Below, piece by piece: positions 1 through 64,000 of a stretch of 64,000 bases of DNA. The notes under the pieces are model-generated. The model made no database searches. It was not told the origin of the DNA and saw only the letters and a program-made list of their open reading frames with translations. The first letter of the stretch is position 1. Each line of letters starts with the position of its first letter. A program made the position numbers and the translations under genes. The DNA lies in assembly GCF_003386195.1 (NCBI RefSeq), contig NZ_QRDX01000003.1, positions 248,001 to 312,000 of the forward strand, read 5' to 3'. Origin of the DNA: Seonamhaeicola aphaedonensis (GTDB taxonomy: Bacteria > Bacteroidota > Bacteroidia > Flavobacteriales > Flavobacteriaceae).

Positions 1-1192
1 AGCCATGGCCATTGCTTGTAAACCGGATATCTTAATAGCAGATGAGCCAACAACCGCGTTGGATGTAACAGTTCAAAAAGAAATTATCAAATTACTAAAA
101 GCACTTCAAGAAAAAACTAAAATGAGTGTTATTTTCATTACACATGATTTAGCATTAATTTCTGAAATAGCTGATAGAGTTTTAGTGATGTATAAAGGTG
201 ATATTGTTGAAGAAGGTAGTGTTTCTCAAATTTTCAATAAACCTCAGCATAATTATACCAAAGCACTCATTAATTCGCGACCTTCATTAGATACCAGATT
301 AAAAGTATTGCCAACCATTCAAGATTATTTAGATGGTACCTTTTCTGAAGACATTGTAACTAATGAGCAACGTAAACTTAAACATGAAAAATTATATAAT
401 AAGCCTCCTTTATTAGAAGTCATAAATATTGAAAAAACTTACTTTTCAAAATCTGGTTGGTTTTCTAAACCTACTACTTTTAATGCTGTCAATAATGTAA
501 GTTTTAAATTGTTCGAAGGTGAAACTTTAGGATTGGTAGGGGAGTCTGGCTGCGGAAAATCAACACTTGGAAATGCCATTCTTCAATTAGATAATGTAAC
601 AGCTGGACAAATTATATACAAAGGTATTGATATCACCAAGCTTTCAAAATATGAGATAAAAAAACTTCGGAAAGATATCCAGATTATTTTTCAAGACCCA
701 TATTCATCATTAAACCCAAGAATTCCAGTTGGAGAAGCTATCATGGAACCTATGCGTGTTCATAAGCTTTTTAAGTCTGAAAAAGAGCGAAAGAAAAAAG
801 TACTTGAAATATTAGCTAATGTTGGACTTTCTAAAGACTATTTTAACCGCTATCCACACGAATTTTCAGGTGGACAAAGACAACGAATTGGCATTGCCAG
901 AACCATTGCCTTACAACCTAAACTCATTGTTTGTGACGAATCAGTATCGGCTTTAGATATATCAGTACAAGCTCAAGTATTGAACTTACTTAATGAACTT
1001 AAAGAGACCTTTGGGTTTACCTATATTTTTATTTCACACGATTTAGCCGTGGTAAAATATATGTCTGACCAACTTCTGGTTATGAATCAAGGTAAAATCG
1101 AAGAACTTGATGATGCTGATGTAATCTATAATTCTCCCAAAAAAGATTATACTAAAAAATTAATTAATGCCATTCCAAAAGGGATATTATAG
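1..1192 (+). CDS. Oligopeptide-type ABC transporter, fused double ATPase (5' truncated by window)
   Basis: This is the cytoplasmic energising subunit of a peptide/nickel-type importer in which the two ATPases (DppD- and DppF-like) are joined in one chain. Only the end of the first ATPase is visible: Walker B ILIADEPTTALD sits near the start and is followed by the H-loop ITHD. The second domain is complete, with Walker A GESGCGKST about 180 codons into the visible part, signature FSGGQRQR near 287, Walker B LIVCDESVSALD near 307, and H-loop ISHD. The reading frame is open to the first base of the window, so the Met at position 5 is internal. Permease and binding-protein genes are not in view. 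The substrate cannot be told from the ATPase alone. Confidence 0.93.
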   Translation, partial: AMAIACKPDILIADEPTTALDVTVQKEIIKLLKALQEKTKMSVIFITHDLALISEIADRVLVMYKGDIVEEGSVSQIFNKPQHNYTKALINSRPSLDTRLKVLPTIQDYLDGTFSEDIVTNEQRKLKHEKLYNKPPLLEVINIEKTYFSKSGWFSKPTTFNAVNNVSFKLFEGETLGLVGESGCGKSTLGNAILQLDNVTAGQIIYKGIDITKLSKYEIKKLRKDIQIIFQDPYSSLNPRIPVGEAIMEPMRVHKLFKSEKERKKKVLEILANVGLSKDYFNRYPHEFSGGQRQRIGIARTIALQPKLIVCDESVSALDISVQAQVLNLLNELKETFGFTYIFISHDLAVVKYMSDQLLVMNQGKIEELDDADVIYNSPKKDYTKKLINAIPKGIL

Positions 1193-1360
1193 CATAAAAA
1201 CCCGCTTTGTTAGATAAATTAAACTTTTAAAAAATCGTAAATTGTCTAGAAGCGTTTCTTTAAACTTCCATTCATTTAAAGGAAGTTCCTCAGGTAGGTT
1301 TGGTTCGAACGTAGGTAGTTCAGGTAGATTTGGTTCCATATTTCTGTAGGTTAAGTTCAT
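1187..1360 (-). CDS. Doubtful 57-aa ORF with PNLP repeats
   Basis: A reverse-strand frame opens after a stop near 1410 and runs to TAA at 1187-1189. From the ATG at 1360 it would encode 57 residues. The same frame reads PNLP three times (once before the ATG), then turns into a basic, hydrophobic tail (KSLIYLTKR). It overlaps the last bases of the ABC ATPase gene on the opposite strand. I see no promoter or recognisable family. The repeats could be coding repeats or a DNA-level repeat that happens to be open. It may be a remnant or a spurious ORF; I list it because the region has no other gene. Confidence 0.25.
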   Translation of the reverse strand: MNLTYRNMEPNLPELPTFEPNLPEELPLNEWKFKETLLDNLRFFKSLIYLTKRVFML

Positions 1361-1402
1361 GGTAGATTTGGAATGATCTATAATTTGATTTGGTAAATTT
1401 GG
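1293..1402 (+). repeat. Four direct repeats GGTARRTTTGG, about 30 bp apart
   Basis: The 11-mers GGTAGGTTTGG (1293), GGTAGATTTGG (1323), GGTAGATTTGG (1361) and GGTAAATTTGG (1392) lie on the same strand with spacings of 30, 38 and 31 bp. They are in the 393-bp gap upstream of the acetoacetyl-CoA synthetase gene. Three of the four share a codon frame on the reverse strand (PNLP) and the 1361 copy does not. Both a regulatory-site array and a decayed coding repeat remain possible. The rest of the gap (1403-1585) shows only AT-rich sequence and a -7-like box. Confidence 0.6.
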
Positions 1403-1553
1403 GGACTGCTAATATCAAATTATTTTTCAACAAATCAGATTAAAAACATATAATTTCGATGAAATACGTTTTATTTTAACATTTTTATCGGTTTGATTAT
1501 AAATTCATCCAAAGTACCCATTTCCTAAAAATTAAAAACTGTAGTTAAATCTT

Positions 1554-1561
1554 TATCTTTG
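1554..1561 (+). promoter_or_regulatory. -7 box of the acetoacetyl-CoA synthetase gene
   Basis: TATCTTTG matches the Bacteroidota -7 consensus TAnnTTTG and lies 24 bp before the start codon. No TTG is found at the expected 17-23 nt upstream, so the -33 half is missing or divergent and an activator may be needed. Confidence 0.45.
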
Positions 1562-1585
1562 AAAGAAGACATTATATTGTAATCT

Positions 1586-3544
1586 ATGAAAAAACTTTGG
1601 GAAGGCTCCAAAAAGTTCAAACAAGATAGTCAGTTAAATAATTATTGTATTTGGCTCAAAGAACAATACAATTTACCTTTTGAAAATTATCATGATTTAT
1701 GGCAATGGTCTGTTGAGAATATTGAAACTTTTTGGGAAAGTATTTGGAAGTACTTTAAAATAAAATCACATTCACCTTATATCCAAGTATTGTCATCATA
1801 CAATATGCCTCACTGTAAATGGTTTGAAGGTGCAACATTAAATTATGCTGAACACATTTTTAAGCAATCTCATCCAAATAAAACAGCTATTTTTTTTAGT
1901 AATGAATCTGGGTTAAATATTGAAATTACTTGGAATGAGTTGGAAAGAAAAGTAACTTCGGTAGTAAACTATTTGAAATCTCTAGGGGTAACCAAAGGCG
2001 ACAGAGTAGTGGGGTATTTACCTAATGTACCAGAAGCAACCATCGCTTTTCTGGCAACCAATGCTCTTGGTGCTATTTGGTCTAGTACCTCACCAGATTT
2101 TGGTACCGAAAGTGTTGTAAATCGTTTTGCCCAAATAGAACCCAAAGTTTTGTTCGCAGTTGATGGCTATACCTACAACGGAAAGCCCTTTGATAAAACC
2201 GAAACGGTTAAAGACATTGTTTCGTTTTTACCCTCCTTACAAAAGGTAATTGTGCTACCTTATTTAAACAAAAAAGCTTTAGAGTATTTACCAAAAGACT
2301 ATGTTAATATCAATGCGTTATACACAATAAATGGAGGTAAATTAGAATTTCAACTGGTAGACTTTAATCATCCCATTTGGGTATTATACTCATCTGGAAC
2401 AACCGGGCTACCAAAAGCTATTGTACACTCACATGGAGGTATTTTATTGGAGCATTTTAAATACATGGCATTCCATAATAATGTTAGTGAGGGTGAGCGT
2501 TATTTTTGGTATACCACAACGGGTTGGATGATGTGGAATTTTTTACAATCTGCCTTACTCATGGGAGCCTCTATTGTACTTTATGACGGAAGTCCAACCT
2601 ACCCTAAATTTGATTCACTCTGGAAAATATCAGATAATTTAAACATTAACCACTTTGGAACAAGTGCTCCATATTTGGTTGCTAATATGAAAAAGCAACT
2701 TGATATTAAGAGAGCACACAACCTTCAATCTATAAAATCTATAAGCTCTACAGGCGCCCCTTTACCCGCTGAGGCTTTTAATTATGTGTATGAAAATATA
2801 AAAACTGATGTTTGGTTATGCTCTATGGCTGGAGGAACAGATGTCTGTACAGCCTTTGTTGGTGGCACCCCTTTTTATGCAGTACACTCTGGTGAAATTC
2901 AATGTAGAGCTCTAGGAGTTTCTCTGTATGCTTTAGACGATTTAGGTAACCCTATTGAAGATGATTTAGGTGAAATGGTTATTGATAAACCTATGCCCTC
3001 AATGCCTATTTACTTTTGGAACGATACAAACAATGCCCGATATCTGTCAAGTTATTTTGAAGACTACCCCAGAAAGTGGCGCCATGGTGACTTTATAAAG
3101 ATTAATTCCAAAACCAAGGGTTTAGTAATTTACGGACGCTCTGACGCTACATTAAACAGACATGGCATTAGAATTGGTACGAGTGAAATTTACAGTGCTG
3201 TGAACAAAATCAAAGCGGTTGAAGATTCTTTAATTATAAACCTAGAATTGGAAGGAGGTAAACATTACATGCCCCTATTTGTAAAACTAAAAACTGGAGG
3301 CTCATTGACAAACGACATTAAACAAGCTATAAATAATCAGTTAAAAAGTGATTATTCACCACGTCATGTACCTGATGAGATTATTGAAGTTACAGACATT
3401 CCTTATACTATTAGTGGTAAAAAAATGGAGGCTCCCGTAAAAAAGATACTGCTTAAAATGCCTATTGAAAAATCAATCAATATGGACGCCATGCGCAATC
3501 CTGAATCCATACAGTTTTTTGTTGAGTTTGCTAAAACCCTTTAG
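1586..3544 (+). CDS. aacS: Acetoacetyl-CoA synthetase (acetoacetate-CoA ligase)
   Basis: This enzyme of the acyl-adenylate superfamily activates acetoacetate with ATP and CoA to acetoacetyl-CoA in the cytoplasm, feeding ketone bodies into central or lipid metabolism. The 652-aa length fits the family. The N-terminal ACS-type cap (WFEGATLNYAEHI), the IWSSTSPDFG segment typical of acetoacetate ligases, and the phosphate-binding loop YSSGTTGLPKAIVHSHGG near residue 268 are all present. YGRSDATLNRHGIRIG marks the hinge, and SGKKMEAPVKK near the end carries the catalytic lysine. It stands alone on this strand and converges on the PBP gene with only 3 bp between stops. Acetyl-CoA synthetase is the main alternative but fits the N-terminal region less well. 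Confidence 0.9.
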   Translation: MKKLWEGSKKFKQDSQLNNYCIWLKEQYNLPFENYHDLWQWSVENIETFWESIWKYFKIKSHSPYIQVLSSYNMPHCKWFEGATLNYAEHIFKQSHPNKTAIFFSNESGLNIEITWNELERKVTSVVNYLKSLGVTKGDRVVGYLPNVPEATIAFLATNALGAIWSSTSPDFGTESVVNRFAQIEPKVLFAVDGYTYNGKPFDKTETVKDIVSFLPSLQKVIVLPYLNKKALEYLPKDYVNINALYTINGGKLEFQLVDFNHPIWVLYSSGTTGLPKAIVHSHGGILLEHFKYMAFHNNVSEGERYFWYTTTGWMMWNFLQSALLMGASIVLYDGSPTYPKFDSLWKISDNLNINHFGTSAPYLVANMKKQLDIKRAHNLQSIKSISSTGAPLPAEAFNYVYENIKTDVWLCSMAGGTDVCTAFVGGTPFYAVHSGEIQCRALGVSLYALDDLGNPIEDDLGEMVIDKPMPSMPIYFWNDTNNARYLSSYFEDYPRKWRHGDFIKINSKTKGLVIYGRSDATLNRHGIRIGTSEIYSAVNKIKAVEDSLIINLELEGGKHYMPLFVKLKTGGSLTNDIKQAINNQLKSDYSPRHVPDEIIEVTDIPYTISGKKMEAPVKKILLKMPIEKSINMDAMRNPESIQFFVEFAKTL

Positions 3545-3547
3545 AAT

Positions 3548-5887
3548 CTAAAATTCTAATTCTTCGGGAATAGCATCATTTAAGTTGTCATCAATAATAT
3601 CTTCTTTGGTCATTTTAGAGCAATCAACTATAATTGATAGTTCTTCAGGTTCTTCAAATTCTTCCTTAGATATATTAAGCGTTTCATCATTATAACAACG
3701 CTTCATGTACAGTCCCCAAATAGGTAATGCCATAGAAGCGCCTTGTCCGTAGGTAATGCTCGCAAAATGAGCTGCTCTATCTTCGGCTCCAACCCAAACC
3801 CCCGTCACTAAATTTGGTACCATACCCATAAACCAACCATCACTTTGGTTTTGAGTTGTTCCTGTTTTCCCTGCTATGGGATTATCAAACTTATAGGGGT
3901 AACCTGTAATTATTTCTTTGTATTCTGGACTGATAGCACCTGAATGTCTTAATCTAGTACCTGAACCGCCTTCGGTAACGCCTTCTAAAAGCTTTACAGT
4001 AACATAAGCCGTTTCCGCACTTAAGACATCACGAGTTTCTGGTTGAAACTGATAAAGCACAGTTCCGTTTTTATCTTCAATAGTAGTGACCATAACAGGT
4101 TTTGTATACACTCCTTTATTAGCAAATGTAGCATAGGCTCCTACCATTTCATAAACACTTAAATCTGGTGTCCCTAAAGCAATTGATGGTACAGGCGGTA
4201 TATCAGATTCTATTCCCAATTTTTTGGCTAAGTCTACTACGGGTTGTGGCCCTACCTTATCAATTAAGCGCGCTGTGATAGTATTTACCGAGTTTGCCAA
4301 AGCATTTTGTAACGTTCTTGTACCCCCGTAATCATCTTCTCCTCCTGAGTTTCTTGGACACCATTCTTCCATATTTCCATGCTTTAATTTTTCAATACAA
4401 TAAGGTGTATCTGGAAACACATCACATGGAGAATAATGTAATTGATCTATGGCTGCCGTGTAAACTAATGGTTTAAACGTAGACCCTATTTGGCGCTTCC
4501 CTTGTTTTACCATGTCATATTGAAAATGTCTATAATTTATCCCACCCACCCAAGCTTTAACATGACCTGTTTGTGGATCCATAGACATCATGCCGGTTCG
4601 TAAAAACGATTTATAGTATCGCATAGAATCCCACGGTTTCATAATGGTATCAATCTCACTTGCTACACCATCTTTCCATTCAAAAACTTTCATTTCAACA
4701 GGTTTGTGAAACGACGCTTTTATCTCTTCATCCGACTTTTTCAAATCGTATTTCATGTGTCGCCAACGCTCCGACTGCTTCATTGAAGTACGCATCAAAG
4801 TATCAATAGCACCACGGGTTAAATCTAAAAATGGTGCTGTAGGATTACGTATTGGAGTATTTTGATGGAAAAACTCTGCTTGTAACCTTGGCATATGCTG
4901 TTGAACAGCATCTTCTGCATATTGTTGCATACGTGAATCTATAGTCGTATAAATTTTTAACCCATCATTATATAAGTTCCATTTTGTCCCGTCCGGCTTT
5001 GGATTCTCTTTTATCCAATCTTTCATAAAGCCATCTAAATAGCCTCTAAAATATGTTGCTAAACCTTCACGATGGGACTCTGGTGTATAGTTTAAATCTA
5101 GGTCTGTTTTTTGAAGTGAATCTTTAACTTGTACCGTAATATAACCATATTTCTCCATTTGCGACAACACCACATTGCGTCTAGTTCTAGTGAGTTCTGC
5201 TCTCCTTCTAGGATTGAATAAAGAAGAATTTTTAAACATCCCAACTAACATAGCAGATTCCTTTACAGACAATTCTTTGGGTTCTTTTCCGAAATAAATT
5301 CGAGCTGCACTTCTGATACCGTCAGCATTGTTTAAAAAATCGTAAATATTACAGTACTGAGTGATTATTTCTTCTTTAGTATATTGACGCTCTAATCTAG
5401 TAGCAATAATCCATTCTTTAACTTTTTGAAGTATTCTCCCTATAGTATTTTTTGAGCCCTCACCATGAAATAATTGTTTTGCTAATTGCTGTGAAATAGT
5501 ACTGGCTCCACCTCCACTTCCTAATTTAACAACTGCCCTTAAAGTACCCCTAGCGTCTATTCCAGAATGATCATGAAAACGGGCATCCTCAGTGGCTATT
5601 AAAGCCTCTACTAAATGTTGCGGCAACTCATTATAACCCACGGGAGTTCTGTTATCATTAAAATAAAACTTGCCCAAGGTTTGTCCATCAGAAGAAATTA
5701 TTTCGGTGGCTAAATTAGTTCTCGGATTTTCTAACACGGTATGATCTGGCATCTCGCCAAAGGCACCCCAAGAAGCCATTAGAAAAACACCCACTACGGA
5801 TAAAACACCTATAGAAAACAATATCCAAAACCAACGAATGTATTTTGAAAAATCTGGAGCAGTCGTTTTTTTCTTTTTTGGTGTCAT
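3548..5887 (-). CDS. mrcA: Class A penicillin-binding protein 1A (glycosyltransferase/transpeptidase)
   Basis: This bifunctional peptidoglycan synthase is anchored in the inner membrane and acts in the periplasm. A basic N-terminus is followed by one membrane segment at about 18-40. The GT51 domain shows the catalytic EDARFHDHSGID at 100-111 and STISQQLAKQLF at 129-140. The transpeptidase domain has SxxK as STFK (Ser near 469), an SVN motif, and KTGT near 674. The C-terminus is acidic. All catalytic motifs are intact, so both activities are expected. It is the last gene of a reverse-strand group with gldH and ricT, 52 bp downstream of gldH. Confidence 0.95.
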   Translation of the reverse strand: MTPKKKKTTAPDFSKYIRWFWILFSIGVLSVVGVFLMASWGAFGEMPDHTVLENPRTNLATEIISSDGQTLGKFYFNDNRTPVGYNELPQHLVEALIATEDARFHDHSGIDARGTLRAVVKLGSGGGASTISQQLAKQLFHGEGSKNTIGRILQKVKEWIIATRLERQYTKEEIITQYCNIYDFLNNADGIRSAARIYFGKEPKELSVKESAMLVGMFKNSSLFNPRRRAELTRTRRNVVLSQMEKYGYITVQVKDSLQKTDLDLNYTPESHREGLATYFRGYLDGFMKDWIKENPKPDGTKWNLYNDGLKIYTTIDSRMQQYAEDAVQQHMPRLQAEFFHQNTPIRNPTAPFLDLTRGAIDTLMRTSMKQSERWRHMKYDLKKSDEEIKASFHKPVEMKVFEWKDGVASEIDTIMKPWDSMRYYKSFLRTGMMSMDPQTGHVKAWVGGINYRHFQYDMVKQGKRQIGSTFKPLVYTAAIDQLHYSPCDVFPDTPYCIEKLKHGNMEEWCPRNSGGEDDYGGTRTLQNALANSVNTITARLIDKVGPQPVVDLAKKLGIESDIPPVPSIALGTPDLSVYEMVGAYATFANKGVYTKPVMVTTIEDKNGTVLYQFQPETRDVLSAETAYVTVKLLEGVTEGGSGTRLRHSGAISPEYKEIITGYPYKFDNPIAGKTGTTQNQSDGWFMGMVPNLVTGVWVGAEDRAAHFASITYGQGASMALPIWGLYMKRCYNDETLNISKEEFEEPEELSIIVDCSKMTKEDIIDDNLNDAIPEELEF

Positions 5888-5939
5888 AGTTTAAGAGCCT
5901 TAAGTTTATGGGTTTGCTTAAGTATTTAAAGTTATGATG

Positions 5940-6434
5940 TTATTTAATCTCTAGTTTTTCTATTCTAAAACCAACATCGGTTATGCCTTCAAGTTCCACC
6001 ACACCATTCACTTTTCCGTTTTCTCTCATAGCCTGTTGAATATTCACTGTATACTCTCCTCGCTCATGAAAAACCACTTGTTCTTTATACCAAAGTTTGT
6101 TTTCTTTTACATCGGTATATCCGGTTCCTAATAGCTTACCGCTAGGATCCGCCATTCTATATTCTAAAGTGTCTTTAATGGTTTTTCCATGCGGAAAAAT
6201 CATTTCAACAATTACATGTAAATTATTGTATTTATAGGCATTTGTATTTCTTAAATTAACAAATAAATTATAAGCGTTTATTGAATCTGGAGGCGTAACC
6301 TTAAAGCTTACAATAGAATCTTTATGCCATTTATTAGGGATAGATTTATAAGTATCAAACACCCAGTTTGAATCACAAGAAACCACAACAAAAGAAAGTA
6401 TTAAAAAAAATAGCCAACTGTTATTTTGTTGCAT
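5940..6434 (-). CDS. gldH: Gliding motility lipoprotein GldH
   Basis: GldH is an outer-envelope lipoprotein required for Bacteroidota gliding and chitin use, linked to the type IX secretion/gliding machinery. I chose the internal ATG at 6434 because it gives a clean lipoprotein signal: a hydrophobic stretch ending in VVVSC with the lipid-acceptor Cys at residue 20. The frame stays open 31 codons further upstream, but that part lacks signal-peptide character and lies inside ricT. The mature part (WVFDTYKSIPNKWHKDSI, then beta-rich sequence) matches GldH. The 164-aa length is usual. Its start overlaps the ricT 3' end by 14 bp, which suggests translational coupling. Confidence 0.9.
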   Translation of the reverse strand: MQQNNSWLFFLILSFVVVSCDSNWVFDTYKSIPNKWHKDSIVSFKVTPPDSINAYNLFVNLRNTNAYKYNNLHVIVEMIFPHGKTIKDTLEYRMADPSGKLLGTGYTDVKENKLWYKEQVVFHERGEYTVNIQQAMRENGKVNGVVELEGITDVGFRIEKLEIK

Positions 6435-7605
6435 TTTTACTGTTTTGAGGTTTTCTTTTGTTTCTATTGCTGTTATTCTTTCTGTTCCTATTATTTTTAC
6501 GACGCTTCTTGGGTTTTGGATTATCAAAGCGTGTTAAACTATCTTGACCTACAACGTTCTCAAACTCAGTTTTAGTATCTTCAATGAGGTCTGAGGCGTA
6601 TTCTTCAAGACTTGAAATTTTTTCGTTTTTCTTATTTAAATCTATGATTTCTTTGACTTGATCAGTTGTTAATTTATGCCAATTAGTCCACTCACCTTCA
6701 TAAGCGTACCATAAATGCCTTTTGAAAATATCTGTTTTTTGACACACCGCAACGCCTTTTTCCGTTTGAAGTTTTACATCGGTTTTTGGAAAATCTTTCA
6801 AAGCATCTAAATAAGTGTCCAATTCATAATTCAAGCAGCATTTTAGCTTACCACATTGACCAGCCAGTTTCTGAGGATTTAGTGATAATTGCTGATAACG
6901 AGCGGCTGATGTGCTTACCGATCTAAAATCTGTTAACCAGGTAGAGCAACACAATTCTCTACCACATGAACCAATACCGCCCAATCTGGAAGCTTCTTGA
7001 CGAAAACCAACTTGTTTCATTTCAATACGTGTTCTAAACTCTCGGGCAAACACCTTAATAAGCTCTCTAAAATCTACACGGTCTTCTGCAGTATAATAAA
7101 ACGTTGCTTTACTGGCATCTCCCTGAAACTCAATATCAGAAATTTTCATTTGCAACTTTAAATCGATGGCAAACTGGCGTGCTTTAACCTTCATAGGTTC
7201 TTCCCTGTCTCGAGCTTGTTGCCAAATATCAATATCTTTTTGGGTAGCTTTTCTGTAAATTTTAAGACCTTCTTCAATATTGTCTTTAATACTCTTACGT
7301 TTCATTTGAATACGCACTAATTCGCCCGTAAGGGTAACCATACCAATATCATGACCAGAGTTAGCTTGTGTAGCTACAATATCTCCAATACTAAGTGTTA
7401 CATTATCTGGGTTGTAATAGTAGTCTTTTCTGCCGTTTTTAAAACGAACTTCAACCCAGTTAAACGGCTTTTCGCCGTTAGGAAGCGACATATTTGATAG
7501 CCAATCAAAAACGGTAAGTTTGTTACAACTATCCGTTCCGCAAGTACCATTATTTTTACAGCCTTTCGGTTGGCCGTCTTTTGTTGCACAGCTTGCACAA
7601 GCCAT
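6421..7605 (-). CDS. ricT: RicT/YaaT-like PSP1-domain protein
   Basis: This belongs to the PSP1 family, whose Bacillus member RicT (YaaT) works in an iron-sulfur-containing complex with RicA and RicF that affects RNA processing and development. The N-terminus is rich in cysteines (residues 3, 6, 16, 22, 27), which may bind metal. The PSP1 core carries the two paired Cys motifs SCGRELCCSTW and QCGKLKCCLNYE. The C-terminus is a long Lys/Asn/Arg-rich tail, likely disordered and nucleic-acid-interacting. In flavobacteria this gene precedes gldH, as here. RicA/RicF partners are not in the window, so the complex is inferred from family only. Confidence 0.88.
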   Translation of the reverse strand: MACASCATKDGQPKGCKNNGTCGTDSCNKLTVFDWLSNMSLPNGEKPFNWVEVRFKNGRKDYYYNPDNVTLSIGDIVATQANSGHDIGMVTLTGELVRIQMKRKSIKDNIEEGLKIYRKATQKDIDIWQQARDREEPMKVKARQFAIDLKLQMKISDIEFQGDASKATFYYTAEDRVDFRELIKVFAREFRTRIEMKQVGFRQEASRLGGIGSCGRELCCSTWLTDFRSVSTSAARYQQLSLNPQKLAGQCGKLKCCLNYELDTYLDALKDFPKTDVKLQTEKGVAVCQKTDIFKRHLWYAYEGEWTNWHKLTTDQVKEIIDLNKKNEKISSLEEYASDLIEDTKTEFENVVGQDSLTRFDNPKPKKRRKNNRNRKNNSNRNKRKPQNSKNATK

Positions 7606-7620
7606 AGATTTATATATTGA

Positions 7621-7648
7621 ATTCGTTAATAATTAAATTATTACGAAT
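7621..7648. promoter_or_regulatory. Near-perfect palindrome upstream of ricT
   Basis: ATTCGTTAATAATT faces AATTATTACGAAT across a 1-nt centre, leaving one bulged base. It lies 16-43 bp before the ricT start codon. A -7-like TATCTTTA lies just upstream on the same strand. The position suits an operator or a 5'-leader hairpin, but no function is known. Confidence 0.35.
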
Positions 7649-7726
7649 GATGGTTTATATTAAATTCGATTTGTAAAGATAAGATTATTATACTTACTTA
7701 AAAATTAGGGTAGTTAAAATAGTAAA

Positions 7727-7957
7727 CTAAACATTTTTTACACTAATAATTTTTACAGGACATGCCTTAGCAGCTTTATCGCAATCATCAAAAATAAAAT
7801 TGTCAGGAGATTTTATTGTATAAAAACCCTTTTTTTCTTGAGAACGTAATAGAACGCTTTTTCCGTCTTTTTTAGACATTTGAAACTGATTTGGTGCTAA
7901 TTCTACGCAATAATTACAACCAATACACTTTTCACGTTGCAAAGTTACTACTACCAT
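7727..7957 (-). CDS. Ferredoxin, single [4Fe-4S]-type
   Basis: A 76-aa soluble electron carrier. CIGCNYC supplies Cys11, Cys14 and Cys17, and the fourth ligand is expected from CP at Cys66, with one extra Cys at 59. This is the one-cluster layout, not the classical two-cluster ferredoxin. Its ATG overlaps the trhP stop by one base (TAATG), so it is translated with the U32 hydroxylase and is co-transcribed from the trhO promoter. Members of the TrhP/RlhA family carry an iron-sulfur cluster, so a role in electron supply to TrhP is a reasonable inference from context but not shown. Confidence 0.88.
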   Translation of the reverse strand: MVVVTLQREKCIGCNYCVELAPNQFQMSKKDGKSVLLRSQEKKGFYTIKSPDNFIFDDCDKAAKACPVKIISVKNV

Positions 7958-9201
7958 TAAGCTTCTACTTTGCTTTCAACAATTTTATAAAGCTTATCTG
8001 ATGGTCTGATTCTAAAACCTAACGGAATAGTAACCGAGTCTCCTTTTGAAGCTGAAGACCGCTTTTCATCATTCACCAACATTTCCTCAACGTTCAATTC
8101 TTTAACTCCTGTTGTTGGACCTGTGATTAAAATGTTATCTCCTATCTTAAGATCAAATGCTTCTATTTTAAATTCGCCTATTTCTGGCTTAGGAAAATAA
8201 TTCATGCCTTTACCTATATATACTTTTTTCTGTGTAGCATGAGACCCAGAACCTTTACTCCATTCACCCAGTTTTTGCCCCAAGTAATAACCACTCCAAA
8301 AACCTCGATTATAAACAGTCTCTAAAGTTTGCATCCATGAAATGACTTGTTCCTTTTTATACGTTCCTGCCTTAACAGCATCAATGGCTTGTCTGTAACA
8401 ATCAATTACTTTAGCTACATATTCTGGTGCTCTTCCACGCCCTTCAATCTTTAAAACTTTAATACCTGCATCGGCTACCTGATCAAGGAAATCAATAGTG
8501 CATAAGTCTTTTGGTGACATAATATACTCATTATCCAATTCCATCTCAAAACCAGTTTCTTGGTCAATAACCGTATACTTTTTTCTGCAGTTTTGCTTAC
8601 ATGCACCTCTATTAGCTGATGAATTGTGGGAGTGTAAACTCATATAACATTTACCAGAAACTGCCATACATAGGGCTCCGTGTCCAAAAATTTCAATCTC
8701 AACCAATCTGCCTGATGGTCCCTTTATTTGTTCCTTTTCAATTTGTTCAGTTATTTTCTTTATTTGGCGCAAACTCAACTCTCTACTCAACACCATGGTA
8801 TCTGCGAACATGGCATAAAACCTAACCGTTTCAATATTGGTTATATTAATTTGGGTAGAAATATGCACTTCCATATCCTGTTCTCTGGCCATACCAATAA
8901 CCGCTTGATCCATAGCTATAACAGCTGTAATATCTGCCTCCTTGGCTCTTTTGATCAGGGTTTTTACAATGGATAAATCATGATCATAAATAATCGTATT
9001 GAGCGTAAGATAAGTACGAACATTTTTAGCTTTACACCTTGCCGATATTTCTTCAAGGTCATCTAAAGTGAAGTTTATAGAAGCCCTGGCTCTCATATTC
9101 AATTGCTCAACCCCAAAATATACCGAATCAGCACCACTATCCAATGCCGCCTGAAGCGATTCAAAATTTCCGGCGGGTGCCATTAATTCTATATGTTGCA
9201 T
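7957..9201 (-). CDS. trhP: tRNA 5-hydroxyuridine synthesis protein TrhP (peptidase U32 family)
   Basis: Members of this family (YegQ in E. coli) make 5-hydroxyuridine at tRNA position 34 by a prephenate-dependent route; annotation as a collagenase-like protease is historical. The N-terminal (beta/alpha) barrel start MAPAGNFESLQAALDSGADS and the family signature at 174-209 with Cys178, Cys185, Cys201 and Cys205 (likely iron-sulfur ligands) are intact. The C-terminal beta domain carries IGDNILITGP. At 414 aa the length fits TrhP better than the longer RlhA. It sits 4 bp after trhO and overlaps the ferredoxin gene. Confidence 0.85.
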   Translation of the reverse strand: MQHIELMAPAGNFESLQAALDSGADSVYFGVEQLNMRARASINFTLDDLEEISARCKAKNVRTYLTLNTIIYDHDLSIVKTLIKRAKEADITAVIAMDQAVIGMAREQDMEVHISTQINITNIETVRFYAMFADTMVLSRELSLRQIKKITEQIEKEQIKGPSGRLVEIEIFGHGALCMAVSGKCYMSLHSHNSSANRGACKQNCRKKYTVIDQETGFEMELDNEYIMSPKDLCTIDFLDQVADAGIKVLKIEGRGRAPEYVAKVIDCYRQAIDAVKAGTYKKEQVISWMQTLETVYNRGFWSGYYLGQKLGEWSKGSGSHATQKKVYIGKGMNYFPKPEIGEFKIEAFDLKIGDNILITGPTTGVKELNVEEMLVNDEKRSSASKGDSVTIPLGFRIRPSDKLYKIVESKVEA

Positions 9202-9205
9202 AACG

Positions 9206-10279
9206 CTATTTTTTATCAGCCTTAAGGGTTTCGTAAATATTTCTTAGGTCCTTTTTAAATGGCAAATGGTCTGCACGCCCTTTCTTAAAAATATCATTGC
9301 TATTACCTTGTCCTTTTCTCAATGTTTTCTGCTCTTCGTATGGTAAAGCATTTATTTCCTGGCAAGTGGTTGAGCAGCAATTATCCATCTCCTTTTTACA
9401 ATCATCACATTGAATGAATAATAAGTGACAAGCATCATTGGCACAATTGGTATGTATATCGGCTGGTTTTCCACATTGATGACATTGTGCAATAACATCA
9501 TCGCTTATCTTTTCGGCACGTCGCTCATCAAACACAAAGTTTTTACCTATGAATTTATTTTCCAACTCTTGTTCCTTGACCTGACGCGTGTATTCTATAA
9601 TCCCACCTTCTAACTGAAATACATTTTTAAAACCTTTATGTTTAAAATAGGCACTGGCTTTTTCGCACCGAATGCCTCCTGTACAATACATGACTAGGTT
9701 TTTATCTTCCTTGTGTTCCTTTAAATCTTCTTCAATGATATCTAAAGATTCCCTAAATGTGTCAACATCAGGTGTTACAGCGTTTTTAAAATGCCCAATC
9801 TCACTTTCGTAGTGATTACGCATGTCAACAAGAACGGTTTTTTCATCCTCGATTAACATATTGAATTTTTCAGCTCCTACATGAACACCTTTGTCAGTAA
9901 CATCAAAGGTATCATCATTTAAACCATCGGCTACAATTTTATTGCGAACCTTAACCTTCAATTTTAAAAAAGACATGTTGTCCTGCTCAATGGCAATATT
10001 TAGTCTAATGTCTTTTAAGAAGTCAATAGTATCTATATGTTCTTTGAATTCATTGAACCTATCTGCTGGTAGTGATAATTGCCCATTAATACCTTCGGAG
10101 GCAACATAAATTCTGCCCAAAACATCTAACCTATCCCAAGCTACAAAAAGTTGGTCACGAAATTCTTTTGGATTGCTAATCTTGGCGTATTGATAGAAAG
10201 AAAGCGTTAAGCGGTCCTTTCCCGCTTGCTCAATTAACGCTGCTCTTTCTTTTGCACTTAATTTATTGTACAGTTGCAT
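9206..10279 (-). CDS. trhO: tRNA uridine(34) hydroxylase TrhO (rhodanese family)
   Basis: TrhO (YceA) performs O2-dependent hydroxylation of U34 in tRNAs, in parallel with TrhP. An acylphosphatase-like N-terminal domain (about 1-125) precedes a rhodanese domain with the active-site loop CTGGIRCEKA: catalytic Cys199 and Cys205. The C-terminal part, roughly 265-305, is rich in paired Cys and His (CHQCG, CDDCKKE, CCSTTC) and probably binds zinc. The start codon follows a good promoter by about 40 bp. It is the first gene of the trhO-trhP-ferredoxin operon. Confidence 0.92.
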   Translation of the reverse strand: MQLYNKLSAKERAALIEQAGKDRLTLSFYQYAKISNPKEFRDQLFVAWDRLDVLGRIYVASEGINGQLSLPADRFNEFKEHIDTIDFLKDIRLNIAIEQDNMSFLKLKVKVRNKIVADGLNDDTFDVTDKGVHVGAEKFNMLIEDEKTVLVDMRNHYESEIGHFKNAVTPDVDTFRESLDIIEEDLKEHKEDKNLVMYCTGGIRCEKASAYFKHKGFKNVFQLEGGIIEYTRQVKEQELENKFIGKNFVFDERRAEKISDDVIAQCHQCGKPADIHTNCANDACHLLFIQCDDCKKEMDNCCSTTCQEINALPYEEQKTLRKGQGNSNDIFKKGRADHLPFKKDLRNIYETLKADKK

Positions 10280-10319
10280 GCTATACTAATTTTATAAGTT
10301 TAAGAAATATTTCAGGTTG

Positions 10320-10347
10320 CAAAAGTACATTTTTTACTCTGAACCAA
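10320..10347 (-). promoter_or_regulatory. Promoter of the trhO-trhP-ferredoxin operon
   Basis: On the reverse strand TTG (10345-10347) is separated by 17 nt from TACTTTTG (10320-10327), an exact match to the Bacteroidota -33/-7 consensus. It predicts a leader of about 35 nt before trhO. Confidence 0.75.
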
Positions 10348-10362
10348 CTATTTATGCAATAA

Positions 10363-10392
10363 AAAAGCACTTTAGGGGCCTAAAGTGCTTTT
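10363..10392. terminator. Terminator-like palindrome between divergent trhO and recA
   Basis: AAAAGCACTTTAGG and CCTAAAGTGCTTTT form a perfect 14-bp inverted repeat around GG. It has an A-run on one side and a T-run on the other, as in a bidirectional intrinsic terminator. It lies upstream of both divergent genes, just behind the trhO -33 box, so it terminates neither known gene. Confidence 0.7.
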
Positions 10393-10501
10393 CAGTCAGA
10401 ATTGAGTTAGTTTTAGTTTTACCAAGCAGGTATATTTCACAGCAAAGTTTTTCCCACTTTAATAGTAGATGCATATTGTTGAAAAAGGTTGCGTGATAAA
10501 A

Positions 10502-10532
10502 TTGTATTGTGAAAAAAGTTGTCTTATTTTAG
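10502..10532 (+). promoter_or_regulatory. Likely recA promoter
   Basis: TTG (10502-10504), 20 nt, then TATTTTAG (10525-10532), one mismatch from TAnnTTTG, 28 bp before the recA ATG. No LexA-like box was recognised. Confidence 0.45.
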
Positions 10533-10559
10533 CAAGCATAACTTCAGAAAAAAAGATAT

Positions 10560-11558
10560 ATGAGTAAAGAACAAGAAGCTAAATTAAAAGCGTTAAAACT
10601 TACACTAGATAAACTAGATAAAGCCTACGGAAAAGGCACTGTAATGAAAATGAGTGATGCTGCTATTGAAGATATTGATGCTATTTCATCAGGCTCGTTA
10701 GGTTTAGATATTGCTTTAGGTGTTGGTGGATATCCTAGAGGCAGGGTCATTGAAATTTACGGTCCAGAATCTTCGGGTAAAACCACATTAACTTTACACG
10801 CTATAGCTGAAGCACAAAAGTCTGGTGGTATTGCTGCTTTTATTGATGCTGAACACGCATTTGATAGATTTTATGCCAAAAAATTAGGCGTTGATATTGA
10901 TAACCTAATCATATCACAACCGGATAACGGAGAACAAGCTTTAGAAATTGCAGACAATTTGATTCGCTCTGGCGCTATTGATATTGTTGTTGTAGATTCG
11001 GTTGCTGCTTTAACACCTAAGAGTGAGATTGAAGGTGAAATGGGCGATTCTAAAATGGGACTTCATGCGCGTTTAATGTCTCAAGCCTTAAGAAAATTAA
11101 CAGCTTCTATTAGCAAAACCCATTGTACCGTGATTTTTATTAACCAATTGCGTGAAAAAATTGGTGTTATGTTTGGTAACCCAGAAACTACAACGGGTGG
11201 TAATGCTCTTAAATTTTATGCTTCGGTAAGATTAGATATCAGGCGTTCTACACAAATCAAAGACACTAATGGTGAAGTATCTGGTAATAAAACTAGAGTT
11301 AAAGTAGTAAAAAATAAAGTAGCTCCACCTTTTAAAACGGCAGAGTTTGATATTATGTATGGTGAAGGTGTATCTAAAGTAGGTGAAATTTTAGATATTG
11401 CCGTAGATAACGAAATTATTAAAAAGAGTGGTTCTTGGTTTAGTTATCAAGACACCAAACTAGGGCAGGGTAGAGACGCTGTAAAAGCTCTCATAAAAGA
11501 CAATCCAGAACTTATGGATGAACTTGAAGCCAAGGTCAGAGAAATTGTAACCTCATAA
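10560..11558 (+). CDS. recA: Recombinase RecA
   Basis: RecA forms filaments on single-stranded DNA, drives homologous strand exchange and, where present, triggers LexA cleavage. The 332-aa protein is colinear with the family. Walker [10 protein letters not shown] is at 68-76, followed by the catalytic region IDAEHAF, Walker [23 protein letters not shown], and the L2 loop segment [22 protein letters not shown]. The C-terminus is short, without the long acidic tail of E. coli RecA. It is monocistronic, with its own promoter and a strong terminator directly downstream. Confidence 0.98.
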
Positions 11559-11563
11559 TTATT

Positions 11564-11600
11564 AAAAAGATCCCGAAATTATCGGGATTTTTTATTTTTT
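11564..11600 (+). terminator. recA terminator
   Basis: ATCCCGA and TCGGGAT form a hairpin with loop AATTA, followed by TTTTT and a T-rich tail, 12 bp after the recA stop codon. An A-run before the stem makes it partly bidirectional. Confidence 0.85.
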
Positions 11601-11669
11601 ATACGCAACCTTTCGAATTATATAACATCTACAGGTTATAAACATGTATTTAACCCTAAAAAAACTGCT

Positions 11670-12080
11670 ATGAAAAGAGTTATTATGCTATGTTTAACAC
11701 TGTTGCTTTTTACAGCTTGTAGTGTTAACGATGATGATGTAAATTATAGTTTTGAGATTTTACCTGTTGAGAGTGTAGATATACCCTCAGAATTTGTGTT
11801 AGGAGAAGTTTATCCGATTACTATTTCTTATTTTAGACCCTCAACATGTTATGCTTTCAATGATTTTTATTATCAAAAGGAACTTAATGAGCGTACAGTG
11901 GCACCCGTCAACTATGTGTTTGATAGAAATGATTGTAAAAACCTAAATGATGAATTAGTAGAAGCTACTTTTAATTTTATAGTAACCAGTAATGGTTCTT
12001 ATCTCTTTAAATTTTGGCAGGGTGAAGACAGTAATGGTGAAAGCATATTCTTGACGGTAGAAGTACCAGTAGTTGAGTAA
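11670..12080 (+). CDS. Small putative lipoprotein, unknown function
   Basis: A 136-aa exported protein with a lipoprotein signal peptide: hydrophobic LCLTLLLFTAC with the lipid-acceptor Cys at 17, then an acidic SVNDDD stretch. The acidic residues after Cys could matter for sorting in Bacteroidota. The mature part is beta-rich with two cysteines (near residues 70 and 90) that could form a disulfide, and ends in a stretch resembling an Ig-like strand (FLTVEVPVV). No family is recognised. It stands 32 bp before the ECF sigma gene on the same strand, so it may be co-transcribed and part of that regulatory unit. Confidence 0.75.
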   Translation: MKRVIMLCLTLLLFTACSVNDDDVNYSFEILPVESVDIPSEFVLGEVYPITISYFRPSTCYAFNDFYYQKELNERTVAPVNYVFDRNDCKNLNDELVEATFNFIVTSNGSYLFKFWQGEDSNGESIFLTVEVPVVE

Positions 12081-12112
12081 AAAGTAAGTAACTAATTAAT
12101 ACATGTTTAAGT

Positions 12113-12655
12113 TTGAGTTTAAATCAACTCATAGAAAATTGTAAGCTTAATGATACCAAAGCTCAAGGAGAATTGTATAAACTTTTTTCAAGTAAACTAT
12201 TCTCTATCTGCTTAAAGTATTCGCGTAATTATGCTGAAGCGGAAGATAATTTACAAGATGCATTTCTTACAATTTTCAATAAAATAGAACAGTTTAAACA
12301 TAAAGGTTCTTTTGAAGGGTGGTTAAAACGCATAACCATCAACACGGTTTTGCAACGTTATAGGAACGAAAAAGTATTTGATATTGTCAACGAAAAAAAT
12401 GTTGAAGACACACAAGTAGAAGTTGACGAAGATTCTTTTTCAATAGATTTTCTTTTAAAAATCATTCAAGAGTTACCAGATAGGTACCGATTGGTTTTTA
12501 ACCTATATGTATTGGATGGTTATTCGCATAAAGATATAGCAGACATGCTAAATATTAATACAGGAACCTCAAAATCTAATTTAGCAAGGGCAAGACAGAT
12601 TTTGAAACAGAATATTAAAGATTATAAATTATCCCAAAGTTTACAGTCATTATAA
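12113..12655 (+). CDS. ECF RNA polymerase sigma factor
   Basis: An extracytoplasmic-function sigma factor of 180 aa that redirects RNA polymerase to a dedicated regulon. Region 2 spans roughly 22-90 (YAEAEDNLQDAFLTIFNKIEQF, then FEGWLKRITINTVLQRYR). Region 4 is at about 116-165 with LPDRYRLVFNLYVLDGYS and a helix-turn-helix KDIADMLNINTGTSKSNLARA. The start is a TTG at 12113: no in-frame ATG fits, and the nearby ATG at 12103 is in another frame and soon hits a stop. The stop codon abuts the ATG of the next gene (TAAATG), which is likely its regulator. Confidence 0.92.
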   Translation: MSLNQLIENCKLNDTKAQGELYKLFSSKLFSICLKYSRNYAEAEDNLQDAFLTIFNKIEQFKHKGSFEGWLKRITINTVLQRYRNEKVFDIVNEKNVEDTQVEVDEDSFSIDFLLKIIQELPDRYRLVFNLYVLDGYSHKDIADMLNINTGTSKSNLARARQILKQNIKDYKLSQSLQSL

Positions 12656-14176
12656 ATGGGTGAAAAAAAACATATTGATAGGTTATTTCAAGAAGGCTTA
12701 AAAGATTTTGAAGCCTCTCCGAGCAGAGCTGTTTGGAAAAATATTGAAGCTAACCTTAACAAGAAAAAGAAAAGGCGAGTTATTCCAATCTGGTGGCGTT
12801 ATGCAGGTGTAGCCGCATTGCTCTTACTTCTGTTAACTATTGCTGGTATTTTTAAAGGCGACTCTAATACCATTATTCCTGCCAAAATAGTAACTGAAGA
12901 TATAATAAACACTACCAATACAAACACCAAGACTCCAGATAGTTTTGATAATAATAATACGGTTATCGTAAATTCTGGTGAAGGTGAACAAGTGATTTCA
13001 GAAAGTAACTTTAAAAACACAGAACCTCCTTTAAATAATGTTGTTTCGCAAAGCGAAACAACTATCGCAGGAACTGCGGCTTCTAAGAATGTAAATGAAA
13101 GTATAATAGTTAACAAGTTGAAAGGCAATCTTAATAAAGAGCAAAACACACTTGTTACCGTTAAAAATAAAACAGAAACGGGTATTTCAAATAACTTAAC
13201 CAATAACAATGCAGTGGCTTTAGCACAGTCTGAAGACAATAGCAAAAAACTTATTCAAAACAAAGCGGCTGAAACCAACTCTGTTTTAAATAATAATTTG
13301 GTTGTACAAAATGAAAATGACCCAAATGAAAATAAAAGCGAAGCTATAGCCGAAAACAAAAAAGAGGATATAGAAACGCATCTAACCATTGAAGAGGCTT
13401 TAGAGGAAAGCCGAGAACTTTTAGAAGATACTAAAAAAACAAACAGATGGGCCGTTGTACCTAATGCAGCGCCTGTTTATTTTAACACTTTAGGAGAAGG
13501 ATCCTCAATAGATCAACAATTTAACGGTAATCCAAAAAGTGGGGATGTAAATATGAGCTATGGAATTACAGCCAGCTATGCACTCAACGATAAAATTAGT
13601 ATTCGTTCAGGAATTAACAAGGTTAATTTGGGATACAACACTAATAATGTGGTAGTTTTTCAAACTACTGGTTTAAGTAGTTCTGTTAATAATTCTCTAC
13701 AAAACATTAGCACTAAAAGCAACTCTAATCAATTTGCTACATCAGAAAACATATCTTTTGTTAGTGGTGAGAGTTTAAACAAAAGTTCTGTTCCAGAATC
13801 TTTTGCTTTAACTAACAGTTCTATTAATCAATCATTTGGGTTCATAGAAGTTCCTTTAGAAATTCAATACGCCTTATCTAATAATAAATTTGGGGTTAAT
13901 GTTATTGGTGGGTTTAGTTCTTTCTTTTTAAACAGTAATGAAATATTTTCTGAAGCTGAAAATGGCTCCAGAACTTTTTTAGGAGAAGCCACTAACCTAA
14001 ATAAAATTAGTTATAGTGCTAATTTTGGTTTTGGATTCCGTTATAAGTTTTCAGAAAAAATAGATTTGAATTTAGAACCCATGTTTAAATATCAAATTAA
14101 TACATTTAACAATACTTCCGGAAATTTTACACCTATTATTATCGGGGTTTATACCGGATTTGCTATTAAATTCTAG
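12656..14176 (+). CDS. Anti-sigma-like membrane protein with C-terminal outer-membrane beta-barrel-like domain
   Basis: A 506-aa protein encoded directly after the ECF sigma gene. The cytoplasmic N-terminus (1-44), with a HIDRLFQEGLKDFEASPS segment, resembles Bacteroidota anti-sigma or sigma-partner proteins. A single membrane helix lies at about 45-66. A long Asn/Thr/Glu-rich linker (70-265) follows. The last 220 residues alternate polar and aromatic residues (YGITASYALNDKISIRSGI; FGFGFRYKFSEKIDLNLEPM) like PorT/OmpW-type barrels. Function is inferred from gene order: it probably holds or modulates the sigma factor. How one chain could use both membranes is unclear. Confidence 0.75.
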   Translation: MGEKKHIDRLFQEGLKDFEASPSRAVWKNIEANLNKKKKRRVIPIWWRYAGVAALLLLLLTIAGIFKGDSNTIIPAKIVTEDIINTTNTNTKTPDSFDNNNTVIVNSGEGEQVISESNFKNTEPPLNNVVSQSETTIAGTAASKNVNESIIVNKLKGNLNKEQNTLVTVKNKTETGISNNLTNNNAVALAQSEDNSKKLIQNKAAETNSVLNNNLVVQNENDPNENKSEAIAENKKEDIETHLTIEEALEESRELLEDTKKTNRWAVVPNAAPVYFNTLGEGSSIDQQFNGNPKSGDVNMSYGITASYALNDKISIRSGINKVNLGYNTNNVVVFQTTGLSSSVNNSLQNISTKSNSNQFATSENISFVSGESLNKSSVPESFALTNSSINQSFGFIEVPLEIQYALSNNKFGVNVIGGFSSFFLNSNEIFSEAENGSRTFLGEATNLNKISYSANFGFGFRYKFSEKIDLNLEPMFKYQINTFNNTSGNFTPIIIGVYTGFAIKF

Positions 14177-14193
14177 GTTTTTGGTTAGATCTG

Positions 14194-14228
14194 GATAATG
14201 GTTTTCATTAAGCTCGGAAACCATTATC
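14194..14228. repeat. Inverted repeat, 11-bp stem
   Basis: GATAATGGTTT (14194-14204) and AAACCATTATC (14218-14228) flank a 13-nt loop just after the stop of the anti-sigma-like gene. It stacks directly against the following terminator hairpin. Confidence 0.7.
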
Positions 14229-14260
14229 AAAAAAACTGCTCTGGTAAAGAGCAGTTTTTT
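14229..14260. terminator. Bidirectional terminator between convergent genes
   Basis: CTGCTCT and AGAGCAG form a hairpin with loop GGTAA, flanked by A-run and T-run that extend the stem. It serves the forward sigma/anti-sigma operon and the reverse plsC gene, whose stop codon it touches. Confidence 0.85.
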
Positions 14261-14996
14261 ATTTGTTAAATGTTATCAATTGTTTATAAATTATTTCCCT
14301 AGCCTTTTCATTCAAACGTTTAGTGTCTTCAATTCTTAAACCTTCAGTTAAAAGGAACTTGTGAATTTTAACACGTAAAATTCCAGGGCCTCCACTAAAT
14401 AATGTATAAGAAAAACGTTTTTTATTATCGGCAAAAGTAATTGGCACTATAGGTATTTGATGATTAATAGCCAACCTGAAAGCACCATCTTTAAACTCAT
14501 CTAAATCTAAATGTTCCTCTGGAACGCCCCCTTCAGGAAAAATACAAATACTCAAACCAGATTGTAATCTTTTTTGAGCTCTTATAAAAACGGCTTGCCT
14601 GCTTTTGGCAGAACTTCTATCTACCAAAATACAAGTGCGTTTGTAGAAAAAACCAAATAACGGAATTTTAGCCAATTCTTTCTTACCAACAAAAACAAAT
14701 GGATTTTTTATAGATACTAGCATGAGCATGATATCTATCATTGATGTATGATTGGCAATAAACATGTAGCTATTACCCTTTTCAGGGGATTGTTCCTTTA
14801 GAAAAACACATCTAAATCCCATCCCACTTAAAATAAATTTGGCCCAAAACCTAGCTAGTTTAAAAAAGAAAGGATACCATGATTCTCGAGAAATAGATAC
14901 CAAAAGTACCGGGAACAAAACAATAATGGGAATAGTTACAAGAACATAAAACCAAATACGATATAAAACCCAGAAAGAATATTTAAATAATTTCAT
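14259..14996 (-). CDS. plsC: 1-acyl-sn-glycerol-3-phosphate acyltransferase (PlsC family)
   Basis: A membrane acyltransferase of phospholipid synthesis converting lysophosphatidate to phosphatidate, or acting on a related lysolipid. A hydrophobic N-terminal membrane segment covers about 5-35. The catalytic NHTSMID (HX4D) lies near residue 83 and the glycerophosphate-binding FPEGG near 155. I start at the ATG at 14996 (245 aa); a TTG three codons upstream lies inside a -7-like promoter box (CAAAAATA at 15003-15010 on the forward strand) and is unlikely to be translated. It is divergent from trpS. Confidence 0.9.
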   Translation of the reverse strand: MKLFKYSFWVLYRIWFYVLVTIPIIVLFPVLLVSISRESWYPFFFKLARFWAKFILSGMGFRCVFLKEQSPEKGNSYMFIANHTSMIDIMLMLVSIKNPFVFVGKKELAKIPLFGFFYKRTCILVDRSSAKSRQAVFIRAQKRLQSGLSICIFPEGGVPEEHLDLDEFKDGAFRLAINHQIPIVPITFADNKKRFSYTLFSGGPGILRVKIHKFLLTEGLRIEDTKRLNEKAREIIYKQLITFNK

Positions 14997-15002
14997 TAAT
15001 AC

Positions 15003-15010
15003 CAAAAATA
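15003..15010 (-). promoter_or_regulatory. -7 box of plsC
   Basis: TATTTTTG on the reverse strand matches TAnnTTTG. It lies 7-14 bp before the chosen plsC ATG, predicting a very short or absent leader. The nearest upstream TTG is 15 nt away, a little closer than usual. Confidence 0.4.
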
Positions 15011-15020
15011 AACAATTGTA

Positions 15021-15051
15021 TTGAGCAATTCTATTAAAAAAATTACCTTTG
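15021..15051 (+). promoter_or_regulatory. trpS promoter
   Basis: TTG (15021-15023), 20 nt, then TACCTTTG (15044-15051), an exact -7 match, 20 bp before the trpS ATG. It interleaves with the divergent plsC promoter in a 75-bp region. Confidence 0.75.
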
Positions 15052-15071
15052 TCGCTTCATAAAGGCATACT

Positions 15072-16040
15072 ATGGCAAGAATACTAACGGGAATACAAAG
15101 TACAGGCACCCCACATTTAGGAAACATTTTAGGCGCTATTATTCCAGCCATAAAAATGGCTGAAAAACCTGAGAATGATTCCTATTTATTTATTGCAAAC
15201 CTACATTCCTTAACGCAGATTAAGGACGCAGACACATTAAGGGAAAACACTTATTCTACCGCTGCTGTTTGGTTAGCTTTTGGTTTAGATATTGAAAAAA
15301 GTGTATTTTACAGACAGAGTGATGTGCCACAAGTTACTGAATTGACGTGGTATTTAAATTGTTTCTTCCCCTATCAAAGATTAACTCTTGCACATAGTTT
15401 TAAGGATAAAGCTGATAGACTGGAGGATGTTAATTCTGGCTTGTTTACATACCCTATGCTTATGGCTGCCGATATTTTAATGTATGATGCTGAGATTATT
15501 CCTGTGGGAAAAGACCAAGAACAACATATTGAAATGACACGTGATGTAGCCTCTCGTTTTCACTCTAAAGTTGGAGAAACCTTTGTATTGCCTAAAGCAG
15601 AGATTCAAAAAGAAACTATGCTTATTCCTGGTACCGATGGTGAGAAGATGAGCAAGAGCAAAGGAAACATCATTAACATATTTTTGCCAGATAAGAAACT
15701 GCGCAAACAAATCATGTCTATTAAAACAGATAGCACCCCACTTGAAGATCCAAAAAACTGGAAAACTTGTAATTGTTTCGCAATTTACAGTTTACTTGCC
15801 ACAGATGAACAAAAGGAAATCATGAAAGCCAACTATGAAAAAGGAAATTATGGCTACGGTCATGCAAAACAAGCTTTGTTTGAGTTAATTATTGAAAGGT
15901 TTGCTGTAGAACGCGAAAAATATAATTACTATATGAACAATCTTGCTGAACTTGACAAAGCACTCTTAATAGGTGCAGAAAAAGCTAAATTAGTTGCCAA
16001 TAATGTTTTAGATAGGGTTAGGAAAAAAATTGGGTATTAA
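15072..16040 (+). CDS. trpS: Tryptophanyl-tRNA synthetase
   Basis: A class I aminoacyl-tRNA synthetase that charges tRNA-Trp in the cytoplasm. The 322-aa length is normal. The HIGH-type motif is TGTPHLGN at 11-18, and the KMSKS loop is EKMSKSKGN near 191-199. AMIDQ-type recognition is replaced by the bacterial GKDQEQHIEMTRD segment that contacts tryptophan and ATP. It has its own promoter. Its last 4 bp overlap the convergent dprA stop. Confidence 0.97.
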   Translation: MARILTGIQSTGTPHLGNILGAIIPAIKMAEKPENDSYLFIANLHSLTQIKDADTLRENTYSTAAVWLAFGLDIEKSVFYRQSDVPQVTELTWYLNCFFPYQRLTLAHSFKDKADRLEDVNSGLFTYPMLMAADILMYDAEIIPVGKDQEQHIEMTRDVASRFHSKVGETFVLPKAEIQKETMLIPGTDGEKMSKSKGNIINIFLPDKKLRKQIMSIKTDSTPLEDPKNWKTCNCFAIYSLLATDEQKEIMKANYEKGNYGYGHAKQALFELIIERFAVEREKYNYYMNNLAELDKALLIGAEKAKLVANNVLDRVRKKIGY

Positions 16041-17140
16041 ACAAGCTCGAACAATTTACCAGGAAGTGGCCGGATAACGCCTTTTAACTCCATATTTAAA
16101 AGAGCACTAGACACCTTGAAAATTGGCATATTACAAGTAATAGCAATAGTATCCAATTGCTGTTTATTGTTTTCTTTTAAATACTCATATATCTTTTTTT
16201 CTTCTGTATTTAATTCCACAAACAATTGCTTTTGAACTACTGGTTTACTTGCCTTTTCTAATTCCCAATTTAAGATATAAGGTACATCCAATGGATTAGA
16301 AAGCATCATGGCCTTTTGATGTTTAATTAAATTATTACAGCCTAAACTTAACGAATCTGTTACCCTACCTGGAACTGCAAAAACATCTCTATCGTATGAA
16401 TTGGCAATATCTGCAGTTACCAAACTACCTCCTTTTTCGGCAGATTCTATGACAATTGTTGCTTCACTTAAACCAGCAATAATTCTATTTCTTTTTAAAA
16501 AATTGTTTCGATCAAAAACATCTGTACTCCAAAAATCTGAAAAAAAACCTCCATGCTTTTCAACATCAACCATGTATTTTTTGTGAACCTTAGGATAAAT
16601 TTGATTCAACCCATGAGCTAAACAACCAATAGTTTGCAAATTATATTTCAACGCTGCTTTATGGGCTGTGATATCTGTTCCGTAAGCAAATCCAGAAACT
16701 ACTACTGGATTATAAGGAGCGAGCTGTTCTATCAAATTTTCACAAAACGCCATACCATTTGTTGTTATTTTTCTTGTTCCTACAATACTGATAACTCTTT
16801 GGTTTTTTAAATTGATATTACCTGTTTGAAATAGTAGAATTGGACCATCTATACAATGCTTTAATCGTTCTGGGTAGTTATCATCTGTAAAATATGAAAC
16901 CTTAACTTCATTTTTGTTTATAAAAACAATTTCCTCCTCTGCGGCCTTTAAATGTTCAATGTTATGAATGTCTGCTAAAGTGGCTTGTCCAATCCCATCA
17001 ATTTTAGCAAGATTTTGCTTTTTCTCTTTTAAAACGGCTTCAGCAGACCCACAAAAAGCAATGAGCCTTTTTGCAGTAATATCTCCTATATTAGATACGT
17101 GCTGTAGTGCCAAGGTATATAGCAAATCGTTTTCGGTCAT
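16037..17140 (-). CDS. dprA: DNA-processing protein DprA
   Basis: DprA binds incoming single-stranded DNA during natural transformation and loads RecA on it. An N-terminal helix-hairpin-helix part (IGDITAKRLIAFCGS and IDGIGQATLADIHNI) precedes the Rossmann-like core: IVGTRKITTNGMAFCENLI near 120, SGFAYGTDITAHKAAL, and EKGGSLVTADIANSYDRDVFAVPG. A C-terminal winged-helix-like segment (EKKIYEYLKENNKQQLDTIAI) ends the 367-aa protein. This is the full three-part DprA layout. Other competence genes are not in the window. Confidence 0.95.
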   Translation of the reverse strand: MTENDLLYTLALQHVSNIGDITAKRLIAFCGSAEAVLKEKKQNLAKIDGIGQATLADIHNIEHLKAAEEEIVFINKNEVKVSYFTDDNYPERLKHCIDGPILLFQTGNINLKNQRVISIVGTRKITTNGMAFCENLIEQLAPYNPVVVSGFAYGTDITAHKAALKYNLQTIGCLAHGLNQIYPKVHKKYMVDVEKHGGFFSDFWSTDVFDRNNFLKRNRIIAGLSEATIVIESAEKGGSLVTADIANSYDRDVFAVPGRVTDSLSLGCNNLIKHQKAMMLSNPLDVPYILNWELEKASKPVVQKQLFVELNTEEKKIYEYLKENNKQQLDTIAITCNMPIFKVSSALLNMELKGVIRPLPGKLFELV

Positions 17141-17294
17141 TATTTACAATTCAAATTTAGTGAACCTACAAGAAACACATTTTTAACCAATAATCACCAA
17201 TAAATTTAACTCAAAACCTTTTTGTTACTTGATAAGATATGATTGTTTGTTAATAAATAGTTATCTACAGATTTTCATTAGAAACATATTTTTT

Positions 17295-17302
17295 TAACTT
17301 TG
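17295..17302 (+). promoter_or_regulatory. -7 box just before the HU/SPOR gene
   Basis: TAACTTTG matches TAnnTTTG and ends 5 bp before the ATG at 17308, so transcription would begin at or next to the start codon. No TTG is seen at the -33 position. Confidence 0.4.
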
Positions 17303-17307
17303 TTTTC

Positions 17308-18651
17308 ATGCAACTTGAAACCTACATTAGCGACTTATTATATCGATACGAATGTGTTACTATTCCTGAGTTTGGAGCCTTTTTAACCCAGCGTGTATCG
17401 GTTTCAATTAATGATTCAACCAATACATTTTATCCTCCTAGTAAAAGTGTAGCATTTAATGAACAAATTCAAACAAATGATGGTTTACTGGCGCATTACA
17501 TTGCTGATGTTGAAAAAATTCCTTTTGAAGTTGCTAACAAGAAAATAGCAAAACGTGTTAAAATTTTAAAGTCTTATTTAACGCAAGGCGAAACACTTAC
17601 TTTTAAAAATATAGGTGATATTAGTTTAAATAATGAAAGTAAAATTTTATTTGAACCCACCTATAATCTTAATTACTTAACAGATTCTTTTGGTTTATCT
17701 CAGTTTGTATCACCTGCTGTGAACAGAGAGATTTACAAGACAGATGTTGAAAATATTGAAAAGGTTGTCCCTATTGCTATTACCTCAAAACAGCGTAAAG
17801 CCAGACCTTATTTAAGGTATGCTGCTGTTGCTTTAATAGCATTGGCATTAGGAGGGTTTGCTGCTTCTAATTACCATATTAATAATATTAAAGCTCACAA
17901 TCAATTAGCGCAAGAAGAGGCCGAACTACAATTAGATAATCAAATTCAGCAAGCAACCTTTAGTTTAAACCCCTTACCTACAGTAACCTTGAATGTTAGT
18001 AAACAAACTGGCAACTATCATATTGTAGCAGGAGCATTTAGAGTTGAAGAAAATAGTATTAAAAAAATTAAGCAGCTTAAAGCCGAAGGATTTAAAGCCA
18101 GAAAGTTAGGTGTTAACAAATACGGATTGCATGAAGTTGTTTATGGTAGCTATGAAGATAGGCTTGAAGCTTTGAAAGCTCTAAGAACTATTAAAAACAC
18201 TCATAATAAAGATGCTTGGTTAAAGGTTAAAAACGTTGCCCAAACAACTGTTGTTAAAAACACTCCTAAAAAAGTTTCTCAAGAAAGTATAGAGCAATTT
18301 GAGCAATCTAGCCTAATAACCAACCCTGGTAAAGGGCAATTAATTTCAAAAGATACCTTTTTTAATCAAAGCCCTAATATTACTCCTATAATTAAAGAAG
18401 TAGATAATTTAAAAAGTGGTTTTTATACAATAATTGGTGTGTTCTCTAATATTTCAGATAGAGAAGAATTTATAAGCAATCTTTCAGAAACTGGCCAAGA
18501 AAACCTTGGTTTTTTCTTTGATAAGAAAAGTCAAAACTACCTTATATACAATGAAAGATTTAATGATTTAAGCACTGCCAAAGCTGCTCTATTATCAGAA
18601 AAAAACACGGTGTTTAATGGTGAAATTGCTGTTGTAAAAGTAGAAAATTAA
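17308..18651 (+). CDS. HU-CCDC81-like domain and SPOR domain membrane protein
   Basis: A 447-aa bitopic inner-membrane protein. The cytoplasmic part (1-130) matches the prokaryotic HU-CCDC81 module pair: ISDLLYRYECVTIPEFGAFL, then TLTFKNIGDISL. One membrane helix lies at 169-188 after a basic stop-transfer stretch (KQRKARPYLR). The periplasmic part has a SPOR domain at about 235-300 (NYHIVAGAFRVEENSIKKIKQL), which in known proteins binds denuded septal peptidoglycan, and a second SPOR-like repeat near 370-445 (GFYTIIGVFSNISDREEFI). A role in division or envelope organisation is inferred. It reads divergently from dprA. Confidence 0.85.
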   Translation: MQLETYISDLLYRYECVTIPEFGAFLTQRVSVSINDSTNTFYPPSKSVAFNEQIQTNDGLLAHYIADVEKIPFEVANKKIAKRVKILKSYLTQGETLTFKNIGDISLNNESKILFEPTYNLNYLTDSFGLSQFVSPAVNREIYKTDVENIEKVVPIAITSKQRKARPYLRYAAVALIALALGGFAASNYHINNIKAHNQLAQEEAELQLDNQIQQATFSLNPLPTVTLNVSKQTGNYHIVAGAFRVEENSIKKIKQLKAEGFKARKLGVNKYGLHEVVYGSYEDRLEALKALRTIKNTHNKDAWLKVKNVAQTTVVKNTPKKVSQESIEQFEQSSLITNPGKGQLISKDTFFNQSPNITPIIKEVDNLKSGFYTIIGVFSNISDREEFISNLSETGQENLGFFFDKKSQNYLIYNERFNDLSTAKAALLSEKNTVFNGEIAVVKVEN

Positions 18652-18726
18652 GGTACTTACATTCTAGGTCATTTTCTTTCTTAAATCCTTAAAAGCATAC
18701 ATTTGCTTTTTTTAAATCATTTAGTT

Positions 18727-19236
18727 ATGGACGCATATACGCCAGAACAATCCAAAACCATACTCACAGATATGGTTTTGCCCGGTGAAACCAACCCTTT
18801 GAATAATTTGTTTGGTGGTGAACTATTGGCAAGAATGGACAGAGCGGCTAGTATAGCTGCTAGACGTCATAGCAGACGTATTGTAGTAACAGCCTCTGTT
18901 AACCATGTTGCTTTTACAAGAGCTGTACCGTTGGGTAGTGTAGTGACTGTGGAAGCCAAAGTATCTAGAGCCTTTAAAACCTCTATGGAGGTGTTTATAG
19001 ATGTTTGGATTGAAGACCGCGAATCTGGTGAAAAAACCAAAGCCAATGAAGCCATTTACACTTTTGTAGCTGTTGATGAAACCGGGTGCCCCATAAGTAT
19101 ACCAGAAGTTATTCCTGAAACCAATCTGGAGAAAGAACGGTTTGATGCTGCCTTAAGACGTAAGCAATTAAGCTTATTACTTGCTGGAAAAATAAAACCA
19201 AATGAAGCAACTGAATTAAAAGCTTTATTTGAGTAA
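18727..19236 (+). CDS. Acyl-CoA thioesterase, hotdog fold
   Basis: A cytoplasmic hotdog-fold acyl-CoA hydrolase of the YciA/BACH type, expected to cleave acyl-CoA to free acid and CoA. The core motif NPLNNLFGGELLARMDRAASIAA, with the conserved Asn/Gly/Asp around residues 20-36, and VNHVAFTRAVPLGSVV fit the family. I start at the ATG at 18727 (169 aa), where MDAYTPEQSKTI opens a typical protein; the frame extends 8 codons upstream but that part looks like leader. It is 75 bp after the HU/SPOR gene. Substrate chain length is not predictable. Confidence 0.88.
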   Translation: MDAYTPEQSKTILTDMVLPGETNPLNNLFGGELLARMDRAASIAARRHSRRIVVTASVNHVAFTRAVPLGSVVTVEAKVSRAFKTSMEVFIDVWIEDRESGEKTKANEAIYTFVAVDETGCPISIPEVIPETNLEKERFDAALRRKQLSLLLAGKIKPNEATELKALFE

Positions 19237-19352
19237 ACAGCTAATTTATCTGAGAATTCTCTTATCAATATCTTAAAATACTTAAATCTATCTAATATAA
19301 TTAGATCTTAAAAAGGCTAAATGAACCTAAAAATTTGTAGTAATATCTAGTG

Positions 19353-20582
19353 TCACATTTTATCAATCCAATTTGCGGGATTTTCTTTATTCAAACCTTT
19401 TGAAATCACGAAGGTTAAAACAGTTTCTCCATTTGACGGATTGGTATAAACCTCACCAATAGCTTGACGAGTTGTAACTTTGTCTCCTTTTTTTACGTAA
19501 ATCTTAGAAAGGTTTTGGTAAATAGTAAGATAATTTCCGTGACGAATCATTACCATTGGATTAGAATTTTTAATTTTAATAATACCGCTCACTTCACCGT
19601 TAAACACAGCAAATACTTGAGCACCTTTATTAGTAGATATGCCAACGCCGCTACTATTAATAGTTAAAGACCTGTCTATTTGCGAAGGCTGACTTCCATA
19701 TCTTCTGCTTACTCTACCACGTTCCACAGGCCAAGGTAATCTGCCTTTATTGGCAATAAAATTGGAGGCTAAAACTTTTTCTGCTGGTGTTAATGCAAAA
19801 CTTGTTGACGAATTAGATTTACCCGCCGCCTTATTGGAACTTGCAATGGCTTCCTTAATAATCTTATCAATTTCTCTATCTATTCGTGCTGCTTCTTTTT
19901 GTTTTTGCCTAATTTGTAATGTATATTTTGATAAGTTTTGTCTTATAGATTTCATTAAATCTTCATGCAACCTGCGCTCAGATTCCAGTGCTTTTTGTGT
20001 TACTCTATTTTCAGCTATAAGTTTCTTTTTTTCTTCCTGTTGCTTAAATAAATCATTATTTAATTCCTGTAACTCAACCGTCTTAGCCTTTATAGTTTCT
20101 CCCTGTTGCCTTTGGTGATTTGAATATTGCTTAATATACTGTAAGCGTTTATAAGCCTGTTTAAAGTCTTTTGATGACAACAAAAACATAATTCTGCTGT
20201 GCTGGTTTTTACTCTTATAAGACTTAACCACCATAGCGGCATAATCTTCTTTTAACTGCTTTAATTCATCACGTAAATGGGATATTTTATTTTGATTCGA
20301 ATTAATTTCTCTATTGATATAATTAGCTTGCTGATTGGTTACCTTAATTAAATTATCCAATACACTAATCTTATAATTATATTCTTCAATTTGCGAAAGT
20401 TCAGAACGCTCTTTAGATCTATCCTCGGCTCTTAACTGACTTATTTTTTGTATTTCCCTTTGCAGTTCTTGTCGTCTAGTTTCAAGTTCTTTCCTTTTGT
20501 TACTTGTTTGTGAAAAAGCCACAAAGCCACATAATAACACTGTTAAGAATACTATTTTATGTGAGATGATTCTTTTTATCAT
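19353..20582 (-). CDS. envC: EnvC-like murein hydrolase activator (degenerate M23/LytM domain)
   Basis: A secreted periplasmic protein that activates cell-wall amidases at division. The signal peptide ends near residue 25 (VAFSQ). A long coiled coil (about 27-245) rich in Glu/Gln/Arg follows, then a LytM domain at 285-409. The zinc ligands of active M23 peptidases are missing: the first His region reads RYGSQPSQIDRSLTINSSG, and the HxH site reads YQNLS. It should therefore be a non-catalytic activator like E. coli EnvC. It is the last gene of the reverse envelope operon; its first base overlaps the preceding stop. Confidence 0.88.
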   Translation of the reverse strand: MIKRIISHKIVFLTVLLCGFVAFSQTSNKRKELETRRQELQREIQKISQLRAEDRSKERSELSQIEEYNYKISVLDNLIKVTNQQANYINREINSNQNKISHLRDELKQLKEDYAAMVVKSYKSKNQHSRIMFLLSSKDFKQAYKRLQYIKQYSNHQRQQGETIKAKTVELQELNNDLFKQQEEKKKLIAENRVTQKALESERRLHEDLMKSIRQNLSKYTLQIRQKQKEAARIDREIDKIIKEAIASSNKAAGKSNSSTSFALTPAEKVLASNFIANKGRLPWPVERGRVSRRYGSQPSQIDRSLTINSSGVGISTNKGAQVFAVFNGEVSGIIKIKNSNPMVMIRHGNYLTIYQNLSKIYVKKGDKVTTRQAIGEVYTNPSNGETVLTFVISKGLNKENPANWIDKM

Positions 20583-21349
20583 TAAAGTTTAATCTCTTTA
20601 AAACCTGATGGGATTTTGAATGGAAATCTTAAATCTTCATTCAATGAAACATTTTTAAACTCTAAACCAATAATAAGTTCTTCATTGGCTTCTACGGCAA
20701 TTACTTTTACTTTTTCTGGTAGAATTTGTTTATCAACTTCCTGATGACTCAAATAATCTATTTGTAAATGCCTATGGTCTCTTGGTTGTGAAATCTGTTG
20801 TGATTTCACCTTAAAAAGTGACGGGTCTAACAAAAAGAAAATCTCAAATAATTCTCGTTGCTTTTTAGGTTGAAGTATATAAGAACCTTCATCTACAGAA
20901 ACCTTATAATTATCTTCCTTTAAATCAAAAATAGCATCGCCCAATAATAAATTCTGAACTTTTTTAAAATCAAACTCTGTCCCCAGTAATTTACTTAAAT
21001 AGGTATAATCTCCCTCAAAAAAGGTATTATCAAGTTTATTATAAAAACTAACTTTTTCTGGTGTTACTAATGCTTTTACCACTGAAAATGTAGCACTCAT
21101 CCACAAAGCCTCATCTTTTTTTGCTCTAAAACTTACGGAATGACTTTGGGTATTTTTGCCATCATCATAGGTTATTTTAAGCGTTGATTTTAAGGTTTTG
21201 AAATTAGGGCTTTTCCTTGTGTTTTCCTTTATTAATTGACGTGATGACAAGTTATAATTGGCTTCACCTACGGCAACTGTTTTGGTAGATTTACAGTTAA
21301 AAAGTAAAGCTGAAAATAAAATGATATAGATTGGGGTTCTAAATGTCAT
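20582..21349 (-). CDS. DUF4292 lipoprotein
   Basis: A 255-aa lipoprotein with signal LFSALLFNC (acceptor Cys at 19). The mature part is a beta-rich domain of the DUF4292 family, found in Bacteroidota and similar in overall shape to LolA/LolB-type lipid-carrier folds: repeated amphipathic strands such as FRAKKDEALWMSATF and VSFYNKLDNTFFEGDYTYL. A role in handling lipids or lipoproteins is only a structural guess. It overlaps its neighbours by one base on each side (TPR protein upstream, envC downstream), a tight translationally coupled set. Confidence 0.8.
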   Translation of the reverse strand: MTFRTPIYIILFSALLFNCKSTKTVAVGEANYNLSSRQLIKENTRKSPNFKTLKSTLKITYDDGKNTQSHSVSFRAKKDEALWMSATFSVVKALVTPEKVSFYNKLDNTFFEGDYTYLSKLLGTEFDFKKVQNLLLGDAIFDLKEDNYKVSVDEGSYILQPKKQRELFEIFFLLDPSLFKVKSQQISQPRDHRHLQIDYLSHQEVDKQILPEKVKVIAVEANEELIIGLEFKNVSLNEDLRFPFKIPSGFKEIKL

Positions 21350-22710
21350 TAATTAGTGTTTTGTAATTGTTTTGCTTTATCACTAAACGTTTTGGCTTTT
21401 GTGGTATTGCCTAAAAGTGCGTGAGCTTTACTCAATTGAGTATAAAAATCAGATTCCATTTTTGTGTCATCAATTATGTAATCTAAGCCAATTTCTAAAA
21501 TTTCTATAGCTTCCTGAGGCTTATTTAACTCGTTATAAGACACCCCACACATTAAATACAGTAAAGGTTGTGATGGGTAATTTTCAAGTGCTTTACGAGT
21601 CTTTTCATTAGCCAAATCAAACTTATTTAAATCTAAATAGAGAAGCATAACATTTTTAGATAGTCCAAAATTGTTGGGTTCTAATTTTAAGGCTGCTTCA
21701 AAGTTCTCTAAAGCCTTGGCTTTATTCCCTTTTGCTAAATAATATTGTCCCAACCCTGATAAGGTTTTGCTATTGTTTGTTCCTTCAACTAAAGTAGTAG
21801 CCTCCATTAAATCTGGCTCATACTCTGGGTTTTCTCCTGCAAAATTCACAAAATCTGTCAATACTTTTAATTTTGCTTCTGGTTTTATTTGAGTGCTTTT
21901 AACTACTATTTTCATAGACTCAATAGCTTTTTCAGGTTCATCTTCATCTAAATAAAACTTATAAAGTGCTAGATGAACTTTTTGAGAGTTTGGATTGATT
22001 TTCAGAAGCTCTTTTGCTGTTTCAAATGCTTTTTCTTTTTGATTGTTTTGACTATAACGATAAATGAGGGCTAAATAATTAGACTCCTTCTCTGGGTTGT
22101 CATCAATTCGTTGCTCTAGGTTTTTAATTTGATCTTTTTTTCTTCCTGTAAGTTCGTAAATACTATTTCTTTTTATGTCTCTAGACAAAGAAATACCATG
22201 AACTGCATCTAACTCATCCAGAATCTTTAAAGCATCATTATATTTTTCCATTCTCATGTAAAGCGATGCCAAATCTTCTTTATAGTCTGGATGATACTTT
22301 ACTAACTGTTTAACAATCTTCAAGGCCTTATCATACTCGTTTTGTAAAATGTAAAAACCATATAATTCGTCTAAAAACCATTCATTATCAGGATCTTTAT
22401 CTATTGCTTTTTTAAGAGCATCTTCGGCAGCTCCAAAGTTTTTTAGTTTGCTATAGCTTTTCCCTAGTTCAAAATACAAAACAGGTACAGATTGATCTAA
22501 CTCTATGCATTTCAATAATGATTCTACAGCCCTATCATAGTTTTCAATACCTTTTTGTTTCATGGCTTCATAAAAGCACTCTTGAAATTGGTCTTCAACA
22601 TTGCCTAAGTCATCATCAGGTGTTTTGTTAAAATCTACTTGAGCATAATAACCTTGTGGAACTAAAAAAATTCCAAAAAAGAAAAGCACTATGTAAAGCC
22701 TATGCTTCAT
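21349..22710 (-). CDS. Exported TPR-repeat protein
   Basis: A 453-aa periplasmic or surface-associated protein made almost entirely of tetratricopeptide repeats. I start at the ATG at 22710 because MKHRLYIVLFFFGIFLVPQGYYAQ is a clean signal peptide; the frame continues 17 codons upstream, but that part reads through an intergenic repeat. Repeats with the W/LGY/A-P pattern recur every 34 residues (PVLYFELGKSYSKLKNFGAAEDAL; KTLSGLGQYYLAKGNKAKALEN). TPR arrays mediate protein-protein contacts; the partner is unknown, though envelope assembly is suggested by the operon. Confidence 0.85.
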   Translation of the reverse strand: MKHRLYIVLFFFGIFLVPQGYYAQVDFNKTPDDDLGNVEDQFQECFYEAMKQKGIENYDRAVESLLKCIELDQSVPVLYFELGKSYSKLKNFGAAEDALKKAIDKDPDNEWFLDELYGFYILQNEYDKALKIVKQLVKYHPDYKEDLASLYMRMEKYNDALKILDELDAVHGISLSRDIKRNSIYELTGRKKDQIKNLEQRIDDNPEKESNYLALIYRYSQNNQKEKAFETAKELLKINPNSQKVHLALYKFYLDEDEPEKAIESMKIVVKSTQIKPEAKLKVLTDFVNFAGENPEYEPDLMEATTLVEGTNNSKTLSGLGQYYLAKGNKAKALENFEAALKLEPNNFGLSKNVMLLYLDLNKFDLANEKTRKALENYPSQPLLYLMCGVSYNELNKPQEAIEILEIGLDYIIDDTKMESDFYTQLSKAHALLGNTTKAKTFSDKAKQLQNTN

Positions 22711-22723
22711 TATTAACATAAGG

Positions 22724-22764
22724 AAAGAGTCATATGGCCCTTCTGTTTCTCGCAATGACAAATT
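22724..22764 (-). repeat. GTCAT-type intergenic repeat upstream of the TPR gene
   Basis: On the reverse strand the gap begins TGTCATTGCGAGAAACAG and closes with ATGACTC, so GTCAT faces ATGAC. TGTCATTGCGAG is the start of a repeat seen widely in Bacteroidota genomes. It fills the gap between the nucleotidyltransferase and TPR genes. Confidence 0.6.
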
Positions 22765-22775
22765 TGTTTGTGGTT

Positions 22776-23795
22776 TTATTCCAAAACTGAATAATCACCA
22801 ATACTTACGCTTGTAAAATTACCATCGTATTTTACATGGTTGCCAATCATAGCGTTATCTAAATTAGCATTTTTAATTGATGTATTGGTTTGTATTAAAC
22901 TGTTTTTAACAGTTGCGTTCTCAATAATGGTGCCATTGCCTATAGATACATGGGGGCCAATAGTAGCATTTTTAAGCACCACATTATCACCTATAAAGCA
23001 TGGTTCAATTATTTGAGAGTTTTCTATCTTCACCGAAGAAGCAACCAATAATTCATCACCATCAGCTTTTAAAAAGTCAAGCATTTTACCATTAGTTTCA
23101 ACTGTAATAGCTTTGTTCCCACAGTCCATCCATTCATCAACAGTACCAGTTTTAAACACGTTGCCTTCTGCCATCATGCGTTTAATACCATCATTTATTT
23201 GGTATTCACCACCATTAGTGATGTTTTCATCTAGAATTTCTTGTAATTTATCTTTTAAAACACCAACATTTTTAAAATAGTAAATGCCAATAACTGCTTG
23301 ATTGCTCACAAAAGTCTCTGGCTTTTCAACCAATTCTATTATTTCATTATTTGCATTTAATTTAACAACACCATATGCTTCCGGATTTTGAACTTGTTTC
23401 GTCCATATTACACTATCGGCAAGGGGATCTAAATCAAATTCCGCACGTATTAAAGTATCTGCATATGCAATTACGGCTGGTCCTGATAATGAAGGTTTCG
23501 CACACATGATAGCGTGACCTGTACCCAAAGGTTGGTCTTGCCTATAAATGGAAGCTTTAGCGCCTAAACTATTGGCTAATGCTTTTAAACTTTCAACCAC
23601 ATCATCTCCAAACCAAGCGGGGTCACCCAATACAAAAGCGACTTCATCAATGGGCTGTTTTAAAACTTTGGCAATATCTTTTACCAAACGATGCACAATA
23701 GGTTGTCCAGCAACTGGAATTAATGGCTTTGGAACCGTTAAGCTGTGTGGGCGTAGTCGAGAACCTCGACCTGCCATTGGGACTATTATTTTCAT
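22776..23795 (-). CDS. Sugar-phosphate nucleotidyltransferase with C-terminal left-handed beta-helix
   Basis: A cytoplasmic enzyme joining a sugar-1-phosphate to an NTP. The nucleotide-binding loop MAGRGSRLRPHSLTVPKPL is at 7-25 and GTGHAIM near 92. The domain ends with the metal-ligand region VDEWMDCGN. The tail (about 250-335) shows hexapeptide repeats (IGDNVVLKNATIGPHVSIGNGTII) as in GlmU or archaeal bifunctional enzymes. The tail is shorter than in GlmU and lacks an obvious acetyltransferase active site, so acetylation is doubtful. Neighbours dut and flippase place it in envelope/glycan precursor supply. The exact sugar is unknown. Confidence 0.85.
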   Translation of the reverse strand: MKIIVPMAGRGSRLRPHSLTVPKPLIPVAGQPIVHRLVKDIAKVLKQPIDEVAFVLGDPAWFGDDVVESLKALANSLGAKASIYRQDQPLGTGHAIMCAKPSLSGPAVIAYADTLIRAEFDLDPLADSVIWTKQVQNPEAYGVVKLNANNEIIELVEKPETFVSNQAVIGIYYFKNVGVLKDKLQEILDENITNGGEYQINDGIKRMMAEGNVFKTGTVDEWMDCGNKAITVETNGKMLDFLKADGDELLVASSVKIENSQIIEPCFIGDNVVLKNATIGPHVSIGNGTIIENATVKNSLIQTNTSIKNANLDNAMIGNHVKYDGNFTSVSIGDYSVLE

Positions 23796-23817
23796 GATAT
23801 AAAGTTAGTTGATTTGG

Positions 23818-24252
23818 TTATTTTATTCCTGTGCTTCCAAAGCCTCCTTCGCCTCTTGAGGTTTCAGATAAAATTTCTACTAAATTCCATTCAGCACGTT
23901 CGTGTTTTGCAATTACTAACTGCGCAATACGCTCTCCATTTTCAATAGTGAAATCATCATTTGAAAGATTTACTAAAATCACACCTATTTCGCCTCTATA
24001 ATCAGCATCTACAGTTCCAGGAGCATTGAGTACGGTAATTCCTTTTTTAGCCGCTAAACCGCTTCTAGGACGCACTTGAGCCTCGTATCCAATAGGCAAT
24101 TCAATAAACAAACCCGTTTTAACAATGGTTCTCTCTAAAGGTTTCAAAGTAATGGCTTCTTCAATATTTGCTCTTAAGTCCATTCCTGCCGAAGCCATGG
24201 TTTCGTAATGCGGTAAATTATGACTTGATTTATTAATTATTCTAATCTGCAT
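23818..24252 (-). CDS. dut: dUTP diphosphatase
   Basis: A homotrimeric dUTPase that hydrolyses dUTP to dUMP and pyrophosphate, keeping uracil out of DNA. All five motifs are present in 144 aa: [30 protein letters not shown] with the catalytic Asp, [10 protein letters not shown], and the C-terminal [10 protein letters not shown] arm that closes over the substrate. It lies one base from the upstream flippase gene and 22 bp before the nucleotidyltransferase. Confidence 0.96.
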
Positions 24253-24253
24253 A

Positions 24254-25708
24254 TTATCTTTTTAATAATTGTTTAAGCTGATTCCGTTCTGAAAATGATA
24301 TAACGCCCAAAAATACAATTAACAGTGAAATTCCAATAAAATAATTCCCTCTAAATTGGTAGAACGAGAGTCCCGAGAAAAGAATTGATACAATAAAATA
24401 CAGGCCTATTTTTTTTAGGTTATAGGGAATGGGGTAATACTTCTTTCCATAATAATAAGACAACAGCATCATAAGGCCGTAAGCTATCAAAGTTGCAACT
24501 GCAGAAGCCTTGTAACTATATAACTTAATGAATGTAAAATTTATGATAAGTGTTACTATAGCGCCAACAATAGAAATATAAGCTCCAAATTTGGTTCTAT
24601 CGGTAATTTTATACCATACTGATAGATTGTGATAAATGCCTAAGCAAAAGTTAGCTAATAGTATAATTGGAACGACCCACATGGCTTCCCAATAGTCTTC
24701 TCTTCTAACAATAATAGGTTTCAAAATATCTGCAAATACAACTACACTTAAAAAAATAACTGCACCTAAGGCGACGAAAAACTCTAGTATTCTAGCATAA
24801 TTCTTTTGTGGGTTTTCTGTATTTGCATGACTAAAAAAGAATGGTTCAATACCTAATCTATAGGCGGTAGCAAATAAGGTCATGAACAAAGCTAACTTGT
24901 AACATGCAGAATACATCCCTATTTGTGTTTTTGCTATGTTTTCTGGTAATAAATAGTCTAATAAAATTCTGTCAAACGTTTCATTTATTGAAAATGCTAC
25001 ACCTGCTATCAATACTGGAAATGCATATTTTATCATACGTTTCCATAAAGCAGAATTGAAACTGTATTTTACCTTGGCATAGAATGGCAGCATTAAAAAA
25101 AGCGTGACGGCACTTGCTACTAAATTGGATATGAAAATGTAACCGATTTCAAAGTTGGGTTGATATATTCTTTCAAAAAAGGAGCTATTAAAAGCTAAAT
25201 TTTTTAAAGCCAATAGGAAGAATAAATTTAATCCGATATTAATGGCTACATTCAAAATTTTAATAATAGCATATCTAAAAGGTTTTTGAGTAGCCCTTAA
25301 CCATGCGAATGGAATAATAACTAAGGCATCTAAAAGTAAAATCCAAATGACAAGATTAATGTATTTAACATGAATGTTAATTAATGAGGCTATTTGCTCT
25401 TGACAAAATAGAGCAATAAGAAAAAAGCTAATGGAAGAAATAATTAATGAAATAGTTGAAGTACCAACTACATTATTTTTATTTTTTTCTTTATTAAAGA
25501 ATCTAAAAAAAGCTGTTTCCATGCCATAGGCAAGCACTACATTAAATAAAACAAAATAGGAAAAGATAACAGAAACCTCGCCATACTCAGCAACCGATGG
25601 TAAAACGGCTGTATATAATGGCACAAGTAAAAAACTCAACATTCTAGGAAGCACCGTGGCTAAACCATAAATAAATGTTTGCTTGAATAATGTTTTTAAA
25701 CCGCTCAA
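24254..25708 (-). CDS. Polysaccharide flippase, MOP superfamily (Wzx/MurJ-like)
   Basis: A 484-aa integral membrane protein with about 14 predicted helices, of the oligosaccharidyl-lipid flippase type that moves undecaprenyl-linked sugars across the inner membrane. The N-terminus [27 protein letters not shown] is typical of the polysaccharide biosynthesis (RfbX) family. The start is TTG at 25708; a stop codon lies immediately before it in frame, and the next Met is 22 residues in, beyond part of helix 1. It is first in the six-gene envelope operon, and a promoter lies just upstream. Confidence 0.88.
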
Positions 25709-25728
25709 CTACCGAATGTTTATCCTGC

Positions 25729-25759
25729 TAAAAATACGTTTTTAGCTAACGCAAAACAA
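25729..25759 (-). promoter_or_regulatory. Promoter of the flippase-to-envC operon
   Basis: On the reverse strand TTG (25757-25759), 20 nt, then TATTTTTA (25729-25736), one mismatch from TAnnTTTG, 20 bp before the TTG start codon. Confidence 0.5.
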
Positions 25760-25784
25760 ACTAGTTAACGTGTGATTTTGTAAT

Positions 25785-25815
25785 AAAAAAAGCCTTATCA
25801 AATTAGATAAGGCTT
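25785..25815 (-). terminator. Terminator of the atp operon
   Basis: AAGCCTTATC (25790-25799) pairs with GATAAGGCTT (25806-25815) around AAATTA. The T-run lies on the reverse strand, so it ends transcription coming from atpG. Confidence 0.88.
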
Positions 25816-25821
25816 CTCTAT

Positions 25822-25853
25822 ATTCTGAGATGCTGAAACGAGTTCAGTATGAC
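25822..25853 (-). repeat. GTCAT-type palindromic repeat after atpG
   Basis: On the reverse strand GTCATACTGAACTCGTTTCAG, with inner palindrome CTGAA/TTCAG, followed by CATCTCAGAAT. It lies between the atpG stop and the operon terminator and belongs to the dispersed GTCAT repeat family of this window. Confidence 0.65.
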
Positions 25854-25855
25854 CA

Positions 25856-26716
25856 TTAATTATTTAACGCTTCTGCACCACCAACAATTTCTAAAATTTC
25901 GTTGGTAATGGCTGCTTGACGCGCTTTATTGTAAGTTAATTTTAACTGGTCTCTTAATTCTGTGGCGTTATCCGTTGCTTTGTGCATGGCCGTCATACGA
26001 GCTCCATGCTCACTTGCAAAAGAGTCTCTAACGGCTTTGTATAACTGGGTCTTTAAAGATTTTGGTATCAATTGCTCAACAATCTCTACTTTTGAGGGTT
26101 CAAAAATATAGTCGGCATTGGTATTTGATGCGTCTTCAACTGGTACAATTGGTAAAAATTGTTCAGTTGTTACTAATTGAGTAGCAGCGTTTTTAAATCT
26201 ATTGTAAACCAATTCAATTTTATCAAAATCACCATCAACAAACTTATCCATAATAGATTGTGCAATTGAAGCCACATTATCAAAAGTTAAATCATCAAAA
26301 ACCGCACTGTGATTCGCAATAATTTTACCTGATTTCTTAAAAGCATCATTAGTTTTCTTACCAATTGCTAGATAAGAAACTTCCTTATTAGCATACGTCT
26401 CATTTGATAATCTGATAACCTCCTTAATTATATTTGAGTTGAAGGCACCACATAACCCTCTATTAGAAGTAATACCAACAATAAGTACTTTATTTACCTC
26501 TCTTTGAGTTGAAAATTTGCTTCCAGAATCTGCATCTAAAGTAGCACTTAAACTTTGTAAAAGTTCGGTTAACTTATCTGCATAAGGACGCATAGCAGTA
26601 ATGGCATCTTGTGCCTTCTTTAACTTTGCAGCCGATACCATTTTCATGGCACTGGTAATCTGCATGGTTGAAGACACCGATGATATTCTGTTACGTATTT
26701 CTTTTAAATTCGCCAT
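25856..26716 (-). CDS. atpG: ATP synthase gamma subunit
   Basis: The central rotor shaft of F1 that couples ring rotation to the catalytic sites. The 286-aa protein has the conserved ends: N-terminal ISSVSSTMQITSAMKMVSAAKL and C-terminal LTYNKARQAAITNEILEIVGGAEAL, which together form the coiled coil inside F1. The middle (GLCGAFNSNI) is the usual Rossmann-like part. It is the last gene of the atp cluster; the beta and epsilon genes are absent, as commonly found in Bacteroidota where they sit elsewhere. Confidence 0.97.
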   Translation of the reverse strand: MANLKEIRNRISSVSSTMQITSAMKMVSAAKLKKAQDAITAMRPYADKLTELLQSLSATLDADSGSKFSTQREVNKVLIVGITSNRGLCGAFNSNIIKEVIRLSNETYANKEVSYLAIGKKTNDAFKKSGKIIANHSAVFDDLTFDNVASIAQSIMDKFVDGDFDKIELVYNRFKNAATQLVTTEQFLPIVPVEDASNTNADYIFEPSKVEIVEQLIPKSLKTQLYKAVRDSFASEHGARMTAMHKATDNATELRDQLKLTYNKARQAAITNEILEIVGGAEALNN

Positions 26717-26727
26717 AATCTCTATTT

Positions 26728-26795
26728 GTCATTCTGAATTTATTTCAGAATCTATATTGAATGAATTATGAGGTCCTGAATCCAGTTCAGGATGA
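26728..26795. repeat. Pair of inverted GTCAT repeats between atpA and atpG
   Basis: A forward copy reads GTCATTCTGAA, then TTCAGAATC (26728-26752). A reverse-strand copy reads GTCATCCTGAA, then TTCAGGACC (26772-26795). Each is itself palindromic and the two face each other across 19 bp. This two-unit arrangement resembles a bacterial interspersed mosaic element within an operon. Confidence 0.7.
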
Positions 26796-26806
26796 CATAT
26801 CTTTGA

Positions 26807-28387
26807 TTAAGCTTTATACTTTCCAGTAAGGTCTTTACACACACTTGTTAAAGTATCTGTAACCTCATCAGTTAATTTGCCTGCCTTCAAGGTGTTTAAA
26901 ACATCTCTATGTTTAGCATTTAAGAATTCTATAAAATCTCTTTCAAATTCTTTCACTTTTTCAACAGGAACATCTCTTAATAAGTTTTTAGAACCCGCAT
27001 AAATAATAGCAATTTGATCTTCTACAGTAAACGGATCGTTTTGAGCTTGTTTCAAAATTTCCACGTTACGTTTACCTTTTTCAATTACGTTAAGAGTAGC
27101 AGCATCAAGGTCTGATCCAAACTTAGCAAATGCTTCTAACTCACGAAACTGAGCTTGATCTAATTTTAAAGTACCTGCTACTTTTTTCATAGATTTAATC
27201 TGCGCGTTACCACCCACACGAGATACCGAAATACCAACGTTAATTGCAGGACGCACACCAGAGTTAAATAAATCTCCATCTAAGAAAATCTGTCCGTCTG
27301 TAATAGAAATTACGTTTGTTGGAATATACGCAGATACGTCTCCTGCTTGTGTTTCAATAATTGGTAAAGCTGTTAAAGAACCTCCACCCTTAACCATTGG
27401 CTTAATGCTTTCTGGCAAATCGTTCATTTCTTTAGCAATACTATCATCATTAATTACTTTTGCAGAACGTTCTAATAAACGAGAGTGTAAGTAGAAAACG
27501 TCACCTGGATATGCCTCACGTCCTGGTGGACGACGTAATAATAATGACACCTCACGATACGCTACTGCTTGTTTAGACAAATCATCATATATAATTAAAG
27601 CTGGACGACCAGTATCTCTAAAATATTCTCCAATAGCAGCTCCTGCCATTGGTGCATACACTTGCATTGGTGCAGGATCTGATGCATTTGCCGCTACAAT
27701 AGTAGTGTAGGCTAATGCCCCTTTTTCTTCTAATACTTTAGAAATATTTGCTACGGTAGAGGCTTTTTGCCCTACAGCAACATAGATACAATATACAGGC
27801 TCACCTGCATCGTAAAATTCTTTTTGATTTAAGATGGTATCAATACAAACTGTTGTTTTACCAGTTTGTCTATCTCCAATTACCAGCTCACGTTGTCCTC
27901 TACCAACAGGAATCATCGCATCAATAGATTTAATACCTGTCTGTAATGGTTCTGTTACTGGCTCACGGAAAATAACCCCTGGTGCTTTACGCTCTAATGG
28001 CATTTGGTAAGTTTCTCCTGCTATAGGCCCCTTACCATCAATTGGATTACCAAGTGTATCAACAACACGACCAACAATACCTTCACCTACATTAATAGAT
28101 GCGATACGTCCGGTACGCTTAACTGTAGAACCTTCAGCAACTGCTTTTGAATGTCCTAATAATACAATACCTACGTTATCTTCTTCAAGGTTAAGTACAA
28201 TTCCTTCTAAACCTCCGTCAAATTCAACTAGCTCACCATATTGAGCATTTGAAAGTCCATACGCACGAACAATACCATCACCAACAGTTAAAACAGTTCC
28301 TACTTCTTCTAACGAAGCAGACGCTTCAAATCCTGCTAGTTGTTGCTTTAAGATTGCTGATACTTCAGCTGGTTTTACTTCTGCCAT
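26807..28387 (-). CDS. atpA: ATP synthase alpha subunit
   Basis: The non-catalytic nucleotide-binding subunit of F1, 526 aa. The beta-barrel N-terminus ([18 protein letters not shown]) is followed by the Walker A loop GDRQTGKTT near 170 and by [28 protein letters not shown] contains the arginine finger that completes the beta-subunit active site. It sits between atpH (28 bp upstream) and atpG (90 bp downstream, filled by a repeat pair). Confidence 0.98.
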
Positions 28388-28415
28388 CTTTTAATTTATT
28401 TAAAAAACTATCTTT

Positions 28416-28952
28416 TTAGTTTATTGAAAATTCTCTTTTTAATCTATTTAGTTTGTTTTGAACACTAGCGTTATACTGCTTGTCTCCTATACGTAAAATA
28501 AAGCCTCCTATTATGCTTTCATCTACAATATTCTCTAATTCTACAGCCTTATTTGTTAACTGTTTAACCTTAGCTAATACCTTGATTTCAAGAGCTTTAG
28601 TCATAGGGATTGCTGTAGTAACTTGTGCTATTTCTTTACCGTTAAGTTCATCGAATAACTCAGTGTATTTTTGCGCAACATCTCCTAAAATTCCAATTCT
28701 TTTATTGTCTATTAACAAGTTGAATAAACTAGAACTCACTTTAGTGAGTTTTGGAAAAATTTTAGATAAAACTGCACTTTTAACCTCTGTTTTAACAACA
28801 GAACTTTTAAGAACTTGGTCTAATTCCTCGTTTTCAGAAATGGTTTTTGCAATAGCAATCATATCATTATTTACAGCTTCAGCTGCTTTTTGATCGCTAG
28901 CTAAACTGAGTGCTGCTTTTGCATAACGGATTGCTGCTCTAGTTCCTGCCAT
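28416..28952 (-). CDS. atpH: ATP synthase delta subunit
   Basis: The OSCP/delta stator subunit that ties the b dimer to the top of F1. The 178-aa length is normal. The N-terminal six-helix part begins RAAIRYAKAALSLA, and the C-terminal segment ENIVDESIIGGFILRIGDKQYNASVQNKLNRLK is the family signature. It starts 8 bp after atpF. Confidence 0.95.
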   Translation of the reverse strand: MAGTRAAIRYAKAALSLASDQKAAEAVNNDMIAIAKTISENEELDQVLKSSVVKTEVKSAVLSKIFPKLTKVSSSLFNLLIDNKRIGILGDVAQKYTELFDELNGKEIAQVTTAIPMTKALEIKVLAKVKQLTNKAVELENIVDESIIGGFILRIGDKQYNASVQNKLNRLKREFSIN

Positions 28953-28960
28953 TATAAATA

Positions 28961-29461
28961 TTAATTTAAAGTTGCTTCACCTAACATAGACTCTACTAAC
29001 TTCTCTTGCTTGCCTTTGTTAGATAATTCATCCTGAACTACTTTTTCTGCAATCTCAATAGATAAGCTTGCTACTTGAGACTTTAGCTCTAAAATAGCAG
29101 CTTTCTTTTCTGTTTGAATTGTTGCTTGAGCTTGAGCCATTAACTTTGCAGCTGCTTCATTAGCTTCTTCCTTAGCATCTTCTATCATTTTATTTTTGAT
29201 ATCACGAGCTTCTTTTAACATAGCTTCACGCTCTGCCCTGGCTTCCTTTAATAATTTTTGATTATCAGCTTGAAGGTTTTCCATCTCTTTTTTAGCATTT
29301 TCAGCAGCCTCTAGAGCATTTTTGATACCTTCTTCTCTATTGTTTACAGAATCTAAAATTGGTTTCCATGCAAATTTCTTCAACAAGAATACTAAAGCCA
29401 AAAATAGTACCGCTTGCCAAAAAAATAACCCTAAAGAAAACCCTCCAAATAATTCTTCCAT
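28961..29461 (-). CDS. atpF: ATP synthase b subunit
   Basis: The peripheral stalk of Fo. One N-terminal membrane helix (about 10-30, LFFWQAVLFLALVFLLKKF) is followed by a long charged coiled coil (NREEGIKNALEAAENAKKEM and on) that dimerises and reaches F1 via the delta subunit. The length of 166 aa is normal for the bacterial type. Only one b gene is present, so a homodimer is expected. Confidence 0.95.
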   Translation of the reverse strand: MEELFGGFSLGLFFWQAVLFLALVFLLKKFAWKPILDSVNNREEGIKNALEAAENAKKEMENLQADNQKLLKEARAEREAMLKEARDIKNKMIEDAKEEANEAAAKLMAQAQATIQTEKKAAILELKSQVASLSIEIAEKVVQDELSNKGKQEKLVESMLGEATLN

Positions 29462-29546
29462 AATTACCTAATATATAATTCTTAAAAAACTGTTTAATTC
29501 TAAAAAGAACAGCTATAACCAACCGTTATAGCTGTTTCTTTGTTTG

Positions 29547-29738
29547 TTACACTGCAAATAAAGCAGCAAATCCAATACCTTCAATAAGCGCTGCTGCAAT
29601 AAGCATTGCTGTTTGAATTTTACCTGTAGCCTCTGGTTGACGAGCGATTGCTTCCATTGCAGAACCACCAATCTTACCGATTCCGATACCTGCTCCAATT
29701 ACTACTAAACCTGCTCCTACGATAGCTGGAATTTCCAT
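29547..29738 (-). CDS. atpE: ATP synthase c subunit
   Basis: The proteolipid of the Fo rotor ring; two helices joined by the polar loop ARQPEA. At 63 aa it is compact. The ion-carrying Glu lies in helix 2 (LIEGIGF). The residues that bind sodium in Na+-type rings (Gln in helix 1, Ser/Thr after the Glu) are replaced here by Ile and Gly, so proton coupling is predicted. It is preceded by atpB and followed by an 85-bp gap before atpF. Confidence 0.97.
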   Translation of the reverse strand: MEIPAIVGAGLVVIGAGIGIGKIGGSAMEAIARQPEATGKIQTAMLIAAALIEGIGFAALFAV

Positions 29739-29780
29739 AATAAATATATTTAAAAATTAAACGTTCAACTTGTTAAACAC

Positions 29781-30857
29781 TTAATGATGGTCATGGTCTT
29801 CTACTGCCATTCCAAAATAAAGCGCTGATAATACTGTAAAAATGTATGCTTGTAAAGCTGCTACTAACAACTCTAAAATACCCAATACAAATGCTAACAA
29901 AAATGATAACGAACTACCTAACCAATTATTAAATATGAACATCATACCAATAATACTCATCAATACCACGTGTCCCGCAGTAATGTTAGCGTACAAACGA
30001 ATCATTAAAGCAAACGGTTTAATAATAGTACCTAATAATTCAATAGGTGCTAAAATTATTTTCATGGGAACAGGAACACCTGGCATCCAGAAAATATGTT
30101 TCCAATAATTCTTGTTTCCAGAAAATGTTGTTATTAAATAAGTAATAAGCGCTAAACATAATGTAACAGCAATGTTATTTGTTACATTCATCCCTATTGG
30201 TGTTAAACCAAATAGGTTTACAATCCAAACGAAGAAAAACACTGTTAACAAGTAACTCATATATTTCTTGTATTTCTTTTCACCAATATTTGGTATAGCA
30301 ATCTCATCACGAACATAAAGCACAATAGGCTCTAAGAAACGGCCGGTTCCTTTTGGCATACCGTTATTCTTTTTGTAAGATTTAGCCATTCTACTAAACA
30401 TGAAGAACATGATAGCAAAAACCATGGCTATTAAAACCACATTTTTAGTGATTGAAAAATCTAACGGCTTCTCGTTTGTAGCATGATGATGGTCACCTTC
30501 AATTATCTCTCCATTAGGGCCATCTACTTTATAAATTTTACCGTGGTGTAGCTTATAATAACTTCCGCCTGCTTCTGCAACAGTTTCTCCATGATGAAAT
30601 TTAGAAGACGAAAATACTTTTAAGCCGTTATCCCAAAGGATAACTGGTAGAGGGAATCCAAAATGCTTTTCTCCATTATCATAAGAAAACAGATTAAAAT
30701 CATATGAATCCAATAAGTGATGTTGAATGTATTCTTTAATTTCAGTCTTTAAATCAGACCCAGATTCTTCATGTTTTACATCTTCTTTGGCAAAAGACAT
30801 GAAGGTAATTAGAAGTAGCAATAATGTAACTGGCTTGAAAGCTATTTTTTTTCGCAT
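29781..30857 (-). CDS. atpB: ATP synthase a subunit with signal peptide and periplasmic extension
   Basis: The Fo stator subunit carrying the proton half-channels. The core (about 140-358) has the essential Arg in FALMIRLYANITAGH and a C-terminal helix LEILVAALQAYIFTVLSALY-like segment. Unlike E. coli subunit a, it begins with a signal-peptide-like segment (VTLLLLLITFMSFAKED) and about 110 periplasmic residues containing His-rich patches (KFHHGE, GDHHHATNE). The C-terminus ends DHDHH. Long AtpB proteins are known in Bacteroidota. A strong promoter lies directly upstream. Confidence 0.96.
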   Translation of the reverse strand: MRKKIAFKPVTLLLLLITFMSFAKEDVKHEESGSDLKTEIKEYIQHHLLDSYDFNLFSYDNGEKHFGFPLPVILWDNGLKVFSSSKFHHGETVAEAGGSYYKLHHGKIYKVDGPNGEIIEGDHHHATNEKPLDFSITKNVVLIAMVFAIMFFMFSRMAKSYKKNNGMPKGTGRFLEPIVLYVRDEIAIPNIGEKKYKKYMSYLLTVFFFVWIVNLFGLTPIGMNVTNNIAVTLCLALITYLITTFSGNKNYWKHIFWMPGVPVPMKIILAPIELLGTIIKPFALMIRLYANITAGHVVLMSIIGMMFIFNNWLGSSLSFLLAFVLGILELLVAALQAYIFTVLSALYFGMAVEDHDHH

Positions 30858-30891
30858 ATCACTTTAAATAATAGTGGCTTAAAAATCGCTG

Positions 30892-30919
30892 CAAAGGTAT
30901 GCTTTTATCTCAAAAACAA
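30892..30919 (-). promoter_or_regulatory. Promoter of atpBEFHAG
   Basis: On the reverse strand TTG (30917-30919), exactly 17 nt, then TACCTTTG (30892-30899), a perfect -33/-7 pair 34 bp before atpB. It allows the atp genes to be transcribed independently of the upstream sprE-bactofilin-atpZ group. Confidence 0.85.
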
Positions 30920-30961
30920 AAACAATTTTGCTTTTTATTTCAATAGATGTGTTTCAAGGGG

Positions 30962-31360
30962 TTACGAGGTGGTTTCGTCTAATTTATTTAACCATTTGCT
31001 TAGACTAATAGTTTCAATTAAAAGGCCCAGTAAATAGGGCACAAAGAAAGAGGCAAATTCTAGACTAGAAATATCTCCATCTTGTTTAAAAAGTGGCTGA
31101 AACACAATAAAGAATACTGCAAATTTTACAAGACTACCTGCTAAAAACAAGAAACCTAATTGACTTTTGTATTTTTTTCTAAGCAGATATAATACTCCGA
31201 AAACTATGACTACTAATATCAAGTTTATGGAATAAGAGAGGACAATATAATTTTCAAATAAATGTAATTGTAATACATAAAGTAAACCTATATGTAGCAG
31301 AAAGGCTGTTATAAATAGTATAACCGATTTAATTACAAAACGAATAAATGGATTAGTCAT
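30962..31360 (-). CDS. Small membrane protein near ATP synthase (DUF6168-like)
   Basis: A 132-aa protein with four hydrophobic segments (about 10-30, 38-58, 70-90, 103-122) and short polar ends. Its position between atpZ and atpB, and its four-helix layout, resemble the AtpI role in c-ring assembly or divalent cation supply in other bacteria. The sequence itself suggests the flavobacterial DUF6168 family, recalled rather than checked. It overlaps the atpZ stop by 8 bp. Function is inferred from context only. Confidence 0.7.
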   Translation of the reverse strand: MTNPFIRFVIKSVILFITAFLLHIGLLYVLQLHLFENYIVLSYSINLILVVIVFGVLYLLRKKYKSQLGFLFLAGSLVKFAVFFIVFQPLFKQDGDISSLEFASFFVPYLLGLLIETISLSKWLNKLDETTS

Positions 31361-31586
31361 TATTTAATCTATTAAGCTGTTTTACCACAGCATAAAGAGA
31401 AATAGCAACACCAGCTAGTGTTGTGATTATTATGAATAGTTTTTCACCGTGGTTGTATTTAGTATCTAGCCACTTACCCAAAAGCACAAATAAGTATATG
31501 GTAACACCCATTTGAATAGCCACTCCTGTTAATACGGCTGCGTTTTTAAGCTGTTTTTTCGGTTTCTGGTTTTCGTTGTCCGCCAT
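31353..31586 (-). CDS. atpZ: AtpZ/AtpI family protein
   Basis: A 77-aa protein with two membrane helices (about 15-40 and 48-68), matching the AtpZ/AtpI family that accompanies F-type ATP synthase operons and is implicated in c-ring assembly and Mg2+/Ca2+ transport. The LTGVAIQMGVTIYLFVLLGKWLD segment is characteristic. Its ATG lies inside the bactofilin gene: a 41-bp overlap in a different frame, with no later Met that would preserve the first helix. This overlap implies coupled translation. Confidence 0.87.
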   Translation of the reverse strand: MADNENQKPKKQLKNAAVLTGVAIQMGVTIYLFVLLGKWLDTKYNHGEKLFIIITTLAGVAISLYAVVKQLNRLNND

Positions 31587-31959
31587 TATTCATTTCTTTA
31601 ACCGTTCCTTTCATAACGCAAGTTACGTTAAAGTTTGCTCCCGGTTCTACGGCTAGTTTGCCAACTACAACTTCACCTTCAATATGTGCTGAAGACTTTA
31701 AAGTCAATGTGCCAGACAATGCTAGTTTTCCTGAAAATTTACCTTCAAAATAGGCATCGGTACCTTGTAAGGTGCCTTTTATTAGTCCTGATTTACCAAC
31801 TACAACTTTACCAGTAGTTTTAACATTACCTTCAATCATACCATCAACTCTAAAATCGCCTTCACTATTTAGGTCACCTGTTAGTTTGGTTCCTTTGGAA
31901 ATAATATTTTGGCTAGATGTATTTTCTACCATTTTATCTTTTTTATTATCTGAAAACAT
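31546..31959 (-). CDS. Bactofilin (polymer-forming cytoskeletal protein)
   Basis: Bactofilins form nucleotide-independent filaments on the inner face of the membrane and organise wall synthesis or other complexes. The 137-aa protein has a disordered N-terminus, then a right-handed beta-helix core at about 20-115 with short glycine-punctuated repeats (GDLNSEGDFRVDGMIEGNV; KVVVGKSGLIKGTLQG; SAHIEGEVVVGKLAVEPGA), then a disordered C-terminus. It lies 15 bp after sprE and overlaps atpZ, so it appears co-transcribed with a gliding/secretion lipoprotein and ATP synthase accessory genes. Confidence 0.92.
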   Translation of the reverse strand: MFSDNKKDKMVENTSSQNIISKGTKLTGDLNSEGDFRVDGMIEGNVKTTGKVVVGKSGLIKGTLQGTDAYFEGKFSGKLALSGTLTLKSSAHIEGEVVVGKLAVEPGANFNVTCVMKGTVKEMNNGGQRKPETEKTA

Positions 31960-31974
31960 AGTCCCAATTAAAAT

Positions 31975-34545
31975 TTAATTATTATCAACACTCAAATAAG
32001 CATCCAAGTTTTTATGAATTTGGATGATTTGATAATTTTCAGAGGCTATAGCGAAATAAGGCTTTTTAATTTTTATTTTATCTTGTTTATTTAAAAGTTG
32101 GTCAAATGTTTTTGCTACTTGAGCATTTTTTAAACCATGAACCACCACAAAAGTAGTATTCTCATTATATAGGTCAACTGAAGACGTTAAACTGTAATAT
32201 TTAATATTTTTGAGAACCTCATCTAGTGTTTTTTGAAACTCTATAATTTTTCCTTTTTCGGAATTGTCAAATCTAAAAACCACTTTGAAATGACCTGAAA
32301 CCTCTACAATCTCTTCTACAAAGTCCTTATTAGCTAATTTTGGTAACACATTCGATTCGATATTTTGCGCCTTTTGACCTTCTTCTGTATTAGCATAAGT
32401 AATTGCTAAATAATTGATGGCCTTTTTATATACATCATAACCGTATAACCTCCCCATTGCTGTAGCCTTTAGAAGCTCAAATTTTGGCACAATAGGTTCA
32501 CCATCAAAAAAACTGATATATTCTTCACTTTTGTCAATGACTGAAGCATATTCTTGGTTTTCAAACTTTACATAAAGTGCTTCATACAAACTTTCAGGAC
32601 TATCTTTATCATACTGCGAAACTGATTCCGGATTAGTCAAAATAGTGGCATAGCGAGAGTCTGGGTAATTTTTGATAATATCAGCTTTAGCAACAGAAGC
32701 CTCTCCATTTTCACCCAAAGCTTCATATATTTTAAACAGATTGTACTTTGAAGGTAGTATTAATCGATCTTCAGGGTTACTCCTTAACAAATCCTGAAAC
32801 TTATCTTTTGCTAAATTAAGCTCCTTAAATTTTTCTTTATAAATAAGACCCAACTGATAGTATGCATAGTTTCTTTCTTTCGAAATGCTATCAATTACCT
32901 TTTCATCTGTAGGTATTTTAGAAATATAAAATTGTGGATCATAAAGTTCTTCTTCAGTAGCAATAGCTAAAACATCAGCCGTTGAAATAGAAGAAGCGTT
33001 TACAGAAGCACCTTTATTAGACCAACGCCAATTATCCTCTAAAGGTCTATCTCCCCAAATTTTCACAAATTCATTTTTTCCATAAGCAACCGTGGTTGGG
33101 TTATAGAAATAGAATAAAGCTTCCTGACCTGGTAAACCAAGTTGAGCAGATGGTGGGCCTCCAAATTTATTATTAACTGTAACTAGACCTTTGTTTCGGT
33201 CTATAGCCTCCTGCCTTTCTTGTGCTTCTTGTTCCTCTTCAGCCTTTTGTTTTAGTTTTTCAATAAATGCTTCAAAAAAAGCAACCCTCTTTGTTTCTGA
33301 CAGATTTACTAAGTTTAAAATACTATCGTTCACCTGAGCAATGTCTTCATAATAGATAACATCCTCTAAATTATCCCTCTTGCGTTTTATAATTCTGTAA
33401 GATTTAGAATTTAACTCTAAACTTATCATTGTACTATCATAATACAAACCAGCATCTCTGTATAAAGATTTATCAAAATTTATATCACCTAAAATTTCAT
33501 AGTTTTTGGCATTTAGAATTTTGTCTTTTGATCTAGTTCTTAAAGATTTATTGAAATAAGAAACAGCTAAAGAATCAGATTGATTTTTAAGATGATAGGT
33601 GCCTATCTGATGATAAATTTTATCTAAAAATGGTCTATTCTCTCTATTTTCTTCTAACTCTGTTAGTAATTTAGACACTTCTAGCTTATTACCCTTATCG
33701 TAATCAAAGTTTTTAATTTTTTCAAGATGAGCACTAATCATATAGATTCTTGGCGTTTTTCTATTAAGTTCAATAACTTTATCAAACGCCAAATTAGCAC
33801 TGTCTTTATATCCTAATTCATTATATAACTGCCCTTGAATAAACCTGTAACGACCTCGTTCTTCATTACTTTTTGTAGCCTTTGAAGCCATTTCTAACTG
33901 AGTAATGGCGCTATCTATTGATTTTGTATTTAAATACGCCTGAGCTAATATAGAAGTGGCATCGGCTAAATCTTGCCCTTTCAATGTTTCTTGAAAAAGG
34001 AGACGTTTTAAATTTTTAATAGCCAGTTCATTGTTTTCTAAACGAATATTAGCTTTTTCTCTCCAAATTTTAGCTTGATTAATTTTGTCACTAGCGGGGT
34101 ACTTATACAATATATGATTAAAAGCTTCTAGAGCTGGTATAAAGCGTTGGTCAAAATACCTAGCTTTCCCTAGGAGTAAATATGCTTCATCTATTTGAGG
34201 GTTTCTTTCCTTACCACCAATGGTCATACTATGCTTTTGAATGGCTTTTACCGCTTTTTCTTCAGCAATAGTAAAATCTTCATTCTTAGATTGTCCAGGA
34301 AGCATGATTTCATCAGTTAATTCCATGCGTTCTACAGGAAGGATATCCCAATAATCATCAAAGTAATTTTCATTGAGATTATTTCTTCCTTGTTCTAAAG
34401 CGTTATATCCATTATAAAGCGCATTGAATTCAGCAGTAATCGCATGATAATTTCTACTAATGAATTTATCCTTTTTCCTAGAACAACCCAATATGGTAAA
34501 AGCAGTAAAAATAAAGACAAATATGCTCCTAAAAGATGTGTTCAA
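31975..34545 (-). CDS. sprE: SprE/PorW-type gliding and type IX secretion TPR lipoprotein
   Basis: SprE (PorW in Porphyromonas) is a large TPR lipoprotein needed for gliding motility and type IX protein secretion in the periplasm. The 856-aa protein starts with a lipoprotein signal (FIFTAFTILGC, acceptor Cys at 21) and the family-typical segment SRNYHAITAEFNALYNGYNAL. TPR-like helices follow to about residue 760, with a distinct C-terminal alpha/beta part (VSGHFKVVFRFDNSEKGKI). The start codon is TTG: no ATG occurs in frame before the signal peptide back to a stop. It heads the bactofilin-atpZ group. Confidence 0.85.
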   Translation of the reverse strand: MNTSFRSIFVFIFTAFTILGCSRKKDKFISRNYHAITAEFNALYNGYNALEQGRNNLNENYFDDYWDILPVERMELTDEIMLPGQSKNEDFTIAEEKAVKAIQKHSMTIGGKERNPQIDEAYLLLGKARYFDQRFIPALEAFNHILYKYPASDKINQAKIWREKANIRLENNELAIKNLKRLLFQETLKGQDLADATSILAQAYLNTKSIDSAITQLEMASKATKSNEERGRYRFIQGQLYNELGYKDSANLAFDKVIELNRKTPRIYMISAHLEKIKNFDYDKGNKLEVSKLLTELEENRENRPFLDKIYHQIGTYHLKNQSDSLAVSYFNKSLRTRSKDKILNAKNYEILGDINFDKSLYRDAGLYYDSTMISLELNSKSYRIIKRKRDNLEDVIYYEDIAQVNDSILNLVNLSETKRVAFFEAFIEKLKQKAEEEQEAQERQEAIDRNKGLVTVNNKFGGPPSAQLGLPGQEALFYFYNPTTVAYGKNEFVKIWGDRPLEDNWRWSNKGASVNASSISTADVLAIATEEELYDPQFYISKIPTDEKVIDSISKERNYAYYQLGLIYKEKFKELNLAKDKFQDLLRSNPEDRLILPSKYNLFKIYEALGENGEASVAKADIIKNYPDSRYATILTNPESVSQYDKDSPESLYEALYVKFENQEYASVIDKSEEYISFFDGEPIVPKFELLKATAMGRLYGYDVYKKAINYLAITYANTEEGQKAQNIESNVLPKLANKDFVEEIVEVSGHFKVVFRFDNSEKGKIIEFQKTLDEVLKNIKYYSLTSSVDLYNENTTFVVVHGLKNAQVAKTFDQLLNKQDKIKIKKPYFAIASENYQIIQIHKNLDAYLSVDNN

Positions 34546-34663
34546 AGTTGGTATTTTTAGTCCTTTAAATAACTGAAAAGTCTAGTTATTATTATATAAC
34601 AGACGTAAAAATAAACATCTTTTCTTATAAACCTAACAAATTAAAACAGCTTTTAAATAGGTT

Positions 34664-35359
34664 TTAACCAGCAAAGTGCGCTTCTAATTCTTTTAAAGTA
34701 GCCTCACTGGTTACCAAGTCTTTAACTATCCTCCCCTTTTCAAGAACAACAATACGGTCACAAACATCAGTTACATGCATTAAATCATGACTTGAAATTA
34801 AAATGGTAACACCTTGTTTTTCGGCTAGATCTTTAATAATTCCTTTTAGTCTAATTTGAGTTGTTGGATCTAGATTGGCAAAAGGTTCATCCAGAATTAT
34901 AACCTCTGGATTTCCAATTAAAGCAGCTACAATACCCACCTTTTTTTGATTTCCTTTACTTAGGTCTCTGAGATATTTTTTCTGTCCTAAAATTTCGCCA
35001 TGAAAAAAGTCTTCGAACTGAGCCACTAAAGTATCTATATCAGCTTTATTCTGTCCGCGCAACTCACCAATAAAGTAAAAATATTCCTCTGGAGTGAGAT
35101 AACCTATTAAAAAACTTTCATCTATAAATGCCGAAGTAAATGGTTTCCAATCTTCGCCTTCATTAACTTGAATGCTATTATTTATTATATGACCAGTAGT
35201 TGGTTGAATTAAGTCGAGTAATAAACTAAAATAGGTAGTTTTACCGGCTCCATTGTTTCCAACCAAACCAAAACTTTGACCTTTGGGGATTTCCAAAGAT
35301 TCTATATTTAAAACTTCGTTATTTTTATACTTTTTTGAAAGATTTAATGTTGTTATCAT
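34664..35359 (-). CDS. ABC transporter ATP-binding protein
   Basis: A 231-aa cytoplasmic ATPase of the exporter type, partner of the DUF5687 membrane protein 12 bp upstream. Walker A is GLVGNNGAGKTTYF near 31-44. The signature reads DLSKGNQKKVG, the variant common in antibiotic/Na+-type two-gene exporters. Walker B is VIILDEPFANLDP, with H-loop SSHD. The substrate is unknown. Confidence 0.92.
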   Translation of the reverse strand: MITTLNLSKKYKNNEVLNIESLEIPKGQSFGLVGNNGAGKTTYFSLLLDLIQPTTGHIINNSIQVNEGEDWKPFTSAFIDESFLIGYLTPEEYFYFIGELRGQNKADIDTLVAQFEDFFHGEILGQKKYLRDLSKGNQKKVGIVAALIGNPEVIILDEPFANLDPTTQIRLKGIIKDLAEKQGVTILISSHDLMHVTDVCDRIVVLEKGRIVKDLVTSEATLKELEAHFAG

Positions 35360-35371
35360 GATTTCTTAAGA

Positions 35372-36853
35372 TTAATTTTCCTGATCGAAAGCATCAATCA
35401 TTTTATATTTTGATTTTGTGTATTTATCAGTAATAGATTTCATCAACTTCTGATGAAATACAATACCTATTACTCCAAACAATGATAAAATGGCACAAGC
35501 TATTTCAAAATTTGTAATGAAGTAAAGAAGTGCAAATAGTCCCATTGGAAATAATAATAAAGGAATACCTATAAGCCACTGCACAGCACCAGTACCTTGA
35601 TAATTGAAGGCTGCTTTTTGATCTAAATTTATCTTTTTTCGATTAAATGACCCTCCATACAAAATCACGTGTGTATTCACTCCAATATTATAAATAGCCG
35701 CTACAAAATGTGCTATTAAAACTTTCCAACCAAAATATACATAAGGAATTCCCAGAATAAAAAGCACAACCACACTAAATGCCATTAGTGTAAATTTGGA
35801 TTTTAAATATTGTTCATACTTAATGTTTTGACTCATTAAAAGCTTATAATAACCACTATCCCAAGCTGGGATAAACTGACCAAAACTTATGAGGAAAATC
35901 CCTGTTGAAAAGACCCCTATGAGCATGAAAAACCAAGGCAAATCTTGATAGGTAGGTTGTGGGTAAAAAAACAAGCCATAAAACAAGCCCATTAATAAAA
36001 TCCAAACCGATGATTTGGTGCGTTTGTTTCTCCAAATCATTTTTAAATCTAACTGCAAAAATGGGGCAATATCTCCAAAACTTTTTGTCCATTCTAAATT
36101 AGCTGCATTAACCTCTTTTACTTTTCCTCTTAAACCACTATCTAAATAGAGTTTCTTAATGAGTATATTAAAGTTGAATCCGTATAACACTCCCAAAATA
36201 GCTATAGGTGTTATTAGATAATAAGGGTTTTTAGAAATACCTGTTACTGCTTTAGACATTAAACTGGCTAAATCAATAACATCAAAATAATTTAATCCGT
36301 AAAGTATACTTGTTAAAAGAATTATGGGTAAAAACGATAATTCTCTTTCTGCCGAAAGACTTTCAATTATAAAATTTAAAAAGTTATTGATGAGTATAAG
36401 TAATATTAACATAACCCACCACGAAATAACAACTGATGCACTTGTGTATCCTTTTACTATTAACAAAATACCAAAAGGTATTATAGTAAGTAAGGGCAAG
36501 AAATTAACAAATGAAACCATAGACTTTTTAAGTACATAGTTAACAATCTGACCCCTATTTACAGGGAGTGTTAAAAAGGGTTTCACAGTCATTACCGGGA
36601 GCTTCTGAAAGAAAAATCTAATTAATAAATCTCCTAAAAACCAAAAGAATATTAAACCATTAAAGAATAAGAATGGGTCCGTTTCAGGTTGTTTCCTTTC
36701 TAAATAGAGCATTAACAAAAATCCAGAACTCGCAAAAATCAGTGCTAAATACGAGGCAAAAAAGCCCATGAAAATTTTTATAGCTAAACTTTTTCCAAAC
36801 GAAGCCGACCTAAAAAATGATTTCCATTCTAAGCTTATAAAGTGCTTTACCAT
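35372..36853 (-). CDS. DUF5687 ABC-exporter membrane subunit
   Basis: A 493-aa polytopic protein with about 11-12 hydrophobic segments and a cytoplasmic N-terminus beginning SLEWKSFFRSASFG. This matches the Bacteroidota DUF5687 family, which is always found next to a single-domain ABC ATPase as here. It should form the membrane channel of that exporter. It starts 8 bp after the DUF2059 gene. No peptidase or accessory gene hints at the substrate. Confidence 0.85.
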   Translation of the reverse strand: MVKHFISLEWKSFFRSASFGKSLAIKIFMGFFASYLALIFASSGFLLMLYLERKQPETDPFLFFNGLIFFWFLGDLLIRFFFQKLPVMTVKPFLTLPVNRGQIVNYVLKKSMVSFVNFLPLLTIIPFGILLIVKGYTSASVVISWWVMLILLILINNFLNFIIESLSAERELSFLPIILLTSILYGLNYFDVIDLASLMSKAVTGISKNPYYLITPIAILGVLYGFNFNILIKKLYLDSGLRGKVKEVNAANLEWTKSFGDIAPFLQLDLKMIWRNKRTKSSVWILLMGLFYGLFFYPQPTYQDLPWFFMLIGVFSTGIFLISFGQFIPAWDSGYYKLLMSQNIKYEQYLKSKFTLMAFSVVVLFILGIPYVYFGWKVLIAHFVAAIYNIGVNTHVILYGGSFNRKKINLDQKAAFNYQGTGAVQWLIGIPLLLFPMGLFALLYFITNFEIACAILSLFGVIGIVFHQKLMKSITDKYTKSKYKMIDAFDQEN

Positions 36854-36861
36854 TGCAAAAT

Positions 36862-37263
36862 CTATTTATATTTTTGTGCTATAGCCTGTACTTCCATTCC
36901 CCATGTTTGTCCAGCCATCATAGATTTTTGTGCCAAACCTAATTGTTTTTCAGCTAATTTCTTTCCAAGGTCGGTATTGTAGAAGGCTGTTAATTCCTTT
37001 ATTTCTTCCTTGGTAAACTCTTCCATGTAAAGTTCTGCTATTTTATTATAGATTCCACCTAATGTGGCTTCTGCTTCTTTTAAATAGGCTTCTTTGTTGG
37101 TTTCTGAAACCATCATGCCTAATTGATCGATAGCATTTTCAAATGCTGCTCCAGACCCGGTAAGCTTAATAAATTCAATAGTCTCAATTTTAAAATCTTC
37201 GCTGTCTTGTGCTTGAAGGAATAATGTGAAAATTAGTGCAAATACTAGAATTGTCTTTTTCAT
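36862..37263 (-). CDS. Exported DUF2059 protein
   Basis: A 133-aa secreted protein. I choose the ATG at 37263, which begins a clean signal peptide (KKTILVFALIFTLFLQAQD); the frame extends 13 codons upstream without signal-like character. The mature part carries the DUF2059 helical domain with YMEEFTKEEIKELTAFYNTDLGKKL, a pattern shared by small periplasmic proteins of Gram-negatives whose function is unknown. It is the first gene of the three-gene group with the ABC exporter. Confidence 0.82.
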   Translation of the reverse strand: MKKTILVFALIFTLFLQAQDSEDFKIETIEFIKLTGSGAAFENAIDQLGMMVSETNKEAYLKEAEATLGGIYNKIAELYMEEFTKEEIKELTAFYNTDLGKKLAEKQLGLAQKSMMAGQTWGMEVQAIAQKYK

Positions 37264-37363
37264 AATTAAATAGAAATTTGATGAATACTTGATACAACAC
37301 AAATGTTTGTAAAGCTTTTTGTATAAATGTTACAATTAAATTAAAATTACAGACATACTTCAT

Positions 37364-37371
37364 TATTTTTG
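37364..37371 (+). promoter_or_regulatory. -7 box of the PaaE-like reductase gene
   Basis: TATTTTTG matches TAnnTTTG, 14 bp before the ATG. No TTG at the -33 distance. Confidence 0.4.
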
Positions 37372-37385
37372 TCAAAAATTCTCAT

Positions 37386-38444
37386 ATGTCTTCATTCTAT
37401 AAACTTAGCGTTAAAAATATAAAAAGGGAAACTAATAAAGCGGTTAGTATAAGTTTTAATGTTCCTGATAATTTAAAAGAAGCATTTACCTTTAAAGCAG
37501 GTCAATATATTACCCTAAAAACAATTATAAACGGCGATGAGGTAAGACGCGATTACTCTTTGTGTGTTTCACCCAAAAGTACCGAACTAAAAGTTGCAGT
37601 TAAAGAAGTAGAGGATGGGACGTTTTCTGCTTATGCCAATAAGCAACTACAAGTAGGTGACTCCTTAGAGGTTGCACCCCCAAAAGGACGGTTTGTATTT
37701 GAGCCTAATGATAAAGTAACCAAAAATATTGCCCTTTTTGCTGCTGGTAGTGGTATTACCCCAATATTGAGTATTATTAAATGTGCTTTAGAAGAAGAAA
37801 TTCACAGCAAAGTTATTCTGGTTTATGGAAATAAAACGACTGCTGACACCATGTTCTTAAATGAACTTTTAGAACTTCAGCATCAGTATAAAGACCGTTT
37901 TTCAATTCAGTTTGTATTTAGTCAAAAAGACGAAGATAATGCGCTTTTTGGACGCATAGAGAAAAGTACTGTTAACTACGTAATGAAAAATAAGCACAAA
38001 GAAATTGATGTTGATGCTTTTTACCTTTGCGGACCCGAAGCTATGATTCATACTGTTAAAGACGTACTTACCGAAAATGGTATAGCACAAGACCGTATTT
38101 ATTTTGAACTTTTTAAGGCTGCTAAACCCGACGAGGTGGGTCATGAAACTACCACAACAGATGGTAAAACCAAAATCACCGTAATTGTTGATGATGAAGA
38201 AACCACCTTTGAAATGTCTCAAAAACAAACTATTCTGGAAGCTGCACTAGATGAAGACCTAGATGCTCCATATTCTTGTCAAGGGGGTATTTGCAGCAGC
38301 TGCTTGGCTAGAATTAAAGAGGGTGATGCTACCATGAGACAAAACAATATTTTAACCGATAATGAAGTGGCTGAAGGTTTAATACTTACCTGTCAAGCCA
38401 TTCCAACATCTCCTGTTTTGGTAGTAGATTATGATGATGTATAA
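37386..38444 (+). CDS. NAD(P)H-dependent flavin/2Fe-2S oxidoreductase (PaaE-like)
   Basis: A 352-aa electron-transfer protein with three modules: an FAD domain (RDYSLCVSP near 56), an NAD(P) domain (AAGSGITPILSI near 119), and a C-terminal plant-type ferredoxin with cluster ligands CQGGICSSC near 298-306 and a last Cys in LTCQA. It passes electrons from NAD(P)H to an oxygenase. PaaE of phenylacetyl-CoA epoxidase is the closest named relative, but no paaABCD genes are nearby and flavobacteria often carry it as a stand-alone reductase, possibly for a fatty-acid desaturase or other diiron enzyme. Confidence 0.88.
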   Translation: MSSFYKLSVKNIKRETNKAVSISFNVPDNLKEAFTFKAGQYITLKTIINGDEVRRDYSLCVSPKSTELKVAVKEVEDGTFSAYANKQLQVGDSLEVAPPKGRFVFEPNDKVTKNIALFAAGSGITPILSIIKCALEEEIHSKVILVYGNKTTADTMFLNELLELQHQYKDRFSIQFVFSQKDEDNALFGRIEKSTVNYVMKNKHKEIDVDAFYLCGPEAMIHTVKDVLTENGIAQDRIYFELFKAAKPDEVGHETTTTDGKTKITVIVDDEETTFEMSQKQTILEAALDEDLDAPYSCQGGICSSCLARIKEGDATMRQNNILTDNEVAEGLILTCQAIPTSPVLVVDYDDV

Positions 38445-38462
38445 TTTCTAAAAGACTGAAAA

Positions 38463-39485
38463 TTAAAGTATAGATCTTGTTTTTTCTACAACAACATTTG
38501 GCGGAATACTTCCCGATGCTTTCTCATAACCTTCTGGGTATTTATTTCCATATATAGAAGTAGGGATTGCTGGATATAGATTTTTATCTGCCAACAGCAT
38601 GTAATCATTTGGTTGATTGAAAGGAGCAAAACCCGCATAAGGATGTGTTACTCCCCAGATAGTTATCGTTTTTACACCAAACATGGCAGCTATGTGGCCA
38701 TTCCCAGAATCCATAGATAACATCACATCTAAATTAGAAATTACATCTAATTCTTCGTTTAACGAAAGTTTACCAGCAACACTTGTAACGTTTTCAAATT
38801 TACGTTCAAAACTGTCTAGAATTTCAATTTCTTGCCTCCCTCCTCCAAAAAGAATAATGTGATATGCTTTAGATAATGTTTCAATAACTTGTTCCATTAA
38901 ATCTAACGGATACATTTTACTTTCATGAGCTGCAAAAGGTGCTATACCAATAATCTTTTTAGAGTTTCCAACTATAAATTTTTGAGTTTTATCATTTAGG
39001 CTCGCTTTTTCGGGAAAACTTGGGTTTGATAAATCTATTGTGTAACCAAGTTTTTGGAAAACATCAGCATAACGTTGGTGTGTAGTTTTTAATTGCTCAC
39101 AAATTTTACCAGAGACTAGTGCTTTTTTTTCTTTTCGCCCTTTATCTATTTGAACAAAGGGCATTCCTGATAGAAAAATTTTTAACGTATTACTCCTCAA
39201 AACATCATGCAAATCGGCTAAAGCATCAACTTTTAATCTTTTTAATTCCTTAGATAGCTTATACAAACCAATAATACCTTTGTGCTTTCCTTTAACCTCT
39301 GCGGAAAAAACCGAAACATTAGGTAAATCTCTAAAAAAAGGACTAAAAAAAGATTTTGTGAGAACAGTAACTTTTATGTTAGGGTATTGCTCTGTTAGTG
39401 CTCTTAAAACGGGAACGCTCATAGCTACATCTCCCATGGCGGAAAGACGGATTACTAGGATATGTTTAGCTAATTTTGGGTTCAT
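38463..39485 (-). CDS. Glycosyltransferase family 9 (heptosyltransferase-like)
   Basis: A GT-B enzyme of the LPS core heptosyltransferase family, acting at the cytoplasmic face of the inner membrane. The N-terminal ILVIRLSAMGDVAMSVPVLRAL (6-27) and the C-terminal donor-binding region MLSMDSGNGHIAAMFGVKTITIWG are family hallmarks. At 340 aa the length is normal. The next gene upstream is DUF4254, a regular neighbour of GT9 in Bacteroidota. A role in the lipooligosaccharide core is inferred; the actual donor sugar is unknown. Confidence 0.88.
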   Translation of the reverse strand: MNPKLAKHILVIRLSAMGDVAMSVPVLRALTEQYPNIKVTVLTKSFFSPFFRDLPNVSVFSAEVKGKHKGIIGLYKLSKELKRLKVDALADLHDVLRSNTLKIFLSGMPFVQIDKGRKEKKALVSGKICEQLKTTHQRYADVFQKLGYTIDLSNPSFPEKASLNDKTQKFIVGNSKKIIGIAPFAAHESKMYPLDLMEQVIETLSKAYHIILFGGGRQEIEILDSFERKFENVTSVAGKLSLNEELDVISNLDVMLSMDSGNGHIAAMFGVKTITIWGVTHPYAGFAPFNQPNDYMLLADKNLYPAIPTSIYGNKYPEGYEKASGSIPPNVVVEKTRSIL

Positions 39486-39500
39486 CCATGTAAATGAAGG

Positions 39501-39523
39501 GACCCTGAAACACGAACAGGGTA
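39501..39523 (-). repeat. Palindromic repeat between DUF4254 and GT9 genes
   Basis: On the reverse strand ACCCTGTTCGTGTTTCAGGG plus TC: ACCCTG faces CAGGGT. The core resembles the CTGAAnnnGTTTCAG units elsewhere in the window. It occupies the 45-bp gap before the GT9 start. Confidence 0.5.
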
Positions 39524-39530
39524 GTAAAAG

Positions 39531-40136
39531 TTATTTTTGAGAACGTAGCACCGGGTTTAGCTCGTCATCATTGTACATTTTCATCTGTTTATACACTTTC
39601 ATATACTTGTCTCCTTTTTCTATATCATTTAAAAGCGTATCAATAGCCGTTGATAAATCTACACGTTGCTCCAACAAAACATCAAGTTTTTTTTGGCAAG
39701 CTTTTCTATGAGCCTCAGATGCATCAGTACGGTTAGCTTCTTCATTCATGTGATAAACTTTTAATGCTAAAATTGATAATCTATCAATACCCCAAGCCGG
39801 ACTTTCGGTATTAATGGTAGCATTATCTTTTACAATAACATCTTTATATTTTTCTAAAAAATAACTGTCAATGTATTCAACCATATCTGTTCTATCCTGA
39901 TTAGAGGCATCAATTTGTCGCTTCAAAGTTAACGCAGCCACTGGATCTATTTGCGGGTCTCTGATAATATCTTCATAGTGCCATTGTACAGTATCAATCC
40001 AACACTTTCTGTATAACAAATGCTCAATTAAGCTGTCTTTCCCGTAAGGGTTTTTAAACGGTTGATCTACAGTGTCTATTTTGTGATATTCTTCAATAAC
40101 TTCTTGAAAAATTTTATTGGCTTTACTAGTAAACAT
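39531..40136 (-). CDS. DUF4254 protein
   Basis: A 201-aa soluble, mostly helical protein of the DUF4254 family. Conserved-looking stretches are NPYGKDSLIEHLLYRKCWIDTVQWHYEDIIRDP near the N-terminus and WGIDRLSILALKVYHM in the middle. No signal peptide or membrane segment. Its constant association with a GT9 glycosyltransferase gene (45 bp downstream) suggests a role in LPS core assembly, but no activity is known. Confidence 0.82.
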   Translation of the reverse strand: MFTSKANKIFQEVIEEYHKIDTVDQPFKNPYGKDSLIEHLLYRKCWIDTVQWHYEDIIRDPQIDPVAALTLKRQIDASNQDRTDMVEYIDSYFLEKYKDVIVKDNATINTESPAWGIDRLSILALKVYHMNEEANRTDASEAHRKACQKKLDVLLEQRVDLSTAIDTLLNDIEKGDKYMKVYKQMKMYNDDELNPVLRSQK

Positions 40137-40206
40137 AATATGATATTTTAATGAGCAAATATACTTTAATTTAATAACTTTACTTGAGAAACAAGACTCA
40201 CTTTTT

Positions 40207-40866
40207 ATGCAAGTTCACAACATTTCTAAGCAAAATTCGGTACTTAATACCTTCCTTTCTGAAATTAGAGATAAGAGTATTCAAACAGATGCCATGCGTT
40301 TTAGAAGAAATATAGAACGTATAGGTGAAATTCTAGGTTATGAGTTGAGTAAATCTTTGCAATATAAAACCTCTACTATAGAAACTCCTTTGGGTAATTG
40401 TAATATTGATTTATTAGAAAATGATATTGTTTTATGTTCTGTTTTGAGAGCGGGAGTCCCTTTTCATAATGGCTTACTAAACTATTTTGACAAAAGTGAA
40501 AATGCTTTTATTTCAGCCTACAGACACCACAAGGAAAGCCCAGAAAGTTTTGAGATTATTGTTGAGTATTTATCTTGTCCAAATCTGGAAAGTAAAACAC
40601 TCATTCTGGCTGATCCTATGTTAGCCACAGGACAATCTATGACTGCAACGTATAAAGCGCTTAAACCTTTTGGAAAACCCCGTGAAATTCATTTGGTGAG
40701 TGTTATTGGCTCAAATGATGGGGTTGCATTTGTTAAAAGTCAGTTTAACAATAATACCCATTTATGGATTGCAGCTATTGATGAAACATTAAATAGTAAA
40801 GGGTATATTGTTCCTGGGCTAGGTGATGCTGGAGATTTAGCTTTTGGTGAAAAATTGCAACACTAG
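40207..40866 (+). CDS. upp: Uracil phosphoribosyltransferase
   Basis: A salvage enzyme making UMP from uracil and PRPP in the cytoplasm. The PRPP loop LILADPMLATGQSM and the C-terminal uracil-binding segment KGYIVPGLGDAGDLAFG are intact in 219 aa. An inner motif LRAGVPFHNG also fits. Its last 30 bp overlap the 3' end of the convergent DUF6427-like gene. Confidence 0.95.
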   Translation: MQVHNISKQNSVLNTFLSEIRDKSIQTDAMRFRRNIERIGEILGYELSKSLQYKTSTIETPLGNCNIDLLENDIVLCSVLRAGVPFHNGLLNYFDKSENAFISAYRHHKESPESFEIIVEYLSCPNLESKTLILADPMLATGQSMTATYKALKPFGKPREIHLVSVIGSNDGVAFVKSQFNNNTHLWIAAIDETLNSKGYIVPGLGDAGDLAFGEKLQH

Positions 40867-41778
40867 AAGCACTAATGGCAATACTACTAAAACAAATAAA
40901 AAGATTTCTTTAAACCATTTTTCTTTAATGGTTTCAATATAATTGGTTATTATTATTGATAAAGGTGCGAATAAAAACAAAAACTCACTACCGTTTTTAT
41001 CTGGTGCTTGAAACACAATAAAAAAAGAAATCACTCCAGCTAAGATTATGATTTTAAAGGATGCTCTATAAGCCTTTTTCTGCTTTTTAATATTTTGTAA
41101 ATAAAACACCGAAGACCATGCTCCAAAAGACAATAAGGTGGTTATAGCAACTATGTAAATAATAGAATTGTAACTACTAAAATCATAACTTGATATTGGT
41201 GAAATATTTAGTACTTCAAAAAAACTATTATAACAAACTACTGAAACCCCCATAGAAATAATAATAACTGTGACTACTCCTACAAACGGAATGATCCAAT
41301 GTCTTATATTATTATCTGCATAAAATGCCAACGCAAGAAGAATCAATAAAAAAAATAAAATGGCCCAAAAGTAAAACAACGATGCTATGGAAATCCAAAT
41401 AGCTGCATCAAAAAGTTTTCCTTTTTCATTTCTTTGTGAACGCAGGCTCATAATTCTTCTTAATCCTAAAATCATAAAAAAATTAGCAAAAAGAATATTC
41501 GCATTAAGTGTTGTACTAGGTATTAATAATAAGAATAAGCTAAATAATAATATTTCATAGTTGTTCAACTTGGTTAAACTATTCTTACTAACAATAAAAT
41601 TTAGGAGAAGTATTGTGAAATAACAGATAAAAAGTAATCCCAGTTGTTTAGTAATGTAAAATAACGATAGTGTTTCTTTTATCAGTTCAATTCTAGCTAC
41701 TATAAATGCTAAAAACATGATAAAAAAAACAATAATGAAATTTACTGGCTTAGATTTACTAAAAATACTTGTTATCAT
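40837..41778 (-). CDS. Polytopic membrane protein (DUF6427-like)
   Basis: A 313-aa integral membrane protein with about 9-10 hydrophobic helices and little soluble sequence. The pattern LNANILFANFFMILGLRRIMSLRSQ, followed by more helices, matches the flavobacterial DUF6427 family, which is regularly next to upp. It resembles a small multi-pass glycosyltransferase-C or O-antigen-type membrane protein in layout, but no catalytic motif is visible. Its 3' end overlaps upp by 30 bp. Confidence 0.75.
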   Translation of the reverse strand: MITSIFSKSKPVNFIIVFFIMFLAFIVARIELIKETLSLFYITKQLGLLFICYFTILLLNFIVSKNSLTKLNNYEILLFSLFLLLIPSTTLNANILFANFFMILGLRRIMSLRSQRNEKGKLFDAAIWISIASLFYFWAILFFLLILLALAFYADNNIRHWIIPFVGVVTVIIISMGVSVVCYNSFFEVLNISPISSYDFSSYNSIIYIVAITTLLSFGAWSSVFYLQNIKKQKKAYRASFKIIILAGVISFFIVFQAPDKNGSEFLFLFAPLSIIITNYIETIKEKWFKEIFLFVLVVLPLVLLVLQFFTKS

Positions 41779-41797
41779 TAACTGTTTTTGTATTTTT
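41768..41797 (+). promoter_or_regulatory. Promoter upstream of the DUF6341-like gene
   Basis: TTG (41768-41770), 19 nt, then TATTTTTG (41790-41797), an exact consensus match on the forward strand, predicting a leader of about 135 nt before the gene at 41939. It straddles the 5' end of the divergent membrane-protein gene. Confidence 0.6.
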
Positions 41798-41818
41798 GCC
41801 TCGTAAATATACTAATCA

Positions 41819-41920
41819 TGAAACGAATATGAATTTTCATTGTTCAAAATTCATAAAATAGAATGATTAAAATTTGTATTAGTTACTGAATGTATTCAAA
41901 TTTTTTGAAACGTTCAAAAA
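41819..41920 (+). promoter_or_regulatory. Structured 5' leader with two overlapping mini-ORFs
   Basis: ATGAAACGAATATGA encodes MKRI and its stop overlaps a second ATG opening a 10-codon ORF (MNFHCSKFIK). Further down, TTTTTGAA (41902-41909) can pair with TTCAAAAA (41913-41920), or its 3' part with TTCAAA just upstream, giving two mutually exclusive hairpins before the ATG at 41939. Regulatory function is speculative. Confidence 0.25.
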
Positions 41921-41938
41921 TCAAAAAATTTTAAACAG

Positions 41939-42166
41939 ATGAAAGACTTCTTTTACGCAATACAAGATTTATTTGTTAATGTTCTATTTGCTCCTTTTGA
42001 TGCATTAAGAGCACTAGAATTAGACAACTGGTGGGGTGCCAACACGATATCTTGGATTTTTCTCATTATATTATGTGTTGCTATTGTTTACTGGATGAAG
42101 CAACTAAAAATATTTAACGACAATAACGAAGAAGATAAAACGGTTTCTTCGCATTCCTTTTTATAG
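41939..42166 (+). CDS. Small membrane protein (DUF6341-like)
   Basis: A 75-aa protein with an amphipathic N-terminus (FFYAIQDLFVNVLFAPFDALRALEL), one clear membrane helix at about 36-54 (ISWIFLIILCVAIVYWM) and an acidic tail. It matches the short flavobacterial DUF6341 family as I recall it. Conserved Trp/Asn residues (NWWGAN) precede the helix. No function is known. Its last 6 bp overlap the convergent purD stop. Confidence 0.75.
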   Translation: MKDFFYAIQDLFVNVLFAPFDALRALELDNWWGANTISWIFLIILCVAIVYWMKQLKIFNDNNEEDKTVSSHSFL

Positions 42167-43432
42167 GTCGAAACCAATATCTTTACGATAATACATCTTA
42201 TCAAAATGTAGTTTTTCTATGCTTTGGTAAGATTTTTTTATGGCCTCTTGGTAAGTTTCACCATAAGACGTTATTGAGATAACACGTCCGCCCGAGGTCA
42301 CAACCTTACCATCTTTCAATTGAGCACCCGCATGGAATGGAATGGACTCTTTAATAGTTTCAATTCCAGTTATTTCCTTTCCTTTTTCATAAGCTTCAGG
42401 ATACCCTCCTGACACTACCATGATGGTTGTTGCTGCGCGATTATCAATTTCAATATCAATGGTGTCTAAGGTTCCTGTTGCCATTGCTTGAAGTACCTCA
42501 ACCAAATCATTTTTAAGTCTTGGAAATACCACCTCAGTTTCAGGGTCTCCCATTCTTACATTGTACTCTATCACTTTAGGGTCATCCCCAACTTTGATTA
42601 GTCCAATAAATACAAATCCAACATAAGGTAATTTGTCTTTTTTAAAACCTTCAATTGTTGGCTTTACAACGCGCTCTTCAATTTTACTTAAAAACTCATT
42701 GGTAGCAAATGGAACCGGTGACACCGCGCCCATACCTCCAGTATTTAAACCCGTATCTCCTTCACCAATACGTTTGTAATCTTTAGCGGTTGGTAGTATT
42801 TTGTAGTTACTCCCATCGGTTAAAACAAAACAACTCAACTCAATTCCATCTAAAAACTCTTCAATAACCACTTTAGTACTTGCTTCACCAAATTTGGCAC
42901 CTACCAGCATACTCTTTAATTCAGCTTTGGCTTCGTCTAAATTATTTAAAATAACAACCCCTTTCCCTGCTGCTAACCCATCGGCCTTCAGAACGTAAGG
43001 TGGATTTAAAGTTTCTAAAAAGGCGTAACCTTGTTCAACTGTTTCCTTTGTAAAGCTTTCATAAGCAGCCGTTGGTATATTATGTCGACTCATAAACTCC
43101 TTAGCAAACTCTTTACTCCCTTCTAATTCAGCTGCTTTTTTCTGTGGTCCTATAACAGGAACATGCTTAATTGCTTCATCATTCAAGAAGAAATCATGAA
43201 CACCATTAACTAGCGGGTCTTCTGGCCCTACAACTACCAGTTCTATTTGCTTATCTAAAACTAATTTTTTGATAGCTTCAAAATCGTTTACACCTATATT
43301 AACATTAGTAGCAACTTCGGCTGTTCCAGAATTACCAGGAGCCACATATAACGCATTACATAATGGACTTTGAGCAATTTTCCAAGCAAATGTATGTTCT
43401 CTTCCTCCAGAGCCTAAAACTAAGATATTCAT
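42161..43432 (-). CDS. purD: Phosphoribosylamine-glycine ligase (GAR synthetase)
   Basis: Second step of purine synthesis: phosphoribosylamine, glycine and ATP give glycinamide ribonucleotide. N-terminal VLGSGGREHTFAWKIAQS, ATP-grasp segments LKADGLAAGKGVVI and EEFLDGIELSCFVLTDG, and the metal-binding EYNVRMGDPETEVVFPRL are all intact in 423 aa. It stands alone on the reverse strand. A GTCAT-type repeat lies directly before its start codon. Confidence 0.97.
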   Translation of the reverse strand: MNILVLGSGGREHTFAWKIAQSPLCNALYVAPGNSGTAEVATNVNIGVNDFEAIKKLVLDKQIELVVVGPEDPLVNGVHDFFLNDEAIKHVPVIGPQKKAAELEGSKEFAKEFMSRHNIPTAAYESFTKETVEQGYAFLETLNPPYVLKADGLAAGKGVVILNNLDEAKAELKSMLVGAKFGEASTKVVIEEFLDGIELSCFVLTDGSNYKILPTAKDYKRIGEGDTGLNTGGMGAVSPVPFATNEFLSKIEERVVKPTIEGFKKDKLPYVGFVFIGLIKVGDDPKVIEYNVRMGDPETEVVFPRLKNDLVEVLQAMATGTLDTIDIEIDNRAATTIMVVSGGYPEAYEKGKEITGIETIKESIPFHAGAQLKDGKVVTSGGRVISITSYGETYQEAIKKSYQSIEKLHFDKMYYRKDIGFDL

Positions 43433-43448
43433 GGTATTTATTTTTGGT

Positions 43449-43470
43449 TTCCCGTATTCAAGGGAATGAC
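43449..43470 (-). repeat. GTCAT-type repeat before purD
   Basis: On the reverse strand GTCATTCCCTTGAATACGGG then AA, in which TTCCC faces GGGAA. It lies 17-38 bp before the purD ATG, so it would be in the leader or promoter. Confidence 0.55.
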
Positions 43471-43506
43471 AAATTATTGATTTTTAATGCAAGCATCAAA
43501 AGTTTT

Positions 43507-43542
43507 TATTAGAGTGCAAAAATAGAATTAATGGCTCTAATA
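43507..43542. promoter_or_regulatory. Inverted repeat and -7 box in the purD/CapK-like divergent region
   Basis: TATTAGAG (43507-43514) and CTCTAATA (43535-43542) are perfect inverted half-sites 20 bp apart. Between them, CAAAAATA (43517-43524) is a reverse-strand TATTTTTG, the probable purD -7 box. An operator flanking the purD promoter is possible. Confidence 0.4.
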
Positions 43543-43580
43543 CACGAATATTTTTTATTTACTTTACAAATATTTGTTTT

Positions 43581-44894
43581 ATGGTAAACTTATTCGATTT
43601 TTCATTTAAACTTAAAGGCTTTCCTTTAAAAAAAGCAAAACAACGATTAATTGATATTCAAAATATTGATGAAAACGACTATTTAACTTATTTAGAAAAG
43701 CAGAAAAGGGAAATTGTTTCGTATCATTTAAATCATAATAGATTCTATAAGACATTTGCTAAAGATGTTAATCCTGAGGATTGGAATAGTATTCCAGTAA
43801 TGACTAAGGCAGAATTACAACACCCATTGGAGTCTCTTTTTTCAGAGAGGTTTTCAAAAAAAAATGTTTACATCGATAAAACATCTGGGGCTTCAGGGCA
43901 TCCCTTTATTTTTTCAAAAGATAAGTTTTGTCATGCCCTAACATGGGCTGTTATACAAGATAGGTTTGGTTGGCACAGTATCAATTTCAACACCTCAAAA
44001 CAAGCACGTTTTTATGGCATCCCATTAGATAAAAAAGGGTTTCTAAAAGAACAACTTAAAGATTTTGTTGGTAATAGAATACGGTTTAATGTTTTTGACC
44101 TTAGTGATAAAGCTTTAGAGGGTTGGTTAAAAACTTTTAAGTCTAATAGGTTTGACTACATGAATGGCTACACTAGCTCTATTGTTCAATTTGCTAAATT
44201 CTTAGCAAAACAAAACATAGTACTTAATACCATTTGTCCTTCGTTAAAAGTATGTATGGTCACTTCTGAAATGCTTTTTGATGAAGATAGGTTACTTATG
44301 GAAAAACAATTTGGAGTCCCCATAATAAATGAATATGGTGCATCAGAACTGGACTTAATAGCTTTTGAAAACCAGAGTAATGAATGGATAGTTAATAGCG
44401 AAACACTTTTTGTAGAAATACTAGATAAAAACAACGATATCTTACCTTTAGGAGAAGAAGGCAGACTGGTTATTACATCATTATATAATAAATCGCAACC
44501 TTTTATTCGATATGATATTGGGGATACCGGTGTGCTTTCAAAAGCAAGTACTATTAAAAAACCTATTCTTGAAAAGTTAATTGGCAGGACTAATGATATA
44601 GCTATGCTTCCTGGTGGGAAAAAAGCACCTGGACTAACGTTTTACTATGTAACAAAAAGCATTATTGAAGAAGCAACTCATGTAAAAGAGTTTATAATAG
44701 AACAACATAAAAAAGACACCTTTAAAGTTTTATATGTTAGCCCTGAAAATTTATCCAAAAGTCAAATAAATAATATGACTGCCGAAATGGAAAAATACCT
44801 TGAAAAAGGTTTGAACATAAGATTTGAAAGACAGGAGCAATTAGTTCGGTCTAAAAGTGGTAAATTAAAACAGTTTTCGTCCTACTTAAATTAA
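43581..44894 (+). CDS. CapK-like AMP-dependent ligase (phenylacetate-CoA ligase family)
   Basis: A 437-aa adenylate-forming enzyme of the PaaK/CapK branch that is frequent in capsule and O-antigen loci. P-loop TSGASGHPFIFSKD near 100, NEYGASELDLIAFE near 250, RYDIGDTGVL, LIGRTNDIAML and a C-terminal SGKLKQFSSYL with the catalytic-type lysine are all present, so the protein looks active. In glycan loci such ligases may activate an acid for attachment to the polymer, but the substrate is unknown. It opens the forward half of the polysaccharide locus, 6 bp before wecB. Confidence 0.82.
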   Translation: MVNLFDFSFKLKGFPLKKAKQRLIDIQNIDENDYLTYLEKQKREIVSYHLNHNRFYKTFAKDVNPEDWNSIPVMTKAELQHPLESLFSERFSKKNVYIDKTSGASGHPFIFSKDKFCHALTWAVIQDRFGWHSINFNTSKQARFYGIPLDKKGFLKEQLKDFVGNRIRFNVFDLSDKALEGWLKTFKSNRFDYMNGYTSSIVQFAKFLAKQNIVLNTICPSLKVCMVTSEMLFDEDRLLMEKQFGVPIINEYGASELDLIAFENQSNEWIVNSETLFVEILDKNNDILPLGEEGRLVITSLYNKSQPFIRYDIGDTGVLSKASTIKKPILEKLIGRTNDIAMLPGGKKAPGLTFYYVTKSIIEEATHVKEFIIEQHKKDTFKVLYVSPENLSKSQINNMTAEMEKYLEKGLNIRFERQEQLVRSKSGKLKQFSSYLN

Positions 44895-44900
44895 ATTTAT

Positions 44901-45995
44901 ATGACCATTACTATTGTTGCTGGTGCACGCCCTAACTTTATGAAAATTGCTCCTATTATTAGCGCTATCCAAAACAAGAAATCTTTGGGTATTAACATTA
45001 ATTTTAGGTTGGTTCATACCGGACAACATTACGACAAAAATTTAAGCGATACCTTTTTTGACGAATTGAACATCCCTATACCCGATGTTAATTTAGATGT
45101 TAAAAGCGGTACTCAAGCAGAACAAACTGCCGCTATTATGATAGATTTTGAAAAAGAACTCAAAAATAATCCATGTGATTTGGTAATGGTAGTAGGTGAT
45201 GTTACCTCAACTATGGCTTGCACTATTGTAGCTAAAAAGGCCGGTATTAAAGTAGCCCATATTGAAGCGGGTATTCGCTCTGGAGATATCAATATGCCTG
45301 AAGAAATTAACAGAATAGTCACTGATAGTTTAACCGATTATTTTTTTACAACTTCAGAGTATGCCAATAGAAACTTAAAACAGCTTGGTGTACCTGAGAA
45401 CAATATTTTTTTTGTAGGCAATGTTATGATAGACACCTTACTGAAAAATAAATCTCGATTCAAAAAACCTGAAATTTGGGATACTCTAAAACTTGAAGAA
45501 AAAAAGTATTTGGTTATAACATTACATAGACCTAGTAATGTAGATGAACAGAATCAGTTAAGAAGTTTGATTTCTCAAGTAGTAGATCTTGCAAAAAATT
45601 TACCTGTTATTTTTCCGGTTCATCCAAGAACCCAAAAAATACTAAACGGTTTAAATCTAAAGTTTAAAAATCTTCACCTTATAAATCCTTTAGGATATTT
45701 AGAATTTAATTATCTCGTCAAAAACAGCTTTGGGGTCTTGACAGATTCTGGAGGTATTACTGAAGAGACCACCGTGATGAATATTCCATGTATTACATTA
45801 AGAGATTCTACCGAACGACCTGAAACTTGTGAAATAGGAACTAACGTATTAGTAGGGAATGATTCAGAAAAACTGTCTTTAGCTTTTAATAGATTACTTT
45901 CTGAGAATTGGAAAAAAGGAGGAACTCCGGAATTATGGGATGGTAAAGCTGCAGAACGCATTGTTAATGATCTTATTGAGATTTATCAATTATAA
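44901..45995 (+). CDS. wecB: UDP-N-acetylglucosamine 2-epimerase, non-hydrolysing
   Basis: Interconverts UDP-GlcNAc and UDP-ManNAc in the cytoplasm. The 364-aa GT-B-like fold carries AGARPNFMKIAPII, HTGQHYDKNLSDTFFDEL, VVGDVTSTMA, HIEAGIRSGD and DSGGITEE, all typical of the non-hydrolysing type. No UDP-ManNAc dehydrogenase is nearby, so ManNAc itself may be used. It overlaps the next gene by one base (TAATG). Confidence 0.94.
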   Translation: MTITIVAGARPNFMKIAPIISAIQNKKSLGININFRLVHTGQHYDKNLSDTFFDELNIPIPDVNLDVKSGTQAEQTAAIMIDFEKELKNNPCDLVMVVGDVTSTMACTIVAKKAGIKVAHIEAGIRSGDINMPEEINRIVTDSLTDYFFTTSEYANRNLKQLGVPENNIFFVGNVMIDTLLKNKSRFKKPEIWDTLKLEEKKYLVITLHRPSNVDEQNQLRSLISQVVDLAKNLPVIFPVHPRTQKILNGLNLKFKNLHLINPLGYLEFNYLVKNSFGVLTDSGGITEETTVMNIPCITLRDSTERPETCEIGTNVLVGNDSEKLSLAFNRLLSENWKKGGTPELWDGKAAERIVNDLIEIYQL

Positions 45996-47155
45996 TGAGA
46001 GACCTTTTAATTATAACAAATTATTATCCTCCAGAGACTGGTGCAGCCGCCAATAGAATTTTTCATTTAGCTGATGGTTTTCAAAAAAGACATTTCAACG
46101 TATCAGTCTTAACACCACTCCCCAACTACCCAAAGGGAAAAGTTTTTAAAGGCTACAGAGGAACGTTTAAAACATTTTCGGTTGAAAATGAAATAAAGTT
46201 ACATAGGTTGTGGATTTATGCTTGTAATTCAAAAAACAAAGTTCTTAGGTTATTGTCAATGGTTTCTTATAGCATAAGTCTCATTTTGTTTTTTTGTTTC
46301 AATAAAGTTCCTAAAACGGTTATCATTCAATCACCTCCTCTTTTGGTGGCATTCACCTCAATCTTTTTTTTAAGATCTAAAAGCAGAAAACTTATTTTAA
46401 ACGTAAGCGATTTATGGCCTATTGCCGGTCTAGAACTCGGGGCTTTCAAAAAAAATTTCGGCTATACATTACTTGAAAAAATAGAGCGTTTCAATTATAA
46501 AAATGCTGATTTAGTTTTAGGCCAAAGTCATGAGATTCTTGATCATATTAAGTCTTTATTTCCAGAAAAAGAGACTTTTTTATATAGAAATTATCCTAAA
46601 ATTCACAGTCCTAAGGTTAGCTTAACACCTAATCCAACAAATAAAATAAAATTAGTTTACGCTGGTTTGTTAGGCGTGGCTCAAGGTATATACAAATTAT
46701 GTCATGAATTGGATTATTCTAATTTAGAATTTCACATTTATGGAGATGGAGCAGAACGTTCTCAGATTGAAGGGTTCATTAAACATAATGATAAACTCCC
46801 TTTACATTATCATGGAGAAATTTCTAGAAGTAAGCTACATAAAGTACTCCTTGAATATGATGTAACAATCATTCCTTTGCTAAAAAGGATCTATGGTTCC
46901 GTTCCTTCTAAAATTTTTGAATACTCAAAATTAGGTATTCCTACAGTTTACTTTGGTGGTGGAGAAGGTGAAACTATAATAAAAGAAAATAATTTAGGGT
47001 GGATAGCTCAAGCCGGGAATTATACTGACCTAAATAATGTGATTTCAAACATTAACATTTCAGAATTAAGTATTATTCGGAATTCGATTAAAAAGGCGGC
47101 CGATAGAAATTTTGATTTCGATTTACAGTTTGACAGGTTGATTAAAACCATCTAA
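45995..47155 (+). CDS. Glycosyltransferase family 4 (WbuB-like)
   Basis: A 386-aa GT-B glycosyltransferase. N-terminal NYYPPETGAAANRIFHLADGF is the acceptor-domain hallmark of WbuB-type GT4 enzymes. The donor-binding domain has VYAGLLGVAQGIYKL and the E-x7-E-like region SVPSKIFEYSKLGIPTVYFG. It follows wecB by translational overlap, so it may transfer the ManNAc/GlcNAc-type sugar made by that enzyme. Its stop codon overlaps the convergent sugar-transferase gene by 4 bp. Confidence 0.88.
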   Translation: MRDLLIITNYYPPETGAAANRIFHLADGFQKRHFNVSVLTPLPNYPKGKVFKGYRGTFKTFSVENEIKLHRLWIYACNSKNKVLRLLSMVSYSISLILFFCFNKVPKTVIIQSPPLLVAFTSIFFLRSKSRKLILNVSDLWPIAGLELGAFKKNFGYTLLEKIERFNYKNADLVLGQSHEILDHIKSLFPEKETFLYRNYPKIHSPKVSLTPNPTNKIKLVYAGLLGVAQGIYKLCHELDYSNLEFHIYGDGAERSQIEGFIKHNDKLPLHYHGEISRSKLHKVLLEYDVTIIPLLKRIYGSVPSKIFEYSKLGIPTVYFGGGEGETIIKENNLGWIAQAGNYTDLNNVISNINISELSIIRNSIKKAADRNFDFDLQFDRLIKTI

Positions 47156-48507
47156 TAGGCTTTCTCTTCTCCTTTTACGGCATTTAAAAGTGTTTGGATT
47201 ATAACTTTTAAATCTAGTAATATAGACCAGTTCTCTACATAAAAAATATCATATTTTACCCTATTAATAATATCCTTATCCTTCTCAATTTCTCCTCGGT
47301 ATCCACTTACTTGAGCTAAACCTGTAATACCAGGTTTCACAAAATGTCTTACCATAAATTTATCAACACTCTGTGCATACTTATTGGTGTGGGTCACCAT
47401 ATGCGGTCTGGGACCAACAACGGACATATTTCCAAAGAGAACATTAAAAAATTGAGGCAATTCGTCTATACTGGTCTTACGAATAAAAGATCCTATTTTG
47501 GTTATTCTTGCATCTCCTTTAGTTGCTTGATGCAAATGGGCGTTTTTGTTTGGCGTCATGGATCTAAACTTATAACAATCAAACTCTTCATAATTAAAAC
47601 CATTTCTAGATTGTTTAAAAAACACAGGCCCCTTGGATTCTAACTTGATTAAAATGGCCAAAATAGGTGTTAACCAAGATAGAATAAAAACAATAACAAA
47701 AGACGATAACAATATATCAAACGAACGCTTTACAAACTTATTAATAGGCTCTTGCAGGGGTATGTTACGTAATGAAAGTATGGGGATATATTCATAATAC
47801 TGATATTTTAACTTTTTAGAAAAAATATCCTTATTATCAGGAATAAACTTCAACTCTCTTAAATTATTATCAGCAAAATCTATTAAATTATTAATTTGTT
47901 TGTTAGACAATTCAGCAACTGAAAAATATATTTCATCTATATCATTTTCAATAATATATCCATAGCAAGCCTCTAAAGAAAAATTCCTGTCCTTAACATC
48001 AAACTTAGACTTGAAAACATAACCAAAATCAGATCTTCTGTCAAAAGTTTTTATGAGTTGCCTTGTGTTTTTATTATCCCCTATAACTATAATATTTCTT
48101 AGGTTTCCTCCTAAAATACTTCTATACCTATTCAAAAAAAAATAAACTAAAAATTTAAAAAAAGTTAAAAGCGTAAAAACAGTGAGGATATAATTACCCA
48201 TATTAAGCCTACTTATATTAGGCTGCTTAAAAAACCCAATATAGGCATATGTAATTACAGAAAATAAGATTATTTGCTTTAGCAAAAGTGCCACAACCTG
48301 AATTATTCTTGTAAATCTGTGAACTTCATAAAACTTATTATAGAAAGATAACACAAACCATAAAACAGAAATATAAATATGGAAAGGAGCTGCGTTGATT
48401 AGGTTTATTTCAAACAGATATACAACACTATTTATGATAGCCAAATCTGCTAAATAAGATATGGGTTTAATATACCCCGAATACCTGCCTTTTTTAAATT
48501 TGCTCAA
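47152..48507 (-). CDS. Initiating phosphoglycosyltransferase (WcaJ/WbaP-type)
   Basis: A polytopic inner-membrane enzyme that transfers a sugar-1-phosphate to undecaprenyl phosphate, the first step of repeat-unit assembly. Four N-terminal helices (about 15-125), a CoA-binding-like Rossmann domain (NIIVIGDNKNTRQLIK), a fifth hydrophobic segment, then the catalytic domain: FKRSFDILLSS, KSRNG-type FFKQSRNGF, KFRSM, and IRKTSIDELPQFFNVLFGNMSVVGPRPH with the DE/PRP catalytic motif. At 451 aa it is full length. It is the last gene of the reverse half of the locus. Confidence 0.93.
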   Translation of the reverse strand: MSKFKKGRYSGYIKPISYLADLAIINSVVYLFEINLINAAPFHIYISVLWFVLSFYNKFYEVHRFTRIIQVVALLLKQIILFSVITYAYIGFFKQPNISRLNMGNYILTVFTLLTFFKFLVYFFLNRYRSILGGNLRNIIVIGDNKNTRQLIKTFDRRSDFGYVFKSKFDVKDRNFSLEACYGYIIENDIDEIYFSVAELSNKQINNLIDFADNNLRELKFIPDNKDIFSKKLKYQYYEYIPILSLRNIPLQEPINKFVKRSFDILLSSFVIVFILSWLTPILAILIKLESKGPVFFKQSRNGFNYEEFDCYKFRSMTPNKNAHLHQATKGDARITKIGSFIRKTSIDELPQFFNVLFGNMSVVGPRPHMVTHTNKYAQSVDKFMVRHFVKPGITGLAQVSGYRGEIEKDKDIINRVKYDIFYVENWSILLDLKVIIQTLLNAVKGEEKAY

Positions 48508-48509
48508 AC

Positions 48510-49496
48510 CTACTTTTTTATGTGACTTTCAAAATTTTTGTGCTCACTTTTATAGAGCTCCTCTTTGCTTAAAGTTTTGAAATATTCAAACGTAATTTTC
48601 AAACCTTTATCACGATTTACTTTAGGCTTCCAATTTAATATTTTTTTAGCTAATGTAATATCTGGTTGCCTTTGCATAGGGTCATCTATTGGTAGTCCTT
48701 TATAAACAACATTTTGCTTTGTACCTGTTAATTTAATTATTTCTTTAGCAAAATCTCTAATACTAATTTCGTGTGGATTCCCTATATTAATAGGGTAGAC
48801 ATAATCACTCATCAAAAGTCTATATATACCCTCTACTTGATCGTCTACATAACAAAACGAACGTGTTTGTTTTCCATCTCCAAAAACAGTTAGGTCTTCT
48901 CCTCTTAAAGCTTGTCCCATAAATGCAGGAATTACTCTACCATCGTTTAATCGCATTCTTGGGCCATACGTGTTAAATATCCTAACAATTCTCGTTTCTA
49001 ATCCATGGAATCTATGATAAGCCATAGTAATAGCTTCCTGAAACCGTTTAGCTTCATCATAAACGCCTCTTGGACCAATTGCATTCACATTGCCATAATA
49101 ATCTTCCGATTGAGGGTGAATCAATGGGTCGCCATAAACTTCAGAAGTAGAAGCAATAAGTATTCTTGCTTTTTTTACCTTAGCCAAACCCAATAAGTTA
49201 TGAGTGCCTAAAGCCCCTACTTTCAACGTTTGAATGGGGATTTTTAAATAATCTATAGGACTGGCAGGAGACGCAAAATGAAGGATGTATTCTAAATCTC
49301 CATCTATTTTAACAAATTCTGTGACGTCATGTTCAACAAACTGAAAATTTGGATTGTCAAACAAGTGACTAATGTTCTTTTTATCGCCAGTAATGTAATT
49401 GTCCATTCCAATAACATAAAAGCCTTCTGTAATAAACCTATCACACAAATGCGACCCCAAAAATCCAGCAGCTCCTGTTATTAAAACACGTTTCAA
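48510..49496 (-). CDS. UDP-glucuronic acid decarboxylase (UDP-xylose synthase)
   Basis: An SDR enzyme that converts UDP-glucuronate to UDP-xylose. [10 protein letters not shown] (NAD loop) at 8-17, [15 protein letters not shown] (UXS hallmark), [18 protein letters not shown] (catalytic Tyr/Lys) and [21 protein letters not shown] are present; 328 aa is normal. Together with the UDP-glucose dehydrogenase nearby it gives UDP-Glc to UDP-GlcA to UDP-Xyl. The two genes are separated only by the AAA/DUF4143 ATPase. Confidence 0.93.
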
Positions 49497-49506
49497 TAGA
49501 CTTATT

Positions 49507-50664
49507 TTAGTTATCGGTATTTTGAGCTAACAAATTTAAAGGAATAACTTCAAAACCATGGCTTCTTTTTTGATAATCTTCTCCCCCATAGATTACTTTA
49601 CCTCCTTTAAAACCTGTCATTTTATTCCAATATTTTAATCCTTTAAAATAATCTTGGGTAATTGTCTTTCCCGATTTAATTTCAATTGGCGTAAACACAT
49701 CAAAATTATCTACTACGATATCTATTTCATTGCCTTTACTATCTCTCCAAAAATATAAATTGTTTGATTCCCCTTTGTTCAAGCGTTGTTTTAACAGTTC
49801 TACTACAACCATGTTTTCGAACAAACTTCCTTTAAAAGGGTGTAGCTCCAATTGATTAGCATTTTGAACGCCCAAGAGCGCACAAGCTAAACCAACGTCA
49901 TAAAAATACAACTTAGGCATTTTAACAACTCGTTTATTAAAGTTATGATGATGGGGAGATAACCTAAACAAAATGAAACTTGCTTCCAGTATACCTATCC
50001 AAGACTCTATGGTCTTACTATCGACACCCACCTCAATCGCCAAGGCACTTTTATTTAATAGCTGACCAACCCTTCCTGCACATAATTTCATGAATCTTTC
50101 AAAAACAACTAAATTTTCGATGTTCTTTAATTGTCTAACATCTCTCTCAATGTAAGTTCTGATATAGTTTGAAAACCATTTTTGAATTTCAAATGGTTTA
50201 TCATATAGTGGTGGATAAAATCCTTTAAATAATTTTTCATGTATAGATTTAGGGGCTACCTCCTTTATTTCTGATAAAGTGAATGGCAATAAGTTTAAAT
50301 AACCAACCCTTCCCGCTAAACTTTGGGAAATGCTTTGTTGTAACAAAAAGTTATTTGAGCCTGTTAAAATGAATTGGGACACTTCTACATTATCATCTAA
50401 TACCTGTTGCAAATATGAAAACAGTTCTGGTGTACGCTGTACTTCATCTAATATAGCACCATCTGGAAATTGATCCAAAAAGCCTCTTGGATCTTCTAAA
50501 GCAAAGCTTCTCGTATCTGGATTTTCCAAACTAACATAAGACTTTGTTGAAAAAACCGTTTTTACTAATGTTGTCTTGCCTGATTGCCTTGGGCCAACAA
50601 CGGCTATCGCCTTATACTGCCTAGATAAATTTAATAGTTCTTGCTGTGCTTCTCTTAAAACCAT
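49507..50664 (-). CDS. AAA ATPase with DUF4143 (restriction-endonuclease-like) domain
   Basis: A 385-aa protein of the AAA_14/DUF4143 type. Walker [14 protein letters not shown] near 24-36, Walker [15 protein letters not shown] near 70, and a sensor-like [15 protein letters not shown] follow. A winged-helix-like middle ([22 protein letters not shown]) precedes a C-terminal PD-(D/E)XK-like core: NEIDIVVD near 313 and PIEIKSGK near 327. I start at the ATG at 50664; the frame extends 9 codons upstream into the leader. Function in this family is unknown. It interrupts ugd and the UDP-xylose gene and has a perfect palindrome before its start. It has no obvious role in glycan synthesis. Confidence 0.9.
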
Positions 50665-50681
50665 GTGTAAAGATATTAAAA

Positions 50682-50722
50682 ATAAACACAATTTCGGAAT
50701 TGCATTCCGAAATTGTGTTTAT
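50682..50722. promoter_or_regulatory. Perfect 19-bp inverted repeat just upstream of the AAA/DUF4143 gene
   Basis: ATAAACACAATTTCGGAAT (50682-50700) is followed by TGC and then its exact reverse complement (50704-50722). It lies 18-58 bp before the ATG at 50664, in the leader or over the promoter. With only three bases between arms it can form a long hairpin in RNA or a cruciform in DNA. No T-run follows, so it is not a standard terminator. Confidence 0.85.
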
Positions 50723-50768
50723 AATGTATTATACACCTTAATTATTTATAACAAGAAAAGTCTCTCAT

Positions 50769-50852
50769 TCAAAAGAAGTGCAGCGAATGAAGATCTCTTC
50801 CTGCCTATAAAATCTTAGTCTTTGAGATGCTTCGTTGCACTCTGCATGACAA
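50769..50852 (-). repeat. Long GTCATGCAGAG-type interspersed repeat
   Basis: On the reverse strand the element opens with GTCATGCAGAGTGCAACGAA and GCATCTC, and closes with GAGATCTTCATTCGCTGCAC. The arms pair imperfectly over about 20 bp around a 26-nt centre. This is a form commonly met in flavobacterial intergenic regions. It fills the gap between ugd and the AAA gene. Confidence 0.7.
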
Positions 50853-50856
50853 TAGG

Positions 50857-52257
50857 CTATTTGGAACCTTTTCCAATAGTATAACAAGTAAATCCAATGG
50901 CTTCAAGGGACTCCGTATCTAAAATACCCCGACCATCAAATACAAAAGCTGGCTTATTCATAGACTCATATATTTGCTCCCAATCATAAGTAGTAAATTC
51001 GTCCCATTCAGTTAAAACAGCAATGGCATGCGCATCTTTACAAGCCTCATAAGGATCTTTGCCTACGGTTAGTAGTTCTCGGTTTTCCTCTTCGGAACGA
51101 GAATTTAAATATTCTAAATCTCCATAAATCCGCTCTTCGGTTACTTTAGGATCGTAGACGGTTAAATGTGCTAGTTCATTTAACAAATTATCGGCCACCT
51201 TGATTGCCGCTGATTCTCTGCTATCATTAGTGTCTTTTTTAAACGCCCATCCTAAAAATGTAATTTTTTTACCAGAAACGGTATTGTATAATGTACTGAC
51301 TATTTTATCAGAAAATCTGTTTTTTTGATGTTCATTAATTAAGATGACTTGTTCCCAATAATCGGCAACTTCATTTAAACCATAACTCTTCGCTATATAA
51401 ACAAGGTTTAAAATATCCTTTTGAAAACATGACCCCCCAAAACCAACAGAAGTTTTTAGAAATTTTGAGCCAATTCTACTATCCATGCCAATGGCCTTTG
51501 CCACTTCATTCACATCGGCACCTGATTGTTCACAGATGGCCGACATGGCATTGATAGAGGACACCCGTTGTGCCAAAAACGCATTGGCGGTAAGTTTCGA
51601 TAATTCAGACGACCACACATTAGTGGTTAGAATACGATCCTGAGGCACCCAATGTGCATAGATATCCACTAGAGCCTGAATGGCTCCTTGGCCTTCTTTT
51701 GTGGTGTCTCCACCAATCAATACCCGGTCTGGATTCAATAAATCTTGTACCGCTGTCCCCTCGGCTAAAAACTCGGGATTCGATAAGATTTGAAACTGCA
51801 CCCCATTACCTGTATTGTTTAAAATGTTTTTTATGGCTTCTGCTGTTCGTACAGGAAGAGTCGACTTTTCAACAACAATTTTATCTTGCTTAGCAACCTT
51901 AGCTATTTGCCTGGCGCAAAGCTCAATATATTTTAAATCGGCCGCCATCCCTTTGCCTTTCCCATAGGTTTTGGTAGGGGTATTTACCGAAATAAAAATC
52001 ATATCGGCTTGGTCGATGGCTTGTTCAATAGCTGTTGAAAAGAATAGGTTTCTACCCCGGGCTTCTTTAACTACTTCATCAAGACCTGGCTCAAAAACGG
52101 GTAATTGAGTTAAGTCTTTAGCATTCCAGGAGGCAACTCTCGAGGCATTAACATCAACAACGGTAACTTTTATATGTGGACATTTTTGTGCAATGACGGC
52201 CATTGTTGGTCCTCCAACGTAACCGGCACCGATGCAGCAAATAGATTTAATTTTCAT
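50857..52257 (-). CDS. ugd: UDP-glucose 6-dehydrogenase, animal-type
   Basis: Oxidises UDP-glucose twice to UDP-glucuronate with NAD+. Rossmann loop [15 protein letters not shown] near 8-22, [26 protein letters not shown] and the catalytic Cys in [10 protein letters not shown] near 275 are intact. The 466-aa length, VGGPT at the NAD loop, and [15 protein letters not shown] resemble the eukaryotic UGDH branch more than the shorter E. coli Ugd. It feeds the downstream UDP-glucuronate decarboxylase. Its start overlaps the O-antigen ligase-like gene end by 11 bp. Confidence 0.95.
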
Positions 52258-53524
52258 ATTTTTTATTAATTGATTGTGATATAATTAAACAGTAGAAAAA
52301 ACTAAAAAAAGAAATTCCAGAATATCTTTCGAACATTGACTCAAACAAGAGGTTAACTCCTATGATTAAAATAAAACTAATAATAATCTCCTTAAGTTTA
52401 TTATTTTTTCTACAAACTTCTATCAATGCATGAAACATTAATAAAAAAGGAATAAATCCAATTATTCCTACATCCAACAGAATTTGAAAATATTGGTTAT
52501 GGGCATGGTACTTTTCTTTTCTATCATACCATTGTCGTTTAACTGCAAAAACCTCATACAATCTATTATGAGATCCCCCTGCCCCAATTCCTATAATTGG
52601 ATTTTTTTGAATTAAATCAATTGCTGAACTCCATAACATAACTCTAAAATTCTTTCTATTAGGATCATTATTTTTTATTTGCTTAAAATCTCTAACTTTA
52701 ATCTCGTCTTTAGTTTCAAAAATTGATTTTCTAAAACTCTCAAACCTTGGGTTCTTTATAAACAAAGTAGTCCCCGTGACTATTAGAAGAAGCCCTCCAA
52801 GCAAAGCAATTTTTTTATTTTTAATAATTTTAAATAAATAAACCAATAATATTGATATTAAAACTAAAATTGCAGCCTTGTTTAAAGTTTGAAGAACACC
52901 TAAACTCAAAAATGCAATAAATAAATATCTAATTAAAATATTTTTAAAGACCGTTTTTTCATAGAGTAATACAGCTATCGCCAATGACAAATACATTGCA
53001 AAATAAACTGTTTGGTGAATTATAGAAAATGGATAGCTAAAAAAATAATTTTTATCATTACTTAATGATTTATTAAAACTAATGCTTTTATCCATTCTAG
53101 AATCAAAAACAAAATTTTCAAAATTAATTGAATGAAAAAAAGCTGATAACTCACAATAGCAGAGAGCTAGAATGCAACCTAAAACAAACCACTTTAAGAT
53201 ATTCCTAAAACAAAATATAGCGTTTTCATTCAGGATAAAAATTACAGGAAATGCCAACAACGAAGCTTTTTGTTCAATTATCCCTAATTGCAATTCACTT
53301 GAATAAAAAAGAGAACCACAATAAAATAAATAAAGTATAACGGGATACAAAAGCCCCTTTTCAGCATCAATATGCTCTTTTTTTAAAAACAAAATTGATA
53401 TAATAACTAATAGAACAATATTGATAGTTGAAACTTTTTGACTAATAGGCAGAAAAAAAGCAAAAGAAATTAATAATCCCTGCTTTATTTTATTTAATGT
53501 GAAAATATTATCCATTAAATACAT
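52247..53524 (-). CDS. O-antigen ligase/polymerase-like membrane protein (Wzy_C)
   Basis: A 425-aa integral membrane protein with about 11-12 helices and a large periplasmic loop before the C-terminal helices. The segment [15 protein letters not shown] with [21 protein letters not shown] is the Wzy_C signature shared by O-antigen ligases (WaaL) and some polymerases. Since an EpsG-type polymerase is encoded at 56144, this one may be the ligase. A second possible start is Met4. The ligase or polymerase role cannot be decided from sequence alone. Confidence 0.82.
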
Positions 53525-54238
53525 TTAGTGGGTTATTCGTTTTTTTAAAACGTAAAAAATAAATTTTGTGTTATTAATTAAATATCTTCTCCATAGTCGT
53601 TTTGGTTCTCGTACTAACCTATAAAACCACTCTAAATTTAAATTTATCATCCATTGAGGGGCTCTTTTTACAGTGCCCGCATAAAAATCGAAAACTGCAC
53701 CTATTGAAACCACAAAGCTAACATCAATTTCATCAATGTTAGAGTCTACCCATTTCTCCTGTTTTGGTGCCGTCATTCCGATAAATAAAATATCTGGTGA
53801 AAAATTTGTGATTCTTTCCCTTAATATAATGTTGTCTTTTTCAGAAAACTCACTTTTATATTCTGGGCTAAAAGAACCCACAATAACCGCTGGGTATTCT
53901 TTAGAAATTCTTTTTTTAATTTTATCTAGAGTACTATTACTTGCTCCTAAATAAAATACTTTTAAATTATTTTTATTGGCTAGTTTTACTAGATGCTCAT
54001 GCATGTCTGCGCCAGTAATCCTATTTAATTTTTTATTAGACAAAAACTTAATAGCCTTTACGATACCAATACCATCAGGAATTAAAATATCAGAATTTAC
54101 TAACGCATTTTTAAACTTTTTATCTTTTACAGCAACACAAAATGAATGCGGGTTAATTGTATTAATTATAGTTTTAGATTTTGGAGGCCATCCTGGGTAA
54201 TTATTATGTATATTATATTCAAAAAATTTAATGACCAT
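53525..54238 (-). CDS. WecG/TagA/CpsF-family glycosyltransferase
   Basis: A 237-aa GT26 enzyme that adds a (usually ManNAc-type) sugar to an undecaprenyl-linked acceptor. IPDGIGIVKAIKFL, RITGADMHEHLVKLA, FYLGAS, LFIGMTAPKQEKWVDSN and SIGAVFDFYAGTVKRAPQWM are consecutive family motifs. It fits with the wecB gene of the forward half: UDP-ManNAc could be its donor. It abuts the O-antigen ligase-like gene without a gap, and a 111-bp AT-rich non-coding gap precedes it. Confidence 0.93.
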   Translation of the reverse strand: MVIKFFEYNIHNNYPGWPPKSKTIINTINPHSFCVAVKDKKFKNALVNSDILIPDGIGIVKAIKFLSNKKLNRITGADMHEHLVKLANKNNLKVFYLGASNSTLDKIKKRISKEYPAVIVGSFSPEYKSEFSEKDNIILRERITNFSPDILFIGMTAPKQEKWVDSNIDEIDVSFVVSIGAVFDFYAGTVKRAPQWMINLNLEWFYRLVREPKRLWRRYLINNTKFIFYVLKKRITH

Positions 54239-54349
54239 ATCTTTTGTATTAAATTGTTTTCATTTCTGCTTTTAAAATTTATTTTTTTAAATATGTAGCT
54301 ATTAGCTGAACCAATAAATTATACTAATTCTATAAAAGATATTGAAAAT

Positions 54350-55294
54350 CTATTTATTAAAAATTCTATTCTTTATTTCTTGCTTTATTTTTTCTCTTCC
54401 TACTTGAGTTTTTAATAAATTGAATCTAAAAAGCAATTTATAAGTTCTTTTAAAGTATTTTAAAAGTTTTTTATTCGAGCTTTTCTTTAATTTATAAAAT
54501 GGCACAAGATTGAACTCCCTTTTTTCTCCGCTATCAAGATCGTTAACATAAGTATTTATACCTTTACAATGGGTTCCTTGAAGATCAAAGCCAATATTAA
54601 CAATGAAAGACGAACTTGGAAATACCGCATAATTTTTATTAATAAAATGGTTTAAAGCCCACCGAATGTACCAGGAGTTAATAGTCCCAGATATGGCATT
54701 CTTTAGCATTCTAGCCATATCTACTCCACATTTTTTATTAAACTTTCTGAGCAGTTGAGGATCTGATTTTATCAATTCTTCTATTGATTGATAATTAAAG
54801 ATATCTTCCGACCATCTATCATTCCAGGTGGCCCAACCCCAAGGAAAAGTTCTTTGATGAAAATACACACCGCTTTCGCAATTAATTTTTAAAGAATATC
54901 CATTTATCGATTGTATTCTATCATCATCAAAATAATAATTCAGAGATTGATTCATAAAATCAAGAAAATTTCGAGTAGTAACTAAGTCATCTTCTAAAAC
55001 AATAACTTTATCATATTTTTGAATAATTGTATTTACACCATAAATAATTGAGTTAGCCAAACCTTTATTTTGATTAGATTCAATTATTTCAATCGACTTA
55101 AACCCTGAAATTGTTTTTAAATAATTTCTTAATTCTAATACACTCTTTTTATCATTATTATTTTTATAGCCATCTGAAAATATAAACAACTCACTTTTAT
55201 TAGCTAAAAAATTATTTTTTAAAGCTTCAATTGTTCTAATTGTTTCCTGCTTTCTATTGTATGTAAACAAGCATATTGGAGCCAAATCTTCCAT
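54350..55294 (-). CDS. Glycosyltransferase (GT-A fold, GT2-like)
   Basis: A 314-aa enzyme with a GT-A start ICLFTYNRKQETIRTIEAL and the metal-binding VLEDDLVTTRNFL near 98-110. Downstream FPWGWATWNDRWSED is a feature of a subgroup often annotated as sugar transferase or HlpA-like, in glycan loci. The C-terminus is basic. Donor and acceptor are unknown. It shares one base with the upstream GT2 gene. Confidence 0.82.
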   Translation of the reverse strand: MEDLAPICLFTYNRKQETIRTIEALKNNFLANKSELFIFSDGYKNNNDKKSVLELRNYLKTISGFKSIEIIESNQNKGLANSIIYGVNTIIQKYDKVIVLEDDLVTTRNFLDFMNQSLNYYFDDDRIQSINGYSLKINCESGVYFHQRTFPWGWATWNDRWSEDIFNYQSIEELIKSDPQLLRKFNKKCGVDMARMLKNAISGTINSWYIRWALNHFINKNYAVFPSSSFIVNIGFDLQGTHCKGINTYVNDLDSGEKREFNLVPFYKLKKSSNKKLLKYFKRTYKLLFRFNLLKTQVGREKIKQEIKNRIFNK

Positions 55295-56136
55295 TAGTTT
55301 TTCTTTATCTTTTTATACATTGAAGGAAATAATACTCTGGCATATGCTTTAATAGCAAATAGAATCCATTTAGTTCCCCAAAATTTTTTTCTAAAAACAA
55401 TATACTCTGGATAACTCAAACCTGTTGGAGATTTAAAAAGTTTCAATCTTTTTTTTAAAGGCACTTTAGGGTTTGCCCAATTAGGACTACAGTTAACCTC
55501 ACACAATCCAATATACTGTCTGGTAGTATAGTTTTTAAATCCTGCATTTATAGCTCTAAGTCCGTAATCAAAATCACCCATAGCATGTGTATAGTCTGGC
55601 GACAAATTTCCTAAAGATTTAAAAATTTCTTTAGCAACTAAAACAGCATTTCCATTTATATATTTACATTCTTGTAACTTACCATTGGGCTTAACAGCAC
55701 CTGTTTCATTCCTGCCTCCATAAGAAAAAGCTAAGTTATTCTTTGGATTTTGAAAAGCGCCTGTAACTATCCCTAGAACACCTTCATTTTTTAAACCTTC
55801 TAAATAACAATCCATCAATTCTTTAAGTGCAAATTTACGTAGAATTACATCATCGTTAAGCCATAAATAAAAATCATAATCTTCTGTCTGGCTTGCTTTG
55901 TTCCATGCCAATCTCATTCCTCCATTCCAAAACAAATTCCCTGTTCCTTTAATAACATTCACTTTTGGAAAGTTTATTTTTACAGCATCATAAGTCCCAT
56001 CTGTAGAGCCATCATCAACAAGATAAACATCTAATCTATAAATTGTATCAGGAAGGTCTAATTCCTTTAAATTCTGTAAGCATTCTAAAGTTTTAACTTT
56101 CCGGTTAAAACATGCCATTATAACTGCAATTTTCAT
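55294..56136 (-). CDS. Glycosyltransferase family 2
   Basis: A 280-aa inverting GT-A enzyme. N-terminal MKIAVIMACFNRKVKTLECL, nucleotide-binding LVDDGSTDGT (41-50), acceptor-side GNLFWNGGMRLAW, metal-binding WLNDDVIL near 92 and MGDFDYGLRAINAGF are in the order found in rhamnosyltransferase-like GT2 enzymes. Basic C-terminal helix likely touches the membrane. Co-transcribed with flanking genes (1-bp overlap downstream, 7 bp upstream). Confidence 0.9.
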   Translation of the reverse strand: MKIAVIMACFNRKVKTLECLQNLKELDLPDTIYRLDVYLVDDGSTDGTYDAVKINFPKVNVIKGTGNLFWNGGMRLAWNKASQTEDYDFYLWLNDDVILRKFALKELMDCYLEGLKNEGVLGIVTGAFQNPKNNLAFSYGGRNETGAVKPNGKLQECKYINGNAVLVAKEIFKSLGNLSPDYTHAMGDFDYGLRAINAGFKNYTTRQYIGLCEVNCSPNWANPKVPLKKRLKLFKSPTGLSYPEYIVFRKKFWGTKWILFAIKAYARVLFPSMYKKIKKN

Positions 56137-56143
56137 ATAGCCT

Positions 56144-57445
56144 TTACTTCGAATGTCTTCCTTCGTAATATATTTTCCTTGTTTCTATTGTGGGTTCTGG
56201 ATAGTTAATATAAGAGAAAAAAGAATTTGTCACCAATTCTGACAGTGGTGCATAAGTCCAAACACCAAATTCTAGCCTATAAGTAAAATAAACTATCATA
56301 GTTGTTGACATTAAAAGAGCTAATAAACTACGCTGCTTAAATTTTAATAGAAACAATGGTATTACAAACGGCAAATAAAAAAATAAATAAAAAAACAACC
56401 TATTGCTTAATTCAGACTGCTTTAAGTTTAAAACAATAAAAAAAGAAAGAATTATCATGGTTGAAAAGAAAAACTTAACATTTTTTTCAATCTTAACAGA
56501 TTCAGTTTTTACTTCCGTTTTAGATAATGAATTCACCTCTTCCTGTCTTTCTAATTTTTTTTGAATTACCCCCTTACTGGTAAGAGCAACAATAATCATA
56601 GCTGCCATCATTATAAAATTCATAAATTGAAAATTACCTAAATCGAAATGTGTATCTCGGTTTGCCCTTTCCAATATATAATCTAAACTATCATTTACTC
56701 CTCCAACTACAAGCAATAAACCATAAGCGATAGATTGATAAAAAAATAAAGCAATTATAATTAAGGTATTTAAAATACCGTATTTTTTAAAATCTCCTAA
56801 AAACTTAAAATATATAAAAGAATATAGAAGCAATGATGATGCGTGCATTAATACACCCAACACAGCCATCCACCATCTATTTTTACCATAAAAAATGTTT
56901 TCAATCGCAAAATGGATAAATATGCAGCTAGCTATAAATTGTCTAATAAGGTGAGCAGACAAACTAAATAGCTGTGGTAAAAAAGCTCCTAGAACAAGCG
57001 CTAAAACCAGAATATAAAGCGGAAATTGAATTTTATAGTAGAATTTTTTAATCGCAAAAAAGAATAAAGAATAAGATACTAATGAGAATGTTAAAACCCA
57101 AACCTTTACACTGCCGCCAGAGATATAATACATTAAATAGTTAAACGCATAGCCCAAAGGTTCTTTTCTGATAGCTCCTAAGTACCCCATAAGAGTAAAC
57201 TTTTCTGCCAACAAGTATTGTGACGAATGAAACATTAAGTCATTTTCAGGAATCTTGGTTAAATTTATAAATGATAAAAATATTGAAAGAAAAATAATCA
57301 ACAAGTTAACAAGTTTATTTTCATCTAATTTAAGATTGAAAAAAAAGCAAAATAATACTGACATAACCCCAATAAATGGGTTTATTAAAAATATGGTTAT
57401 GGATACCACAGCCACCTCAAAATTATTTATAGTTTTTTTTGTCAT
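56144..57445 (-). CDS. EpsG-family polysaccharide polymerase-like protein
   Basis: A 433-aa integral membrane protein with about 11-12 helices. The pattern of LMFHSSQYLLAEKF, FSLSAHLIRQFIASCIFIHF and a helix with GVLMHASSLLLYSF resembles the EpsG family, where the conserved R-Q and H-x-S segments are typical. EpsG proteins are proposed Wzy-type polymerases. A charged cytoplasmic loop with NSLSKTEVKTESVKIE separates the last helices. It is the best candidate for the repeat-unit polymerase here. Confidence 0.85.
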   Translation of the reverse strand: MTKKTINNFEVAVVSITIFLINPFIGVMSVLFCFFFNLKLDENKLVNLLIIFLSIFLSFINLTKIPENDLMFHSSQYLLAEKFTLMGYLGAIRKEPLGYAFNYLMYYISGGSVKVWVLTFSLVSYSLFFFAIKKFYYKIQFPLYILVLALVLGAFLPQLFSLSAHLIRQFIASCIFIHFAIENIFYGKNRWWMAVLGVLMHASSLLLYSFIYFKFLGDFKKYGILNTLIIIALFFYQSIAYGLLLVVGGVNDSLDYILERANRDTHFDLGNFQFMNFIMMAAMIIVALTSKGVIQKKLERQEEVNSLSKTEVKTESVKIEKNVKFFFSTMIILSFFIVLNLKQSELSNRLFFYLFFYLPFVIPLFLLKFKQRSLLALLMSTTMIVYFTYRLEFGVWTYAPLSELVTNSFFSYINYPEPTIETRKIYYEGRHSK

Positions 57446-57467
57446 TTAAATTAATTATATCTTTATA

Positions 57468-58088
57468 TTAGACTATTCTCCTTATAAATTTTGCTGGATT
57501 GCCCCCCCAAATTTCATTTTTTGGAATATCTTTTGTTACTACAGAACAGGCTCCTACAATTGAGTTTTCTCCAATTGTAACCCCTTTTAATATTGTAGAG
57601 TGGGCACCTATAAAAACATTATCCTCTAATATTACTGGTTTAGTTTTAGTACCCTCTATATCCATCTCTTTTATCTGTCTTTTTTGATAATTTAGACTAT
57701 GAAAATCAGTATCATAAATAACTGAGTTACCACCAATTTTTACGTTATTACCAATTGTTATTTTATTATGGCACACAATTGTAGAAAAACTAATGCCAAC
57801 ATTAAAACCTATTTTCAATTTGCCCCTTTCCCTAACAACAAACGTGCATTTACTATATCTTCCAATAGGATTAGCAAAAACCTTATCGTTAACAGAAAAT
57901 TGTTTGCCAATTACACATACTCCGCCTTTAGAAATATAGAATTTTGGTGTTCCTATAATTCTATAAGATGAAAAGTCTACATTATTTAAATATAGATTGA
58001 AATAATTATATACTTGAAACATTCTAGTAGCACAGAATTTAAGTAAAAACCTAAAAACCTTAAATAAAAAAACAAAAAATACCTTCAT
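57468..58088 (-). CDS. Left-handed beta-helix acyltransferase (CysE/LacA-like)
   Basis: A 206-aa hexapeptide-repeat transferase, probably O- or N-acetyltransferase using acetyl-CoA. Repeats CVIGKQFSVNDKVF, ITIGNNVKIGGNSVI and VFIGAHSTILKGVTIGENSIV form the helix; the catalytic His lies in YDTDFHSLNY near 135. GGNPAKFIRRI is the usual end. A hydrophobic basic N-terminus (FLFKVFRFLLKF) may sit at the membrane. It decorates a sugar of the glycan, most likely with acetyl. Confidence 0.88.
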   Translation of the reverse strand: MKVFFVFLFKVFRFLLKFCATRMFQVYNYFNLYLNNVDFSSYRIIGTPKFYISKGGVCVIGKQFSVNDKVFANPIGRYSKCTFVVRERGKLKIGFNVGISFSTIVCHNKITIGNNVKIGGNSVIYDTDFHSLNYQKRQIKEMDIEGTKTKPVILEDNVFIGAHSTILKGVTIGENSIVGACSVVTKDIPKNEIWGGNPAKFIRRIV

Positions 58089-58093
58089 AATCT

Positions 58094-58783
58094 TTAACCC
58101 TTCATCATTTCAGACATAAACAACTTAATATCAGAAAAATAAGCCGCATTTTCTTTTAACCAAATTACATCTTTCTTCCACCATTTAAAGTTATTTAAAA
58201 AATCTATTTCGTTTTCTTCAAATCTATTCTTTATAAACTTAGCCGGAACACCTCCCACAATGCTATATGGTTTTACATTTTTTGTAACCAAAGCATTTGA
58301 AGCGATTATAGCCCCATCACCTATTTGAACTCCTTCCATAATGGATACACCGTCTCCAATCCAAACATCATTACCTATAACTACAGTATATTTTCCTTCT
58401 CTATCAATTGGCTTTTCAAACTCCTCGAATAATTGATTCTCGACAAAGGTAACCCCAATTTGTTTTCGTTTAGAAAAAAAAGCAGGGTGCGTTGATACAA
58501 AATTTGAAGACGGATGCTTCCCTATAATAATTTTTACGTCTGGGCCAATGGAGGTGAATCTACCTACTTTAGTTTTATTAATTTTCGTATTTTTTCCTAA
58601 ATAAGATCCAAACCCCATGTGCGATGAGAAAAGCGAGCAACTATCAGAAAGTAAGTTATAACCTTCTAAAGAAGCTTGTCTGTCAATTTTCACCTTTTTA
58701 CCAAAAATTATATGCTTAGATATTTTTAATTTTCTTTTCAATAAAAAATAATATGTTCGACTTAATATAGGTTTCAAAATCAT
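58094..58783 (-). CDS. Xenobiotic-type hexapeptide acyltransferase (CatB-like)
   Basis: A 229-aa trimeric beta-helix acetyltransferase. The CatB/Vat subgroup is shown by VGRFTSIGPDVKIIIGKHPSSN, the HPAFFS segment with catalytic-type His, VVIGNDVWIGDGVSIMEGV, GDGAIIASNALVTKNV and a C-terminal WWKKD with aromatic cap. Starts 6 bp upstream of the previous gene, so two acyltransferases are co-translated. In glycan loci this type acetylates sugars. Confidence 0.9.
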   Translation of the reverse strand: MILKPILSRTYYFLLKRKLKISKHIIFGKKVKIDRQASLEGYNLLSDSCSLFSSHMGFGSYLGKNTKINKTKVGRFTSIGPDVKIIIGKHPSSNFVSTHPAFFSKRKQIGVTFVENQLFEEFEKPIDREGKYTVVIGNDVWIGDGVSIMEGVQIGDGAIIASNALVTKNVKPYSIVGGVPAKFIKNRFEENEIDFLNNFKWWKKDVIWLKENAAYFSDIKLFMSEMMKG

Positions 58784-58811
58784 GGCTTAACTATTAATAA
58801 TACAATCAACA

Positions 58812-59681
58812 CTATTTATCTACTTTTAATATCTTACTGTAAAAAACCGAAAATACTATATAAAACAAACCACCAAAGTGCTTTTTTAACAAACTAAAAG
58901 CTTCCTTGCTATTGTTATTTTTGAACCTATTTTGGATTGAAAAAAATACAATTTTTCCAATAATCATTTTAGCATAAAAATTAAAGTTTTTAAAGGTAGC
59001 ATGATATGCATATTCTTTATCTAAATCTCTAGAATTAACCGAGAGGTCACTATTATTCTTCTTATAAACAAAAATTGGAATTGGACTATAAACAAACTCG
59101 TATTGCATGGCGTACTTTAATATAAACTCCATATCTTCATAATAAGATAAGTCCTCTCTAAAATAGCCAATATCTTCAAATATATTTTTGTTTAGCAAAG
59201 TATTTCCGGTTCTTGAAAACACCTTATTCAACCAAATAACTCGTGTTCCGTATTTAAAAACGCCCTCAGATCTTTCTTTACAATATACGTCTAACCTATC
59301 GCCTTTTGATACACAAAAGTTGGCAATATAAACTGATTTTCCTTCATACTTATTTACAAGGTTAAACAAGGTTTCAAAAGCATTATTGTATAATTCATCG
59401 TCTGCATCCAATAAAAAAATCCATTCACCTTTAGCTCGCTTAACCCCATAGTTTCTCGCATTGGAAACACCTCCGTTTTCCTTTTCGTATATAATTATTC
59501 TATTATCTTCTATTTTTTTTACTATTTCTAAACTATGATCCGATGAGCCATCGTCTACAATAACTAATTCAAAGTTATCGAAACTTTGATTTAATACTGT
59601 TGCTACTGTTCTAGCTATTACTTTTTCTTTATTGTAAAGCGGTATAACTACAGATATTGCTGGCTTTTTAGAAACTATCAT
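58812..59681 (-). CDS. Glycosyltransferase family 2
   Basis: A 289-aa GT-A enzyme: ISVVIPLYNKEKVIARTVATVLNQS, IVDDGSSDHSLEIV (40-53), NGGVSNARNYGVKRAKGEWIFLLDADDEL with the metal-binding DADD near 95. The region YYEDMEFILKYAM holds the putative catalytic base. A final amphipathic segment (FYIVFSVFYSKIL) likely touches the membrane. It overlaps the pyruvyl transferase gene by 4 bp. Donor sugar is unknown. Confidence 0.9.
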   Translation of the reverse strand: MIVSKKPAISVVIPLYNKEKVIARTVATVLNQSFDNFELVIVDDGSSDHSLEIVKKIEDNRIIIYEKENGGVSNARNYGVKRAKGEWIFLLDADDELYNNAFETLFNLVNKYEGKSVYIANFCVSKGDRLDVYCKERSEGVFKYGTRVIWLNKVFSRTGNTLLNKNIFEDIGYFREDLSYYEDMEFILKYAMQYEFVYSPIPIFVYKKNNSDLSVNSRDLDKEYAYHATFKNFNFYAKMIIGKIVFFSIQNRFKNNNSKEAFSLLKKHFGGLFYIVFSVFYSKILKVDK

Positions 59682-60817
59682 TTAAGATTTTCTTGAAGAA
59701 AGGAAACTGAGTCTTTTTTTAAACATTCTACTCTCTCATTTATCTGTGTCCAATTAAAAGCATAATTTAATTTTTCCGGCACTAAATCTTTTGATGAATA
59801 TATTAACCTGTCCTCTAGTCCTAACTTAGAAAGTATTGAAGTAAAACGGGTCATTCCTCTTCTTTTATTACCATAAATAATAAATGGCTTATTGAATATA
59901 ATAGAAAAAACACATGCATGAAACGAATCAGCAATCACAAATTCAGCATCGTAAAAGCCTTTTAACCAGTTTTCAACTGGAGGTGCAATTCTTTCCTTTA
60001 ACGGTACCGATTTATTATATGTTTTCTTATTATTTATTCGAAAAGACTCTATAGCTAAGTGTTTAGAAATTTTTGTTATGGTTTCTGTTATGTCTTCGCT
60101 ATCATCTAAAATATACACTAACAACCCTCCTTTTGGTTGTTTTTTGTCGCGATCTATTTCATCCACTAACTTGTAATAATGCTCTTTTTCCAAAAGCATG
60201 GTAGGGTCTAAAACATGCTTAGCTTCAACTTCAAAATGCTCCTTACATAATTCAACACCTGTATCTTCTCGTACTGAAACTGCTTTAAAAGATTGAATAT
60301 TTTTTGCACAATTCATTTTTTGAATCGGCGAAAAGTTCCAATCACTAGAACCAAAGGAAGCTGCATAAGACAGTTTTATTATGTTTTTACTTTTTATAAA
60401 ATCAAAAAAATAATCTTCAATTTTAGAGACATACTGTGGCCTCCAAACCTGATCACTACCAACAATTACAGCATAAAATGAGTGATTATCAATTTTTCTG
60501 GACAATTCTTCAGAAGTATAAATAGCCTGGGTTTGAGGGTTAATATGTTTGTTTATGAAAGCTTGGGTATGTACTCTAATTATTCTCTGTTCCTTTTCTT
60601 CAAATACAGTTATATTTTTTATTAAAACATACTTTAATAGCATTCGTTTTACAATAGAAAAAGGTTTTTTCCATCTGGCGCTCCTATCTCTATAATTAAT
60701 CAGCCAAGCATCATAACCATTATTTTTAAGAAACATTTGTAATGCATAAGCTTGCAAGAGCCCTCCATAGTTACTGTGTAATGGTAGTGTTAGTATTCCT
60801 ATTTTTCTCTTTTGCAC
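59678..60817 (-). CDS. Polysaccharide pyruvyl transferase family protein
   Basis: A 379-aa GT-B-like enzyme of the family that adds pyruvate ketals from phosphoenolpyruvate to glycan sugars; some members instead act on other acceptors. IGILTLPLHSNYGGLLQAYALQMFL opens the domain, VIVGSDQVWRP is the conserved central motif near 118, VREDTGVEL and VLDPTMLL follow, and DSFHACVFSIIFNKPFIIYG is the donor-binding signature. The family assignment is solid; actual pyruvylation is inferred. Confidence 0.9.
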   Translation of the reverse strand: MQKRKIGILTLPLHSNYGGLLQAYALQMFLKNNGYDAWLINYRDRSARWKKPFSIVKRMLLKYVLIKNITVFEEKEQRIIRVHTQAFINKHINPQTQAIYTSEELSRKIDNHSFYAVIVGSDQVWRPQYVSKIEDYFFDFIKSKNIIKLSYAASFGSSDWNFSPIQKMNCAKNIQSFKAVSVREDTGVELCKEHFEVEAKHVLDPTMLLEKEHYYKLVDEIDRDKKQPKGGLLVYILDDSEDITETITKISKHLAIESFRINNKKTYNKSVPLKERIAPPVENWLKGFYDAEFVIADSFHACVFSIIFNKPFIIYGNKRRGMTRFTSILSKLGLEDRLIYSSKDLVPEKLNYAFNWTQINERVECLKKDSVSFLQENLK

Positions 60818-60826
60818 TCGAAATAA

Positions 60827-62572
60827 TTATTTTTTTAAGGCTTTTTTTAAGGCTTTTAACCTATTCTCTCCTAAAACTTGCTTTGCAATTTTTTTTACTG
60901 ACTGTGAAGTATCTTTATCAATATTCACCATCATTTCTAACGCTTTACTTTCATCATCGCTATCTGTAAACACTTCAAAAAGCATTGGTTTATCTGTTAT
61001 TTTAGGCTCTAAAAATCGATTATATACATTTTCAAATTGTTCTTTATTTGAAGCAGCAAAATACTCAAATCCTAAATTCTCAGCGTAATTTTTAACAAGC
61101 ACTTCAGATTTATTTCCAAAATGCCCTGCAGCAGCAATATATTTATCCGCTTCAATTCCAAAATGAGCTGCTTTATGGTTAAAGTTTCTAAACTCTGTTC
61201 CCTTACCATTATTTATCAAAAGAATTCTAATGTTATTTCCAAAATGCCGATTACCTAATGAATTCATATCGTAAAAGAAAGCTAAATCTCCAACAACACC
61301 GTAAAACAATTTATTTTTATTGCTAAGTGAGGCACCTAAAAGTGTAGAAATATTGCCATCTATTCCGAAACCACCAACCGACGATATAGAATTTATTGTA
61401 TTTGATATCTCGAAAAAATTCCAAGACCGCAAACTATTTAAAATTCCAAAATGAATACAAGATTTTTCAGGCAAAAATTTAGAAAGTTTTGAGGCTACCC
61501 AAATATTTGAAAATGGAATATCTGGAATTCTATTATAAAAACTTTCTAATCGAATTTTACATGAATTAAAAAAATCATTCTGCTTCGTTCCTTTCTTATT
61601 ATTTGTATAATTCTCAAAAAAGGATTGCTCTGGCATTTCGAAAACATACCTCAATTTACCAAATGTATCTCTTATTTCGCCATCTTCATTAACTCTCCAA
61701 ATTTGCTTTCCTGAAATTCTAAGATTTGAATAATCCCCTGAAACTTCACCAATATGAATTAAAACATCAGGATTAAAGGCGATAGGATCTCCAATTATTT
61801 GTGAAGATGCAATTGAATACAACAACCTGTAATTTCCTTTATATCCGCTGGTATGATCGCAAAATACTGCGGCATTATTTGCGGCACAAAAATCATCAAT
61901 AACTTTTGTTTCATGATCTGTCATTAACTGGTGCACTCCAATAAATATACCTATTTTACCATTTGGTAACTCTGGAAACTCATCATTTTGGCGTATGCGA
62001 TTTATTACCCGAACATCTGGCAGCTCTTTGGTTGTATATTCCGAATTATAAGTAGTCTGAAAGTTTAAATGCACAGGACCTCCTCCGTGTCTAAAACTTT
62101 CTAAAATTATTCTATTAACTTTAATCTCGCAGTCAATTAAATCATTATCATCCTTAATAATTGGTAAAGTCAAACTTAACTTAGAAACATCATTGGGTAA
62201 TACGCTTCTGTCAATAACCTGAGCAACATGATGCCCCACTTTATAAGTTTCGGGAGTTGCAGTAATAGCAATTATGGGAAGTTTGCGATAATAAGCCTCA
62301 GTTAATCCTGGTAAATAATTTCTAGAAGCGGTTGCTCCAGTGCAGCATATAACAACTGGCTCCTTTGTTTCTCCAGCTAAACCACATGCCATATAAGCAG
62401 CTGAACGTTCATCTACTGATGAAAATACCTCAAAATAATTATCACTCTGCATACTCGCCACAATAGTCATATTAGTGGTTCCTGGAGACGCCACTACTTT
62501 TTTTACGCCATGCTTTTTTAAAAGCGCTATAACCACTAATGCGTTTTTTTCGTTTGAATAAAATTTTTCCAT
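60827..62572 (-). CDS. MenD-like thiamine-diphosphate enzyme of the glycan locus
   Basis: A 581-aa ThDP enzyme with the MenD-type three-domain layout. The PYR domain has SPGTTNMTIVASM, SSVDERSAAYMACGLAG (cofactor-activating Glu near 54) and VVICCTGATASRNYLPGLTEA. The PP domain has the ThDP/Mg motif GDLAFFYDMNSLG ... LLINNG near 415-445. MenD itself makes the menaquinone precursor SEPHCHC, but here the gene lies between an SDR and a pyruvyl transferase, so it probably adds a keto-acid-derived unit to a glycan precursor. Substrates are unknown. It is not an IlvB- or pyruvate-decarboxylase-type sequence. Confidence 0.8.
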   Translation of the reverse strand: MEKFYSNEKNALVVIALLKKHGVKKVVASPGTTNMTIVASMQSDNYFEVFSSVDERSAAYMACGLAGETKEPVVICCTGATASRNYLPGLTEAYYRKLPIIAITATPETYKVGHHVAQVIDRSVLPNDVSKLSLTLPIIKDDNDLIDCEIKVNRIILESFRHGGGPVHLNFQTTYNSEYTTKELPDVRVINRIRQNDEFPELPNGKIGIFIGVHQLMTDHETKVIDDFCAANNAAVFCDHTSGYKGNYRLLYSIASSQIIGDPIAFNPDVLIHIGEVSGDYSNLRISGKQIWRVNEDGEIRDTFGKLRYVFEMPEQSFFENYTNNKKGTKQNDFFNSCKIRLESFYNRIPDIPFSNIWVASKLSKFLPEKSCIHFGILNSLRSWNFFEISNTINSISSVGGFGIDGNISTLLGASLSNKNKLFYGVVGDLAFFYDMNSLGNRHFGNNIRILLINNGKGTEFRNFNHKAAHFGIEADKYIAAAGHFGNKSEVLVKNYAENLGFEYFAASNKEQFENVYNRFLEPKITDKPMLFEVFTDSDDESKALEMMVNIDKDTSQSVKKIAKQVLGENRLKALKKALKK

Positions 62573-62587
62573 ATTCTATTTTAAGAA

Positions 62588-63643
62588 TTATTTAATATAT
62601 CTATTTAAAATATAAGATAGCTTTGGCTTTATTCCTTTTATTTCCTTTAGTGAAGTATGTTCGTTACTAAACTTATCTTTTAAGGCCTCTAATCTCCAAT
62701 TTATGCTTAAAAATTCTGGTTTTTTTAAAAACAACTCCAAACAACTTCTTAATCCTTCCTTTAGTTCAATATAATTATGGTCTCCTAATAGTTTGGTAAT
62801 TTTAGAGTTATCAAACCTTCTATCATAACATCTATCATATTTAACTTGATAATTATTTTTAACTAGTTCTATAAATTTATTAGACTCTAACAAATATACT
62901 TTTGGCAAATATCCTAATTTTTCTTCTAGTATATCCAAATAGATATTTAAAACCTCTCCCCATGAATAAGATGTCCCTGTTGTAATATTATAAGTCTCAC
63001 CAAATGCTTTTCTATTTCCTAAAATAGCAAGAATTCCTTTGGAAACATCTAACCCATGAGTCATAGTTGTTAGCTTATCACAGAGTTCTTTTGAAAAAAC
63101 TATAGCCCTTCCTTTTAATACTCTATAGAGCCACTCTTCTTTTTCTAAAACCCCAAGCTGAAAACGGTTTTCGCTGTAGGTTATGTAAGGCCTTATAATT
63201 GTCCAGTTATTACTTTCTGATTTTTTTAAAACATCTTCTTGTTTTGCTTTTATTAACGAATACTCATCTGTACTTAAAAACTCTTTATCTTCTAAACTAT
63301 CTAATAACCTTAAAGAAGTTTCTGTAAGAGGTGTTTTTGAATTATTAAATACTCTAGCCGAACTCAAATACACGTACTGAGCAGTATTATCTAAAAAAAG
63401 ACTTATTCGCTCGTTAAACTCTAATGAAGAATAAACCATAAAATCAACAATAACATCCCAATTATTACTTAATAATCCCTTAATAAAAGACACATCTTTA
63501 GCATCTCCTTTAACATAGGTTATGTTTTTACAACTAATCTTGTCCCTACGGCTTGTAACTACAACTTGATGATTTAGGCTCTTCAATTGTTTAACTAAAA
63601 AAACTCCCATAGCACCAGTTCCTCCTAAAATTAAAATTTTCAT
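62588..63643 (-). CDS. NAD(P)-dependent SDR, epimerase/dehydratase family
   Basis: A 351-aa extended SDR. GGTGAMGVFLVKQLKS is the dinucleotide loop at 7-22, YLSSARVFN holds the Ser, and DEYSLIKAKQE gives the Tyr-x3-Lys pair near 129. The glycine loop differs from the GxxGxxG of classical UDP-sugar epimerases and resembles the atypical branch. It is followed by the MenD-like gene 15 bp downstream, and overlaps the flippase gene by 4 bp. It likely modifies the same precursor as the ThDP enzyme; substrate unknown. Confidence 0.83.
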   Translation of the reverse strand: MKILILGGTGAMGVFLVKQLKSLNHQVVVTSRRDKISCKNITYVKGDAKDVSFIKGLLSNNWDVIVDFMVYSSLEFNERISLFLDNTAQYVYLSSARVFNNSKTPLTETSLRLLDSLEDKEFLSTDEYSLIKAKQEDVLKKSESNNWTIIRPYITYSENRFQLGVLEKEEWLYRVLKGRAIVFSKELCDKLTTMTHGLDVSKGILAILGNRKAFGETYNITTGTSYSWGEVLNIYLDILEEKLGYLPKVYLLESNKFIELVKNNYQVKYDRCYDRRFDNSKITKLLGDHNYIELKEGLRSCLELFLKKPEFLSINWRLEALKDKFSNEHTSLKEIKGIKPKLSYILNRYIK

Positions 63644-64000
63644 TTTTTAAATACTTTTCTAATTATTATAATTTTATCAGAAACAATATTACGCACCTTG
63701 TTTCGCATATGTTTATCCATACCAATAAAGTACATGCTTACCGATGAAAAAAGAACACTTAAAACCACTAACAAAAATTTAAGTATTAATTTATCTTCAA
63801 TAAATAATTTAAAGAATGGTAGTAATGGAATTAAAGAACATAGCATTACACCTATAACAGGAACCATTACCTGCTTTAAATATTTACCAATTTGTAATTC
63901 GATTAAATATTTTAAAATTATTAATCGAATTATAAACATAAGTATATTAGCTAAGATGGCAACCAACAAAGTATAGTAAGCATCAAATCCAGACTTAAAT
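63640..64000 (-). CDS. Wzx-like flippase, C-terminal part (truncated by window)
   Basis: About 120 C-terminal codons of a polytopic membrane protein; the frame is open to the last base of the window, so the gene begins outside it. Visible helices are LLVAILANILMFIIRLIILKY, VMVPVIGVMLCSLIPLLPFF and FLLVVLSVLFSSVSMYF, followed by a basic tail, the usual end of polysaccharide (Wzx) flippases. Its position at the head of the visible operon supports export of the repeat unit. The family call rests on helix pattern and context. Confidence 0.65.
   Translation of the reverse strand, partial: FKSGFDAYYTLLVAILANILMFIIRLIILKYLIELQIGKYLKQVMVPVIGVMLCSLIPLLPFFKLFIEDKLILKFLLVVLSVLFSSVSMYFIGMDKHMRNKVRNIVSDKIIIIRKVFKK

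Follow-up and report, generated by a model that had tools for sequence, protein, structure and literature searches.

We found that a perfect palindrome in front of an AAA_14/DUF4143 gene of Seonamhaeicola aphaedonensis is most likely the operator of the protein encoded by that gene, judging from the way site and protein vary together across homologous loci. Palindrome and gene together probably form a self-contained, autoregulated single-gene cassette, the product of which would be a STAND-like ATPase-nuclease. What the sequences provide is a family-wide palindrome whose symmetry is kept, a code between residues and bases together with its hold-out, promoter boxes adjoining the site and the behaviour of a cassette.

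The protein belongs to candidate PDC-S01, an ATPase fused to a PD-(D/E)XK member that was counted 29,494 times in bacteria and 9,986 times in archaea and was put forward by 'guilt-by-embedding' (PMC12988326). It is termed a defence candidate, and validation is pending for most such candidates (PMC12988326, PMC13356809). With tens of thousands of copies counted, PDC-S01/DUF4143 is among the commonest single-gene defence candidates in prokaryotes, and the passages that treat it report no worked-out function (PMC12988326).

The palindrome and the gene behind it

In the window, by which we mean the whole 64-kb stretch of DNA analyzed, the palindrome (50682..50722, no strand assigned) consists of two 19-bp arms at 50682-50700 and 50704-50722 that are 100% complementary and enclose a 3-nt centre. 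It lies 18-58 nt upstream of the conserved ATG of the DUF4143 gene, which is on the minus strand; the initial annotation had described two exact 19-bp arms at this distance from the start codon, and its coordinates and complementarity match ours. With loops of up to 10 allowed, these are the longest perfect arms of the window (the runner-up has 14 bp), and the maxima in five Markov windows, generated as a control for the 64-kb window, were 9-11 bp. A 23-bp core of the palindrome, searched with up to three mismatches, occurs once in the 3.5-Mb genome, so the same palindrome was not found at unrelated genes of this genome, a finding that the initial annotation had named as one that would speak against its proposal. 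No second copy of the palindrome is present among the repeats listed around the window gene. Intergenic sequence in the gap between ugd and the palindrome (50746-50850; gene strand GTCATGCAGAGTGCAACGAAGCATCTC) resembles a dispersed repeat, and stretches somewhat similar to it precede the DUF4143 gene in loci L002 and L004.

The gene (49510..50664, minus strand) encodes 385 amino acids from the conserved ATG, and its stop codon reaches 49507. The likely start codon is the ATG at 50662..50664 (minus strand), from which the protein begins MVLREAQ; this MVLRE/MILR-type start is kept in close relatives, and the ATG at 50664 is common to them. The start given by the listing of open reading frames, a TTG at 50691, falls inside the palindrome. 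Both Pfam models, AAA_14 (1.2e-27) and DUF4143 (7.6e-52), match above their cut-offs (175.7 vs 28.1 bits and 96.9 vs 27 bits) and confirm the AAA/DUF4143 identity proposed from the sequence alone, and seven PDC-S01 models of PADLOC match with E values from 2.2e-104 to 3e-17, the best two being 2.2e-104 and 1.2e-65. DUF4143 genes had been described as often present in many copies per genome, but only one DUF4143 match was obtained in this genome.

An alignment of 64 proteins showed that E313, D315, E328, and K330 are invariant. These residues belong to the EID ... EIK motif pair noticed earlier (residues 313-330; 49675..49728, minus strand), which invariance and fold comparison assign to the metal site of a PD-(D/E)XK-like domain. 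The Walker A and B residues G29, K30, D73, and E74 are invariant in the same alignment. Because both the metal-site residues and the ATPase motifs are invariant in these proteins, the window gene looks intact.

An AlphaFold2 model built from the 64-protein alignment had a pLDDT of 93.5 and a pTM of 0.92. Residues 1-265 of the model aligned with 2qen (Z 16.2, rmsd 3.0) and 2fna (Z 15.3, rmsd 3.1) over 242 residues each. The modelled helices 185-197, 205-212, and 216-228 and the strand after them form, in our reading, a winged helix-turn-helix, and the codons of D215-S216-K217, at the start of its putative recognition helix, lie at 50014..50022 (minus strand). The last 150 residues, modelled alone (pLDDT 89.4), aligned best with Can2 (Z 9.9, 147 residues, rmsd 4.4), followed by Cdn1 (Z 9.2), McrC (8.7), Card1 (8.6), and Hjc (5.1), at sequence identities of 10-16%; the top Foldseek match of this part was an archaeal Holliday junction resolvase, and it was weak (E 0.029). 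A sequence search of the PDB with phmmer gave no clear relative (best E 0.32). Walker A and B motifs, the arrangement of AAA part and winged helix in the model and the fold matches place the protein among STAND-like AAA+ ATPases, and an ExD...ExK motif on the right fold makes its C-terminal part a predicted PD-(D/E)XK nuclease.

The palindrome across the family

We then asked how general the palindrome is. Of 190 loci in total, 185 had a match; excluding seven named loci, which were overlaps or relic or part matches, left us with 179, of which 170 entered the enrichment count, reduced to 152 non-redundant homologues. The best inverted repeat in the interval from -110 to +15 reached a score of at least 10 in 57% of the 152, at least 13 in 34% and at least 16 in 18%. 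At the same three cut-offs the values were 0.9, 0, and 0% for shuffles (n = 456), 4.9, 0.8, and 0.5% for other open reading frames from the same loci (n = 391), and 7.4, 5.4, and 4.0% for regions downstream of the gene (n = 149). Part of the downstream signal is the same palindrome repeated, since a second copy lies 3' of the gene in 9/99 loci. Even among homologues of less than 40% identity, 49% reached score 10 (n = 41). A palindrome just before the start is characteristic of DUF4143 (PADLOC PDC-S01) genes as a family.

For finer comparison, the centre of each palindrome was set from the inner 12 positions only, and a core of at least 9/12 pairs was used as the cut. This core was present in 110/152 loci compared with 24/282 control regions; at ten pairs or more the counts were 63 and 2. 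In a second set of homologues, described below, 39/73 passed the same cut. Homologues lacking the palindrome, which had been named beforehand as evidence against the idea, thus did turn up in part, 42/152 in the first set and 34/73 in the second, against a majority that carry it in both.

Positions 13-17 were not used in the centring and yet pair in 68-79% of the 110 loci, compared with 29-35% at 184 control sites selected likewise; base composition would give 30-45%. Past position 18 pairing fades, from 51% down to about 36% at position 24. Because positions 13-17 pair in excess and the excess fades beyond 18, a site of 34-35 bp with fixed half-site spacing is the rule as far as these alignments go, and its symmetry extends over about 17 bp per arm. 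Symmetry at positions 5-7 is no evidence in itself because control sites chosen alike pair there in 70-80%.

The seven closest homologues (L002-L008, 58-92% identical) all bear the core ACAATTTCGGAAT-n-ATTCCGAAATTGT, which is identical in L002-L004, L007, and L008 and has one base pair changed (TTTAGG) in the Psychroflexus loci L005 and L006. The outer arm sequence varies among these seven with its complementarity kept, and weaker versions of the palindrome occur in three more members of this close group (L093, L094, and L175). Perfect arms can be exceptionally long, 27 bp in L005 and 32 bp in L107; in four loci (L107, L140, L109, and L005) they measure 24-32 bp, more than binding of a dimer would need. 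Solo palindromes of the window type also exist. One, with 23-bp perfect arms (L210, about 1501-1529), has no DUF4143 gene within 1.5 kb on each side, and another (L214, about 1501-1529) has none within 1.5 kb on one side and about 0.8 kb on the other.

These long arms, and the second copy after the gene in some loci, are not explained by control of a promoter alone. The long arms raise the possibility that the palindrome acts as a DNA structure, an extruded cruciform or hairpin that would be recognized or cut by the resolvase-like or Card1-like nuclease domain and would serve as a sensor, as a homing target or in self-maintenance of an element. Consistent with such a role, outer bases differ between close relatives and remain complementary, at least six further pairs in a run lie beyond position 12 in 37/110 loci compared with 6/184 control sites, and the C-terminal domain has the weak resolvase match mentioned above. 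The decay of pairing between positions 18 and 24 runs against it, and the fixed half-site positions and the recognition-helix code described below are explained by binding of a dimer without any extrusion; moreover, strand-switch mutation can also perfect palindromes. We consider this structural role unlikely.

The window palindrome would also make a strong hairpin (z -6.5). It is followed by TTTTTAATATC on the gene strand, and a scan scored it terminator-like on both strands; the earlier statement that no T-run follows was therefore inaccurate. These features would suit an ordinary transcription terminator of the upstream gene or a hairpin in an mRNA leader, the latter having been offered by the initial annotation as an alternative. 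Across the family, however, only 20/89 palindromes are followed by a T-run, so termination is not a general explanation. TAnnTTTG is the -7 box of Bacteroidota promoters. Between palindrome and start codon it occurs in 27/110 loci compared with 3.8 expected, and TATAAT (at least 5/6 matches) shows a small excess in the same interval (75 vs 58 expected). In the window this interval holds TATCTTTA (50668..50675, minus strand), a near match to TAnnTTTG with one base off. Consensus boxes and shuffles, which are the basis here, indicate that the palindrome probably overlies the promoter. Transcription would then start at or near the ATG and the palindrome would be outside the mRNA, and the enrichment of promoter boxes past the palindrome disfavours a leader hairpin for this reason. 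As the residue-base code with its held-out test also speaks against both, we reject terminator and leader hairpin as general explanations and regard them as very unlikely.

Recognition-helix residues and half-site bases

The initial annotation had asked whether such palindromes covary with the protein. Among the 110 loci whose core had at least nine pairs, 91 passed coverage and length cuts and were used to address this. Distances between proteins correlated with distances between half-sites (Spearman 0.41; 999 permutations gave at most 0.25), a correlation that on its own could reflect joint descent. When a Mantel test was run by domain on the 91 loci the helix-turn-helix did not stand out, nor did it contribute more than its share of the 30 best columns for bases 5-7 (4 vs 3.6 expected).

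A test of single columns was more specific. We took pairs of less than 50% identity (3508 pairs, 339 usable protein columns) and scored agreement for each palindrome position. The best predictor was D215 for base 5, with K217 almost tied, K217 for base 6 and S216 for base 7; these three residues adjoin one another where the modelled recognition helix begins. The whole triplet was best predicted by columns K217, D215, and E220. At symmetric sites D215 goes with G in 20/21 and S215 with A in 44/54, H216 goes with G in 18/19, and K217, P217, and Q217 go with G in 22/26, A in 14/16, and C in 6/6, respectively. In the window, the corresponding specificity triplet is CGG at 50695..50697 (plus strand), at distances 7-6-5 from the centre, with its mirror triplet CCG at 50707-50709; D215-S216-K217 are its proposed readers.

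In 41 disjoint pairs of relatives the three associations had Fisher p values of 0.013, 0.011, and 0.041, and several position-wise p values are modest. Base 6 was also associated with residues 215, 216, and 220 in disjoint pairs (p 0.008, 0.012, and 0.005), and because these residues track it too, a one-to-one mapping of residues to bases is only approximate. For other palindrome positions the best columns lay outside the helix-turn-helix and had similar or larger z, such as Y43 at position 10 (z 5.4) or R177, W222, and others at position 2 (z 6.0). F277, W306, and V120 also scored for the triplet, perhaps from shared ancestry.

It is the held-out test that carries the weight. The rule was written down before the hold-out was run on 104 new loci, namely 12 from plasmids, 2 from phage scaffolds and 90 chromosomal ones from the phylum of an Akkermansia genome; 60 extra loci were hand-picked down a list, and the 14 plasmid and phage loci were hand-picked from 387 + 11 records. 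We dropped 18 loci with at least 80% identity to a training protein and 13 redundant ones. This left the second set of 73, of which the 34 without a palindrome could not be scored and 39 were. Out of 117 base positions, 16 were asymmetric and left unscored, leaving 101. Because the phylum of the 90 chromosomal loci was already in training (Akkermansia, Lentisphaerae, and others), the hold-out tests new proteins and not a new phylum. For L265-L268 the palindromes, but not the helix residues, were known before the rule was set; only L268 among them was scored, and it was wrong at all three bases.

The rule was correct at 74/101 bases in the 39 new loci (26/33, 23/36, and 25/32 symmetric positions for the three bases). 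With permuted residues the mean was 43.9 and the maximum 60 in 2000 permutations, which ignore relatedness among the test loci; the training baseline gave 44, and a constant guess optimized on the test set reached 52 of 101. A helix start of DHK went with GGG in 4/4 cases. Of the 13 misses at base 6, seven had T217 (mostly C instead of A) and three N217. The palindromes therefore do covary with the protein, including three residues of the putative recognition helix. The idea that the protein recognizes the palindrome in front of its own gene gains support from covariation, code and hold-out, all of them comparisons of sequence. Its companion, a self-mobilizing unit, did not fare as well, as another genome has a ParDE pair at the same site (see below).

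From these data we propose how the cassette would work. In the product, a STAND-like AAA+ ATPase would be joined to a winged helix-turn-helix and, at the C terminus, to a nuclease domain of PD-(D/E)XK type. It would bind the palindrome as two subunits, or as a symmetric oligomer, via the recognition helix; in each half-site, base 5 would be read by residue 215, base 6 by residue 217, and base 7 by residue 216. Since the site probably overlies the promoter, binding should silence the gene, and the operator-bound protein would keep it silent until the protein is titrated or its state changes. The likely reason for this control would be that the ATPase-nuclease is a costly effector, in defence or addiction. 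Our reading is thus of a DUF4143 protein held low by its own operator and presumably acting as an effector.

A variant gives the palindrome itself the role of sensor in a one-gene guard. A STAND-like nuclease would be parked symmetrically on it and be released or activated when the DNA is destroyed, unwound or extruded during an invasion; the code would separate co-resident paralogues, and the arms would be kept as the structure that is read. We hold this variant to be possible though improbable. Seven genomes of family f32, which is in the phylum of the window but in a different class, have one type A (TATACAATTTG-like) and one type B (TGCAATATT-like) homologue each (G111, G212, G243, G259, G305, G402, and G453), and among the listed matches no genome was seen to have two homologues of one palindrome type. 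This pairing suggests exclusion within a code class; alternatively, it could reflect orthologous positions.

Cassette behaviour and known systems

In the window the DUF4143 gene stands between a UDP-sugar dehydrogenase gene upstream (50857..52257, minus strand), which we take to be ugd-like from the initial annotation and the sequence, and a UDP-glucuronate decarboxylase-like gene downstream (48510..49496, minus strand), called uxs after the same annotation. The proposal that the gene splits the two by insertion was partly borne out: the gene does lie between them, and in a congener (G001) ugd and uxs are about 15 bp apart, with neither gene nor palindrome. A fresh insertion is rejected, because the gene stands before the same uxs gene in other genera. 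In the window, as in all eight other distinct near-clade genomes compared (73-92% identity; L003/L122 and L061/L091 are identical sequences and were counted once), it directly precedes uxs. A close ugd is directly upstream in L002, L004, and L061 and a distant one (33-34%) in L005, L006, and L123. A second congener, G005 (L194), has a decayed copy in the interval between ugd and uxs, in which the palindrome persists with one mismatch and the gene is reduced to roughly its 40 final codons. On these comparisons the locus appears to mean either an old event with losses or repeated transfer.

Near-identical copies are often found in unrelated flanks. Among 93 assessable pairs of genes at least 88% identical (pairs, not independent events), 58 had no detectable flank homology, 20 had one homologous flank and 15 had both. 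In 34 hand-picked aligned pairs, of which three have one-flank homology and two were not assessable, the shared stretch begins within about 40 bp of the palindrome edge in 33/34 and 53-55 bp outside it in one; it ends within 60 bp of the stop codon in 33/34, often a few codons before the stop. By this evidence, palindrome and gene appear to travel as a cassette.

One site, behind a Ppx/GppA-like gene (L154), was compared with empty alleles, using 20 stretches (L245-L264), of which L263 had been chosen for another locus. In 13 clean empty alleles a target of 43-64 bp proved to be duplicated around the insert; three of the remaining stretches were partial and one had a single flank. As the insert runs about 84-100 bp past the palindrome, the palindrome is not its exact end. 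The same site holds a ParE/ParD pair in L257 and a different DUF4143 gene in L258, the target being partly duplicated in both, so the inserting agent is not specific to DUF4143 genes. Taken over L257, L258, and L245-L256, at least 13 genomes of one genus have nothing inserted at this site, and others have ParDE or either of two DUF4143 genes there.

Could the palindrome be the end or target of a self-mobilizing element with the DUF4143 protein as its mobility enzyme? The frequent lack of flank homology, the start of the shared stretch close to the palindrome edge, the solo palindrome of L210 and the relic palindrome of L194 would all agree with this. So would the clade-specific palindrome found again after the gene in L036, L043, L045, L046, L131, L173, L030, L019, and L016, with a spacing of 1253-1256 bp in four Akkermansia loci. 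However, the insert continues past the palindrome and lies between copies of a duplicated target, and the mover need not be the DUF4143 protein because the ParDE pair occupies the same site in another genome. A palindrome on both sides is present in only 9/99 loci, and at the one site compared the empty allele is not exact. Joined flanks, screened for the presence of spanning open reading frames as a sign of an interrupted gene, showed them at 20/97 loci, no excess over 47 control joins. Nor did we come across near-identical copies at separate positions within one genome. We judge self-mobilization quite unlikely; DUF4143 genes seem, from their genomic distribution, to behave like toxin-antitoxin cassettes.

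In four Akkermansia-type genomes the palindrome pattern, at up to three mismatches, was found 4, 4, 2, and 1 times; save for the single one, these occurrences form pairs spaced by about 1253 bp. A phage or plasmid origin was also considered and rejected, as 12 stretches from viral_contigs matching one of six peptide patterns encoded no relative and had no exact palindrome. Relatives of less than 60% identity occur on plasmids (387 records) and in the 'phages' set (11 records, each a 'Bacteriophage sp.' of faecal origin), and the DNA of the locus had no match when compared with plasmids. Around four hand-picked plasmid copies, HipA, RelE/ParE, CRISPR-associated or restriction genes are found at distances of up to about 2.5 kb. 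The Wolbachia plasmid pWALBA2 (L266, 16.8 kb) has a 48% identical homologue with a weaker upstream palindrome and a RelE/ParE toxin gene about 1.5 kb away.

A private operator and a three-residue code make the role of PDC-S01/DUF4143 proteins directly testable. Another way to read 'guilt by embedding' also opens up: DUF4143 cassettes may land in many places, defence loci included, since their mode of travel resembles that of toxin-antitoxin pairs. The window protein matches the PDC-S01 models of PADLOC, from which a defence role may be presumed here, and the published passages on PDC-S01 mention no operator, palindrome or reading code (PMC12988326). At least one member of the family is conditionally expressed, as RNA of the Thermus DUF4143 gene TT_P0211 was 6.6-fold more abundant when an Argonaute-bearing strain carried a plasmid (PMC4406477).

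In its predicted fold the ATPase part resembles the archaeal AAA+ ATPases PABY2304 (2qen) and SSO1545 (2fna), and the window protein differs from these in the extra nuclease-like domain that follows. This C-terminal domain aligns in the model with the CRISPR ancillary nucleases Can2, Card1, and Cdn1, with McrC and with Hjc; unlike Can2, Card1, and Cdn1, the window model has no CARF sensor part, but an AAA part and a winged helix instead. Toxin-antitoxin modules such as ParDE are autoregulated via an operator in their own promoter. Like ParDE, the DUF4143 unit is a stand-alone cassette able to occupy the same site, but it consists of one gene, in which DNA-binding, ATPase, and nuclease-like parts are joined in one chain. 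RptR, the repressor of a defence island, is different again, being a separate small repressor with a 6-bp palindrome and no ATPase-nuclease. In the titles, abstract openings and passages of open-licence papers covered by our searches, several of them narrow, palindromes ahead of DUF4143 genes were nowhere described. Autoregulation through a palindrome is familiar as such; a large uncharacterized ATPase-nuclease family with a private, evolving operator and a readable code is, as far as we searched the literature, new.
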